Assembly: GCA_026401075.1 (NCBI GenBank)
Contig: JAPLNQ010000177.1
Span: 1-40,083, forward strand
DNA from: Planctomycetia bacterium
GTDB lineage: Bacteria > Planctomycetota > Planctomycetia > Pirellulales > UBA1268
DNA: 40,083 bases
Direction of reading: 5' to 3'
The translations under genes were made by a program, and so were the position numbers. Shown one piece after another: positions 1-40,083 of this stretch; position 1 is the first letter of the stretch; each line of letters starts with the position of its first letter. The notes below the pieces were generated by a model that saw only the letters and a list, made by a program, of their open reading frames with translations, ran no database searches and was not told where the DNA came from.

Positions 1-472
1 GCGACACCTTGTGAAACCGGGTCGCCATGGCGTTGGAATACCGCACGAGGTCAACCCAGTCGCCCCCGTCGCGGACCTGCAATGTGCCGCCCCCCATGCC
101 GGCGCTGGTCCGCACCTGATCGATGCCCTCCCAGGGCACGCTTCGCAGGGGGCGTCCGGCGGCCGCTCCAGCGGTGGCGTGGGCCGCAGGAAGTTCGGGA
201 ACCACCGAGAGATGGTCCGGCGTCACGACCAGCCACTCCCGAGCGGGGCGGCCGTCCAACGCCACGTCGGTGTCGACCGAGAGCAGAATCGGCCGGTGGT
301 TGAGCCCGGCCTGATCGAGTGCGTTCCGCACCGCGGCTGGCAGAGGGGGTAACGGCGTTGCCGGCCTGTCGCTTGGCGTCTTGGCCGCAGCGGGCGTATG
401 ATCCGAAAGATGTGCGGCGAGCGTGGGAATCGCGGCGTCCTTCACAATCCTGGAATGACGGAGTTTGTTCAT
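1..472 (-). CDS. N-terminal fragment, possible accessory domain of a planctomycete ABC exporter (partial)
   Basis: Reading the minus strand from an ATG at 472 gives at least 157 codons without a stop, running off the left edge, so the C-terminus is missing. The visible part begins MNKLRHSRIV, then has a proline/alanine-rich linker and a compact domain containing LLSVDTDVALDGRPAREW, VVTPDHLSVVPEL, VPWEGIDQVRTSAGMGGG and LVRYSNAMATRFHKV. That alternation of short beta strands followed by a helix looks like a small PH-like domain. From memory, similar segments precede the membrane domain of large ABC ATP-binding/permease proteins in planctomycetes, but no transporter domain is visible here, so the function is inference. 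The start is uncertain because no clear ribosome-binding site precedes it. The ATG overlaps the divergent start of the DUF1080 gene by two bases. Confidence 0.55.
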   Translation of the reverse strand, partial: MNKLRHSRIVKDAAIPTLAAHLSDHTPAAAKTPSDRPATPLPPLPAAVRNALDQAGLNHRPILLSVDTDVALDGRPAREWLVVTPDHLSVVPELPAAHATAGAAAGRPLRSVPWEGIDQVRTSAGMGGGTLQVRDGGDWVDLVRYSNAMATRFHKVS

Positions 473-1136
473 GGCATACGCATGGTGCTGGGGCTTGGTT
501 CGCTGTCGAAACAGTTGGGCGTCGGTGGGGATGCTCGTGGCCCTGCTGGCCTGCGGGGCAGCCACGGCCATCGCCGAGGAGCCAGGATTCGAGACGCTGT
601 TCGATGGCAAGAGTCTGGCAGGCTGGAAGGTGAATGAGAACCCTGCCAGTTGGAAAGTGGTCGACGGAGAGATCATCTGCCAGGGCCCGCGGAGCCATCT
701 CTTCTACATGGGTCCCGATGCCGCGAAGCCGGCCGAGTTCAAGGATTTTCACTTCAAGGCCGACGTGCTGACGAAGCCCAATGCCAACTCGGGCATCTTC
801 TTCCACACGGCATTCCAGCCGGAGGGCTGGCCTGCAAATGGCTATGAGATGCAGGTCAACAACTCGCAGAAAGATCCGGTCCGGACCGGCAGCATCTACA
901 ACGTCGTCAAGAACTTTATCCCGCCGGCGCCCGACAACCAGTGGTTCACCGAGGAGGTCATGGTGAAGGGCAAGGCCGTCACCGTGCTCGTGAACGGGAA
1001 AACGCTCTTCGAATTCGTCGAACCGGAGGGGGTGACGGGCACCCGAAAGCTGTCAAGCGGCACCTTCGCCCTGCAGGCCCACGACCCGGGCAGCGAGGTC
1101 CACTACAAAAATATCCGCGTGAAGCGGCTGCCTTAA
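471..1136 (+). CDS. Secreted DUF1080 protein (3-keto-disaccharide hydrolase-like, LamG-type fold)
   Basis: This 221-aa protein has an N-terminal signal peptide (hydrophobic stretch VGMLVALLACGAATA, cleavage near AIA-EEP) and one DUF1080 domain filling the rest. Family marks are FETLFDGKSLAGWK after the signal, SWKVVDGEI, a central NSGIFFHTAF, GYEMQVNNS and the closing VHYKNIRVKRLP. DUF1080 proteins are beta-sandwich proteins, greatly expanded in planctomycetes. Some members act on 3-keto-glycosides, so a periplasmic or extracellular role in carbohydrate breakdown is likely, with the exact substrate unknown. The ATG at 471 has a GGAG-like ribosome site about 8 bases upstream. An internal ATG at 531 would still leave a short signal peptide and is a possible alternative. 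The gene is divergent from the fragment to its left. Confidence 0.88.
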   Translation: MAYAWCWGLVRCRNSWASVGMLVALLACGAATAIAEEPGFETLFDGKSLAGWKVNENPASWKVVDGEIICQGPRSHLFYMGPDAAKPAEFKDFHFKADVLTKPNANSGIFFHTAFQPEGWPANGYEMQVNNSQKDPVRTGSIYNVVKNFIPPAPDNQWFTEEVMVKGKAVTVLVNGKTLFEFVEPEGVTGTRKLSSGTFALQAHDPGSEVHYKNIRVKRLP

Positions 1137-1147
1137 AGTTATGCTTC

Positions 1148-1166
1148 GTTTAGTCCGATCGTAAAC
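1148..1166. promoter_or_regulatory. Possible operator dyad upstream of cysK
   Basis: The 71-base gap before cysK holds a perfect GTTTA-N9-TAAAC dyad, and another TTAAAC half-site follows at 1182-1187. The spacing and AT-rich half-sites stand out against GC-rich surroundings. This could be a regulator site controlling cysteine synthesis, but no known consensus is matched. Confidence 0.25.
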
Positions 1167-1207
1167 ATGGTGATGATTCCCTTAAACTCGCCCCAATAGG
1201 TGTATTC

Positions 1208-2170
1208 ATGATCACGCCCACGCTGCCGGCAGGGATTCGCGACGACATCACGCAGTGCATTGGCAGAACGCCGCTCGTTCGGCTGCGTCGGGTCACCGAT
1301 GGTTGCGTGGCGACGGTCGTCGGCAAAATCGAGAACATGAATCCGCTCTGGAGCGTGAAGGACCGCATCGCGGTGGCCATGGTCGATGCCGCCGAACGGG
1401 ACGGGCTGATCGGCCCCGACACCATCATCATCGAGCCCACCAGCGGCAACACGGGGATCGGTCTGGCCTACGTCTGCGCCGCCCGCGGCTACCATTTGCG
1501 GGTCACCATGCCGGAGAGCATGAGCCTCGAACGCCGGCGGATGCTCAAGGCGCTTGGGGCCGAGCTTGTGCTGACGCCCGCCGCCGAAGGCATGCCCGGC
1601 GCAGTCCGCCACGCCGACGAGATCAGCCGCTCGAGCAGCCAGTTTTTCATGCCGCAGCAGTTCAAGAACCCCGCCAACCCAGACGTTCATCGCAGGACGA
1701 CGGCCGCGGAAATCTGGGAAGACACCGAGGGGCAGATCGACATTCTCGTCTGCGGCGTGGGCACTGGCGGCACGATCACCGGCTGTGGCGAGGCGCTGAA
1801 GGCGAAAAAGCCCGACCTCAAGGTCGTGGCTGTCGAGCCGGCCAACAGCCCGGTGATCTCGCAGAAACTCGCCGGCGAGCCGATCAAGCCGGGGCGGCAC
1901 ACGATCCAGGGCATCGGCGCGGGCTTCATTCCTGACATCCTCAACCTCAACATCATCGACGAGGTGGTCAAGGTCGACGACGAGGATGCGATGGAGACGA
2001 CGAGGCAGATGGCGAAGCGGGAGGGCTTGATGTGCGGCATCAGCTGCGGCGCGGCGGCATGGGGCGCCCTGCAGGTGGCGCGGCGGCCCGAGAACGCCGG
2101 CAAACTGATCGTCGTCGTCCTGCCCGATCTCGGCGAGCGATACCTCTCAACCCGGCTCTTTCCGGAGTGA
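1208..2170 (+). CDS. cysK: Cysteine synthase (O-acetylserine sulfhydrylase), PLP-dependent
   Basis: This 320-aa protein has the length and order of motifs of the CysK/CysM fold-type II PLP family. It makes L-cysteine from O-acetylserine and sulfide in the cytoplasm. Visible marks are IGRTPLVRL near residue 18, the PLP lysine K51 in the motif SVKDR, the substrate loop TSGNTG at 78-83, the phosphate-binding GTGGTITG at 185-192, and GISCGAA near the C-terminus. The usual NPAGSVKDR is NPLWSVKDR here, a small oddity next to the catalytic lysine. The start ATG is preceded by ATAGGTG at a suitable distance. There is no CBS domain or regulatory extension, which argues against cystathionine beta-synthase. 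CysK versus CysM cannot be fully separated by eye. A 25-bp inverted repeat starts three bases after the stop. Confidence 0.93.
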
Positions 2171-2172
2171 AA

Positions 2173-2275
2173 GAAAATAGGGACGGGAGCGATTTTTTTG
2201 AAGCAACCGCGCCCCTCCTCGGACCAGAGACGTATCACCTCGGCCGACCGAAAAATCGCTCCCGTCCCTATTTTC
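2173..2275. repeat. Inverted repeat with perfect 25-bp arms (REP/MITE-like) between convergent genes
   Basis: The arm at 2173-2197 is the exact reverse complement of 2251-2275, and 53 bases lie between. The core of the arm reads GGGACGGGAGCGATTTTT. The element starts 2 bases after the cysK stop, and its right arm contains the last codons and the TAG stop (2268-2270) of the esterase on the opposite strand. It could act as a bidirectional terminator because each strand has a T-rich end to its arm. The long perfect arms and defined edges also suit a small mobile or REP-type element. No transposase is nearby. Confidence 0.85.
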
Positions 2276-3167
2276 GCTGGCTGAAGAGCCAGTCGAGTAC
2301 GAAGCCATCGCGGTAGGCGGGCGTCCACGAATCGTGGCCCACGCCCGGTAGTTCCGAGTAGATGGGACGGCCGCCGGCAGCCTTCACCGCTGCGATCATG
2401 ATTCGCGACCGATCGACCGGCACGGCAGTATCGGCGTCGCCATGGAAACACCAGATCGGCAGGGCCGCGATGCGGGCGGCAACGCGATCATCGCCGCCGC
2501 CGCAGACCGGCAGGATGGCGGCGAAGCGGTCGGGCATCCGTGCCGCCAGATCCCAGGTGCCAAAGCCACCCATCGAGAGGCCCGTAAGGTAGATGCGGGC
2601 GGGATCGACAGCCTCTCGAACCAGAGTTTCCTCAAGCGCCTTCGTGGCTGCCGCCAGGTCGACGGTGGACATGGTGGGCTGTGGCGTGCTCTTCTCGTCA
2701 GCCCAGGATACATCCACCCAGCGTTCGTCCATCCGGCACTGCGGTGCGAGCACGAAGCATGGGTGGCGCTTTCGCAGGGCGGGATCGGCCAGCCACGTGG
2801 GCAGATACTTGAGTTGCTTGAGGTTGTCGTTGCCCCGTTCGCCGGCCCCATGCAGGAAGAGCACGAGCGGATACCGGTGGCCATCGCGTCCATCACCGAC
2901 GACAGACGCCGGCCGAAGCAGTCGATAGCGGAATTCAACCGTCTCGCTCCCCTCGGCGATGCTGACGGACCGTTCTTCGTAGAGCGTCGTCTGGTCGGCG
3001 TTGGTTGCGGCGGGGTTTTGGGGGATCGCTGGCACGGCTTGCACAGGTGCTTCCTCGGCGCGGGTGGGGATCGGCATACAGCAGGCAAGCCCTGTCAGGC
3101 AGGTGAAGAATTGGGTGCTGACAAGCGAAACCAGTGCACTGAGACGTGGCATGGGTGGGATGCTCAT
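2268..3167 (-). CDS. Secreted alpha/beta-hydrolase (esterase / phospholipase-carboxylesterase type)
   Basis: This 299-aa protein has an N-terminal export signal (hydrophobic residues 10-30; a Cys pair there leaves a lipoprotein possible) and an alpha/beta-hydrolase domain from about residue 65. It shows LVLFLHGAGERG (oxyanion-hole region, about 101-112), the nucleophile elbow GLSMGG with Ser198, the acid-loop motif HGDAD near 242-246, and GVGHDSW supplying His278, which together form a plausible Ser-Asp-His triad. This pattern is typical of the secreted prolyl-oligopeptidase/polyhydroxybutyrate-depolymerase-like esterases common in planctomycetes. The substrate is not evident. A second in-frame ATG at 3152 is a possible start. 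It begins 7 bases after the stop of the J-domain gene, so the two are probably one transcript. Its stop codon lies inside the inverted repeat. Confidence 0.85.
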   Translation of the reverse strand: MSIPPMPRLSALVSLVSTQFFTCLTGLACCMPIPTRAEEAPVQAVPAIPQNPAATNADQTTLYEERSVSIAEGSETVEFRYRLLRPASVVGDGRDGHRYPLVLFLHGAGERGNDNLKQLKYLPTWLADPALRKRHPCFVLAPQCRMDERWVDVSWADEKSTPQPTMSTVDLAAATKALEETLVREAVDPARIYLTGLSMGGFGTWDLAARMPDRFAAILPVCGGGDDRVAARIAALPIWCFHGDADTAVPVDRSRIMIAAVKAAGGRPIYSELPGVGHDSWTPAYRDGFVLDWLFSQRK

Positions 3168-3174
3168 AAAGACG

Positions 3175-3885
3175 TTAATCTGCCGCGGGGCCGATCGCCA
3201 GTTTCACACGGCGGGGCATGGACATCCGTGAAAAGAGGCCGACGGATCCGGTAGGCAGGCCCAGGAATTCCAGGTGCGGGCACCACGTCGGCACCTCGGC
3301 GGCCAGTTTTCCGACAGCCGTGCCCCGCAGGTCGAGGGATCGCAGGCTGGTCAGGCCCTTGAGTTGCAGGAGTCCCTCGTCGGTGAGCCGGCCGCCGGCG
3401 AGGTCGAGCACGGCCAGGTCCTTCAGCGAGTCTGCCCGAAACCCCAGGAGGATCGCAAACACGTCGTCGGCGGCGGGGCCGCGGAGCCGCACCGAGACCA
3501 GTTTGTCGGCGACGTGGCCAAAGTCTTCACCGAATGATTTGCGGAGCCAATCGGCCTCCTCCATTTCCACCTCACCGCCGCGCTCGATCGTTTCGGTCAC
3601 GACATCCTGCTGCTGGGCGTAGGCCTCGATCTTCGATGCCAGCCATTCGAGTTTGCCCGCCTTAAACTGCACGAAGTCATTCGCCTCCTCGAAGGCCTTC
3701 TGGAGCAGCACGAACTGCGCCGGATCGCCGCCGCGGTCGGGGTGCATGGCCATCGCCTTGGCGAGATACGCCTGCTTGACGTCCTCCGCGGTGACCGGAG
3801 GCAAGAGGCCCAGAATGGTCAGGCACTTTGGGTGGTGTGGGGATGCTGGCGAAGGATCGCGAGATGATGGGGACTGTGAAGTCAT
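3175..3885 (-). CDS. J-domain protein with C-terminal leucine-rich repeats
   Basis: Starting at the ATG at 3885, this is a 236-aa protein. Residues 20-72 form a J-domain: LTILGL, an amphipathic helix AEDVKQAYLAKAMAMHPDRGG with the essential HPD triad at 48-50, and a third helix LLQKAFEEANDF. J-domains stimulate the ATPase of Hsp70/DnaK. There is no Gly/Phe or zinc-finger region, so it is not classical DnaJ. The C-terminal part (about 154-212) has leucine-rich repeats: LKDLAVLDLAGGRLTDEGL, then LTSLRSLDLRGTAV, then HLEFLGL. It probably recruits DnaK to a partner bound by the LRR. An upstream GTG at 3933 is possible, but the ATG fits the J-domain boundary better. It is directly followed by the esterase gene. 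Confidence 0.82.
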   Translation of the reverse strand: MTSQSPSSRDPSPASPHHPKCLTILGLLPPVTAEDVKQAYLAKAMAMHPDRGGDPAQFVLLQKAFEEANDFVQFKAGKLEWLASKIEAYAQQQDVVTETIERGGEVEMEEADWLRKSFGEDFGHVADKLVSVRLRGPAADDVFAILLGFRADSLKDLAVLDLAGGRLTDEGLLQLKGLTSLRSLDLRGTAVGKLAAEVPTWCPHLEFLGLPTGSVGLFSRMSMPRRVKLAIGPAAD

Positions 3886-4023
3886 ACGCCGCTGCCGCCA
3901 AAGGCCTTGGAAACCCTCGCAGGGTAAGGGCACGGCAATCCTCGTGCAACGCTCGCCTTGATCCGGTTCGCGAGGATGCCTATTTTCCGTGGATTGTCAG
4001 CAGATGCCAAGGAGGGCGGTACG

Positions 4024-6138
4024 ATGAGACGAATCTGGCAGCAACTCGGCGAGCGAATCACGGTGGGGCTGGGCCAACGGCCAGGCCCGGTCCGCGAGAT
4101 TGGTGGCGCGATGCTTGTGATCGCGGTCTGCCTGCTCTGGCGAGGTCTCTCTGGATCGCCGCAGGCCGACGCCAAGCCGCCACTGGGTGCCGCGACCGCG
4201 ACGGGTAAAAATGCCGCGCCGAAAAATGCCGTGGCAAGTTCCCCCGCCGATCAGATCATGGCGATGGTCAATGGGTCTGAGATCACGCAGCCCCAACTGG
4301 CTGCCGAGTGCCTGAGCCGCCACGGCAACGCCGTCCTGGAGGCGACGGTGAATCGCGAGATCATCCAGCAGGCCTGCGGCCAGCAGGGCATCGTCATCAC
4401 GCCACAGGATGTCGATGCCGAGATCGACGCCATGGCGAAGCGGTTCAGCGTGCCCCGAGACAAGTGGATCAGTCTCATCGAACAAGAACGCGGCATCTCG
4501 CCACGGCAATATTCCGAAGACATTGTCTGGCCGATGCTCGCCCTGCGGCGGCTGGCCCATGCCGGTATCGAGCCGACGCCTGAAGAGTTGAAGCAGGCAT
4601 TCGAGAGCCAGTACGGCGAGGCGATCAAGGCCCGGATCATCGTTGCCCGCTCCCAGAAAGAGGCGGAGAAACTGCGGGTGCAGGCGCTCACCGCCCCTGA
4701 CGATTTCGGCGGGCTGGCACGGCAGCATTCCGTCGACGTGGGCAGCGCGAGCGCCAACGGCTGGGTGCAGCCCATCCGCCGGCACTCCGGCGACGAGGGG
4801 TTCGAGCGGGCGGTGTTTTCGTTGCGGCCTGGCGACATCTCGACGGTCGTGCAGGTGGCCGACCAGTTCATCATCGTCAAGTGTGAGGATCGACTGCCAC
4901 CGGCCGACACGACGCTTGAGGACGTGCGGCCTCGCCTGCTCGAGGAACTTCGCGAGCGAAAGAGCCGATCGGCCTCGGGCGAGATATTCCGCGGCCTTCA
5001 GGATGCCTCGACGGTGGAAAACGTGATGAACGACACGGCCAAGTCGGCCGCCAGCCCCGGGGTGGCAGCCCGCGTCAACGGCAAGCCGATCGAGATCAAG
5101 ACCGTGCAGGCGATCTGCATCGAACGGCATGGTCGCGACGTGCTGGAGATCCTGATCACCCGTCGACTGATCGAGCAGGCCCTCGCCCGTGAGAAGCGGA
5201 CTGTGACCCAGGCCGACATCGATGCTGAGATTGCCAGGGCTGCTGAATCGATGGGCTTTCGCAAGCCGGATGGCTCGGCCGACGTGGCAGCCTGGTTCGA
5301 TCGCGTGACCCGTGACGAGAAGGTTCCCCTGCGGCACTACGTCGAAGACATTGTGCAGCCGACGGTAGCGCTCAAGCAACTCGTGGGCAAGGTGCCGGTG
5401 ACGCAGGATGATCTCGACAAGGCATTCGAGGCGACCTTCGGCCCCCGTGCCAAGTGCCGCATCGTCGTTTTGGACAGCCAACGCAGGGCCCAGGAGGTCT
5501 GGCAGCGTGCGCGGCAGGATGCGAAGCCTGAGCGAATCGGTGATCTCGCCGAGGAGTATTCGGTCGAGCCCACCAGCAGCACCCTCCGCGGCGAGGTGCC
5601 GCCGATCCAAAAGTATGGCGGCCAGCCCGCACTCGAACGGCAGGTGTTCGCGCTCAAGCCCGGTGAACTGTCTGGCATCGTCCAGATCGCCGACCGGTTC
5701 ATGGTGATCCTGTGCGAGGGCTATACCGAAGCCCCGCCGGTGAAGTTTGCCGAGGTGCGAGACGAACTCTACGACGACATCCACGAGAAGAAGCAACGGA
5801 TCGAGATGTCGCGGCATTTCTCGCACCTCCGCGAGGTCGCCACGATCGATAATTTCCTGGCCGGCACGAGCCAGTCACCCACGCAGCCCGCCAGCGGTGG
5901 GCCCGGCCAGCAGCCCGCCGCCAGGATGGCACAGCAGCCCGCCGCCAGGATGGCACAGCAGGGCGGCGACATGCCTGCGACGAACATCCAGTTGCCGCAG
6001 AGCCTCGAAGCGGATGTGAACCAGCCCCGCGCCGGCAGCCGCAAGGCAATACCGTCAGGGCCCGGTCAGCCTGCGTCATCCGGCGTGCGGCCGGCATCGC
6101 TCGACGCGCCTGTCCCGCTCGACGCGCCTGTTCGGTAG
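4024..6138 (+). CDS. Membrane-anchored protein with two tandem SurA/PpiC-like peptidyl-prolyl isomerase modules
   Basis: This 704-aa protein starts at ATG 4024 behind AAGGAGG at 4009-4015, one of the best ribosome sites in the window. A single membrane helix lies at about residues 27-45. Two homologous modules follow, about 78-330 and 347-612. Each has a SurA-like start (VNGSEIT / VNGKPIE, then RHGxxVLExxxxRxxI), a helical part ending in QYSEDIVWP / HYVEDIVQP, and a parvulin-type segment with the hallmark RPGDIS / KPGELS and a final beta strand. Such proteins are periplasmic chaperone/foldases for exported proteins. Whether the parvulin active sites are intact cannot be judged. The C-terminal about 90 residues are low-complexity with short tandem repeats. 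It converges with the sigma factor gene with only 11 bases between the stops. Confidence 0.88.
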   Translation: MRRIWQQLGERITVGLGQRPGPVREIGGAMLVIAVCLLWRGLSGSPQADAKPPLGAATATGKNAAPKNAVASSPADQIMAMVNGSEITQPQLAAECLSRHGNAVLEATVNREIIQQACGQQGIVITPQDVDAEIDAMAKRFSVPRDKWISLIEQERGISPRQYSEDIVWPMLALRRLAHAGIEPTPEELKQAFESQYGEAIKARIIVARSQKEAEKLRVQALTAPDDFGGLARQHSVDVGSASANGWVQPIRRHSGDEGFERAVFSLRPGDISTVVQVADQFIIVKCEDRLPPADTTLEDVRPRLLEELRERKSRSASGEIFRGLQDASTVENVMNDTAKSAASPGVAARVNGKPIEIKTVQAICIERHGRDVLEILITRRLIEQALAREKRTVTQADIDAEIARAAESMGFRKPDGSADVAAWFDRVTRDEKVPLRHYVEDIVQPTVALKQLVGKVPVTQDDLDKAFEATFGPRAKCRIVVLDSQRRAQEVWQRARQDAKPERIGDLAEEYSVEPTSSTLRGEVPPIQKYGGQPALERQVFALKPGELSGIVQIADRFMVILCEGYTEAPPVKFAEVRDELYDDIHEKKQRIEMSRHFSHLREVATIDNFLAGTSQSPTQPASGGPGQQPAARMAQQPAARMAQQGGDMPATNIQLPQSLEADVNQPRAGSRKAIPSGPGQPASSGVRPASLDAPVPLDAPVR
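5908..5955 (+). repeat. 24-bp tandem repeat (two perfect copies) inside the isomerase gene
   Basis: Two identical 24-base units encode QQPAARMA twice, followed by a third CAGCAG. The array lies in the disordered C-terminal tail and stays in frame, so slippage here would only change tail length. A second short duplication (LDAPVP / LDAPVR) closes the protein. Confidence 0.9.
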
Positions 6139-6149
6139 GCCACGAGTCC

Positions 6150-7622
6150 CTACTCCAACTCCGGCAGGACCGCATTGTCGGCGGCCGCTACGCGGAGCTT
6201 CTCCATCGCCTTGGCCTCGATCTGCCGGACCCGCTCCTTCGTGACCCCCAGCGCCGAGCCGACCTCCTTGAGAGTCTGCGGCTCACGGTCATGGTCGAGC
6301 CCGTACCGACGAATGATGATCGTCTGCTCGCGCGAGTCGAGCCGGTCAAGAAACTTGCCTACCTGTTTCAGCCGATCGGTCTCCGCCAGCCGCTGCTGGT
6401 ATTCGTCGGTTCGTCGGTCGGTCGCCGACTGCAGGAGCTCCATGTCGGCTGCCCGGAAGCGGTCGCGGCGGCGATGCTCGTCAGGGATCGTGCGGGCGTA
6501 GTTCTTGATGATCGCCCACGATCCATAGGTGCTGAACTTATTGCCGCGGGCGTAGTCAAACTTCTCCACGGCCCGGATCAGTGACATGTTGCCGTCGCTG
6601 ACCAGATCAAAGAAGCTGTCGCCGGCAGCGACCCGTCGCTTCGCGATCGAAACCACGAGTCGCAGGTTGGCCCTCACGATCCCGTTCTTGATCTCGACGA
6701 TCTCCCCGTAAAGCCGGTCGATCTGGTCCATCAGCCGGGCGCTGGGGCGGTCGACGTCGAGTTCCGCACGCAACGTCGTCGCCTTGTGCTTCAGGTAATT
6801 GAACTTCCTGAACAGCCACACCTCCTGCTCGCGTGTCAGCAGCGGCACCTCGTAGAGGCTTGCCAGATACGCGGGCAGGCCAGATGGCCGCCGCACCCGC
6901 TTCGCCGCATCGTGCAGCCCCGGATAGGGCTCGTTCACCACCTTCTCGGCGCTCTTTCGTGAAAACAGGGCGTTGGGAATGCAGTCCAAAGGCAACTGCA
7001 TGATGTGCTCGGCCCGCTGTGACAGGATCACGCGGTAGATGCTCGCCTTGGAGCGGTGATACCTCTTGGCGATCGACTCGACCGTTTCTCCGCGCTGGTA
7101 GTGCTGGTAAATCCGCTCGCAGTTCTCAGGCCGCAGGCGACCGTCGGCGACCGGAAACATCGTTTCCACGCTGCGGTTGAGGCGGATGGCGATCCGGCGG
7201 TGCACGTCGGCCGGGCAGGCACCGGCCAGAGCGAGTCGGCGGGCCCAGCCGATGATCCGGTCGTGCTCGTCCTGCGACAGTTGGCTGAAACGGCTCCCCC
7301 GCTGGATTCGGAGCGGATTGTCGTGCATGAAACGCTCGACGGCACTGGCGAGAAAACCAACCCGTCGGCGGCCCCCGACGAGGTGCCGTTCAGCGACCAG
7401 GCCATGGTCCCGCCACCGCGAGATGGTCTTGGTCGAAACGTTGAACTGGCTGGCCAGATCCTCGATCGTCAGCACCTCATCTCCGGCTGCCTGCGGGCGG
7501 CCGGTCGAGTCGCCGTTGGTGGAGGCGGCAAGCCCGGTGTGGCCGTGACCAAGGTCGTCGCCTTCGTCAAACAGGTTGAGAAGACTGGTTTCGGGAAGCG
7601 ATGAATCGAAATTCGACCGCAT
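6150..7622 (-). CDS. Sigma-70 family RNA polymerase sigma factor with N-terminal helix-turn-helix domains
   Basis: Starting at ATG 7622 behind GGAGG at 7629-7633, this is a 490-aa sigma factor. The C-terminal half has the RpoD-like core: region 1.2-like LASLYEVPLLTREQE at about 253-267, region 2 from NLRLVVSIAKRR through FFDLVSDGNMSLIRAVEKFD and KFSTYGSWAIIKNYART (about 313-382), and region 4 with LGVTKERVRQIEAKAMEKLR (about 457-477). Region 3 seems almost absent, as only about 45 residues separate regions 2.4 and 4. The N-terminal half instead carries a MerR/excisionase-like HTH (LTIEDLASQFNVSTKTISRW, about 51-71) and a second HTH-like segment (GETVESIAKRYHRSKASIYR, about 178-197). This resembles a planctomycete group of primary-like sigma factors. 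The promoter specificity is unknown. No anti-sigma gene adjoins it. Confidence 0.92.
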   Translation of the reverse strand: MRSNFDSSLPETSLLNLFDEGDDLGHGHTGLAASTNGDSTGRPQAAGDEVLTIEDLASQFNVSTKTISRWRDHGLVAERHLVGGRRRVGFLASAVERFMHDNPLRIQRGSRFSQLSQDEHDRIIGWARRLALAGACPADVHRRIAIRLNRSVETMFPVADGRLRPENCERIYQHYQRGETVESIAKRYHRSKASIYRVILSQRAEHIMQLPLDCIPNALFSRKSAEKVVNEPYPGLHDAAKRVRRPSGLPAYLASLYEVPLLTREQEVWLFRKFNYLKHKATTLRAELDVDRPSARLMDQIDRLYGEIVEIKNGIVRANLRLVVSIAKRRVAAGDSFFDLVSDGNMSLIRAVEKFDYARGNKFSTYGSWAIIKNYARTIPDEHRRRDRFRAADMELLQSATDRRTDEYQQRLAETDRLKQVGKFLDRLDSREQTIIIRRYGLDHDREPQTLKEVGSALGVTKERVRQIEAKAMEKLRVAAADNAVLPELE

Positions 7623-8023
7623 AAGACACCTCCAATTGCCGACAATCCGTGCCGGGGGAAAGGCAAATAAAAGACACAAGCCAGTTGAGATAAGCCAAGG
7701 GCATCCATACCCCGCCGCCACCTCTCGAGGACGTGAGTTATACGGCTGGCGGCCGGAATTGGTTCTGCGGCAGCGCGGATTTCTTGAGCGATTTTTGGCC
7801 AGTCGTCATCGCCGGCCGTCCCGGCCGTCACCTGTCGCTCAGCCACAACCCGTTGGCGGTCAACGCCTTGCGGCGATCCTTCGGCATTTCGGGGGGACCT
7901 AGAATTCTCGTTTTCCGGCCCCGGCGACGGCGGTGAACCAGGGAAACGAGGGGTTTTATCCGCTTGGACACCTGGTATCTCGGCGGCGTGTAGTCCCTTC
8001 GTCGAAGACTTCCCATTGAGATC
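7623..8023. other. Gene-free divergent region upstream of the sigma factor and the 552-aa secreted protein
   Basis: About 400 bases separate the two divergent starts. No convincing coding frame, tRNA or known riboswitch was seen. A TGAGCGA / TCGCTCA inverted repeat (7785-7791 with 7835-7841) encloses a GC-rich segment and could form a structured leader of the sigma factor mRNA. Promoters for both genes should lie here, but no strong -35/-10 pair stood out. Confidence 0.5.
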
Positions 8024-9682
8024 ATGAGGCACCACAGAGGGGGAATGATGCGCTGTATTCCAAGGGCGATTCCCAGGTCGATGCGTCCGGAGCTGGTGTG
8101 GGCCGTGCATCTGTGCTGTGGTCTGGCCGCCGGGGTCGTCGCGGTGGCGGGATGGACTCAGGCGGGAGAGGTCTCGGCCGTTGCCGACCCGGCGGTCGCC
8201 GAGTCCTCCGACTCCGCGGAGTCGGAGGACCCATTCGCCGCAGTGGATGAGCCGGCGGCATCGACAGGCGCGCCCCGGGGGGGCCGTGTCCGCGTCAGGC
8301 TCGACGTCACGGGCGAACTCCTGGCCCCTGCCGGTCCTGATGCCGCGGCGGTGCGCGAGGCGGTCGAGATGGCGGCGCGGTTTGATTTCGAGGAGACGTC
8401 GCTCGCCCCCACCGCTCCGGAGGCGGCCCCGGTGGTTCGTCGCTCGTACCGGGATGCCACGGCATCAATGCGGGTTGGAGATGCCACCACCACCGCCACG
8501 CTCGGAGCCGATGCCCGCCAACTCCTCGTGGCCCGCCAGGGCACGACACCGATGCCCTATCTCGACGACGGTTTCCTGTCGGGCGAAGAGTCCGACCTGC
8601 TCGAGACGCCGTTTGATTCACTCTTGATCGACGACCTCCTTCCCAGGGAGCCGGTGTCGATCGGCCAGGTGTGGGAGATTCCGGCGGACGTCACCGCCGG
8701 CCTTCTGGCAATCGATACGGTGGAGTCGGGGGTGATCGAGGCTCGCATCCAGGATGTCACCAACGCCCGGGCAACCGTTACGTTCGCCGGCATCATCGAC
8801 GGGGCGGTCGATGGCGTGCCGACTCACGTGACCGTTGAGGGCAGCTTTGCCGTGGCGGCAATGACCAACGCAGCGACCACTCCCAGCACCGATTCCAAAC
8901 CGGTCGGTCACCAACTGCACGGCCGCGTCGCCCAGGTGTCGGCCGTGATTCGAGAACGACGTCAGGCGAGCCATGTTGCGCCCGGGTTCGACGTCGAGGC
9001 GAGGCTGCTTGTGGCCCGCACGTCACTCGACCCCGGCTTGAAAGAAGATTCCGGCCAGCATGCGGAGCCAGCGGCCGATGTGGCGGCCACTCCGGTCCGG
9101 ACGGGGACCGGAGAGGGCCTGTCGCCGCGGCGACGCGGCGAGGGCGGGCCAGGTCGGGTGTGGTATCGCGATCCACAGGGCCGGTTCGATCTGGTCCACG
9201 ACGTCCGGTGGCGGCGGGTGGAGGATGGGCCGAACGGCCTCGTGATGAGGCTGGTCGATCGGGGGGCCCTCGTCGGCCAGTGTTCGATGACAAGCCTGCC
9301 GCAGGCGCCGGCCGCGTCCCTGCCCACCCGAGACGACGTGCAGCGGGATGTCGAGCGGTCGCTGTCGGGCCAGGTCGTACGGAGTGATGCCGCGGAGGAG
9401 TTGGACCGCCCCGATGGGCTGAGGGTCGTGCGGCTCGCGTCGTCGGGCACTGCCGGCCGGCTTCCATTTCGCTGGATCCACTACGTGCTGGCGGCCCAGG
9501 ATGGCAGCCGGGTCAGTGTCACGTTCATGTTTGAAGAGTCGATGCAGCAGCGGTTTGGGGACGCCGACCGCCCACTGATCGAGGGGTTGCGACTGCCGGC
9601 CGCCCGGCCAGACCAGAACGCCGGCGGCCCCCCAGGGCCCACGGCCGCGGTCCCGGGAGGTGGCCGGCAACAGACGCGATGA
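8024..9682 (+). CDS. Exported protein of unknown function
   Basis: I do not recognise this 552-aa protein. It has an arginine-rich N-terminus followed by a hydrophobic stretch (about 24-43, VWAVHLCCGLAAGVVAVAGW) that suits a signal peptide or anchor, then an acidic Ser/Glu-rich linker. Residues about 65-340 form a beta-rich part, including LLIDDLLPREPVSIGQVWEI. After a Pro/Gly/Arg-rich linker, residues about 380-525 (RVWYRDPQGRFDLVHDVRW to FMFEESMQQRFGD) resemble the short beta-rich folds of PsbP/Mog1-like domains, but that is only an impression. In-frame ATGs at 8045 and 8048 lie behind AGAGGGGGA and may be the true start. It lies upstream of infC in the same direction, with its own gap of 230 bases. 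Confidence 0.75.
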   Translation: MRHHRGGMMRCIPRAIPRSMRPELVWAVHLCCGLAAGVVAVAGWTQAGEVSAVADPAVAESSDSAESEDPFAAVDEPAASTGAPRGGRVRVRLDVTGELLAPAGPDAAAVREAVEMAARFDFEETSLAPTAPEAAPVVRRSYRDATASMRVGDATTTATLGADARQLLVARQGTTPMPYLDDGFLSGEESDLLETPFDSLLIDDLLPREPVSIGQVWEIPADVTAGLLAIDTVESGVIEARIQDVTNARATVTFAGIIDGAVDGVPTHVTVEGSFAVAAMTNAATTPSTDSKPVGHQLHGRVAQVSAVIRERRQASHVAPGFDVEARLLVARTSLDPGLKEDSGQHAEPAADVAATPVRTGTGEGLSPRRRGEGGPGRVWYRDPQGRFDLVHDVRWRRVEDGPNGLVMRLVDRGALVGQCSMTSLPQAPAASLPTRDDVQRDVERSLSGQVVRSDAAEELDRPDGLRVVRLASSGTAGRLPFRWIHYVLAAQDGSRVSVTFMFEESMQQRFGDADRPLIEGLRLPAARPDQNAGGPPGPTAAVPGGGRQQTR

Positions 9683-9712
9683 AGCCCGTTTTCGGCAATT
9701 TGCGAAGGCCTG

Positions 9713-9742
9713 TTGACGCTGCCCCCCGCGTCTTGGGATAGT
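9713..9742 (+). promoter_or_regulatory. Candidate sigma-70 promoter for the infC operon
   Basis: TTGACG at 9713-9718 (5/6 to consensus) and GATAGT at 9737-9742 (4/6) are 18 bases apart, 170 bases before the infC start codon. The position gives a long leader, as expected for this operon type. Visual match only. Confidence 0.45.
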
Positions 9743-9764
9743 ATGTGGTTCACCCGGGAAAGCC

Positions 9765-9785
9765 CGGCAAACTGCCCGTTTGCCG
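9765..9785 (+). promoter_or_regulatory. Stem-loop in the infC leader
   Basis: CGGCAAAC, loop TGCCC, GTTTGCCG forms a perfect 8-bp hairpin about 130 bases before infC. A weaker hairpin (GCGGA/TCCGC) lies just ahead of the infC ribosome site. In many bacteria the infC-rpmI-rplT leader is bound by L20 or folds into an attenuator, so a regulatory role is plausible though not shown. Confidence 0.45.
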
Positions 9786-9912
9786 CTTGAAGCCGGGAAC
9801 GCCGAGGAGGAGTGTCGTCGACACAACTCGTGCCACCTTGCATGGCCCGGGTGTTCGCTTTCTTCCCGGCCTGCGGAGTTGAATCCGCATCCGAGTCCGG
9901 GAGGCGCGAGCC

Positions 9913-10413
9913 ATCGAGAAGCAGCATCGCATTAACGAGCAGATCCGGATCACGCCGATCCGGGTGATCGCCGGTGACGGCGAACAACTCGGGATTATCC
10001 CGACGGAAGAGGCGCTGAATCGCGCTCGTGAGGCCGGCCTCGATCTTGTCGAGGTGGCTCCGAACGAGAAACCGCCAGTCTGCCGGATCATGGACTTCGG
10101 CAAGTTCAAGTATCAGCAAAAGAAGAAACTCCACCGCACGCACGTCCATCAGACAAAAATCAAGGAAATTCGGCTTCGTCCCAAGACCGGCGAACACGAC
10201 ATCGATTTCAAGGTGAATCAGGCGAAGGGTTTTCTGCAACACAAAGACAAGGTCATCGTGTCGGTCGTGTTCCGGGGCCGCGAACTGGCGCACATCGACG
10301 AAGGACAGCGGGTGATGCGGATGATTCTCGAACAACTCGACCCCGTGGGAAAAGTCGACGCGCCGCCTCAGCAGATGGGCCGCCGATTGGTCTGCACGCT
10401 GTCGCCCAAGTAG
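9913..10413 (+). CDS. infC: Translation initiation factor IF-3, starting on ATC
   Basis: IF-3 binds the 30S subunit and checks start-codon/initiator-tRNA pairing. The protein is 166 aa when started at the ATC at 9913. The first codons then read (start)[11 protein letters not shown], which is the conserved IF-3 N-terminus. No ATG, GTG or TTG occurs between an in-frame TGA at 9880-9882 and this point, and GGGAGG at 9899-9904 sits 8 bases before the ATC. Starting at the first standard codon (GTG 9964) would remove the conserved INEQIR segment. Rare start codons are known in infC (AUU in E. coli) and underlie autoregulation by IF-3. Further family marks are [27 protein letters not shown] and FRGRELAH. 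It heads the operon with rpmI and rplT. Confidence 0.94.
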
Positions 10414-10529
10414 TCCGCCCAGCACCTAGAGAAATCCAAGCAGGATAAATCCAAGCAGACAGAAGCAAGCACACTGCTCCCGCACATCCGTTTCCAGGCT
10501 CCCCCCTCACCCCTCCCGAGACCCACATC

Positions 10530-10733
10530 ATGCCGAAGCAGAAGACCCACAAGGGCGTCAAGAAGCGTTTCCGAGTCACCGCCAGGGGCAAGGTGAAGCA
10601 CCGCCGCGCTGGCACGAGCCACTTGCAGGTTCGGCTCACCAGCAAGCGAAAGCGCAAACTCCGCGGCACCGGCGTGCTCGCCGCTCCCGAAACGTCGAAG
10701 ATCGTCCAGATGCTCGCGGGCTACAGCTATTAG
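10530..10733 (+). CDS. rpmI: 50S ribosomal protein L35
   Basis: This is a 67-aa, strongly basic protein of normal L35 length. It begins MPKQKTHKGVKKRFRVTARG, followed by KVKHRRAGTSH and a run of Lys/Arg (TSKRKRKLRGTG), the usual L35 pattern. It is a late-assembling protein of the large subunit. It sits between infC (116-base gap) and rplT in the standard order of this operon. Its own ribosome site is weak, so translational coupling or control through the leader is possible. Confidence 0.96.
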   Translation: MPKQKTHKGVKKRFRVTARGKVKHRRAGTSHLQVRLTSKRKRKLRGTGVLAAPETSKIVQMLAGYSY

Positions 10734-10749
10734 GCCGAGCTATGAGATC

Positions 10750-10774
10750 AGGGGCCCCTTCGAGCAGGGCCCCT
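10750..10774 (+). promoter_or_regulatory. Hairpin between rpmI and rplT
   Basis: AGGGGCCC and GGGCCCCT form a perfect 8-bp stem with a 9-base loop, in the 95-base gap between rpmI and rplT. No T-run follows directly, so it is unlikely to be a full terminator. It may stabilise or process the mRNA, or be part of an L20 binding site. Confidence 0.5.
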
Positions 10775-10828
10775 TGAAAATCCCGTTCAAACAGCGACAT
10801 TGATCGTTCCAGAAGGCAATCGAAAACC

Positions 10829-11206
10829 ATGCGCACAAAAAACGTTGTACCCCGTCTGCGGGCCAAGAAGCGTCTCTTCAAGCGGGTGAAGGGCTTTGTC
10901 GGCGGTCGTCGCCGCCTGCTTCGCACAGCCAAGGAATCGATCATCCGCGCCGGCGTGTATGCCAGGCGGGATCGCCGTCGCAAGAAGCGCGACTTCCGTC
11001 GCCTCTGGATCGTGCGGATCAATGCCGCCTGTCGCGAACGCGGCCTGCGCTACAGCCAGTTCATCGCCGGCCTGGAGAAGATCGGTTCGGAACTCGATCG
11101 CCGCACGCTGTCGGAGATGGCCGTGCTCGATCCGACCGGTTTTGATGCGGTCGTCAATGCCGCGCGAAAGGCCCTCGGCTTGCCGGAGCCGGCTGCGGTC
11201 GCGTAG
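10829..11206 (+). CDS. rplT: 50S ribosomal protein L20
   Basis: This 125-aa basic protein matches L20 along its length: VPRLRAKKRLFKRVKGFVGG at the N-terminus (the L20 extension that inserts into 23S rRNA), then ESIIRAGVYARRDRRRKKRDFRRLWIVRINAACRERG in two stretches, and YSQFIAGL. L20 is needed early in large-subunit assembly and often represses its own operon by binding the mRNA. AGAAGG precedes the ATG at a rather long distance. The pheS start lies 4 bases after its stop, so the two are probably coupled. Confidence 0.96.
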   Translation: MRTKNVVPRLRAKKRLFKRVKGFVGGRRRLLRTAKESIIRAGVYARRDRRRKKRDFRRLWIVRINAACRERGLRYSQFIAGLEKIGSELDRRTLSEMAVLDPTGFDAVVNAARKALGLPEPAAVA

Positions 11207-11210
11207 TGCC

Positions 11211-12302
11211 GTGACTCTGCCCAAAGGCCGCGATGATGCGGCTCGAGCCGAGGCCCAGCCAGCGGGTGGCACGCCTGCTGGGCAAACCGTGGCCATCGAG
11301 TCATTTGTTGCCGAACTCGAAGCGTTTCGCGAGGCTGCTTCGGAATCGCTTGGACGAGTGGCTGACGGGGCCGGACTGGAGCAGGCGCGGATCGAGTTTC
11401 TCGGCGCGCGGAGCGGGCGGCTCAAGGCGATTCAAAAACTCCTCTCGGGACTGGTGGCCACCGATCGGCCCGCGGGTGGACGGCATTTCAACGAGGCCAA
11501 GGCCGCCGTCACAGCGCTCTTAGCCGACGTCCAGGAGCGGCTCGTGGGCGGTGGCGCGGCGAGGCCTACGGCCGACGCGATCGACGTCACGCTGCCCGGT
11601 GACCCGGTGCGGCTGGGGCACGTCCATCCGATCACGCAGACGATCCGCCGCGTGCAGGAGATCATGGCCCGCCTCGGCTTCGAGAGCGTCGATGGGCCAG
11701 AGGTCGAGGATCAGTGGCATAATTTCGAGGCCCTTGCCATCCCGGCCGAACATCCGGCACGCGATCCGCTCGACAACTTCTACCTGGCGGTGGCTCGTGG
11801 AGCCGACCCGCTCCTGCTGCGGTCGCAGACGAGCACCGTGCAGATCCGTGTCATGGAAAACCGTCGGCCGCCGCTGCGGATCGTCTCGCTGGGGCGGGTC
11901 TATCGGCCCGACACGGCCGACGCCACCCACTACCCCATGTTTCACCAGGTGGAGGGCTTGCTGATCGAGCCCGGAACGACCATGGCCCACCTGAAGAGCG
12001 TGCTTCGGCAACTCGCCTCGAGCTTCCTCGGTGGCGACGTGCACGTGAGGTACCGGCCATCGTTCTTCCCGTTCACCGAGCCGAGCGTCGAGTTCGACAT
12101 GCAATGGGGCGGCCGTTGGATTGAGATGGGTGGAGCCGGCATGGTCGACCCTGCTGTGCTCGCGGCGGTCGGCTATGACCCCGACGAGGTCTCAGGCTTC
12201 GCGTTCGGCCTGGGCGTCGAACGGATCGCGGCCCGTCGCTATGGCGTTGCCGACATTCGGGATTTCTACCGCAACGACGTGCGTTTTCTGCGGCAGTTCT
12301 GA
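11211..12302 (+). CDS. pheS: Phenylalanine--tRNA ligase alpha subunit
   Basis: PheS carries the class II catalytic core that charges tRNA-Phe, working as an alpha2-beta2 enzyme with PheT. From the GTG at 11211 the protein has 363 aa. The N-terminal coiled-coil part (ESFVAELEAFREAASESLGR, EFLGARSGRLKAIQKLL) binds tRNA. Class II motifs follow: HPITQTIRRVQEIMARLGF, the P-containing GPEVEDQWHNFEALAIPAEHPAR, LLRSQTSTVQIRVM, the motif 2 FHQVEGLL region, and motif 3 GFAFGLGVERIAARRYGV. A GTG at 11289 would give a 337-aa protein closer to the usual family length and is an equal candidate. The frame is open further upstream across rplT, but that overlap is surely not translated as PheS. Confidence 0.94.
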   Translation: MTLPKGRDDAARAEAQPAGGTPAGQTVAIESFVAELEAFREAASESLGRVADGAGLEQARIEFLGARSGRLKAIQKLLSGLVATDRPAGGRHFNEAKAAVTALLADVQERLVGGGAARPTADAIDVTLPGDPVRLGHVHPITQTIRRVQEIMARLGFESVDGPEVEDQWHNFEALAIPAEHPARDPLDNFYLAVARGADPLLLRSQTSTVQIRVMENRRPPLRIVSLGRVYRPDTADATHYPMFHQVEGLLIEPGTTMAHLKSVLRQLASSFLGGDVHVRYRPSFFPFTEPSVEFDMQWGGRWIEMGGAGMVDPAVLAAVGYDPDEVSGFAFGLGVERIAARRYGVADIRDFYRNDVRFLRQF

Positions 12303-12357
12303 CCGCGGCTGCCAGGTATCTCGCCGACCTTGTTCACCTGAGAGGAGACAAAAGCCC

Positions 12358-14448
12358 ATGATTATCTCCACGAACTGGCTGGCCGAGTATGTGAGTCTGT
12401 CCGCGTCGGCCGATGCCCTCGTCGAACGGCTGCTCCTCTCCGGACTCAATCACGAGTCGACGAGGACGATCGGCTCCGACACGGCGATCGAGATCGAGGT
12501 GACGAGCAACCGGCCCGACTGCCTCGGGCACATCGGCGTGGCCCGTGAGGCCGCTGTGCTGTTCGCCCGCCCGCTCCACATTCCCGATCCCCGCCTGCAG
12601 GAGGCCGCCGTTGCGGCGGCAGCGGACATCGCGGTGGAGATCCTCGAGCCCCAGATCTGTCCGTTCTACTCGGCCAGGGTGCTCAAGGGCGTGCGGGTGG
12701 GGCCGAGCCCGCAGTGGCTCGTCGACCGGTTGGCCACCGTGGGAGTCGCCAGCGTCAACAATGTCGTCGACGTCACCAACTACGTCATGCTCGAATGCGG
12801 GCAGCCGCTCCACGCCTTCGACCTCGCCAAGATTCGGGGCGGCCGCGTCATCGTGCGGCGGGCCCTGCCAGGCGAAACGTTCACGGCCATCAACCACAAG
12901 ACCTACCCCCTCACCGATGCGATGGGTGTGATCGCCGATGCCGAGGGGGCCGTGGCGCTGGCCGGGGTGATGGGGGGAGCCGGCACCGAGATCGCCTCCG
13001 ACACGACCGACATCCTGCTCGAATCGGCGCAGTTCGCGCCGCTCTCGGTCCGGGCCGCGGCGCGGGGGCTCGTGCTGGCCAGCGCGTCGTCGTATCGGTT
13101 CGAACGGGTGCCCGATCCTGCTGCCGTCGACTGGGCCAGCCGCCGCGCCGTGGCGATGATCGCCGAGATTGCCGGTGGGCATGTCTCCCGCGGTGTCGTG
13201 GAGGCGGGGCATTTGAAGGTGAGCCCCGCAACGATTCTGCTGCGAAACGGCCGCGTCGCAGAGGTGCTGGGGATCGAGATCCCCGCTGAGCGCCAGCAGG
13301 CCATTCTGATCGGGCTGGGATTCGTGGCCGAGACCGTTGACGGTGCCGGATCCCGCTGGCGTGCGCCCACGTGGCGGCGCGACTGCTGGCGGGAAATCGA
13401 CCTCGTCGAGGAGATTGCGCGGATCGAGGGCTACGACAAGGTGCCGGAAAACGAGCCGATAGCCGCTCGGCCGGTGGCCGAGTCGGCCCGCGAGCGGACG
13501 CTGCGGCGGGCGAGCGAGGTGCTCGTGGCGGCAGGCCTCTGTGAGGCGATGACGCGGAGCGTGGTCGGCGCGCCGCTGGAAGTGACAGCCAGCCCGTGGG
13601 GCGACACGCCGCCACTGGTCTGTGCACCGCCGCTCGTGCGTGGTGCCGACCGCCTGCGTCGCACGCTCCTCCCCAGCCTGCTGGAGGCCCGCGCGGTCAA
13701 CGTGGCCGTCGGTGCCCAGCGGCCTGATCTCTTCGAGACGGCCCGCGGCTACCTGGCACGATCAGCCGATTCCAGCGGACAGGCTTCCGACGATCGACCA
13801 ACCGCCCCATCACCGGTGGAAGAGCCCCTGCTCGTGTCGTTTGTGATCGGGGGTGGCTTCGCCTCCGCCAAGGGGCTGGCGGAGGCGGTGCTCGAGCGGC
13901 TCGGCCTCGTGGCCGGCGCCGTGAGCGACGCTCGCGTGGTTGTTCGTCCTGTTGTTCTCGACCTGTTCGCCCCGGGCCGCGCTGGCGAGATCGTGCTCGA
14001 ACGCCCAGGCCGTGCCGCGGAGCGGGTGGGAGTGATTGGAGAAGTGGCCGCTGCGGCGCTCGCTGCAGCCGGACTCAAGGACTCGGTGGCTGCCGCAGAA
14101 CTCCGGCTAGACCGCCTGGAATTCGCCGTCGACATGGAGCCGGCCCGATGCCGTCCAAGCGATTTTCCGGCGATCGAGCGGGACGTGAATCTGATCGTCG
14201 ATCAGGCGGTACCGTGGGGCGACATTGCAACGGCGATTGACGACGGTGGTGGCGTGCTGTTGGAAGAGTGTCGGCTCGTGCAGGTCTGGACGGATGCCGA
14301 GCGGCTCGGCGCGGGCAAGAAGAGCTTCGTCGTGTCGCTGCGGCTGAGGAGCAACGCAGGCACGCTCTCCGGCGAGGAGGCCAATCGCACGGTCGAAGCG
14401 GTGGTGGCGGCCTGCGGCCGGCAATGCGGCGCGGTCTTGCGGGCGTGA
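12358..14448 (+). CDS. pheT: Phenylalanine--tRNA ligase beta subunit, short form without the EMAP-type domain
   Basis: This 696-aa protein starts at ATG 12358 behind GAGAGGAGA. The N-terminus MIISTNWLAEYVSLSASADA matches PheT, but about 40 residues later the chain goes directly into EIEVTSNRPDCLGHIGVARE. In E. coli PheT these two segments are separated by the roughly 110-residue OB-fold (tRNA-binding/EMAP) domain, which is therefore missing. The B3/B4 editing region is present (SVNNVVDVTNYVMLECGQPLHAFD, GETFTAINHKTYPL), followed by B5 (WRREIDLVEEIARIEGYDK-like) and the C-terminal anticodon-binding fold (DFPAIERDVNLIVD, SLRLRSNAGTLSGEEAN). Short PheT proteins of this kind are known in several lineages. 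It is the last gene of the operon and is followed by a terminator-like hairpin. Confidence 0.94.
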   Translation: MIISTNWLAEYVSLSASADALVERLLLSGLNHESTRTIGSDTAIEIEVTSNRPDCLGHIGVAREAAVLFARPLHIPDPRLQEAAVAAAADIAVEILEPQICPFYSARVLKGVRVGPSPQWLVDRLATVGVASVNNVVDVTNYVMLECGQPLHAFDLAKIRGGRVIVRRALPGETFTAINHKTYPLTDAMGVIADAEGAVALAGVMGGAGTEIASDTTDILLESAQFAPLSVRAAARGLVLASASSYRFERVPDPAAVDWASRRAVAMIAEIAGGHVSRGVVEAGHLKVSPATILLRNGRVAEVLGIEIPAERQQAILIGLGFVAETVDGAGSRWRAPTWRRDCWREIDLVEEIARIEGYDKVPENEPIAARPVAESARERTLRRASEVLVAAGLCEAMTRSVVGAPLEVTASPWGDTPPLVCAPPLVRGADRLRRTLLPSLLEARAVNVAVGAQRPDLFETARGYLARSADSSGQASDDRPTAPSPVEEPLLVSFVIGGGFASAKGLAEAVLERLGLVAGAVSDARVVVRPVVLDLFAPGRAGEIVLERPGRAAERVGVIGEVAAAALAAAGLKDSVAAAELRLDRLEFAVDMEPARCRPSDFPAIERDVNLIVDQAVPWGDIATAIDDGGGVLLEECRLVQVWTDAERLGAGKKSFVVSLRLRSNAGTLSGEEANRTVEAVVAACGRQCGAVLRA

Positions 14449-14534
14449 TCCGGGAGAATGTCGCCGGGCGGGCTCCCTCGTTATGTTGCGTGGCAGGATG
14501 CCGTGCGCAGCACCAGCGACCTGCGGTCGCCAAG

Positions 14535-14560
14535 AAAAAACGACAGGATGTCGTGTTTTT
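14535..14560. terminator. Terminator-like hairpin after pheT
   Basis: CGACA-GGA-TGTCG forms a hairpin at 14541-14553, with A6 before it and GTGTTTTT after it. The T-run downstream suits termination of the pheT transcript, and the A-run upstream gives a T-run for the opposite strand. The right half belongs to the 29-bp direct repeat. Confidence 0.55.
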
Positions 14561-14572
14561 CGTGAATACAGC
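14544..14572. repeat. 29-bp direct repeat, copy 1
   Basis: Identical over 29 bases to 14711-14739. The shared core is GTCGTGTTTTTCGTGAATAC. The copies flank the 75-bp inverted-repeat element. Confidence 0.9.
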
Positions 14573-14608
14573 TCGCTTCGGTGTTCGGGGAGCCCGCCCT
14601 CGTTGATT

Positions 14609-14683
14609 CGTGGCCACGAGTTTTTAACTTGTGGAATCCGTGCCGGGGCAACGGACAAGTTAAAAACTTGCCGCCACGGGGGG
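14609..14683. repeat. Interspersed inverted-repeat element, copy A
   Basis: The ends are near-complementary: GTGGCCACGAG followed by TTTTTAACTTGT on the left, and ACAAGTTAAAAACTT followed by GCCGCCAC on the right. The middle is about 25 bases. The element recurs almost unchanged at 31745-31817. Both copies lie between convergent genes. It resembles a REP/REPIN or MITE-like element and could also work as a terminator. Confidence 0.85.
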
Positions 14684-14710
14684 CAGCACATGGCGTGCCG
14701 GACAGGATTG

Positions 14711-14739
14711 CAGGATGTCGTGTTTTTCGTGAATACAGC
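14711..14739. repeat. 29-bp direct repeat, copy 2
   Basis: Exact second copy of 14544-14572, 167 bases further on. It ends 11 bases before the stop of the DUF11 gene on the minus strand. Confidence 0.9.
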
Positions 14740-14750
14740 CGCCCCGCCTG

Positions 14751-17231
14751 CTACCGGTCGGCGTAGACCCGCGTGATTTCTTCTTTCGTGATCGGTGCGG
14801 GATGGTCGTCGCTCACCAGTTGCACCTGCATCCGCTGGTCGCCTTCGCGGCGACCGCGGACGCGGACGCGGAACACCGCCTCTTCAGTGGGTGCGAGTCT
14901 GGCCAACGGATCGAAGATGACGGTGAGGTTTTCGACGCGGTGGGCCGCCGGCCCCTTGGCGTCGACCGGTTCGAGATCGCCCAACAGCGTCGCCGTGAGC
15001 CGCACGCCGCTGGCGGCTTTCGTCCCTTGGTTGGCGATGCGGACGATGTATTCCGTCATGCCGCCGACCTCGATCGGGTCTTCGCTGTCGGTGACCTCGA
15101 AGAAGAGTGATGCCAAGCCTTCGACCTCGACCGTGTGCGCCGCCTGATCAGAAGGGCCGTCGCTGCTCCGCGCCGCCGCGACGATCTTCTGCGGCCCGAG
15201 ATCGACGGGCATCAGCACCATCTCGACGGTGCCTCTCTCCCCTGGTGGGAGTTCCTCCAGGTTCCAGAGCACGCGGTGGAAGCGCTCCTCGTACCAGCCC
15301 GCATGGTTTGCCCGCACGAATTTCATGCCCGGCGGCAGCTGGGCGACGAGTTCCACCGCCCGGGCAGGTGCGGTTCCGGCGTTGACCATCGACAGTACGC
15401 AGGTCGCAGGCCGCTGGAGGTAGCGGCGCGACGGCATTTCGGCAGACAGTTCGAGTGTGGGGGCCGTGACCTCGATGCGGATCGGTTGCTCGACCTCGAG
15501 CCGGCCATCGGCCCGGGCTGCGAAGCGGGCCATGTGGACGCCCGGCCCTGTGGAGCCCAAGACCAGATCGATCGTTCGTGACTCGCCAGGACGGAGTTGT
15601 CCGACATCGAATTCCAGTTCACGACCGGCGCTGTGCGAGATACCGTCCGGGAGCAGGCCCTCGAGCACGACGCCGGTGGCGATGCCGGTGCCCGGGTTGC
15701 TGACCTTGAGCGAGAGCTTCATCTCGCCTCCGATCCTCACGGCCTTGGTCTCGGACGCCTCCAGTTTCAGGTCAGGCTTGGTGGCTCGCGACCGGACCGA
15801 CGCTTCCGTGCGGAAACTCACGCTGGCCACACTGCCGATCTCGCCCTCGATCTCAGGCATTACTTCCATCGACACGCGGGCTTCGCCGCCGGGCGTGATG
15901 ACACCGAGCGCCCAGACCAGTTCGGCCGTCATGCCGCCGGGGTTTGCGCCGGGCACCACGGGCTGGCCGGCCCCGACGGGGCTGGCTGGCGGCGTGGTGG
16001 TGATGAGTGTTGTGCCGTAGGGCACGGCGTCGCGAAGGGTGACATCCTGAGCCGTCGCCGTGCCGACGTTTCGCAAGAGAATCTCATAGCGCGCCGCCTT
16101 GCCCACCTGGATCTCGCGGGGGCCGCGCTTTTCCAGCACCAGCTGCGGCGTCTGCAGACCCTCCAGTTGCATCGGGCCAGGCCGTCCCTGCCCCGCCGTT
16201 GCCGACCCCGGGCCGCTGCTGGCACCGCCCGACATCGGGCCTCGGGGATCGTTGGTCATGGTGTTCATCGCGTTCATGGTGGCAGGCGGAGCCGATCGGG
16301 TCGGGCCCATCGGGGGCGCGCTTGCAAAGGGGTTGGTGGCCGCGGCGCTGACTACGGGGGCCGACGCTGCCACGGGGGCAGGGGCCAGAGGCGCTGGGGC
16401 CATGTCGGTCGGCGCAGGGGCCAGAGGCGCTGGGGCCATGTCGGTCGGTGCAGGGGCGAGGAGATCGTCCCCGGATGATCCGGTCGACGCCGCCGTCGGC
16501 GGGGCTAACGGAGCCGCAGCCAGGGGAGTCTCGCCGTGCAGAACTGCGGATCGCACCGGTGTCTCGGCTGGGATGACGTCATCGCCCGACCGGGCCGCGT
16601 CGGCGGGCGTTGTGGCATCAACTGGATCCGGCGGGATTTGTGCGTCGAGTGGCTCCGCCTCGGCGGATGCCAGCCTGATCGGCTCAGCGCCGGTTCCCGG
16701 GAAGCGGCCCGGGGGGGCGAATCGCGAGGTCCGGCCGTCGTGGGCCGGCGGCGCGGGCATGGGAAGCGGAGAGTCTGGTGCCTCAAGCGCAGCCGGCCGG
16801 GTGGGATAGCGGTCGAGCGGCGCTGGACTGGCGGCCGGGGTCGCGGGCGCGCGCCAACCGCGTTCGTTCATCGCCCGCGGGGCGTCGGCATCGCTCGTGG
16901 GAGGAGACAGCTGCCTCGGTTCCCACGGAGCGGTATCGGGCTGGGCATTCGCGGCCCCGCCATCATCCCCTGACGAGACCGTCTTGTCTGCCGCGAAGGC
17001 GACGGCAGGCTCGTCGGGAGACGCCGTCGGCAGGGCGGTCTGCACTGGCCCAGCCATATCCTCGCCAGCGCCGGAGCGGCCGATCCCAAGTGCCCAGACG
17101 AGGCCGAAGCCGGTGCCGGCACAGAGGACCGCTCCCAGCAACAACGGCAGGCTCGATTTCCGCGGAACAACGACGAGATCTTGTCGCGAGGTGCGTTCGG
17201 CTTCTGGTGCGGGTTGTGCGGGCTCTTGCAT
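14751..17231 (-). CDS. Membrane-anchored surface protein with DUF11-type repeats
   Basis: This 826-aa protein starts at ATG 17231, with GGGGAG 6 bases upstream. A cytoplasmic N-terminus is followed by one membrane helix (LPLLLGAVLCAGTGFGLVWA, about 29-48). Then comes a roughly 300-residue Pro/Ala/Ser-rich low-complexity region with a perfect tandem repeat. The C-terminal part from about residue 360 has several Ig-like beta-sandwich repeats of the DUF11/CARDB kind: VGKAARYEILLRNVGTATAQ, MKLSLKVSNPGTGIATGVVL, RPATCVLSMVNAGTAPARAV and GGMTEYIVRIANQGTKAASG. Each has the asparagine-glycine turn typical of these repeats. Such proteins are cell-envelope structural or adhesive proteins in planctomycetes. 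It follows ftr on the same strand after 82 bases, but a functional link is not evident. Confidence 0.87.
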   Translation of the reverse strand: MQEPAQPAPEAERTSRQDLVVVPRKSSLPLLLGAVLCAGTGFGLVWALGIGRSGAGEDMAGPVQTALPTASPDEPAVAFAADKTVSSGDDGGAANAQPDTAPWEPRQLSPPTSDADAPRAMNERGWRAPATPAASPAPLDRYPTRPAALEAPDSPLPMPAPPAHDGRTSRFAPPGRFPGTGAEPIRLASAEAEPLDAQIPPDPVDATTPADAARSGDDVIPAETPVRSAVLHGETPLAAAPLAPPTAASTGSSGDDLLAPAPTDMAPAPLAPAPTDMAPAPLAPAPVAASAPVVSAAATNPFASAPPMGPTRSAPPATMNAMNTMTNDPRGPMSGGASSGPGSATAGQGRPGPMQLEGLQTPQLVLEKRGPREIQVGKAARYEILLRNVGTATAQDVTLRDAVPYGTTLITTTPPASPVGAGQPVVPGANPGGMTAELVWALGVITPGGEARVSMEVMPEIEGEIGSVASVSFRTEASVRSRATKPDLKLEASETKAVRIGGEMKLSLKVSNPGTGIATGVVLEGLLPDGISHSAGRELEFDVGQLRPGESRTIDLVLGSTGPGVHMARFAARADGRLEVEQPIRIEVTAPTLELSAEMPSRRYLQRPATCVLSMVNAGTAPARAVELVAQLPPGMKFVRANHAGWYEERFHRVLWNLEELPPGERGTVEMVLMPVDLGPQKIVAAARSSDGPSDQAAHTVEVEGLASLFFEVTDSEDPIEVGGMTEYIVRIANQGTKAASGVRLTATLLGDLEPVDAKGPAAHRVENLTVIFDPLARLAPTEEAVFRVRVRGRREGDQRMQVQLVSDDHPAPITKEEITRVYADR
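16381..16452 (-). repeat. 36-bp tandem repeat (two copies) in the DUF11 gene
   Basis: Two 36-base units differing at one base encode the repeated peptide APAPTDMAPAPL on the minus strand. The array lies in the low-complexity linker, so copy-number change would alter linker length only. Confidence 0.9.
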
Positions 17232-17313
17232 CGGATACTCCCCGGAGGATGAAAGGCGGGAAGTACCACAACCGACGGGCTGCAAGAAAGCCCATTTGCA
17301 GAGGTGTCGCGGC

Positions 17314-18207
17314 TTAGGCAGTCAGGAGGAGCTGGTGAAGATGGAAATGAAACTTACCCAGCTTCCCGCCATAGTTGCCTGCCGAGATGGCAACGAGATC
17401 AGGGCCGACGGCCGCACGAATCCCTGCCACCATCGCCCCCGCCACCGCAGACTCGTCAACGCCGTCGATGACGATCTCCAGGCCGCAGGTTGCCCCGTCC
17501 ACGAGGCAGGTCTCCACGCGTCCCACCAGCGACGGGCAGAATGCCTCGTTCGTCGAGGCGCGGAGGGCCTCGTAACGCGAGCCGACCTTGCTGCCCGATC
17601 GGACGACGCCTCCTGGAAAGGGCGTGATCGTGCCGGGAGTGGCGGCGATGGCGTCCACAGCCCGCCTGGCGGCGGCAAGCGTGGCGGTCAGCGATCGGCC
17701 CTGCAGGATGAAATTCCCGCCTCCGACACCCTTCTCGATGCCCACCGACTCTTCGACAAGAAACTCCCCGTCCATCACCGGCACCCGCCAGTATCTGCGT
17801 CCATCCATCACCTTTGTCTTTTCGAACCCGTCACCGAAGTACCGCACGTGCGCCCCCAGCGGCCGCCTCTCCTCTGCTGTGGGCAGGCCATCGAAGACGC
17901 TCGCCGTGGGGCATGTCAGCAGGCACTGCGCGGTGCGATTGGCAATCGCTTTTCCCACGCCGTCCGCAGTAAAACCGTACGCCAAAACCGCCGCTCCGGG
18001 CCGGCCGTCGGGCGTTTCCTCCGGCTCAAGCCAGCGTTCCACGCCGATCTCTGCGTCACAACCGATCACGCTCGTGCCGTAGCCGCACGCGGCGCGGACC
18101 GCCGCGTCGAGCCAGTGCGGATCGGCCGCGGTGACGACGAGCCTGACGTACCGGAGCCGAAAGGCCTCGGCGAACGTGTCAACGATCTGTGTTGATTCGA
18201 TGAGCAT
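17314..18207 (-). CDS. ftr: Formylmethanofuran--tetrahydromethanopterin N-formyltransferase
   Basis: Ftr moves the formyl group between methanofuran and tetrahydromethanopterin in archaeal-type C1 metabolism, which is also found in methylotrophic bacteria and in planctomycetes. The 297-aa length from ATG 18207 equals that of archaeal Ftr, and the motifs line up along the protein: IVDTFAEAF at the N-terminus, GYGTSVIGCDAEIGVE, TPDGRPG, QCLLTCPTASVFDG, YFGDGFEK, MDGEFLVEE, GVGGGNF, TPFPGGVVRSGSKVG and ISAGNYGGKLGKFHF near the end. Upstream in-frame codons to 18408 are not Ftr-like and were excluded. In bacteria the enzyme usually runs in the oxidative, formaldehyde-detoxifying direction with Fhc, Mch, MtdB and Fae. 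None of those genes is in this window. Confidence 0.95.
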   Translation of the reverse strand: MLIESTQIVDTFAEAFRLRYVRLVVTAADPHWLDAAVRAACGYGTSVIGCDAEIGVERWLEPEETPDGRPGAAVLAYGFTADGVGKAIANRTAQCLLTCPTASVFDGLPTAEERRPLGAHVRYFGDGFEKTKVMDGRRYWRVPVMDGEFLVEESVGIEKGVGGGNFILQGRSLTATLAAARRAVDAIAATPGTITPFPGGVVRSGSKVGSRYEALRASTNEAFCPSLVGRVETCLVDGATCGLEIVIDGVDESAVAGAMVAGIRAAVGPDLVAISAGNYGGKLGKFHFHLHQLLLTA

Positions 18208-18417
18208 GGCGGTGTGTCCAGACGGGGGGTTCAAGGTGTCGAACCGTGGCCGGCATGGGGCGGAATGTGGTTCAGGCCCCGAAGATTCCGTGTTCTCCCC
18301 GCGGTTGGGTTTCGCATATCCTATCAAGCATCGCGGGTGGCCCTCCATGGCCGGCTGCGGTCCATGGCAGTGAAGCTGCCCGCTGCTTGTCCGCCCCCCA
18401 CAAGCCAAAGGATACCG
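18208..18417. other. Divergent promoter region between ftr and the 796-aa secreted protein
   Basis: These 210 bases separate two divergent starts. No convincing promoter consensus, small gene or structured RNA was picked out by eye. The plus-strand gene's ribosome site AAAGGA is at 18407-18412. Confidence 0.4.
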
Positions 18418-20808
18418 ATGATGTCGTTTCTGAACCGTGCGGTCGTGTCTGCGGTGTTTCCTGTCGTGATGGTCACGGCCTTCTCAGCGCTGGCACCGTG
18501 CGCCACTGCTGCCGACTCGCTCGCGGCCAGCGGCGTGGCGATGATTCCCGAGGACGCCGCGTTCGTCTCGGCAACCCTGCGGGCCCGCGAGCAGTACGAC
18601 CGTTTCGTGAAGAGCAACGCCTTCGCTGCCCTCAAGAAACTGCCCTTCGTGTCCCGCGCCGCCGATTCCGTTGAGGAACAGAAGCTGCAGCCCGGCAGCC
18701 CGCTCTCGATCGCGGCGACCTTCATGGAACTGCCCGAGAACGAGCAGGCCCTGCAATTGCTCAAGGACATGGTCGCGACCGACACGTTCGTCTACGGCGA
18801 GCCGTCGTGCGTGACGTTCGTGGAGCTCATGAAGAAGATCCAGCAGGCACAGAACGCCGCCGGTGTGCTGCGGCTGGCCAGCGGCGACGCCTCGGTCGGT
18901 GGCTTTGAAGTCGACGTGCTCGAAGGCATCGACGTGGAAGAAATGGACGAGGATGATGATGACGAAGAAGAAGACGGCAAAAAGGGAGCCGCCGACACCC
19001 GCAGGCGGTTGCGTGCCAAGCCGGTGCGTTTCCAGGCCGCCGATGCCGCCGAGCAGATCTCGGCCGACGAACTGGCCACGCGGCTGGTGGTCAAGACGCT
19101 GTCGGAGAACATCAACCTGATCGTGGTGCCCGACGTGGTGTGGGGATTCAAGACGACCAAGCTCGACGCCGCCACATCGCAGTTGAAGCGGATCGAGGTG
19201 CTCGTGAAGCTGATCACACAGACCAACCCCGCCTTGGCCGACTCGCTCAAGCGCCGCAAGGTGGCGGGGGGCGAGGTGGTGACGTTCACGATCAAACCGG
19301 ACGCCAATCTCATTCGCGACGCGATTCCCGGGCTGGAGGATTATGAGCAGGAACTCGAAAAAGTCTTCGACAAGATCGAGCGATTGGAACTGGTGATCGG
19401 CCTCGGCGTGATCGGCGACCGCGTGATCCTCACGATCGGCGACTCGATCGACCATCTGGAGAAGCTGGCTGTCGCCGGGAGCGATCGCAAGTCGCTGCTC
19501 GCCACCAAGCCGTTCGAGCCGCTGCGTGCCCAGAAAGACAAGCCGCTCACCGGCATCTCCTACTTGAGCGAGGCGATGCAGAAGGCACTGGCCCCATCGT
19601 CCAGCGACATCGAGCAACTCGCCGACCTGAGCGACACGATCGCCGACCTCGCCGACCTTCCCGATGGCGCGGCCGACGAGGCCCGTCGGAGCCTGGGCAA
19701 GGTCGCCGAGGGCTATAAGCGGCGGCTGCCCGTCCCCGGGCCATGGATGGCGTTTTCGTTCCTGTCGGAGCAGGGCTACGAGGGCTACGTCTGGGATTGG
19801 TCGAAGAATCTGCCGTTCGACGGGTCGAAGCGGCTGGGCCTCCTCGAGCACACCGGCGGTGCGCCGCTGGCCGCGGCCGCCTTCCGGGTGAAGAACGATC
19901 CAGGCCAATTCGAAGACTTCGCATCGTGGGTCGACATGGGCTGGTCGTTCTTCCTCAAATACCTCGTTCCGAAGGCCGACGAGGATGATCAGGAGAAGAT
20001 CGAGGAGGTCGATGAGCACCTGGCGCCGCTCGGCTCGAAATTCGTCGGGATTGTGCGGACCAAAATCCTGCCATCGCTGGCCGATGGCCAGATGGCCTTC
20101 GTGATTGACGGCAAGAGCAGCACGAAGCGTCTCCATCAGTCGCTGCCTTCCGCCGCGGAGCCGTTGCCGCTGGTGGAGCCTGCAATCGTGCTGGGGCTCG
20201 CCGACCCGAAGCTGTTCCGCGAGGCAATGAGCGATCTGTTCGAACTCTCCGACGAGGTGGTCGATGCGGTGCGGGAGATGAACCCCGATGCCCTGCCGGC
20301 GGAGTATCGCGTGCCCGAGCCGGTGAAGAACAAGGTGGAAGGGGGAACCCTCTGGTCGTATCCGCTCGCCAACAGCGGTCTCGATGAGAAGGTGCAGCCA
20401 TCGATCGGTGTCGGTGAATCGGCTGCCGTGCTATCGCTCGTGCCGAAGCAGGCCGGTCGGCTGCTCCTGAAGACGCGGCTCGAAACCGGTTCCCGATTGG
20501 CGAAGTTCGAAGAGCCTCTCGTGGGGGCCGCCGCCCTCGATTGGGCGGGACTGATCGACGCGATCCAGCCGTGGGCGGTCTACTTCACCCGATACGGTTG
20601 CGTTCAGCAGCGTGACGGGAACGTCGATCCGGAATCGGAACTCGGGCCCGACGACGAGAACGAGCAGGCCAAGGACGCACTGGCCCAGGCGAAGGTCGTG
20701 TTTGAAGTGATCAAGTCCCTGCGTGTCGCCGTGGCGGAGACTGCGATGGAGTCGGACGCGATGGTCACGCACTGGCGAAACGTGATCCGCGACATGCCGG
20801 CGAAGTAG
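18418..20808 (+). CDS. Secreted protein of unknown function
   Basis: I do not recognise a family for this 796-aa protein. From ATG 18418 (or 18421, both behind AAAGGA) it has a clear signal peptide ending near CATAADS. The mature part is mostly helical and charged: repeated segments of the type REQYDRFVKSNAFAALKKL and LEKVFDKIERLELVIGLGVIGDRVILTIGDS. There is a very acidic patch at about 175-190 (EEMDEDDDDEEEDGKK) and a segment FLSEQGYEGYVWDWSKNLP. The run of about 20 residues with VIGDRVILTIGDSIDHLEKL suggests a domain repeated in solute-binding or surface proteins, but no function follows. It is divergent from ftr. Its stop lies only 3 bases from that of ribD on the other strand, so no terminator separates them. 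Confidence 0.8.
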   Translation: MMSFLNRAVVSAVFPVVMVTAFSALAPCATAADSLAASGVAMIPEDAAFVSATLRAREQYDRFVKSNAFAALKKLPFVSRAADSVEEQKLQPGSPLSIAATFMELPENEQALQLLKDMVATDTFVYGEPSCVTFVELMKKIQQAQNAAGVLRLASGDASVGGFEVDVLEGIDVEEMDEDDDDEEEDGKKGAADTRRRLRAKPVRFQAADAAEQISADELATRLVVKTLSENINLIVVPDVVWGFKTTKLDAATSQLKRIEVLVKLITQTNPALADSLKRRKVAGGEVVTFTIKPDANLIRDAIPGLEDYEQELEKVFDKIERLELVIGLGVIGDRVILTIGDSIDHLEKLAVAGSDRKSLLATKPFEPLRAQKDKPLTGISYLSEAMQKALAPSSSDIEQLADLSDTIADLADLPDGAADEARRSLGKVAEGYKRRLPVPGPWMAFSFLSEQGYEGYVWDWSKNLPFDGSKRLGLLEHTGGAPLAAAAFRVKNDPGQFEDFASWVDMGWSFFLKYLVPKADEDDQEKIEEVDEHLAPLGSKFVGIVRTKILPSLADGQMAFVIDGKSSTKRLHQSLPSAAEPLPLVEPAIVLGLADPKLFREAMSDLFELSDEVVDAVREMNPDALPAEYRVPEPVKNKVEGGTLWSYPLANSGLDEKVQPSIGVGESAAVLSLVPKQAGRLLLKTRLETGSRLAKFEEPLVGAAALDWAGLIDAIQPWAVYFTRYGCVQQRDGNVDPESELGPDDENEQAKDALAQAKVVFEVIKSLRVAVAETAMESDAMVTHWRNVIRDMPAK

Positions 20809-20811
20809 AAA

Positions 20812-21933
20812 CTATCCGTGCCGCACGACGCCCCGGACGAGCAGATCGCCGCCGGGGTGATCGACGTGCTCGACCTCAATCGCGGCGGCGGACGCGAGTA
20901 ACGCTATGCCCGCACCGGCGATCGGCGCTGGCGACCTTGCGCCGCCGATGATGGTCGGGGCGACGAAGGCCCAGACCTCGTCGATGGCCTGCGCATCGGC
21001 CAGGTTCCCCAGCACCGTGGGACCGCCTTCGACCAGCACGTTCGTGAGCCGTCGCGTGCCGAGTTCCACGAGCAGTTCCCGCAGTTGCTCGCGGTGATCC
21101 GCTGAAGCTGACTGCCAGACCTCGCAGCCGGCTGCTGCAAGCTGCCGGAGGCGGTCGGTCGGGGCAGCGGGGCCGGTGGCCACGAGCAGCGGCACGTCGC
21201 GGGCCGTGCGAACGAGGCGGCTCTCCAGCGGCAGGCGGGCCAGGCTGTCGAGGAGGATCCGCAGCGGCTGCCGCGGCCCGGCGGGCCGCGGTGTCAGGAG
21301 CGGATCGTCGGCGAGCGCCGTGCCGATGCCGCAAAGAATGCCGTCCATCCGCCCGCGGAGCCGGTGCACCATTTCCCGCGATGCCTCCGACGAGATCCAG
21401 CGGCTCTCGCCGACGGACGTCGCCACGCGGCCATCGAGGCTCATCGCCCACTTCGCGATCACCCACGGCCGCTTCTGCTCCACGAGCGTGCGGAAGGGGG
21501 CGATCAGCCGTCGTGTCTCCGGCTCGCAGACGCCCACCCGAACCTCGACGCCGGCCCGCGCGAGTTCGTCGAGTCCGCCGCCGTTGACCGCGGGGAATGG
21601 ATCGCGTGTGCCCACGATCACCCGCGTGACGCCCGCCTCGATGATTGCCGCTGTGCAGGGGGGCGTCTTGCCGTGATGGCAGCACGGCTCGAGCGTGACG
21701 GCCAGCGTGCCACCGCGGGCCGCGGTGCCGGCGGCCGAGAGCGCCGCCACCTCGGCGTGCGGGCCGCCAAATGCCTCGTGCCAGCCCTCGCCGATGATGT
21801 CACCCGATGCCGATGCGATCACCGCGCCCACCATGGGATTGGGTTCGACGCATCCCTCACCGCGGCGGGCCAAAGCAAGAGCCTGCCGCATCAGGTGTTC
21901 TTCGAACGCGTGCTCGGAGCCGCTCACATGCAT
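20812..21933 (-). CDS. ribD: Bifunctional riboflavin biosynthesis deaminase/reductase
   Basis: RibD carries out the second and third steps of riboflavin synthesis: deamination of the pyrimidine product of GTP cyclohydrolase II, then NADPH-dependent reduction of the ribosyl side chain. In this 373-aa protein the N-terminal zinc deaminase shows HAEV (His59, Glu61) and the metal-binding LEPCCHHGKTPPC. The C-terminal reductase starts near residue 160 with KRPWVIAKWAMSLDGRVAT, then ESRWISSEASR, GIGTALADDPLLTPR and VLVEGGPTVLGNL. The start at 21933 lies 14 bases past the stop of the upstream gene and uses GAGG that overlaps that stop, which suggests coupling. The frame is open to 22014, but the extension would overlap the SEC-C gene. 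Confidence 0.95.
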   Translation of the reverse strand: MHVSGSEHAFEEHLMRQALALARRGEGCVEPNPMVGAVIASASGDIIGEGWHEAFGGPHAEVAALSAAGTAARGGTLAVTLEPCCHHGKTPPCTAAIIEAGVTRVIVGTRDPFPAVNGGGLDELARAGVEVRVGVCEPETRRLIAPFRTLVEQKRPWVIAKWAMSLDGRVATSVGESRWISSEASREMVHRLRGRMDGILCGIGTALADDPLLTPRPAGPRQPLRILLDSLARLPLESRLVRTARDVPLLVATGPAAPTDRLRQLAAAGCEVWQSASADHREQLRELLVELGTRRLTNVLVEGGPTVLGNLADAQAIDEVWAFVAPTIIGGARSPAPIAGAGIALLASAAAIEVEHVDHPGGDLLVRGVVRHG

Positions 21934-21947
21934 GGCTTGCGCACGCC

Positions 21948-24209
21948 TCAGCCCGGCGTCCAAAGCGACTTCTTCTCCCCGGCACCACCCCCCTGTTCGC
22001 CACCGGGTGTCCAAATGCGGCCTGCGTCTGCAGCCGGGGACTGTCCGCCTCCGATGGGCATCCCGGCACCGCCGCCGGGCATCTGCCCTGCCGCCGCCGA
22101 CTGGGCGGCCAACGCGGCGAGATCGACGCCCGCTTCGCCCAGCACCTCAGCGAGCGCCGCAATCACCTTCTGATCGCGGGCATGATCCCGCTGCAGGTGA
22201 TTGAGCAGTCGCATGATGCCCGGCTCGTCGGCTCGCGAAAGCCGTACTCGCAATTCGGCGACATCAAGCATGCCGTCGTTGGCGCCGAGTGTCTTGGCGA
22301 GTTCGCGGAGCTTGCCGACGATCTCCAGCTTTTCAAGGCTTGTCTCCGCGCGATCCTCGAGCAGGCCATACGCCTCCCAACGGTCCTCGGGCGAGGCGTC
22401 AGGCCGCGCCACGATTGCCCGAGCGGCCCGTGCCGCCGCCAGGTCGAAGCCGGCGTCGAGCGACGTGAGAAAGAGCACTCGCAGTTGATCGAGCGGCAGC
22501 CCGTCGAGCACGACACGATGCCACCGCAGGGGTGGCACTTCCTCGAGCGGCTGGGCCGAGTGGATCGGTGCCGGCGTCGGCAGCCCCAGCTTTCCGCGGA
22601 CAGCCGTCCACGCGACCGATGATTCAGGCTGACGGGATGCCGCCTCGCCTTCGCTGATGATCGCCTCGACCCGCCGGGCCGGTTCCTTGCCGGTCTCGGC
22701 AGCCGCCTGACGCGGCGTCTTGCCCAGCAGTTCGGGGAGGGGAGTGTCGGGCCAGACTGCCAGAAAGCGATCCGAGACCGCATGCCGCTGGCGGGCGAGA
22801 AGACGGTCGACCATGGAAGGACCGTCGGCAGCCTGAGGCTCCTTCGACAGCTCTCCCGGCTTCACCCGGAACTGCGTGTTCTGCAGCCACGCGGTGGGCG
22901 ATGTGGTCGGCAGCCTGCCGCGGCCCGTGTCGACCGGCGCAGCGAACGTGCAGCCGAGCACCCGCTCCACGTCAGGCTTTGCCTCCGCAACGTCGGGCTC
23001 GAAACCCTGCAGCACGGCCTCGGGCTCACGGTCTGTCTGCCGACCAAAGATCATCAGCGATGCGAGCAGGCGATCGGGCAGTTCGTTTCCGGGCTGCCCG
23101 GCTGATGTCGGAGCCCCTGCCGGTGCCGGAGCATACACCCGCCACACCGAGTGCGGAGGCGCTGCACCCCGCGACACCCAGGCCGAACGGTCGAACGTCG
23201 AGGTATCGAAGCGGCCGTCGTGCCGCAGCTTGTCTTCCAGAAGCTGGAGGCCTCCGCCGGCGGCTTCTACGGAAGGGGTCGGCAGCGGGGCGATGATGCT
23301 CGTGATCGTCATCACCGGCGAGCGATCCGGGTCGGCTTCAGTTTCCATGGCGATCGCCCGGCCTGTGGCCTCGACCGCGTCATCAGGAGTGCCGGCTCGG
23401 AGCTTGGCGACGGTCAGCCAGGCCTCCGACGCCTCGTATGGTCGGCCGAGCATTTCGCAGAGAATCGCCGTGTTGGTGAAAAGCTCGGGGCTCTCGCCAG
23501 CGACCGGCTTCAGGCTGCGGAATGTGGCCAGCGCCTTGGAGAGCCGCCACTCTGCGGCAGCCTTCAGCGCCGCTTCGAACTCGAAGCGATAGGCGGAATC
23601 AGCTGGGGCCGGCTCGAACGACACCTTGGTGCGGAGTGCCGGCGGCACGCCGCCGGATCCGACGATCGACGCCAAGAGCTGCCGCTCTTCCTCGGTGCCG
23701 ACCGATGCATCGATCATCCATTCGACGATGCCCTGCGCGCAGCCAGGATGTCCAGTCTGCGCGGCAGCCTGGACAAGCGTCTGGGCCGTCCGCACGAGGT
23801 CCTGCGGCAATTCCGCGCCGTCTGTCTCGCGGGCCTGGGTGTGGGCATGGTCGCGGGCCCGGTCGAATAGCGCCATCGACTCCTGCATCCGTCCCGCGAT
23901 GGCCTCGGTCACCGCAGCCAGTCCCAGCGCCACAGGGTTGTCAGGACAGGCCTCCAGAAACGCCGCGCTCCCTGCTGCGGCCGCTGGAAATTGCTTGGTG
24001 GCCAGCTGCAGCCGGGTGCGGTGGGCCATCAGACAGGCCCGCCCGGGGTGGCGCTGCGTCAGCTTGTCCACCTCCGCCAGGGCCGCGGCATATTGCTGCC
24101 CCTCGGTGAGACGGTCGAGTTGTTCCAGGTCGCCCACGAGTTCGGAGCAGCAGAACTTGATCTTCTTGCCGGTGCCGCCCGGACAGGGCGAATAGGGGTC
24201 GATGGACAT
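21948..24209 (-). CDS. Large helical (TPR-like) protein with an N-terminal SEC-C zinc motif
   Basis: The 753-aa protein starts at ATG 24209. Its first 25 residues are a SEC-C motif, CPGGTGKKIKFCC (Cys9, Cys20, Cys21), the zinc-binding element known from the tail of SecA and seen in many other proteins, usually near one end. The rest is alpha-helical with TPR-like spacing: EGQQYAAALAEVDKLTQRHP, HRTRLQLATKQFPAAAAGSA, VTEAIAGRMQESMALFDRA, and RPYEASEAWLTVAKLRAG. A Gly-rich tail ends in KKSLWTPG. A role in protein-protein contacts is likely and a specific one cannot be given. It is followed by ribD after 14 bases. Codons upstream to 24464 look like shadow sequence and were excluded. Confidence 0.85.
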   Translation of the reverse strand: MSIDPYSPCPGGTGKKIKFCCSELVGDLEQLDRLTEGQQYAAALAEVDKLTQRHPGRACLMAHRTRLQLATKQFPAAAAGSAAFLEACPDNPVALGLAAVTEAIAGRMQESMALFDRARDHAHTQARETDGAELPQDLVRTAQTLVQAAAQTGHPGCAQGIVEWMIDASVGTEEERQLLASIVGSGGVPPALRTKVSFEPAPADSAYRFEFEAALKAAAEWRLSKALATFRSLKPVAGESPELFTNTAILCEMLGRPYEASEAWLTVAKLRAGTPDDAVEATGRAIAMETEADPDRSPVMTITSIIAPLPTPSVEAAGGGLQLLEDKLRHDGRFDTSTFDRSAWVSRGAAPPHSVWRVYAPAPAGAPTSAGQPGNELPDRLLASLMIFGRQTDREPEAVLQGFEPDVAEAKPDVERVLGCTFAAPVDTGRGRLPTTSPTAWLQNTQFRVKPGELSKEPQAADGPSMVDRLLARQRHAVSDRFLAVWPDTPLPELLGKTPRQAAAETGKEPARRVEAIISEGEAASRQPESSVAWTAVRGKLGLPTPAPIHSAQPLEEVPPLRWHRVVLDGLPLDQLRVLFLTSLDAGFDLAAARAARAIVARPDASPEDRWEAYGLLEDRAETSLEKLEIVGKLRELAKTLGANDGMLDVAELRVRLSRADEPGIMRLLNHLQRDHARDQKVIAALAEVLGEAGVDLAALAAQSAAAGQMPGGGAGMPIGGGQSPAADAGRIWTPGGEQGGGAGEKKSLWTPG

Positions 24210-24420
24210 TGCGGGGGTGATCTCCGGGGAGCTGGTTCTCGTCCGTGTCCGGCAATGTACCACCGACACTCCATTGGGGCGAGTTGCCGCCCGCGCGCCG
24301 CCGCTGCATACTTTTGAGTTCTCGTCGGCGTTTCGCGGCCGCGGGCAGGCGGCCAACACCGCGGCGGAACGTCTCGACGTCGTGCCCCCCGTCGCCAGCC
24401 CCGCCCGCCTGAGCCATCCC
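24210..24420. other. Divergent region between the SEC-C gene and the sigma-54 activator
   Basis: About 210 bases between divergent starts. The plus-strand frame of the activator stays open throughout, so part may be coding if that protein starts earlier (ATG 24202 or GTG 24382). No clear promoter box was identified. Confidence 0.4.
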
Positions 24421-25815
24421 GTGCAGCAGCCCCGCATCCTGATCGTCGATTCCGAGGGCAGCACCGGCCTGCCCTATGCCAAACTGAGCGCCCGCCTTCA
24501 GCCGTTCGAAGTGCGGGTGGAGAAGTCGCTCGATGCGGCGATCGGCACGCTCTCCCGCGACTCCTGGGATCTGGGTGTCGTCACGGCACGTTCCGGGCCC
24601 ACGGCCGAGCGGCTCCATGCCGCGCTGAAGAACGCCGACCCGCAACTGCCGATGGTGGTGATCGATACGCGGCCGAACATCGACACGGCACGTGCCTGCC
24701 TCCAGGCCGGCGCGGGGGATTATCTCGACATCGCCCGGGCCGAGGCAGAACTCGAGGATGCGCTGGTGCGGCTGCTGACGGAATCGCGGCGCAAGGCGGC
24801 GGAAGAGGTGCTTCGACGCGCGGTCGAGCGACCCTACTCGTTCGACGATTTTCTGGGCGAAAGCCCGGCCATGCGGCAGGTCTATTCCGTCATCGACCGG
24901 ATCGCCACCAGCTCCGTGGACGTGCTGGTGACGGGCGAGACCGGAACGGGCAAGGAACTCGTCGCGAGGGCCATCCATGCCCGCAGCCGTCGGAGCACCG
25001 GCCCGTTCGTGCCCGTGGACTGCGGCGCGATTCCCGACGCCCTGATGGAGAGCGAACTGTTTGGCCACGAGCGGGGCGCCTTCACGGGAGCCGATGCCCG
25101 GCGGATGGGGTTGGTCGAATTCGCAGATGGTGGCACGTTCTTCCTCGACGAAGTTGGCGAACTGCCGCTGCCACTGCAGGCGAAGCTGCTGCGGGTGCTG
25201 CAGGAGCGGCGGGTGCGGCGGGTCGGGGCGAGGCTCGAGAATGCGGTCGACGTGCGGGTGATCGCGGCGACGTCGAGAAACGTCGACCAGATGGTGGATC
25301 GTGGGGAATTTCGCCGCGATCTTCTCTACCGGATCAATGTGGTGCGGATCGACCTGCCGCCGCTTCGCGCCCGAGGCGACGATATCGGCCTGCTGGCCGA
25401 GTTTTTCGCCAACCGCGCCGCGCAGGAGATGGGCCGGCGGGTGAACGGCCTGTCAACCGACGTCTACCAGGTGCTGAGGAGCTACCACTGGCCGGGGAAT
25501 GTCCGCGAACTGCAGAACGTCGTCCGGCGGGCGCTTGCCATGACGCAGTCGTCGGTGGTCGGCGTGGACGATCTGCCTGACGAACTGGTGGCCACCGCCG
25601 GCCGCTCGAGCGCCGCGGTGGGATACTTCGCGCAGCGCGCCGAACATATGGCGCGGTTCGAACAGCACTACCTGTCCGACCTGCTCACACGGCACTCGGG
25701 CGACGTGTCGGCGGCCGCCCGCGATGCCCGCTTGCCCCGTGGCACGCTCTACCGGTTGATGAAAGCCCATGGTCTCGATGGCGCCGCGTTTCGCACGCGA
25801 GTCGATCCATCGTGA
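24421..25815 (+). CDS. Sigma-54-dependent transcriptional activator (NtrC family) with degenerate receiver
   Basis: From GTG 24421 this is a 464-aa bacterial enhancer-binding protein. Residues 5-118 fold like a response-regulator receiver (RILIVDSEG to DYLDIARAEAELEDALVRLL), but the phospho-acceptor aspartate is replaced: WDLGVVTARSG has Thr55 where Asp is expected, and the conserved lysine near the end is also absent. The AAA+ domain is complete, with Walker A GETGTGKE at 172-179, the sigma-54 contact loop GAFTGA at 219-224, Walker B GGTFFLDEVGELP and GNVRELQN. The C-terminal Fis-type HTH is GDVSAAARDARLPRGTLYRLM (about 427-447). It should open sigma-54 promoters, perhaps without phosphorylation. 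The start is uncertain. Its stop overlaps the next gene's GTG (GTGA). Confidence 0.93.
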   Translation: MQQPRILIVDSEGSTGLPYAKLSARLQPFEVRVEKSLDAAIGTLSRDSWDLGVVTARSGPTAERLHAALKNADPQLPMVVIDTRPNIDTARACLQAGAGDYLDIARAEAELEDALVRLLTESRRKAAEEVLRRAVERPYSFDDFLGESPAMRQVYSVIDRIATSSVDVLVTGETGTGKELVARAIHARSRRSTGPFVPVDCGAIPDALMESELFGHERGAFTGADARRMGLVEFADGGTFFLDEVGELPLPLQAKLLRVLQERRVRRVGARLENAVDVRVIAATSRNVDQMVDRGEFRRDLLYRINVVRIDLPPLRARGDDIGLLAEFFANRAAQEMGRRVNGLSTDVYQVLRSYHWPGNVRELQNVVRRALAMTQSSVVGVDDLPDELVATAGRSSAAVGYFAQRAEHMARFEQHYLSDLLTRHSGDVSAAARDARLPRGTLYRLMKAHGLDGAAFRTRVDPS

Positions 25816-26399
25816 AAACACCTCTGCCTGCGACCGTCACCCCGCCAGCGGCACTGCTGCAGGGCATCCTGCGGCGGTGGCCGACGATCCTGGTTGTCGG
25901 CTACGCGGTGGCAGCCTTCAGCTGGACGATGCCGGCCAGCCTGTTTCCACCGAAGCCGGTCATCGACCGGATGGCGGTGGGACCATTGCTGCTCCTGGGG
26001 TTGTGGCAGTCGTGGGACATGTTTTCGCCCGATCCCCGCACCATCGACATCTGCGTGGAGCTGCGGTGCACCAATCGCGACGGCACCGGCGATCGCAGGA
26101 TGCTCAGTGACATGGTTGCGATGGGCTATTATGAACGCTGGCAGAAGGATCGCTGGCGAAAGTATTTCAACGATCACCTGCGGCTCGACGACGAACATGC
26201 CCTCTGGCAGCCGTTCGCGGAATATGCCACGCGACGGCTGCGGGAGGAGGGGCACGATCCGGTGGCCATCGAACTGGTGCGCTGGTGGCGGCCCTGCGAC
26301 CCGGCCATCAGACCGGACCTCCGCGCCGACGTGCGGCAGACGCCCTGGCAGAACCACGTTTTCCATCGCTGGGGCGTGCCGCGGGAGTGGGGCCGATGA
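25812..26399 (+). CDS. Small membrane protein, likely partner of the HTTM protein
   Basis: This 195-aa protein starts with GTG overlapping the activator's stop in GTGA. It has two hydrophobic helices (about 22-44 WPTILVVGYAVAAFSWTM, and 52-67 MAVGPLLLLGLWQSW), then the motif WDMFSPDP at about 68-75. The rest is a soluble, basic, Trp/Arg-rich domain (RCTNRDGTGDRRMLSDM, YYERWQKDRWRKYFNDHL). Short proteins with a W-x-M-F-x-P-x-P motif next to the membrane are often encoded beside HTTM proteins, by recollection. The gene ends by overlapping the HTTM start in ATGA, so translation of all three genes is coupled. No enzymatic motif is apparent. Confidence 0.85.
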   Translation: MKTPLPATVTPPAALLQGILRRWPTILVVGYAVAAFSWTMPASLFPPKPVIDRMAVGPLLLLGLWQSWDMFSPDPRTIDICVELRCTNRDGTGDRRMLSDMVAMGYYERWQKDRWRKYFNDHLRLDDEHALWQPFAEYATRRLREEGHDPVAIELVRWWRPCDPAIRPDLRADVRQTPWQNHVFHRWGVPREWGR

Positions 26400-27355
26400 C
26401 GTCGCCATGGGCCGGAATTCTGCGTGCTGTCGCGGCCCTCGACCACTGGGTGCGCGATCCGGTCGATCCCCGGCCGCTGGCCTGGTTTCGCTCCTGGCTC
26501 GGCCTGCTCAGTTTGGTGAATCTCTGGCTGCTCTGGCCCGACATGCCCATGTGGCTGGGCAATGACGGCGTGCTGCCCGCTGCCGTGCACCGAGACCTGG
26601 TCGGTGGCACCCGCATCAGCATCTTCATGATCACCGGCTACAGCGACGCGGCCATCGGGATCATCCGCGGCCTCGGCATCGCGGGAGGCCTTGGCCTCTG
26701 GCTGGGGATTTTTCCACGCTGCGCAGCTTTCTGTGCCTGGCTGGCCGTGGTCAGCTACTCGTATCGCAACATGGACATCCTGCACTCTGGCGACAACCTG
26801 ATTCGCATCGGCAGCTTCTTCCTCATCTTTGCCCGTACCGGCGGCGTCTTTTCGCTCCCCCAGTCCGTGCGTCGCCTGTTTTTTTCGCAGACGTCGTCAG
26901 GCAGGCAGCCTCCCGACAGCTTCGTGCCGGCATGGCCGCAGCGAATCCTGCAGGTGCAGCTCTGCATCCTCTATTTGGTGGCGGGCATCTGGAAGGCGAC
27001 GGGGCCGACCTGGCGCAACGGCACCGCCGTCGGAATGGTGCTGCAACTCGGTGAGTTTCAGCGGTTTCCGATCCCGGACTTCTTGCTCACGCCCGTCATA
27101 TCGCAGGTGATGACCTACGGGACGCTGGCATTCGAACTGGGATTTCCCCTGCTGGTCTGGATCCCCAGCCTGCGAATCCCGGTGCTGCTGGCGGGCCTCG
27201 CGTTTCATGCGGGGCTCGACTGGGTCATGAACGTGCAGCTGTTTCAGTGGCTGATCACCGCGTACTACCTGCTGTGGCTGAAGCCGGCTAGCTCTTCGCC
27301 GGCTTCTTTCGCTCCCAGGTCTGGCCCTGCTTGTAGCGCTCGGCCCGCTCGATGA
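26396..27355 (+). CDS. HTTM-domain membrane protein (vitamin K-dependent gamma-carboxylase-like)
   Basis: This 319-aa protein starts at ATG 26396 inside the previous gene's stop (ATGA). It has several membrane helices: SWLGLLSLVNLWLLWP, IIRGLGIAGGLGLWLGIFP, FCAWLAVVSYSYRNMD, ILQVQLCILYLVAGIWK, QVMTYGTLAFELGFPLLVWI and WLITAYYLLW. The HTTM hallmarks are visible: an early D/N-rich loop after the first helix (PDMPMWLGNDGVLPA), YRNMDILHSGDNLIRI and QVQLCILYLVAGIWKATGPTWRNG. The family is named after the membrane domain of vitamin K-dependent gamma-glutamyl carboxylase. Most bacterial members have unknown substrates. The last about 22 residues are low-complexity and overlap the end of the convergent HEAT-repeat gene by 68 bases. 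Confidence 0.9.
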   Translation: MTSPWAGILRAVAALDHWVRDPVDPRPLAWFRSWLGLLSLVNLWLLWPDMPMWLGNDGVLPAAVHRDLVGGTRISIFMITGYSDAAIGIIRGLGIAGGLGLWLGIFPRCAAFCAWLAVVSYSYRNMDILHSGDNLIRIGSFFLIFARTGGVFSLPQSVRRLFFSQTSSGRQPPDSFVPAWPQRILQVQLCILYLVAGIWKATGPTWRNGTAVGMVLQLGEFQRFPIPDFLLTPVISQVMTYGTLAFELGFPLLVWIPSLRIPVLLAGLAFHAGLDWVMNVQLFQWLITAYYLLWLKPASSSPASFAPRSGPACSARPAR

Positions 27356-28709
27356 GTTCCTCGTTCTTGGTCGTTCCCAGCACCTTGTCGAGCGCCTTCG
27401 TGAACTCGTCCTTGTTGGCGTCGCGGATGGTGCGATGGTGCGCGAGTTCGACCACGCTCAGACAGGCGGGCTCCGCAAGATTCGGGTCGTCGAGATAGGG
27501 CGCCACGAACCGCAGCGTTTCGATCGTGCGGATGGCGTTGGCTCGCTCCAGCACGCGGCGGCGATCCTCGTCGCGCTTGCACAGCGACATCGTCTTCTCG
27601 AGCAGTTCCAGCTTTTGCTTGTCCTTGAGCTTGTTGTCGGGGAGCGGCGCGATCCGGATCAGTGTGGCCAGCAACAGTTCCCGTTCGGTCGGGTCCTGCG
27701 ACTTGCCAAGGAGGTCGAGCAGCCGCTGCGACACGGTGGCGTCGGGCCACTTTGCCAGTGCTGTGAGCCCGAGCCTCCGCTTGCCCGCATTGGCGTCGGC
27801 AATGAGACCATCGACGATGGCCAGCGCGCCATCACCACCCACACGGGCCAGCACCGTGAGGAGCGTTTCCTTGGTCGCGTCATCGGCCGCCTTGAACTGC
27901 GTCAAGAGAGCCTCCGCAGCCTTTTCCTTGCCGGGGTTTTGCGTGCAGACCGTCACCAGAGACCGCTCGGCCTCGTCTCGCTCGCCACCGGACGCGGCCT
28001 TGAGCACGCCCTGCACCATGCCGGCGACCTGCTCGGGTCCGCCAAAACGGGCGAGCGCCCGCATTGCGGCCGTTCGCACCGCCGGATCACCGTCGACCGC
28101 TGCTGCGAGAAGATCGGGCAGCGCGCTGACGGCCCGTCGGTCGGCGAGAATATCGATGAACGTGGGCCGCAGACCCGGTTCGCCGACCTTGGCCGCTTCC
28201 ACGATCAGCGGCGTCACGTCGTTCCCGCGGAGGATCGTCAGCGCCCTCCGTGCGGCCGCCTTTTCGGGGTCGGCAGCGGCGAGCGATGTTTTCAGCACCG
28301 CAACCTCCGTGCCACTGCCCAGGGATCCCACTGCGTGGATCGCCGCCGCTCGTACGGCGGGCTCCTGAGATGCCATGAGCAGGGCCAGCGTCGCCGGAAG
28401 CGCTGCCCGATCGCCGCGGTCGGCCAGTGCCGCGGTGAGTTCGAGCTGGCGGGCCGGAGCCAGCTTGGAGAGAAGCCCGGCGAACTGCTTTGTGGCCGCC
28501 TCCCCCTTCAGACCGTAGCGGACGCGATCGAGACCGATTGCGCGGAAGGCCTGGTCATCCTTCGCCAGGAAATCGACGGTCATCTGCACGGCATCCTGCG
28601 GCGCCGCGGTATCCGCAGCGGCCGCCGGTCGCAGGCCACAGGAAAGGCAGGTGAGGACCGCCCACATCAGGACAATGGTGCTGCGATGGCGTCGGGCAAG
28701 GACAGTCAT
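27288..28709 (-). CDS. Secreted HEAT-repeat protein
   Basis: Starting at ATG 28709 behind GGAG (8 bases), this 473-aa protein has a signal peptide (STIVLMWAVLTCLSCGLRPAAA, possibly a lipoprotein through LTCLSC) and about ten HEAT-like repeats: EPAVRAAAIHAVGSLG, DPAVRTAAMRALARFGG, GKRRLGLTALAKWPD, and similar. The repeats form a superhelical scaffold for protein binding. HEAT proteins with a neighbouring Gfo/Idh/MocA enzyme occur often in planctomycete gene clusters for sugar or glycan breakdown. A direct role here is inference. The upstream HEAT gene ends 90 bases before it. Its 3' end overlaps the HTTM gene on the other strand. Confidence 0.88.
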   Translation of the reverse strand: MTVLARRHRSTIVLMWAVLTCLSCGLRPAAAADTAAPQDAVQMTVDFLAKDDQAFRAIGLDRVRYGLKGEAATKQFAGLLSKLAPARQLELTAALADRGDRAALPATLALLMASQEPAVRAAAIHAVGSLGSGTEVAVLKTSLAAADPEKAAARRALTILRGNDVTPLIVEAAKVGEPGLRPTFIDILADRRAVSALPDLLAAAVDGDPAVRTAAMRALARFGGPEQVAGMVQGVLKAASGGERDEAERSLVTVCTQNPGKEKAAEALLTQFKAADDATKETLLTVLARVGGDGALAIVDGLIADANAGKRRLGLTALAKWPDATVSQRLLDLLGKSQDPTERELLLATLIRIAPLPDNKLKDKQKLELLEKTMSLCKRDEDRRRVLERANAIRTIETLRFVAPYLDDPNLAEPACLSVVELAHHRTIRDANKDEFTKALDKVLGTTKNEELIERAERYKQGQTWERKKPAKS

Positions 28710-28799
28710 GATCAAAGCTCCAGAAGGCGTGTGCCAGAAAGCTCGTGCCAGAAGGCCAATGACAGAGCCTTCGGCGTGGGTGGGAGAAGGTGATGTCGC

Positions 28800-29546
28800 T
28801 CAGGAGGTCGTGGTCGTATCGAGACAGGCGAGGATGCCCCGTGCGGCTGCCAGCCGCGTAGCCTTCGCCGTTGGAGTCGTGCCCGCTGCCGCTGATTCAG
28901 AGAGGGACGTGTAGATGGCCTTGGCCTCGGCCCGCTTGCCCTGCCGCAGGAGCGACTCGGCACAGGCCAATCGGGCATCGGCGATGGCGGAGCCGGCCGC
29001 CTTGTCGGTGATTCCGCCAGCAGCCGCCAGGGCCTGGCACGCTTCGGGAGTGTGAATCCTTCCGAGCGCGTCGGCCGCGGCGACGGCCGTTTTCGATTCG
29101 CCCGAGAGGAGCGCGGCGATCGCGGGCACGGAGGCTGCATCACCACGGCCCGCCAGGGACGAGATCATGCCGATCTTGAGATCACCCAGCACGGTTCCGA
29201 GCGCCTTTCGCAACGCCTCGGTAGCCTCCGCTGCGTTGATCCGCTCGAGTGCGAACCTCGCCATGTGCGAATGGTCTTTCTCGGGCAGCAGTGCGGCCAG
29301 GCTCGGCACGGAGGCAGCGGTGCCGATCAGCGACAGCTTGCGGCAGACATATTCCTTGGCAGCGCGGGAGGTGCCCGCGCCGAGCAGCGTGGCCAGTCGC
29401 TTTTCGAGGTCGGCCCGCGCGGCAGGGTCGGCGTGGGCGGCCACGACGGCGGCGTCGATCGGCTGGAAGGCGGAGGCGTCGCCGCCCCAGTCAAAGGCCT
29501 TGAGGATTTCAAACGGCTTGTCGAGGCTGGCGGGATCGTAGGCCAT
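28800..29546 (-). CDS. Small HEAT-repeat protein
   Basis: From ATG 29546 this is a 248-aa protein without a signal peptide, made of HEAT-like repeats: KEYVCRKLSLIGTAASVPSL, DHSHMARFALERINAAEATEAL, LKIGMISSLAGRGDAASVPAI and KTAVAAADALGRIHTPEACQAL. The C-terminal part (AIADARLACAESLLRQGKRA) is TPR-like. It probably follows the oxidoreductase gene (95-base gap) and precedes the larger HEAT gene. The start has no strong ribosome site and ATG 29654 upstream is possible, though the added residues look like shadow sequence. It has no catalytic motif. Confidence 0.82.
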   Translation of the reverse strand: MAYDPASLDKPFEILKAFDWGGDASAFQPIDAAVVAAHADPAARADLEKRLATLLGAGTSRAAKEYVCRKLSLIGTAASVPSLAALLPEKDHSHMARFALERINAAEATEALRKALGTVLGDLKIGMISSLAGRGDAASVPAIAALLSGESKTAVAAADALGRIHTPEACQALAAAGGITDKAAGSAIADARLACAESLLRQGKRAEAKAIYTSLSESAAAGTTPTAKATRLAAARGILACLDTTTTS

Positions 29547-29641
29547 GTTCAGACTCGCGGAGAGAGGGATGACACAAAGAGGTGAGGAGCGAAGGGGGCG
29601 GCTTGCCGTGAGCACGGCGGCCGCGTCGGGGCGTGTGCGGT

Positions 29642-30952
29642 TTAGAGAATCCATGGCTCGCGGCGGGCGCGGTCGCAGAGCCGGTTGGCCTCTTCGTCGC
29701 CCGTGAACTGCTGTGCCGCCACATCCCAGTTCAACGACCGCTGAAGCCGGTAGGCGATGCCGATCATGTGGGGACCCGACATCGTATTGACGGCCAGTTC
29801 GATGTCGCGGAAAGGACGTTCGCGGGTCTTCACGCACTCGATAAAGTCGCCGTAGATGCCACCGGTGCCCTTGTAGACAGGCACCGGCTTCGCGGCGCGG
29901 CGTTGGCCGTCGCCGAAGATCTGGATCGCTCCGCGGCCACCGACGAGCGGATCCTTGGGCCTGAGCTGCTGGGGCCTGTTGTGGTGCAGTTCGACGCCGT
30001 TGGGATAAGCCACGCTGACATAGGCTGCTTCTTTGCCGTCGGATGAGGCTGGGTGGTAGGTCACATTCAACGGCTGCAGTTCGCGGAGATCGGTCGCGAA
30101 GATCGTGCCGCCGAAGTGGTGCGCGCCCCAGTCGGTGAGGCTGCCGCCGGAATAGTCGATGTACGACCGCCAGCTATTGCCGCCCGTGCCGTAATTGCCG
30201 TCGCAGCGGCCGGAGTTGTAGGGCTCCCAGGGAGCCGGGCCGAGCCAGAGGTCCCAGTCGATGTCTGTGGGCGTCTCTTGCGCGGGCAGGTAGCAGGGCT
30301 GTGAGGGGCCGCCCACGCTGACATCGACCGACTTGATCGTGCCAAGTTCGCCAGCCCAGCAGGGATTCACGATCTCCTTGTAATCCTCCAGCACACGCTG
30401 GCTGCCGCCGGAAACGACACGGCCGTAGCGTCGGGCCGCGGCGACCATCAGCGGGCCCTCCCGCAGCGTGAGCGTCTCCGGCTTCTGCAGATAGACGTCC
30501 TTCCCAGCGCGGCAGGCGGCGATTGTCATGATGGCGTGCCAATGGTCGGGCGTGGCGATGTGGACGGCGTCGATGTCGTCGCGGGCAAGCAGTTCACGGA
30601 AATCGACGTACGCTGCGCAGTCGGTGTTGGCATACTTGCCGTCGACGCGGCCCTTGCCGTCGTCCCGCCACTTCTTCCGCACGTCGCAGACGGCGACATA
30701 CTGCACGTCGGCCCGACCGAGGAAGGCGTTCTGGTCGCCGGAACCCATGTTGCCGATGCCGATGCCCCCCATCACGATCCGGTCGCTGGCCGGCGGGGTG
30801 GTGGCATCACCAAGCGCCTTGGACGTGATGACGTAGGGGGAGGCGATCGTGGCACTGGCGGCGACGCCCGCAGTCTTGAGAAAGCCGCGACGCGTGGCGG
30901 TCGAAGCCTCACTGGCCGGCGGGATGGACCTGGCAGATGTGTCGTGCACCAT
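29642..30952 (-). CDS. Tat-exported Gfo/Idh/MocA-family oxidoreductase
   Basis: This 436-aa protein starts best at ATG 30952, where TGGAGG lies 9 bases upstream (the ATG at 30961 directly touches it). A twin-arginine signal (ATRRGFLKTAGVAASATIASP) sends the folded enzyme across the inner membrane. The Rossmann part follows: RIVMGGIGIGNMGSGDQNAF, YVAVCDVRKKW, DIDAVHIATPDHWHAIMTIAA, and the family EKP-like site as QKPETLTLREG. The C-terminal half has the substrate domain with SYIDYSGGSLTDWGAHHF and ends in EPWIL, common in planctomycete members. These enzymes use NAD(P) to oxidise or reduce sugars or glycosides. The substrate is unknown. Two HEAT-repeat genes lie downstream in the same direction. 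Confidence 0.9.
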   Translation of the reverse strand: MVHDTSARSIPPASEASTATRRGFLKTAGVAASATIASPYVITSKALGDATTPPASDRIVMGGIGIGNMGSGDQNAFLGRADVQYVAVCDVRKKWRDDGKGRVDGKYANTDCAAYVDFRELLARDDIDAVHIATPDHWHAIMTIAACRAGKDVYLQKPETLTLREGPLMVAAARRYGRVVSGGSQRVLEDYKEIVNPCWAGELGTIKSVDVSVGGPSQPCYLPAQETPTDIDWDLWLGPAPWEPYNSGRCDGNYGTGGNSWRSYIDYSGGSLTDWGAHHFGGTIFATDLRELQPLNVTYHPASSDGKEAAYVSVAYPNGVELHHNRPQQLRPKDPLVGGRGAIQIFGDGQRRAAKPVPVYKGTGGIYGDFIECVKTRERPFRDIELAVNTMSGPHMIGIAYRLQRSLNWDVAAQQFTGDEEANRLCDRARREPWIL

Positions 30953-31199
30953 GAGATGCATCCTCCAATACGGCGGGAATAGACGGGAACCCCTCGTCGC
31001 GCGAACGCAGTCGACGCCGAGAGTGTAATGACAGGCGACGGTGGCATCAAACCGGCGCCACGGGGGCGTGCGACCGACGGAACACGCGCCTCGCGGGCGC
31101 GACGGCAGGGACTTCCAGGGCAATGGACCGCGAAAAACGACGGTACGAGGTCCTTCGGCCGCCGCCGCAGTGAGTGGCCGCGCCTCAATCGCGTGACAG

Positions 31200-31218
31200 G
31201 TGCCACCAGACGAGGCAC
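31200..31218 (+). promoter_or_regulatory. Possible activator-binding inverted repeat upstream of the sigma-54 promoter
   Basis: GTGCC-N9-GGCAC is a perfect inverted repeat centred about 67 bases before the predicted transcription start. That is a normal distance for an enhancer site of a sigma-54 activator such as NtrC, but the sequence does not clearly match the NtrC consensus. Confidence 0.35.
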
Positions 31219-31249
31219 GAAAACACCGCGGGATGCAGCGGTTTTTGAT

Positions 31250-31266
31250 TTGGCACGGAATATGCA
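31250..31266 (+). promoter_or_regulatory. Sigma-54 (RpoN) promoter of the P-II gene
   Basis: TTGGCACG, four bases, then ATGCA: the -24 GG (31252-31253) and -12 GC (31264-31265) are 12 bases apart as required, and the -24 box matches the consensus fully. Transcription should start near 31276, leaving an about 85-base leader. This is a typical arrangement for nitrogen-regulated glnB/glnK genes. Confidence 0.75.
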
Positions 31267-31297
31267 CCAACTTTTGGATGGAGAGCCGGTCGTGTGA

Positions 31298-31817
<520 letters not shown>

Positions 31818-31839
31818 AGGGGCGGAGTGCAACCCACCC

Positions 31840-33888
31840 TCACGGTGTGTCGAGCCGTTTGATCCAGACGTTGCGAAATCGCGTGGGGCTGCCGTGATCC
31901 TGGAGGAAGAGCGGACCCTCGCCGGTGGCGAGCAGGCGTTTTTCGACGCCCTTGAGAGAATCGGTCACGCCATGTTTGTAGGGCGTGTAGGGTGACCGCG
32001 GTTCGGTGAATCGAAGTTCGTTCTGCACGAGCCGTCCGTTGAGCCAGGCTGTCACGCTGCCCGGCTTCACGATCGCGCCGGAGGCATCACGCCGCGGGGC
32101 GATGAAGCGGATGTCGTAGACCTGCCATTGTCCCGTGGGGAGGCTGGCGTTCACGATCGGCTTCCCAAACCGGTAGAGGCTGCCCTCGTCCTGATCCGTT
32201 GGCGGCTCGACGCCAAACGAGTCGTAGATCTGCATCTCATAGTGGCCGTGCAGGTAGAGGCCGCTGTTGCCCTTTGCCTCGGGCGACGTCATGAACTCGG
32301 CGTGGATGTCGGCGTCGCGGAACAGCATGGTGGAGACGATGTGGTTGGCATGATTCTCGGTCGTCTGCACCAGGAGCGTGCCATCGTCGATCTTCCAATC
32401 GATCGGCCCACCGCCCATGCCGACGAACGTCTTCAGGTCGGTGGTCGCATCGACACGTTCCGGCAGAAGCACGATCGCACCGGCCGGCGGCTTCACCGGC
32501 AGTGGCGACTGCGCCGGGTGAAAGGCGGGATAGCCGTCGGCCTGCGGCGGGGTCTGCTTGCGGAGCGTGCGGTCGGCGACGTCGGCGAACCGCTGCCAGT
32601 CGTAGGAAAGCAGTTCGTGCTGGCCCGTGCGGACGTAGTAGGTGATCGATTCGCCGACGGGCTTGTCGACCGCGGGATAGTCCTGCGTGCCCAGGCCGGT
32701 GAGGCCGAAGAGCTTCCACGCGGGCTCAGCAGCGACGCCGGAAAGAAATTCGCCACGCGGGTCGGCCCAGCGATCCTCCACGGCGCTGGCCACAACGAGC
32801 GGCCGGGGCGCGACCATCGCCAGCAGCGTGTGCTGGTCGCAGGGCAGTTCCACTTCCCGGTCGGCATAGGTCGCAAAGGCGGGGCAGAACCAGTGCGGGA
32901 ACCGCGACGTGATCACGCCCACCGTCTCGCCAAAGTTGCGGCGCGAGACGGCCGCGCCGCCGCAGCCCGATTCATTCGAAACGATCATGGCAAACCGTTC
33001 GTCGCAGGCACCCGCCCAGAGTGCCGCCTTGCCTAGCCGCGAGTGGCCGACGACGATCACCTGGCTGGGATCGACCTCCGGCAGCATGATGAGCCAGTCG
33101 AGAATGCGGGAGAGCTGCCAGGCCCAGGTGGCGATGGCACCGGGTTCGTCAGCAGGAAGGTCGCCCTCGACAGGTCGGCCGAGCGACTTGAGTGCGCTCG
33201 CAGGCCGGCCATCCGCACGATCGGGAAACACATCACCGCAGTAGGCGGTGGCCATGCCAAAGCCACGCGCCAGCATCGCCTCGACGGGCCATCGCTGGCC
33301 GCTCGTGCCGCGGGAGGCCTCGGTGGCGCGATGATCGACAATGGCTGCGGCCTTGTCGTCGGGCATCCAGGCCGTCGAGAGCCGGATGGTGGGGTCGGCA
33401 TGCTCGGCGTGGTTGCCACGGAAGTTGAGACTGAGGAAGACCGGCACGCGGTGGGGTGTGTTGGATGGCGTGGCCTTGGGCATATCTTTGGGGAGATACA
33501 GCAACACTTCGGTGGTCGGTGCGTCGGCGGCATCGCCCAGCTTGAGCCTGGCCTGGAGCCGCACGGCCGCGATGTCGCCGGGCAGCGTGACATCGGCCCG
33601 CTCGACTGTGCCCACCACCGTCACCGGCACCGCCGGCAGCCGCCTGCCGTAGACAAACTTTTCCAGCAGTTCGAACTGGTGAGGCCGCGCCGTCGTCTTC
33701 CATGCCTCGGCTGAGGAGGCCGGCTTGCCATCCGGCCCGGCAAGCACATCGGGCAGCGTGTAGTGCCTGACGGCGGCCTCATCGTAGTTGGGCTCGGCGG
33801 CGTGGAGGGAGTGTGCGAGAGGAAGCATCATCGACACCGCCATGCCAACGATTCCTGCCAGGGCTGTTGAACGAAAGGACGCAGGCAT
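31840..33888 (-). CDS. Secreted CE15-type glucuronoyl esterase fused to a DUF1080 domain
   Basis: This 682-aa protein has a signal peptide (cleaved near LHAAEP) and two domains. Residues about 35-460 are an alpha/beta-hydrolase of carbohydrate esterase family 15: nucleophile Ser283 in VVGHSRLGKAALWAGA, SNESGCGG with Glu306 as possible acid, and TGQHELLSYDW with His424. CE15 enzymes cut the ester between lignin alcohols and the 4-O-methyl-glucuronic acid of xylan, or related uronate esters. Residues about 485-680 are a DUF1080 domain: WKIDDGTLLVQT, KGNSGLYLHGHYEMQIYDSFG and FRNVWIKRLDTP, which may bind or act on sugar. The fusion suggests plant or algal polysaccharide breakdown outside the cytoplasm. 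It is third in the fumC / beta-propeller / CE15 series, 53 bases after the previous stop. Confidence 0.87.
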   Translation of the reverse strand: MPASFRSTALAGIVGMAVSMMLPLAHSLHAAEPNYDEAAVRHYTLPDVLAGPDGKPASSAEAWKTTARPHQFELLEKFVYGRRLPAVPVTVVGTVERADVTLPGDIAAVRLQARLKLGDAADAPTTEVLLYLPKDMPKATPSNTPHRVPVFLSLNFRGNHAEHADPTIRLSTAWMPDDKAAAIVDHRATEASRGTSGQRWPVEAMLARGFGMATAYCGDVFPDRADGRPASALKSLGRPVEGDLPADEPGAIATWAWQLSRILDWLIMLPEVDPSQVIVVGHSRLGKAALWAGACDERFAMIVSNESGCGGAAVSRRNFGETVGVITSRFPHWFCPAFATYADREVELPCDQHTLLAMVAPRPLVVASAVEDRWADPRGEFLSGVAAEPAWKLFGLTGLGTQDYPAVDKPVGESITYYVRTGQHELLSYDWQRFADVADRTLRKQTPPQADGYPAFHPAQSPLPVKPPAGAIVLLPERVDATTDLKTFVGMGGGPIDWKIDDGTLLVQTTENHANHIVSTMLFRDADIHAEFMTSPEAKGNSGLYLHGHYEMQIYDSFGVEPPTDQDEGSLYRFGKPIVNASLPTGQWQVYDIRFIAPRRDASGAIVKPGSVTAWLNGRLVQNELRFTEPRSPYTPYKHGVTDSLKGVEKRLLATGEGPLFLQDHGSPTRFRNVWIKRLDTP

Positions 33889-33941
33889 GGTGGAGTGTTG
33901 CCGATGGAGAGGAAACTACAGAGATAAATTCCGTTGGGCCG

Positions 33942-35048
33942 TCAGCCGACCCGCTCGAGCTTCGTGATGCGGCCCGTCGCCACCCACTCGGCCACGAAGA
34001 TGTCGCCCGCGGGAGTGAAGCAGGCATCGTGCGGATGCACGAACTGGCCGTCAACCCACTTGTCGGGCTGGCCGCGGAGGTTTTTGATCTCGTCGAGCCG
34101 CTCGACCGCCCGGCCTAGCCGCGCCACCACGTTGTTCTTCTCGTCGAGCAGCGTCACACAGGCTTTTAATTCGGGCACCACCATCAGGCTCTTCCAGGTG
34201 TCGAGGTTGGCCGGGAGGCCGAAGCCCTCGATCGTGTCGCGGTAGGTGCCGTCCATGCCGAGCACCTGCAGCGTATTGTGGGCCCGGTCGCAGACGACGA
34301 TCGAGGGCTCGCGGGTCGTGCCATCGGCGGCGGGGCGGCGGTCGATCCAGATGCCGTGGGGCGTGTTGAAGGTGCCCTTGCCGTCGCCGGCGCCGCCGAA
34401 CGAACTGAGCCACTTGGCATCCTTGTCGTAACGGTGGATCTTGAACGTGCCGTAGCCGTCGGCGAGCAGGAAGCCGCCGTCATCCAGGAAGGCAAAGTTC
34501 GTCGGCAGGAAGCCCTGCCGGTTCCAACTGGCCACGGTGGACGTGTCTTCGCCGGCCGCATAGGCGCCCGACTCCATCGGTGCCTTGCGATACCAGACGA
34601 TCTCGCCGGTGGGCGTCATCTTCGCGAAGCTCTTCACCTGCTGGTAGCCGCAGACATAGAGAAACTCTTCGTCCCCCTCCTTGCGGACCTCGATGCCGTG
34701 GCCGCCCCCCTGAAACTCGCTGCCGAATGCGCGGACGAATTTCCCGTCAGGGTCGAAGACGAAGATCGCCGGATGGTCCTTCTGATCCTTCTTCCCCTCG
34801 TGAATCACGTAGAGGTTGCCAGCCGCGTCGACAGCGACGTTGTGCGTGGTCTGCCAGGTGAACCGGTCCGGCAACTGCGGGAAGTTGTGGCGCACGCGGA
34901 AAGTGTGGGCGCCTTCGCCGAGGATCGTCTCGCCACCGACGCGGCGGACCTTCGCCAGGGCCGGCGTCGTGGTGGCCGCGGCGGCGAGGGCTGTCATGCC
35001 GGCGAACGTGCGACGGGAGATGTGGGCAGGGATGTGGTCGTGGGGCAT
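33942..35048 (-). CDS. Tat-exported NHL/beta-propeller protein
   Basis: The 368-aa protein starts MPHDHIPAHISRRTFAG, a twin-arginine signal, with a hydrophobic stretch MTALAAAATTTPALA. The mature part is a six-bladed beta-propeller of the NHL/SMP-30-like class: TWQTTHNVAVDAAGNLYVIH, AIFVFDPDGKFVRAFGSE, HGIEVRKEGDEEFLYVCGY, PTNFAFLDDGGFLLADGYG, FNTPHGIWIDRRP, SIVVCDRAHNTLQVLG and VHPHDACFTPAGDIFVAEW. Similar exported proteins are numerous in planctomycetes and are of unknown function, possibly sugar-lactone or peptide-amide lyase relatives. It starts 13 bases after the fumC stop, so it is most likely in one operon with fumC and CE15, an unusual mixture of a central enzyme and exported proteins. 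Confidence 0.86.
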   Translation of the reverse strand: MPHDHIPAHISRRTFAGMTALAAAATTTPALAKVRRVGGETILGEGAHTFRVRHNFPQLPDRFTWQTTHNVAVDAAGNLYVIHEGKKDQKDHPAIFVFDPDGKFVRAFGSEFQGGGHGIEVRKEGDEEFLYVCGYQQVKSFAKMTPTGEIVWYRKAPMESGAYAAGEDTSTVASWNRQGFLPTNFAFLDDGGFLLADGYGTFKIHRYDKDAKWLSSFGGAGDGKGTFNTPHGIWIDRRPAADGTTREPSIVVCDRAHNTLQVLGMDGTYRDTIEGFGLPANLDTWKSLMVVPELKACVTLLDEKNNVVARLGRAVERLDEIKNLRGQPDKWVDGQFVHPHDACFTPAGDIFVAEWVATGRITKLERVG

Positions 35049-35061
35049 GGTGAACTCCTTG

Positions 35062-36480
35062 TCAGGCTGAAGCGAGCGGCCGGGTCATCTCCACCGGCAC
35101 GACCCACTGGTCATACTGCTCGGGCGTCACGTAGCCGAGCTTCACGGCGGCCTCCTTCAGGCTCGTTCCGCCGACATGCGCCGTCTTGGCGATCTTCGCC
35201 GCCTTCTCGTAGCCGATGTGCGTGTTGAGCGCCGTCACCAGCATCAGCGATTCGTCGAGATGCTGCTTGATCCGGGCGAGGTTGGGCTCGATGCCGGTCG
35301 CACAATGGATTCGCATCGAGTCGCAGGCGTCGGCGATCAGGTCGGCCGATTCGAGCACATTGTGCACCATCAACGGCTTGAACACATTGAGCTGGAAGTG
35401 ACCCTGGGAGCCGGCAAAGGCCACCGCGGCGTCGTTGCCGAACACCTGGACGCAGACCATCGTCATCGCCTCGCACTGCGTGGCGTTTACCTTGCCCGGC
35501 ATGATCGAACTGCCAGGCTCATTCTCCGGGATCGAGATCTCGCCGATCCCGCACCGCGGCCCCGAGGCCAGCCAGCGGATGTCGTTGGCGATCTTGAACA
35601 GCGCGATCGCCAGGCCGCGTTCCGCCGCGCTCACCTCCACCATGGCGTCGTGGGCCGCGAGGGCCGCGAACTTGTTGGGGGCCGACACGAACTGATGGCC
35701 GGTCTCCTGCGCGATGTGCTTCGCCGCCACGTCACCGAACCGGGCGTGGGCATTCAAGCCCGTGCCCACGGCCGTGCCGCCGATCGCGAGTTCATAGAGC
35801 CCAGGCAGCGCCCGCTCGATGCCCTTGATGCGGTCGTCGAGCTGCGCCCGCCAGCTGGAGATCTCCTGGCCGAGCGTGATTGGCGTGGCGTCTTGAAGAT
35901 GCGTGCGGCCAATCTTCACGAGGTCGGCATGCTTCTTTTCGAGCGACAGAAACACGTCGCGGAGCTGCCGCACCGCCGGCAGGAGCCGGTCGTGGATCAC
36001 CTGCACGGCGGCGATGTGCATCGCGGTCGGGAAGGTGTCGTTCGACGACTGGCCGCGGTTGACGTCGTCGTTGGGATGCACCGGCTTCTTCGATCCCATC
36101 ACGCCGCCGGCGATCTCGATCGCGCGGTTGGAGATCACCTCGTTGGCGTTCATGTTCGACTGCGTGCCGCTGCCGGTCTGGAACACGACCAGCGGAAAGT
36201 GGTCGTCGAGCTTTCCGGCGATCACCTCGTCGGCCGCCTGCACGATCAGCGTCACGGTGGCGGCAGGAAGTTGGCCCAGTTCGCCATTGGCGAGCGCCGC
36301 GCACTTCTTGAGCACGCCGAGCGACTTTTTGACCGCCCGGCCCCACTGGAAGCGTTCCGTGCCAATCTTGAAGTTGTCGCGGGACCGCTCGGTCTGGGCG
36401 CCCCAGTAGCGGTCGGCGGGGACGTTGACCTCGCCCATGCTGTCGGATTCGATGCGGAACGACTGCGGATCAGCGTGCAT
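35062..36480 (-). CDS. fumC: Fumarate hydratase, class II
   Basis: This 472-aa protein hydrates fumarate to malate in the TCA cycle and needs no iron-sulfur cluster. Class II marks are complete: [25 protein letters not shown] near the start (split across the conserved D-MG-V-VP), [66 protein letters not shown] and the superfamily signature [17 protein letters not shown]-terminal residues match FumC rather than aspartase or argininosuccinate lyase. It is the first gene of an apparent three-gene unit. A promoter was not recognised in the 205 bases upstream, which contain a hairpin repeat. Confidence 0.96.
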
Positions 36481-36564
36481 GACGGCCTGTTGGGTGGAGT
36501 TGACGGACGAGGGTGGTGGAAAACCCGGATTGTCCGGCCGTTGTCGCAGGAATTCAATGGGGCG

Positions 36565-36630
36565 GAATCCCGTCGCTGACGCTCAGGGCTTGTATGGGAC
36601 AATAAAAGCCCCCGGCGTCAGCCGGGGGAT
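36565..36630. repeat. Hairpin-bearing intergenic repeat-like element
   Basis: CGTCGCTGACGCTCAGGGCT at 36571-36590 is followed by a strong hairpin at 36609-36628: CCCCCGGC, loop GTCA, GCCGGGGG. From memory, the first sequence (whose complement encodes the spurious peptide SPERQRRD) is a frequent intergenic repeat in planctomycete genomes. The hairpin may stop transcription leaving the 1019-aa gene (minus strand), which ends at 36686. Confidence 0.55.
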
Positions 36631-36685
36631 AATCGGTCGCATGGGATCGCGACAACGGAGAGCACCACGCGCAACCGTCCGCACA

Positions 36686-39600
36686 CTACCGCCAGACGGT
36701 CTTCCGGCGGGCTTCCGCGGGACGGGCTTGCTTCGGCCGCGGTGGGGACGCGATGGTGGGCGGCGGAGCCTTGCGCTGCTCGAGCGTGATGGCGAGCCAG
36801 CCGTCGCTGCTTGCGGCCTGCACGGCCTGCACGTCGGCAAGTTTCTCGTTTTTGGCGATCTGGTCGGGCAGTACCGCGATCGGCCGCTCCTTCGGGAAGA
36901 TCTTGCCAAAGATCGTCCGTAGCGCCAGTTCCATCCGCCCTTCGCGGCCCGGCCCGCCCAGTTGAACAGGGCCCTCGCGCTCGAGAAACACCTGCTGTCC
37001 CGAACAGACCGGCCGGTAGGCGACGTGCGCGACCATGTCATACCAGTCGCGGCGGCCGCTCTCGATCGCGTCGAGCGCGACATGCACATGCACGAGGCCG
37101 TCGCGGCACTCCACGCGGAGGGGCTGAGACTTGGCGAAGGCTACCGAGACGCCCTCCGGCAGTTCCTCGGGAATCCGCGGCTCGACGCCGACCTGCGAGC
37201 AGATGAGCTGGATCAGTTCCTCGAGCGTGAACCGTTTTCCGGCGATACCGAGCCGGTCGAGGGCGTTGTTCACAGATGATTCGTGAAGTTGCAGACTCAG
37301 CATGGCGTCGGAGGGTGCGCGGGGCCGCGGTGTGTGGGCGGCCAACTGCGAGTCGCCCGCCAGCCGCAGCCGCATCGTCGCCACCGAGGCCGTTGTCTGC
37401 ATCGCCACCGCCTTCGGGTCGAGGCCGAGCTTCACCAGCGGCATCCAGACGCGGTCGCGGATGCGGTCCGCCATCTGGGCAAACTCTGGCTCCGCCTGCT
37501 TATCCACCTCGCGGCAGGCGCGGGAGACGATCTTGTCGATCACTTCGCGGTTGGCCTCGGGCATCGCCTCCACCTGCTGATTCTTCGCGATGTTCCGCAT
37601 CAGCGAGCCCATCACGGGTACCGCATCGAAGCTCGTCTGGATGTTGTCGACGCGTGACCGGTTGGAGGCATCGCCGGCGGCATTGCCGAACAGCAGCCCC
37701 TGCGTCGAGATCGTGATCGGCTTGCGGACGGTGAACGCCGAGGCGCTGCGGGCCGTGACGGAGACGGGCCCCGCTTCGGTGATCGCCCGCGACGCGATGT
37801 CGCCATGCACCTCGAGGTTGAAGCAGATCTCGTCGTCGTCGGGCACGAGCCGGAGCGTGGTGGTGCGTTCCACGGTGCGGGTGCCACGAACCTCACGGCC
37901 CATGACGACATCCTGGAACGGCCCTGTGTCGACGGTGGCTCCTGGCAGGAGTTTCTCGAGGAACTGCTGATGCACCGCAATCCGGACGTTCGGCGCGAGG
38001 TAGTGGTCCTCCACCGCGCGGGCCACCGGCCGCGCGGCGGTCGGATAGAACCCGCAGATCGAGCCAAGCGAGGTCTTCACCGCCATCGCGTCGGCCGCCG
38101 TCGTCGCCGCCTCGAACCGTTCGATGCTGTCGAGCAGTCGGGCGATCTCCACAACGGTGCGGCCTGCAGCCTGCCGCGTCATCGCGGCGGCGGCGTCGTT
38201 GGCGCTGAGTTCCTGCGGATTGCGTTCGAGCGAGGCGAAGAGGGCCGCGGTGGACCGCCACACGGCGACTCGGCGAGCCACGGCGAGAGCGGTGCGGCGG
38301 GTGTGCGTCGCCATCCCGGCATCGGTGGTGGTGTCGGCCAGCGACATGCCGGCGATCACCGTATCTCCCAGTGCGATCAGGCTGGCGTCGGCGGCTGCAT
38401 CGCGGGGGCCACGGGTGTCTTGGACTGCTTGGAGGGCAGACCGCGTTCGATTCGTCCAGACGTCGATCGGCTCGCCACCCGCGCCGCCCGCGGCGGCGAG
38501 CTTCGTCAGATGATCGAGCTGCTGCTCCAGCTTGACCGGCTGTGGCCACTGGCTGATATCGGGCGGAGCTGTGTCAGTCGGGACGGCGGCCACGTCGCTG
38601 CCGGGAACCTGCGCGAGCCTGCGATCGGCCCCGCGAAGGCGGTCGAGGAGCCGGCCGCCCGCGGCGTTGGTCGGGCCTCGGGGCTCGGTGGTCCGTGGTG
38701 CAGCGGTTCGCGGGTCGGTTCGCCAATCTCCCAGCCAGTTGCGGCGTCGCTCCACCTCGGGCAACGGTGCCGAGGCGATGACATCCGACCAGTTGATGCC
38801 ATCGGGGTCGGTCCATGGCTCGCCTGGCAGCGGCGGCACGCCCAGCGGACCTGCCATGAAGGGCACGGGTGCGGGCACTGCGATAGAACGCGGCTGGCCG
38901 GCCGCCGGACGATCGTGACCGGTGGCCAAGGGCTGCGGCAGAATCGGGACTACGGCGGGAGCCGCTGCGAACGCCTGCGACCAGTTCTGCGGCGGTGCCG
39001 GAGGCGGCACGGGCTGGGGGGGCTGCTCCGCGATCTGCTGCGGAGGCTGGCTGACCGGAGGCTGGCTGACCGGAGGCTGGCTGACCGGAGGCTGGCTGAC
39101 CGGAGGCTGGGCGGCCTGCATGCGAGTCATCATCGCCTTGAGCGACGCGGGTGGCTCGACCTGCTGGGAGGGCTGGGCCGCGGTCGGCGCTGGAGTGGGC
39201 GGTGGGAGCGTGGCAGCGAGGGCAGCCGTAGCGGCAGGGCTCGCCGTGTCGCCCATCGCGATGCGTTGGGGAGGCCTGCCGACGTTCCCGAATGGAACCG
39301 CGACCGGCATCAACGGTTCGGCGGGTGGAGGCGGCGCCTGCTCAGCTATGGCGATGGGCAGGACAACGGACGGGATGACTGCTGGAGCGACGTCGAGGGC
39401 AACCGATTCCGCATCGGTTGGCATGAGGCCCGTGTCGGTCGGAGCGACAGCAACTGCAGGCGCGGCCGGCGGCGAGTCGAGAGGTGCCGCGACCGGATCT
39501 GCAACCAATGCCGCGACCGGTGCGAATGCTCCCGCCGACATCCTCGCCTGGGCGCGGGCGGAGAGTTCGGCATGCGCCGCCTCCATGCCATCAGCCGAGT

Positions 39601-39745
39601 GGGACTCGGTCGTGGTCTGGTCTCCGAGGCCGAAATAGGGACCCGGCACCGGGTCCCAGGCCCGTGGCGAAAAGATCGCTGCTGCCAGCAATAGGCCGGC
39701 AACGAACGACGACGCCAAGATTCCGCCCGCCCTTTTTTCGGACAT
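36686..39745 (-). CDS. Membrane-anchored large protein of unknown function
   Basis: This 1019-aa protein starts at ATG 39745, with a G-rich site GGGGGC about 9 bases upstream. I do not recognise its family. A membrane helix follows the short N-terminus (GGILASSFVAGLLLAAAIF, residues 7-25). Residues about 60-330 are low-complexity, rich in Pro/Ala/Gln, with the repeated pentapeptide SQPPV. The C-terminal about 600 residues look folded: VKLEQQLDHLTKLAAA, RRTALAVARRVAVWRSTAAL, NVRIAVHQQFLEKLLPGATV, ATVDTGPFQDVVMGREVRGT, DEICFNLEVHGDIASRAI, RSASAFTVRKPITISTQGLL and LHESSVNNALDRLGIAGK. The later part with DRLGIAGKRFTLEELIQLIC may be a small binding domain. A periplasmic location follows from the anchor. 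Confidence 0.82.
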   Translation of the reverse strand: MSEKRAGGILASSFVAGLLLAAAIFSPRAWDPVPGPYFGLGDQTTTESHSADGMEAAHAELSARAQARMSAGAFAPVAALVADPVAAPLDSPPAAPAVAVAPTDTGLMPTDAESVALDVAPAVIPSVVLPIAIAEQAPPPPAEPLMPVAVPFGNVGRPPQRIAMGDTASPAATAALAATLPPPTPAPTAAQPSQQVEPPASLKAMMTRMQAAQPPVSQPPVSQPPVSQPPVSQPPQQIAEQPPQPVPPPAPPQNWSQAFAAAPAVVPILPQPLATGHDRPAAGQPRSIAVPAPVPFMAGPLGVPPLPGEPWTDPDGINWSDVIASAPLPEVERRRNWLGDWRTDPRTAAPRTTEPRGPTNAAGGRLLDRLRGADRRLAQVPGSDVAAVPTDTAPPDISQWPQPVKLEQQLDHLTKLAAAGGAGGEPIDVWTNRTRSALQAVQDTRGPRDAAADASLIALGDTVIAGMSLADTTTDAGMATHTRRTALAVARRVAVWRSTAALFASLERNPQELSANDAAAAMTRQAAGRTVVEIARLLDSIERFEAATTAADAMAVKTSLGSICGFYPTAARPVARAVEDHYLAPNVRIAVHQQFLEKLLPGATVDTGPFQDVVMGREVRGTRTVERTTTLRLVPDDDEICFNLEVHGDIASRAITEAGPVSVTARSASAFTVRKPITISTQGLLFGNAAGDASNRSRVDNIQTSFDAVPVMGSLMRNIAKNQQVEAMPEANREVIDKIVSRACREVDKQAEPEFAQMADRIRDRVWMPLVKLGLDPKAVAMQTTASVATMRLRLAGDSQLAAHTPRPRAPSDAMLSLQLHESSVNNALDRLGIAGKRFTLEELIQLICSQVGVEPRIPEELPEGVSVAFAKSQPLRVECRDGLVHVHVALDAIESGRRDWYDMVAHVAYRPVCSGQQVFLEREGPVQLGGPGREGRMELALRTIFGKIFPKERPIAVLPDQIAKNEKLADVQAVQAASSDGWLAITLEQRKAPPPTIASPPRPKQARPAEARRKTVWR
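39041..39110 (-). repeat. 15-bp tandem repeat in the 1019-aa gene
   Basis: Four perfect copies of CGGAGGCTGGCTGAC plus a partial fifth, encoding repeated QPPVS on the minus strand. The 15-base period keeps the frame. It is not a CRISPR array, since no spacers exist. Confidence 0.95.
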
Positions 39746-39939
39746 GCCCGATCGCCCCCTCTGGCCTTCGACAATAGTCGGCTCGGACCGGTTCCAACTG
39801 CTGCGAGATGAATCACAGCAGGGAATGGCGCCGGCCCTCCAGGAGGATCGACAAGTACGATCCAAAAAATCGATTCAGAAGGTGCAGCAGGAAAAAACTG
39901 CCTGCGCTGCCACGCCGATGAGGCGACCGAAACAAGACA
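39746..39939. other. Upstream region of the 1019-aa gene
   Basis: No credible gene was seen. A hairpin GGATCG/CGATCC (39845-39863) next to A6 is present, and the promoter of the minus-strand gene should lie here, though it was not recognised. Confidence 0.4.
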
Positions 39940-40083
39940 GGTAGCCTGGGTAAACCGGCTGGAGAAACCAGCACAGCAAGCGAGGGACGATAGGAGGTGC
40001 TGTGGCAAGCCTGTGCTCTGCAGCCACGAGCCAGCGCTGGCTCAAGGCTGCGTTGGTGGCGTACTCCCGGGGCGGAACGCCGG
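39940..40083 (+). ncRNA. Candidate structured RNA, cut by the window edge
   Basis: No frame is open over this stretch, yet it is full of short perfect stems: GCTGG/CCAGC around an AGAAA loop (39958-39972), CAGCAC/GTGCTG, GTGGC/GCCAC (40002-40006 with 40023-40027), a 16-base palindrome GAGCCAGCGCTGGCTC (40028-40043), and GGCGT/ACGCC near the end. The dense, ordered pairing with purine-rich loops suggests a functional RNA or the 5' part of a group II-type ribozyme. I could not match it to a class with confidence. The strand is assumed, and the element continues beyond the window. Confidence 0.3.

Follow-up and report, generated by a model that had tools for sequence, protein, structure and literature searches.

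A probably RAYT-mobilised inverted repeat at the convergent cysK–esterase junction of a Planctomycetia bacterium

The window, that is, the whole stretch of 40,083 nucleotides analysed here, contains a cysK-like gene and an esterase-like gene that converge on an inverted repeat. In the following, G000 denotes the genome to which the window belongs, and G001 to G004 denote its congeners. The features of the junction are:

1208–2170, plus strand: cysK-like gene (PALP family), ending 2 bases 5′ of the left arm.
2173–2197, plus strand: left arm, the exact reverse complement of 2251–2275 and a member of the genomic family of 71 arm matches.
2198–2250, no strand: spacer; G002 has a homologous spacer at this site (42/52 aligned bases), and so probably does G003.
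2251–2275, minus strand: right arm, containing the last Lys codon and the TAG stop of the esterase gene.
2268–2270, minus strand: esterase TAG stop, supplied by the AAATAG of the arm.
2268–3167, minus strand: esterase-like alpha/beta hydrolase gene, convergent with cysK; the same gene pair forms this junction in relatives.

The first-pass annotation had described a perfect 25-base inverted repeat around a 53-base centre, and recomputation agrees on both points. Its placement of the genes also holds: cysK ends with TGA at 2168–2170, followed by AA and then the arm, and the esterase gene ends inside the right arm with its stop and its last Lys codon. A search with a 20-base arm core, allowing up to 3 mismatches, found two matches in the window, both corresponding to the arms, and none in 100 dinucleotide shuffles. 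The element strand was predicted to fold at −32.7 kcal/mol as DNA (z −6.3) and at −57.2 kcal/mol as RNA (z −7.7), in both cases beating 200 of 200 shuffles. These controls and z-scores, together with the genomic copy number, rule out a chance palindrome. The element thus has the layout of a REPIN, in that two inverted conserved repeats flank a spacer and can form a hairpin. A search for an Rfam identity returned only two microRNA matches far below the gathering scores, which we read as hairpin noise, and no intrinsic terminator was found by a scan whose 8-nt loop limit excludes the hairpin of the element.

G000 is a draft of 4.16 Mb in 301 contigs (92.8% complete). When it was searched for the arm, as the first-pass annotation had proposed, a 23-base query allowing up to 3 mismatches gave 71 matches, against none for the reversed control; the arm is therefore not unique and has the many copies typical of a REPIN family. 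Grouping gave 42 groups comprising 78 arms, of which 32 groups were inverted pairs (+−), six were single minus arms, two were −−, one was ++− and one was a single plus arm. Two contig-end duplicates (L094, a pair that exactly duplicates L074 in reverse, and L086, a single arm duplicating L080 with up to 6 differences allowed) were set aside, leaving 31 two-arm elements. The inner 23 bases were the same in both arms in 16 of these 31, compared to 4.5 expected by partner shuffling, and none of 5000 partner shuffles reached 16. The constant arm-to-arm size that had been anticipated for a mobile element was not observed: gaps between arm cores span 3–158 nt, with clusters at 35–42 and 51–57 nt, and this variable spacer length counts against a mobile element. 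Moreover, the spacers of G000 elements are mostly unrelated. Among the pairs listed, those scoring above the top shuffled score of 14 were C126/C251 (71), the two C169 elements (23), C276/C107 (19) and C6/C82 (16). Such related pairs suggest copying of whole elements, with later drift of the spacer while the arms would stay alike; since most spacers are unrelated, the evidence for unit-wise copying is confined to a few pairs.

The groups are concentrated at gene ends. Fourteen of the 42 lie between convergent genes, versus 8 of 65 gaps elsewhere (Fisher p 0.013), according to gene calls from a home-made caller, which did not detect the RAYT gene. For 23 of the 32 elements, a facing stop codon starts −10 to +12 from the outer edge of the arm. 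The share of random intergenic points that fall within 10 nt of a facing stop, which is not quite the same distance window, is 6% when points are drawn per base and 31% when they are drawn per gap; against the stricter 31% the binomial p is 2e-6. Seventeen stop codons overlap an arm, and in five of them, including that of the esterase, the stop is the TAG of AAATAG. One element (L070:1573-1655, contig C76 of G000) was found in frame inside a 794-codon open frame, in a gene that we take to be uvrA-like, where it would encode about 28 residues if translated. At the corresponding point in relatives (L204, L205, L206), G003 carries the same element and a like peptide, G002 shows another palindrome, as read by eye, and G001 has neither of these repeats.

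The contigs of G000 carry two Y1_Tnp matches. One of them, C255:1361-1702, bears out the proximity to a RAYT (REP-associated tyrosine transposase) gene that had been predicted, as it sits between arms at 1217-1279 and 2031-2053. Its protein matches PF01797 at 44.1 bits (cut-off 23), and an alignment of 14 sequences shows no variation at the HUH histidines H106 and H108 or at Y168, the tyrosine of YVERN, so that the Y1_Tnp domain, the HUH motif and the catalytic tyrosine of a RAYT are all present. The best and sole NCBIfam match listed was NF047646 (REP_Tyr_transpos), at 58.5 bits, below the curated cut-off of 80, and no solved structure was matched by sequence. The transposase is 89% identical to that of G009, where arms lie at both gene ends, and 84% identical to that of G003, where an arm of the G003 type lies at the 3′ end and the other end is a contig end. 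The gene is thus flanked by the same repeats on both sides in G000 and G009, and on one side in G003. In G001 the entire RAYT stretch is missing, and its place downstream of a tRNA-Pro is taken by 281 nt with another repeat family. Beside the RAYT gene, a nucleotidyltransferase gene (L060:2357-2917 on C255; AbiEii/DUF6036 matches) takes its TAG from an element arm; it is missing in G001 along with the RAYT gene. The second RAYT-like gene (L061:1466-2164, contig C222) is 49% identical to that of C255, and no arm copy was present within the 2.5 kb examined. Scanning of named genomes for the transposase gave 51 loci, the closest from Planctomycetota, and among the 22 examined an inverted GGGGAC-type repeat was seen on both sides of the gene in at least three (L251, L253 and L254). 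That is, RAYT-like genes occur here flanked by inverted repeats other than GTAG REPs, as in TIRYTs and TIRtrons.

Orthologous sites were sought in the congeners for 28 of the 42 groups, with the window site compared separately. Among the matches listed, 18 sites with placeable flanks were compared, all selected for element presence in G000; the genomes are drafts (G004 is 72% complete), and for C13 and C228 G003 offers only poor flanks. Element pairs were present in G003 at 11/14 sites, in G001 at 1/15, in G002 at 3/17 (plus one single arm) and in G004 at 0/9, and sites without any arm numbered 14/15, 13/17 and 9/9 in G001, G002 and G004, respectively. C6 and C82, having one flank only, were kept outside these counts, although arms adjoin that flank in G002/G003 and G001. 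The clearest empty sites were at C102, C13 and C107, where, at eight congener sites, the aligned flanks are only 3–12 bases apart and up to 17 more flank bases are left unaligned. An unrooted tree from six sites gave ((G001,G002),G000,(G003,G004)), both branches at 100. Sharing of elements therefore tracks RAYT presence and not kinship, as the distant, RAYT-bearing G003 shares most sites and closer relatives few. Some caution is due here, since all of these genomes are drafts, and G001 and G002, in which no close RAYT was found, do hold weak Y1_Tnp matches. Arm matches nevertheless occur in G001 (5) and G002 (18), which we counted against mobilisation by the RAYT.

Comparison of spacers between G000 and G003 (C89 and C251 left out) gave a mixed picture. 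Spacers were alike at C50, C76 and C228 (0 of 500 shuffles as good at each), borderline at C28 and C276 (14 and 27 of 500), weakly related at C107 (65/500), and unlike at C102 and C274a (234/500 and 296/500). The last two do not support strict vertical inheritance of every shared site, and some sites were therefore probably gained twice. At C107, G002 and G004 have empty sites that, read by eye, start with the same bases, suggesting that the ancestral site was empty and that the element was gained separately. At C50 and C76 flank identity is 0.905 and 0.903 to G003 and 0.896-0.922 to G001/G002, the six-site G000–G003 average being 0.864; recombination between lineages is a possible reading of these values.

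With respect to the esterase, the first-pass annotation had named two outcomes that would tell against a mobile origin, a unique arm and orthologues ending in the same peptide. The former does not apply, whereas all three congeners compared (the partial copy of G004 left out) do end at the same residue position as G000: before the stop, G001 ends in QRR, G002 in QRK and G003 in QRR. Consequently, the last codon and stop were replaced while protein was neither added nor removed, and lengthening or shortening of the esterase by the insertion is ruled out for these three. The insertion altered at most the last residue of the esterase and supplied its stop. Of 12 orthologues from outside the genus that share the cysK junction, 11 extend 2–14 residues further and one, L111, stops level; an additional orthologue, L123, is not convergent and falls outside the 12. 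G002 carries its element at this very site, matching that of G000 at 49/50 arm positions and 42/52 spacer positions (Fisher p 0.008). In G003 the same-site element has a TAA at the arm edge, and its spacer resembles that of G000, with 1 of 500 shuffles scoring as high. In G001 the site holds, in place of the element, a member of another repeat family, 2 mismatches away from the motif of that family. Because G002 carries the element there with a homologous spacer, the insertion is older than the G000–G002 split, and the element was probably present in the common ancestor with G003 too.

The arm type differs by species, GAGCGA in G000 and GACTGA in G003. The sequence GGGGACGGGACTGATTTTT, with at most 1 mismatch, has 24 matches in G003 and none in the five other genomes tested, including G000. 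At C76 the spacers are 79% identical between the two, yet both G003 arms show the G003 form at the same two positions. The switch is not uniform, as the two G003 arms at the window site differ from each other and one G003 arm at C50 retains the G000 form. The arm types could stem from compensatory drift, from conversion of arms or from separate re-insertion; the number of cases is small. A second repeat family, family B (CCAAGCCCGNAGCGC...GGGAATNCG, a consensus read by eye from site alignments), lies at the same gene-end sites in the sister species; copies in G001 or G002 were seen at orthologous positions to C50, C89, C274a, C10, C228 and C121. Its loci are:

L210, L214, L218-L221, L228 and L231 (G001, G002), L097:2467-2496 and L245: family B.

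Two copies lie near a weak Y1_Tnp match in G002 (L245). At C50 (L210-L213), G000 and G003 share the arm element, G001 has family B, and G002 and G004 seem by eye to share a different insert, a pattern that conflicts with the species tree. Our tentative suggestion, which we think more probably wrong than right, is that gene 3′ ends are shared docking sites with turnover of occupants, and that, within one family, both arms of an old orthologous element change jointly to the arm type that goes with the resident RAYT. If so, arms would evolve in concert with the transposase while element position and spacer are inherited, and different repeat families would occupy the same stop-codon sites in sister species.

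Taken together, we consider the window repeat to be a non-autonomous REPIN, or TIR doublet, mobilised in trans by a RAYT/TIRYT and settled at a gene end where it supplies the esterase stop, with a probability of about 0.86. Behind this reading stand the multi-copy arms, the matching of arms within elements, the transposase between arms, the empty congener sites and the placement at stop codons. The suggestion of the first-pass annotation, a small REP-like mobile element at a gene end, is supported likewise by the copies, by the 32 of 42 groups that are inverted pairs and by the RAYT-type gene between arms. The unit would be about 103 bp long, with inverted 25-bp arms around the spacer (a TIR dimer in Di Nocera's terms), and a tyrosine (HUH) transposase whose gene lies at another place in the genome would mobilise it. 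If this enzyme works like the RAYTs investigated in other systems, it may recognise arms or hairpin in single-stranded form and copy or insert the unit. At the window site the element fills the gap between the convergent genes, the outer AAATAG of its right arm serving as last Lys codon and stop of the esterase, and a secondary role as a 3′-end RNA hairpin is possible from the predicted fold.

It is conceivable, though we think it rather unlikely, that the repeat is kept mainly as a bidirectional 3′-end hairpin (a terminator, mRNA stabiliser or translation modulator) and that mobility accounts for its origin only. Its position at stop codons and in gaps where genes converge (14/42 groups vs 8/65 other gaps), maintained arm pairing, the stronger conservation of arms than spacer relative to G002 (49/50 vs 42/52, p 0.008) and the very stable RNA hairpin would all fit. 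However, most compared sites have no element in close relatives (14/15, 13/17 and 9/9, as above), and the element is therefore dispensable. Furthermore, the terminator scan detected nothing by its definition, one element lies in frame within a coding gene, and gene ends may simply tolerate insertion. With much lower probability, single arms insert alone after stops, and two of them at convergent genes make up an inverted repeat whose spacer is old intergenic DNA. This would account for the mostly unrelated spacers and for the single arms and odd groups (6 −, 1 +, 2 −− and 1 ++− among the 42), but not for the gap clusters at 35–42 and 51–57 nt, the pairs at tandem-gene sites, the spacers that are copies of one another or the matching of arms within elements; moreover, the 3–12 bases at the clearest empty junctions are too few for a spacer. 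Least probable of all, and very remote, is an ordinary intrinsic terminator that evolved locally with no tie to mobile DNA: the convergent location and the G+C-rich stem with A and T runs alongside recall one, but the transposase between arms and the empty congener sites speak against it, and the 71 genomic arm matches refute it.

A REPIN mobilised in trans thus remains the preferred reading. Orthologous empty sites in a little-studied phylum show transposase-linked repeats settling at stop codons, where they become gene parts while proteins keep their length. Within the genus, the dependence of a repeat population on its transposase can moreover be examined in a natural setting, since the distant RAYT-bearing G003 shares 11/14 sites, and G001 and G002, with no close RAYT, share 1/15 and 3/17 (G004 shares 0/9).

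Much of this has parallels in known systems. TIRYTs, TIR dimers and TIRtrons were described with their transposases by Di Nocera et al. 2013 (PMC3733652). The same authors also report that REPs lie within 20 bp of both 3′ ends of convergent genes, that ORFs take TAG stops from the ends of REPs, and that REPs are inserted in uvrA. As in TIR dimers and TIRtrons, the RAYT-like gene here lies between GGGG-type inverted repeats and the repeat is also a genomic dimer family. Unlike the consensus GGGGWSAS, which was reported for some TIRs but not all (PMC3733652), the arms here read GGGGACGG or AGGGACGG and lack its A. The two inverted conserved ends, pairing arms and less conserved spacer are those of REPINs (Bertels and Rainey 2011, PMC3116915), as are the non-autonomy and the link to a RAYT, although the copy number is below the 430 REP doublets of a Pseudomonas genome given there. 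In contrast to classical REPs, the arm has no GTAG-tagged stable palindrome, and alone it folds weakly (−1.3 kcal/mol; 15/200 shuffles as good). E. coli REP hairpins no more than about 15 nt away from a stop codon are reported to affect translation (PMC12306157); the repeat described here is similarly close to stop codons, but often overlaps the stop codon itself. Like Rickettsia palindromic elements (cited in PMC3733652), to which we liken it by description and not by sequence, it can lie in frame within a coding gene, here the one taken as uvrA-like, whereas the family is mainly found at gene ends. Further cited work includes PMC2817692, PMC8266576, PMC8049555 and PMC6006769. In the literature searched, the letters GGGACGGGAGCGA were matched only in work on sheep cells, and publications on RAYTs and Rhodopirellula, judged by title, gave none on the arm repeat found here. 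Stop-codon supply and gene-end placement are thus already in print for REPs, as are TIR dimers with transposases (PMC3733652). What is new here is the arm repeat family itself and the empty-site comparison. Less usual are the species-specific arm type, even over a conserved spacer, and the presence of the element, for which the transposase is a better guide than the species tree.
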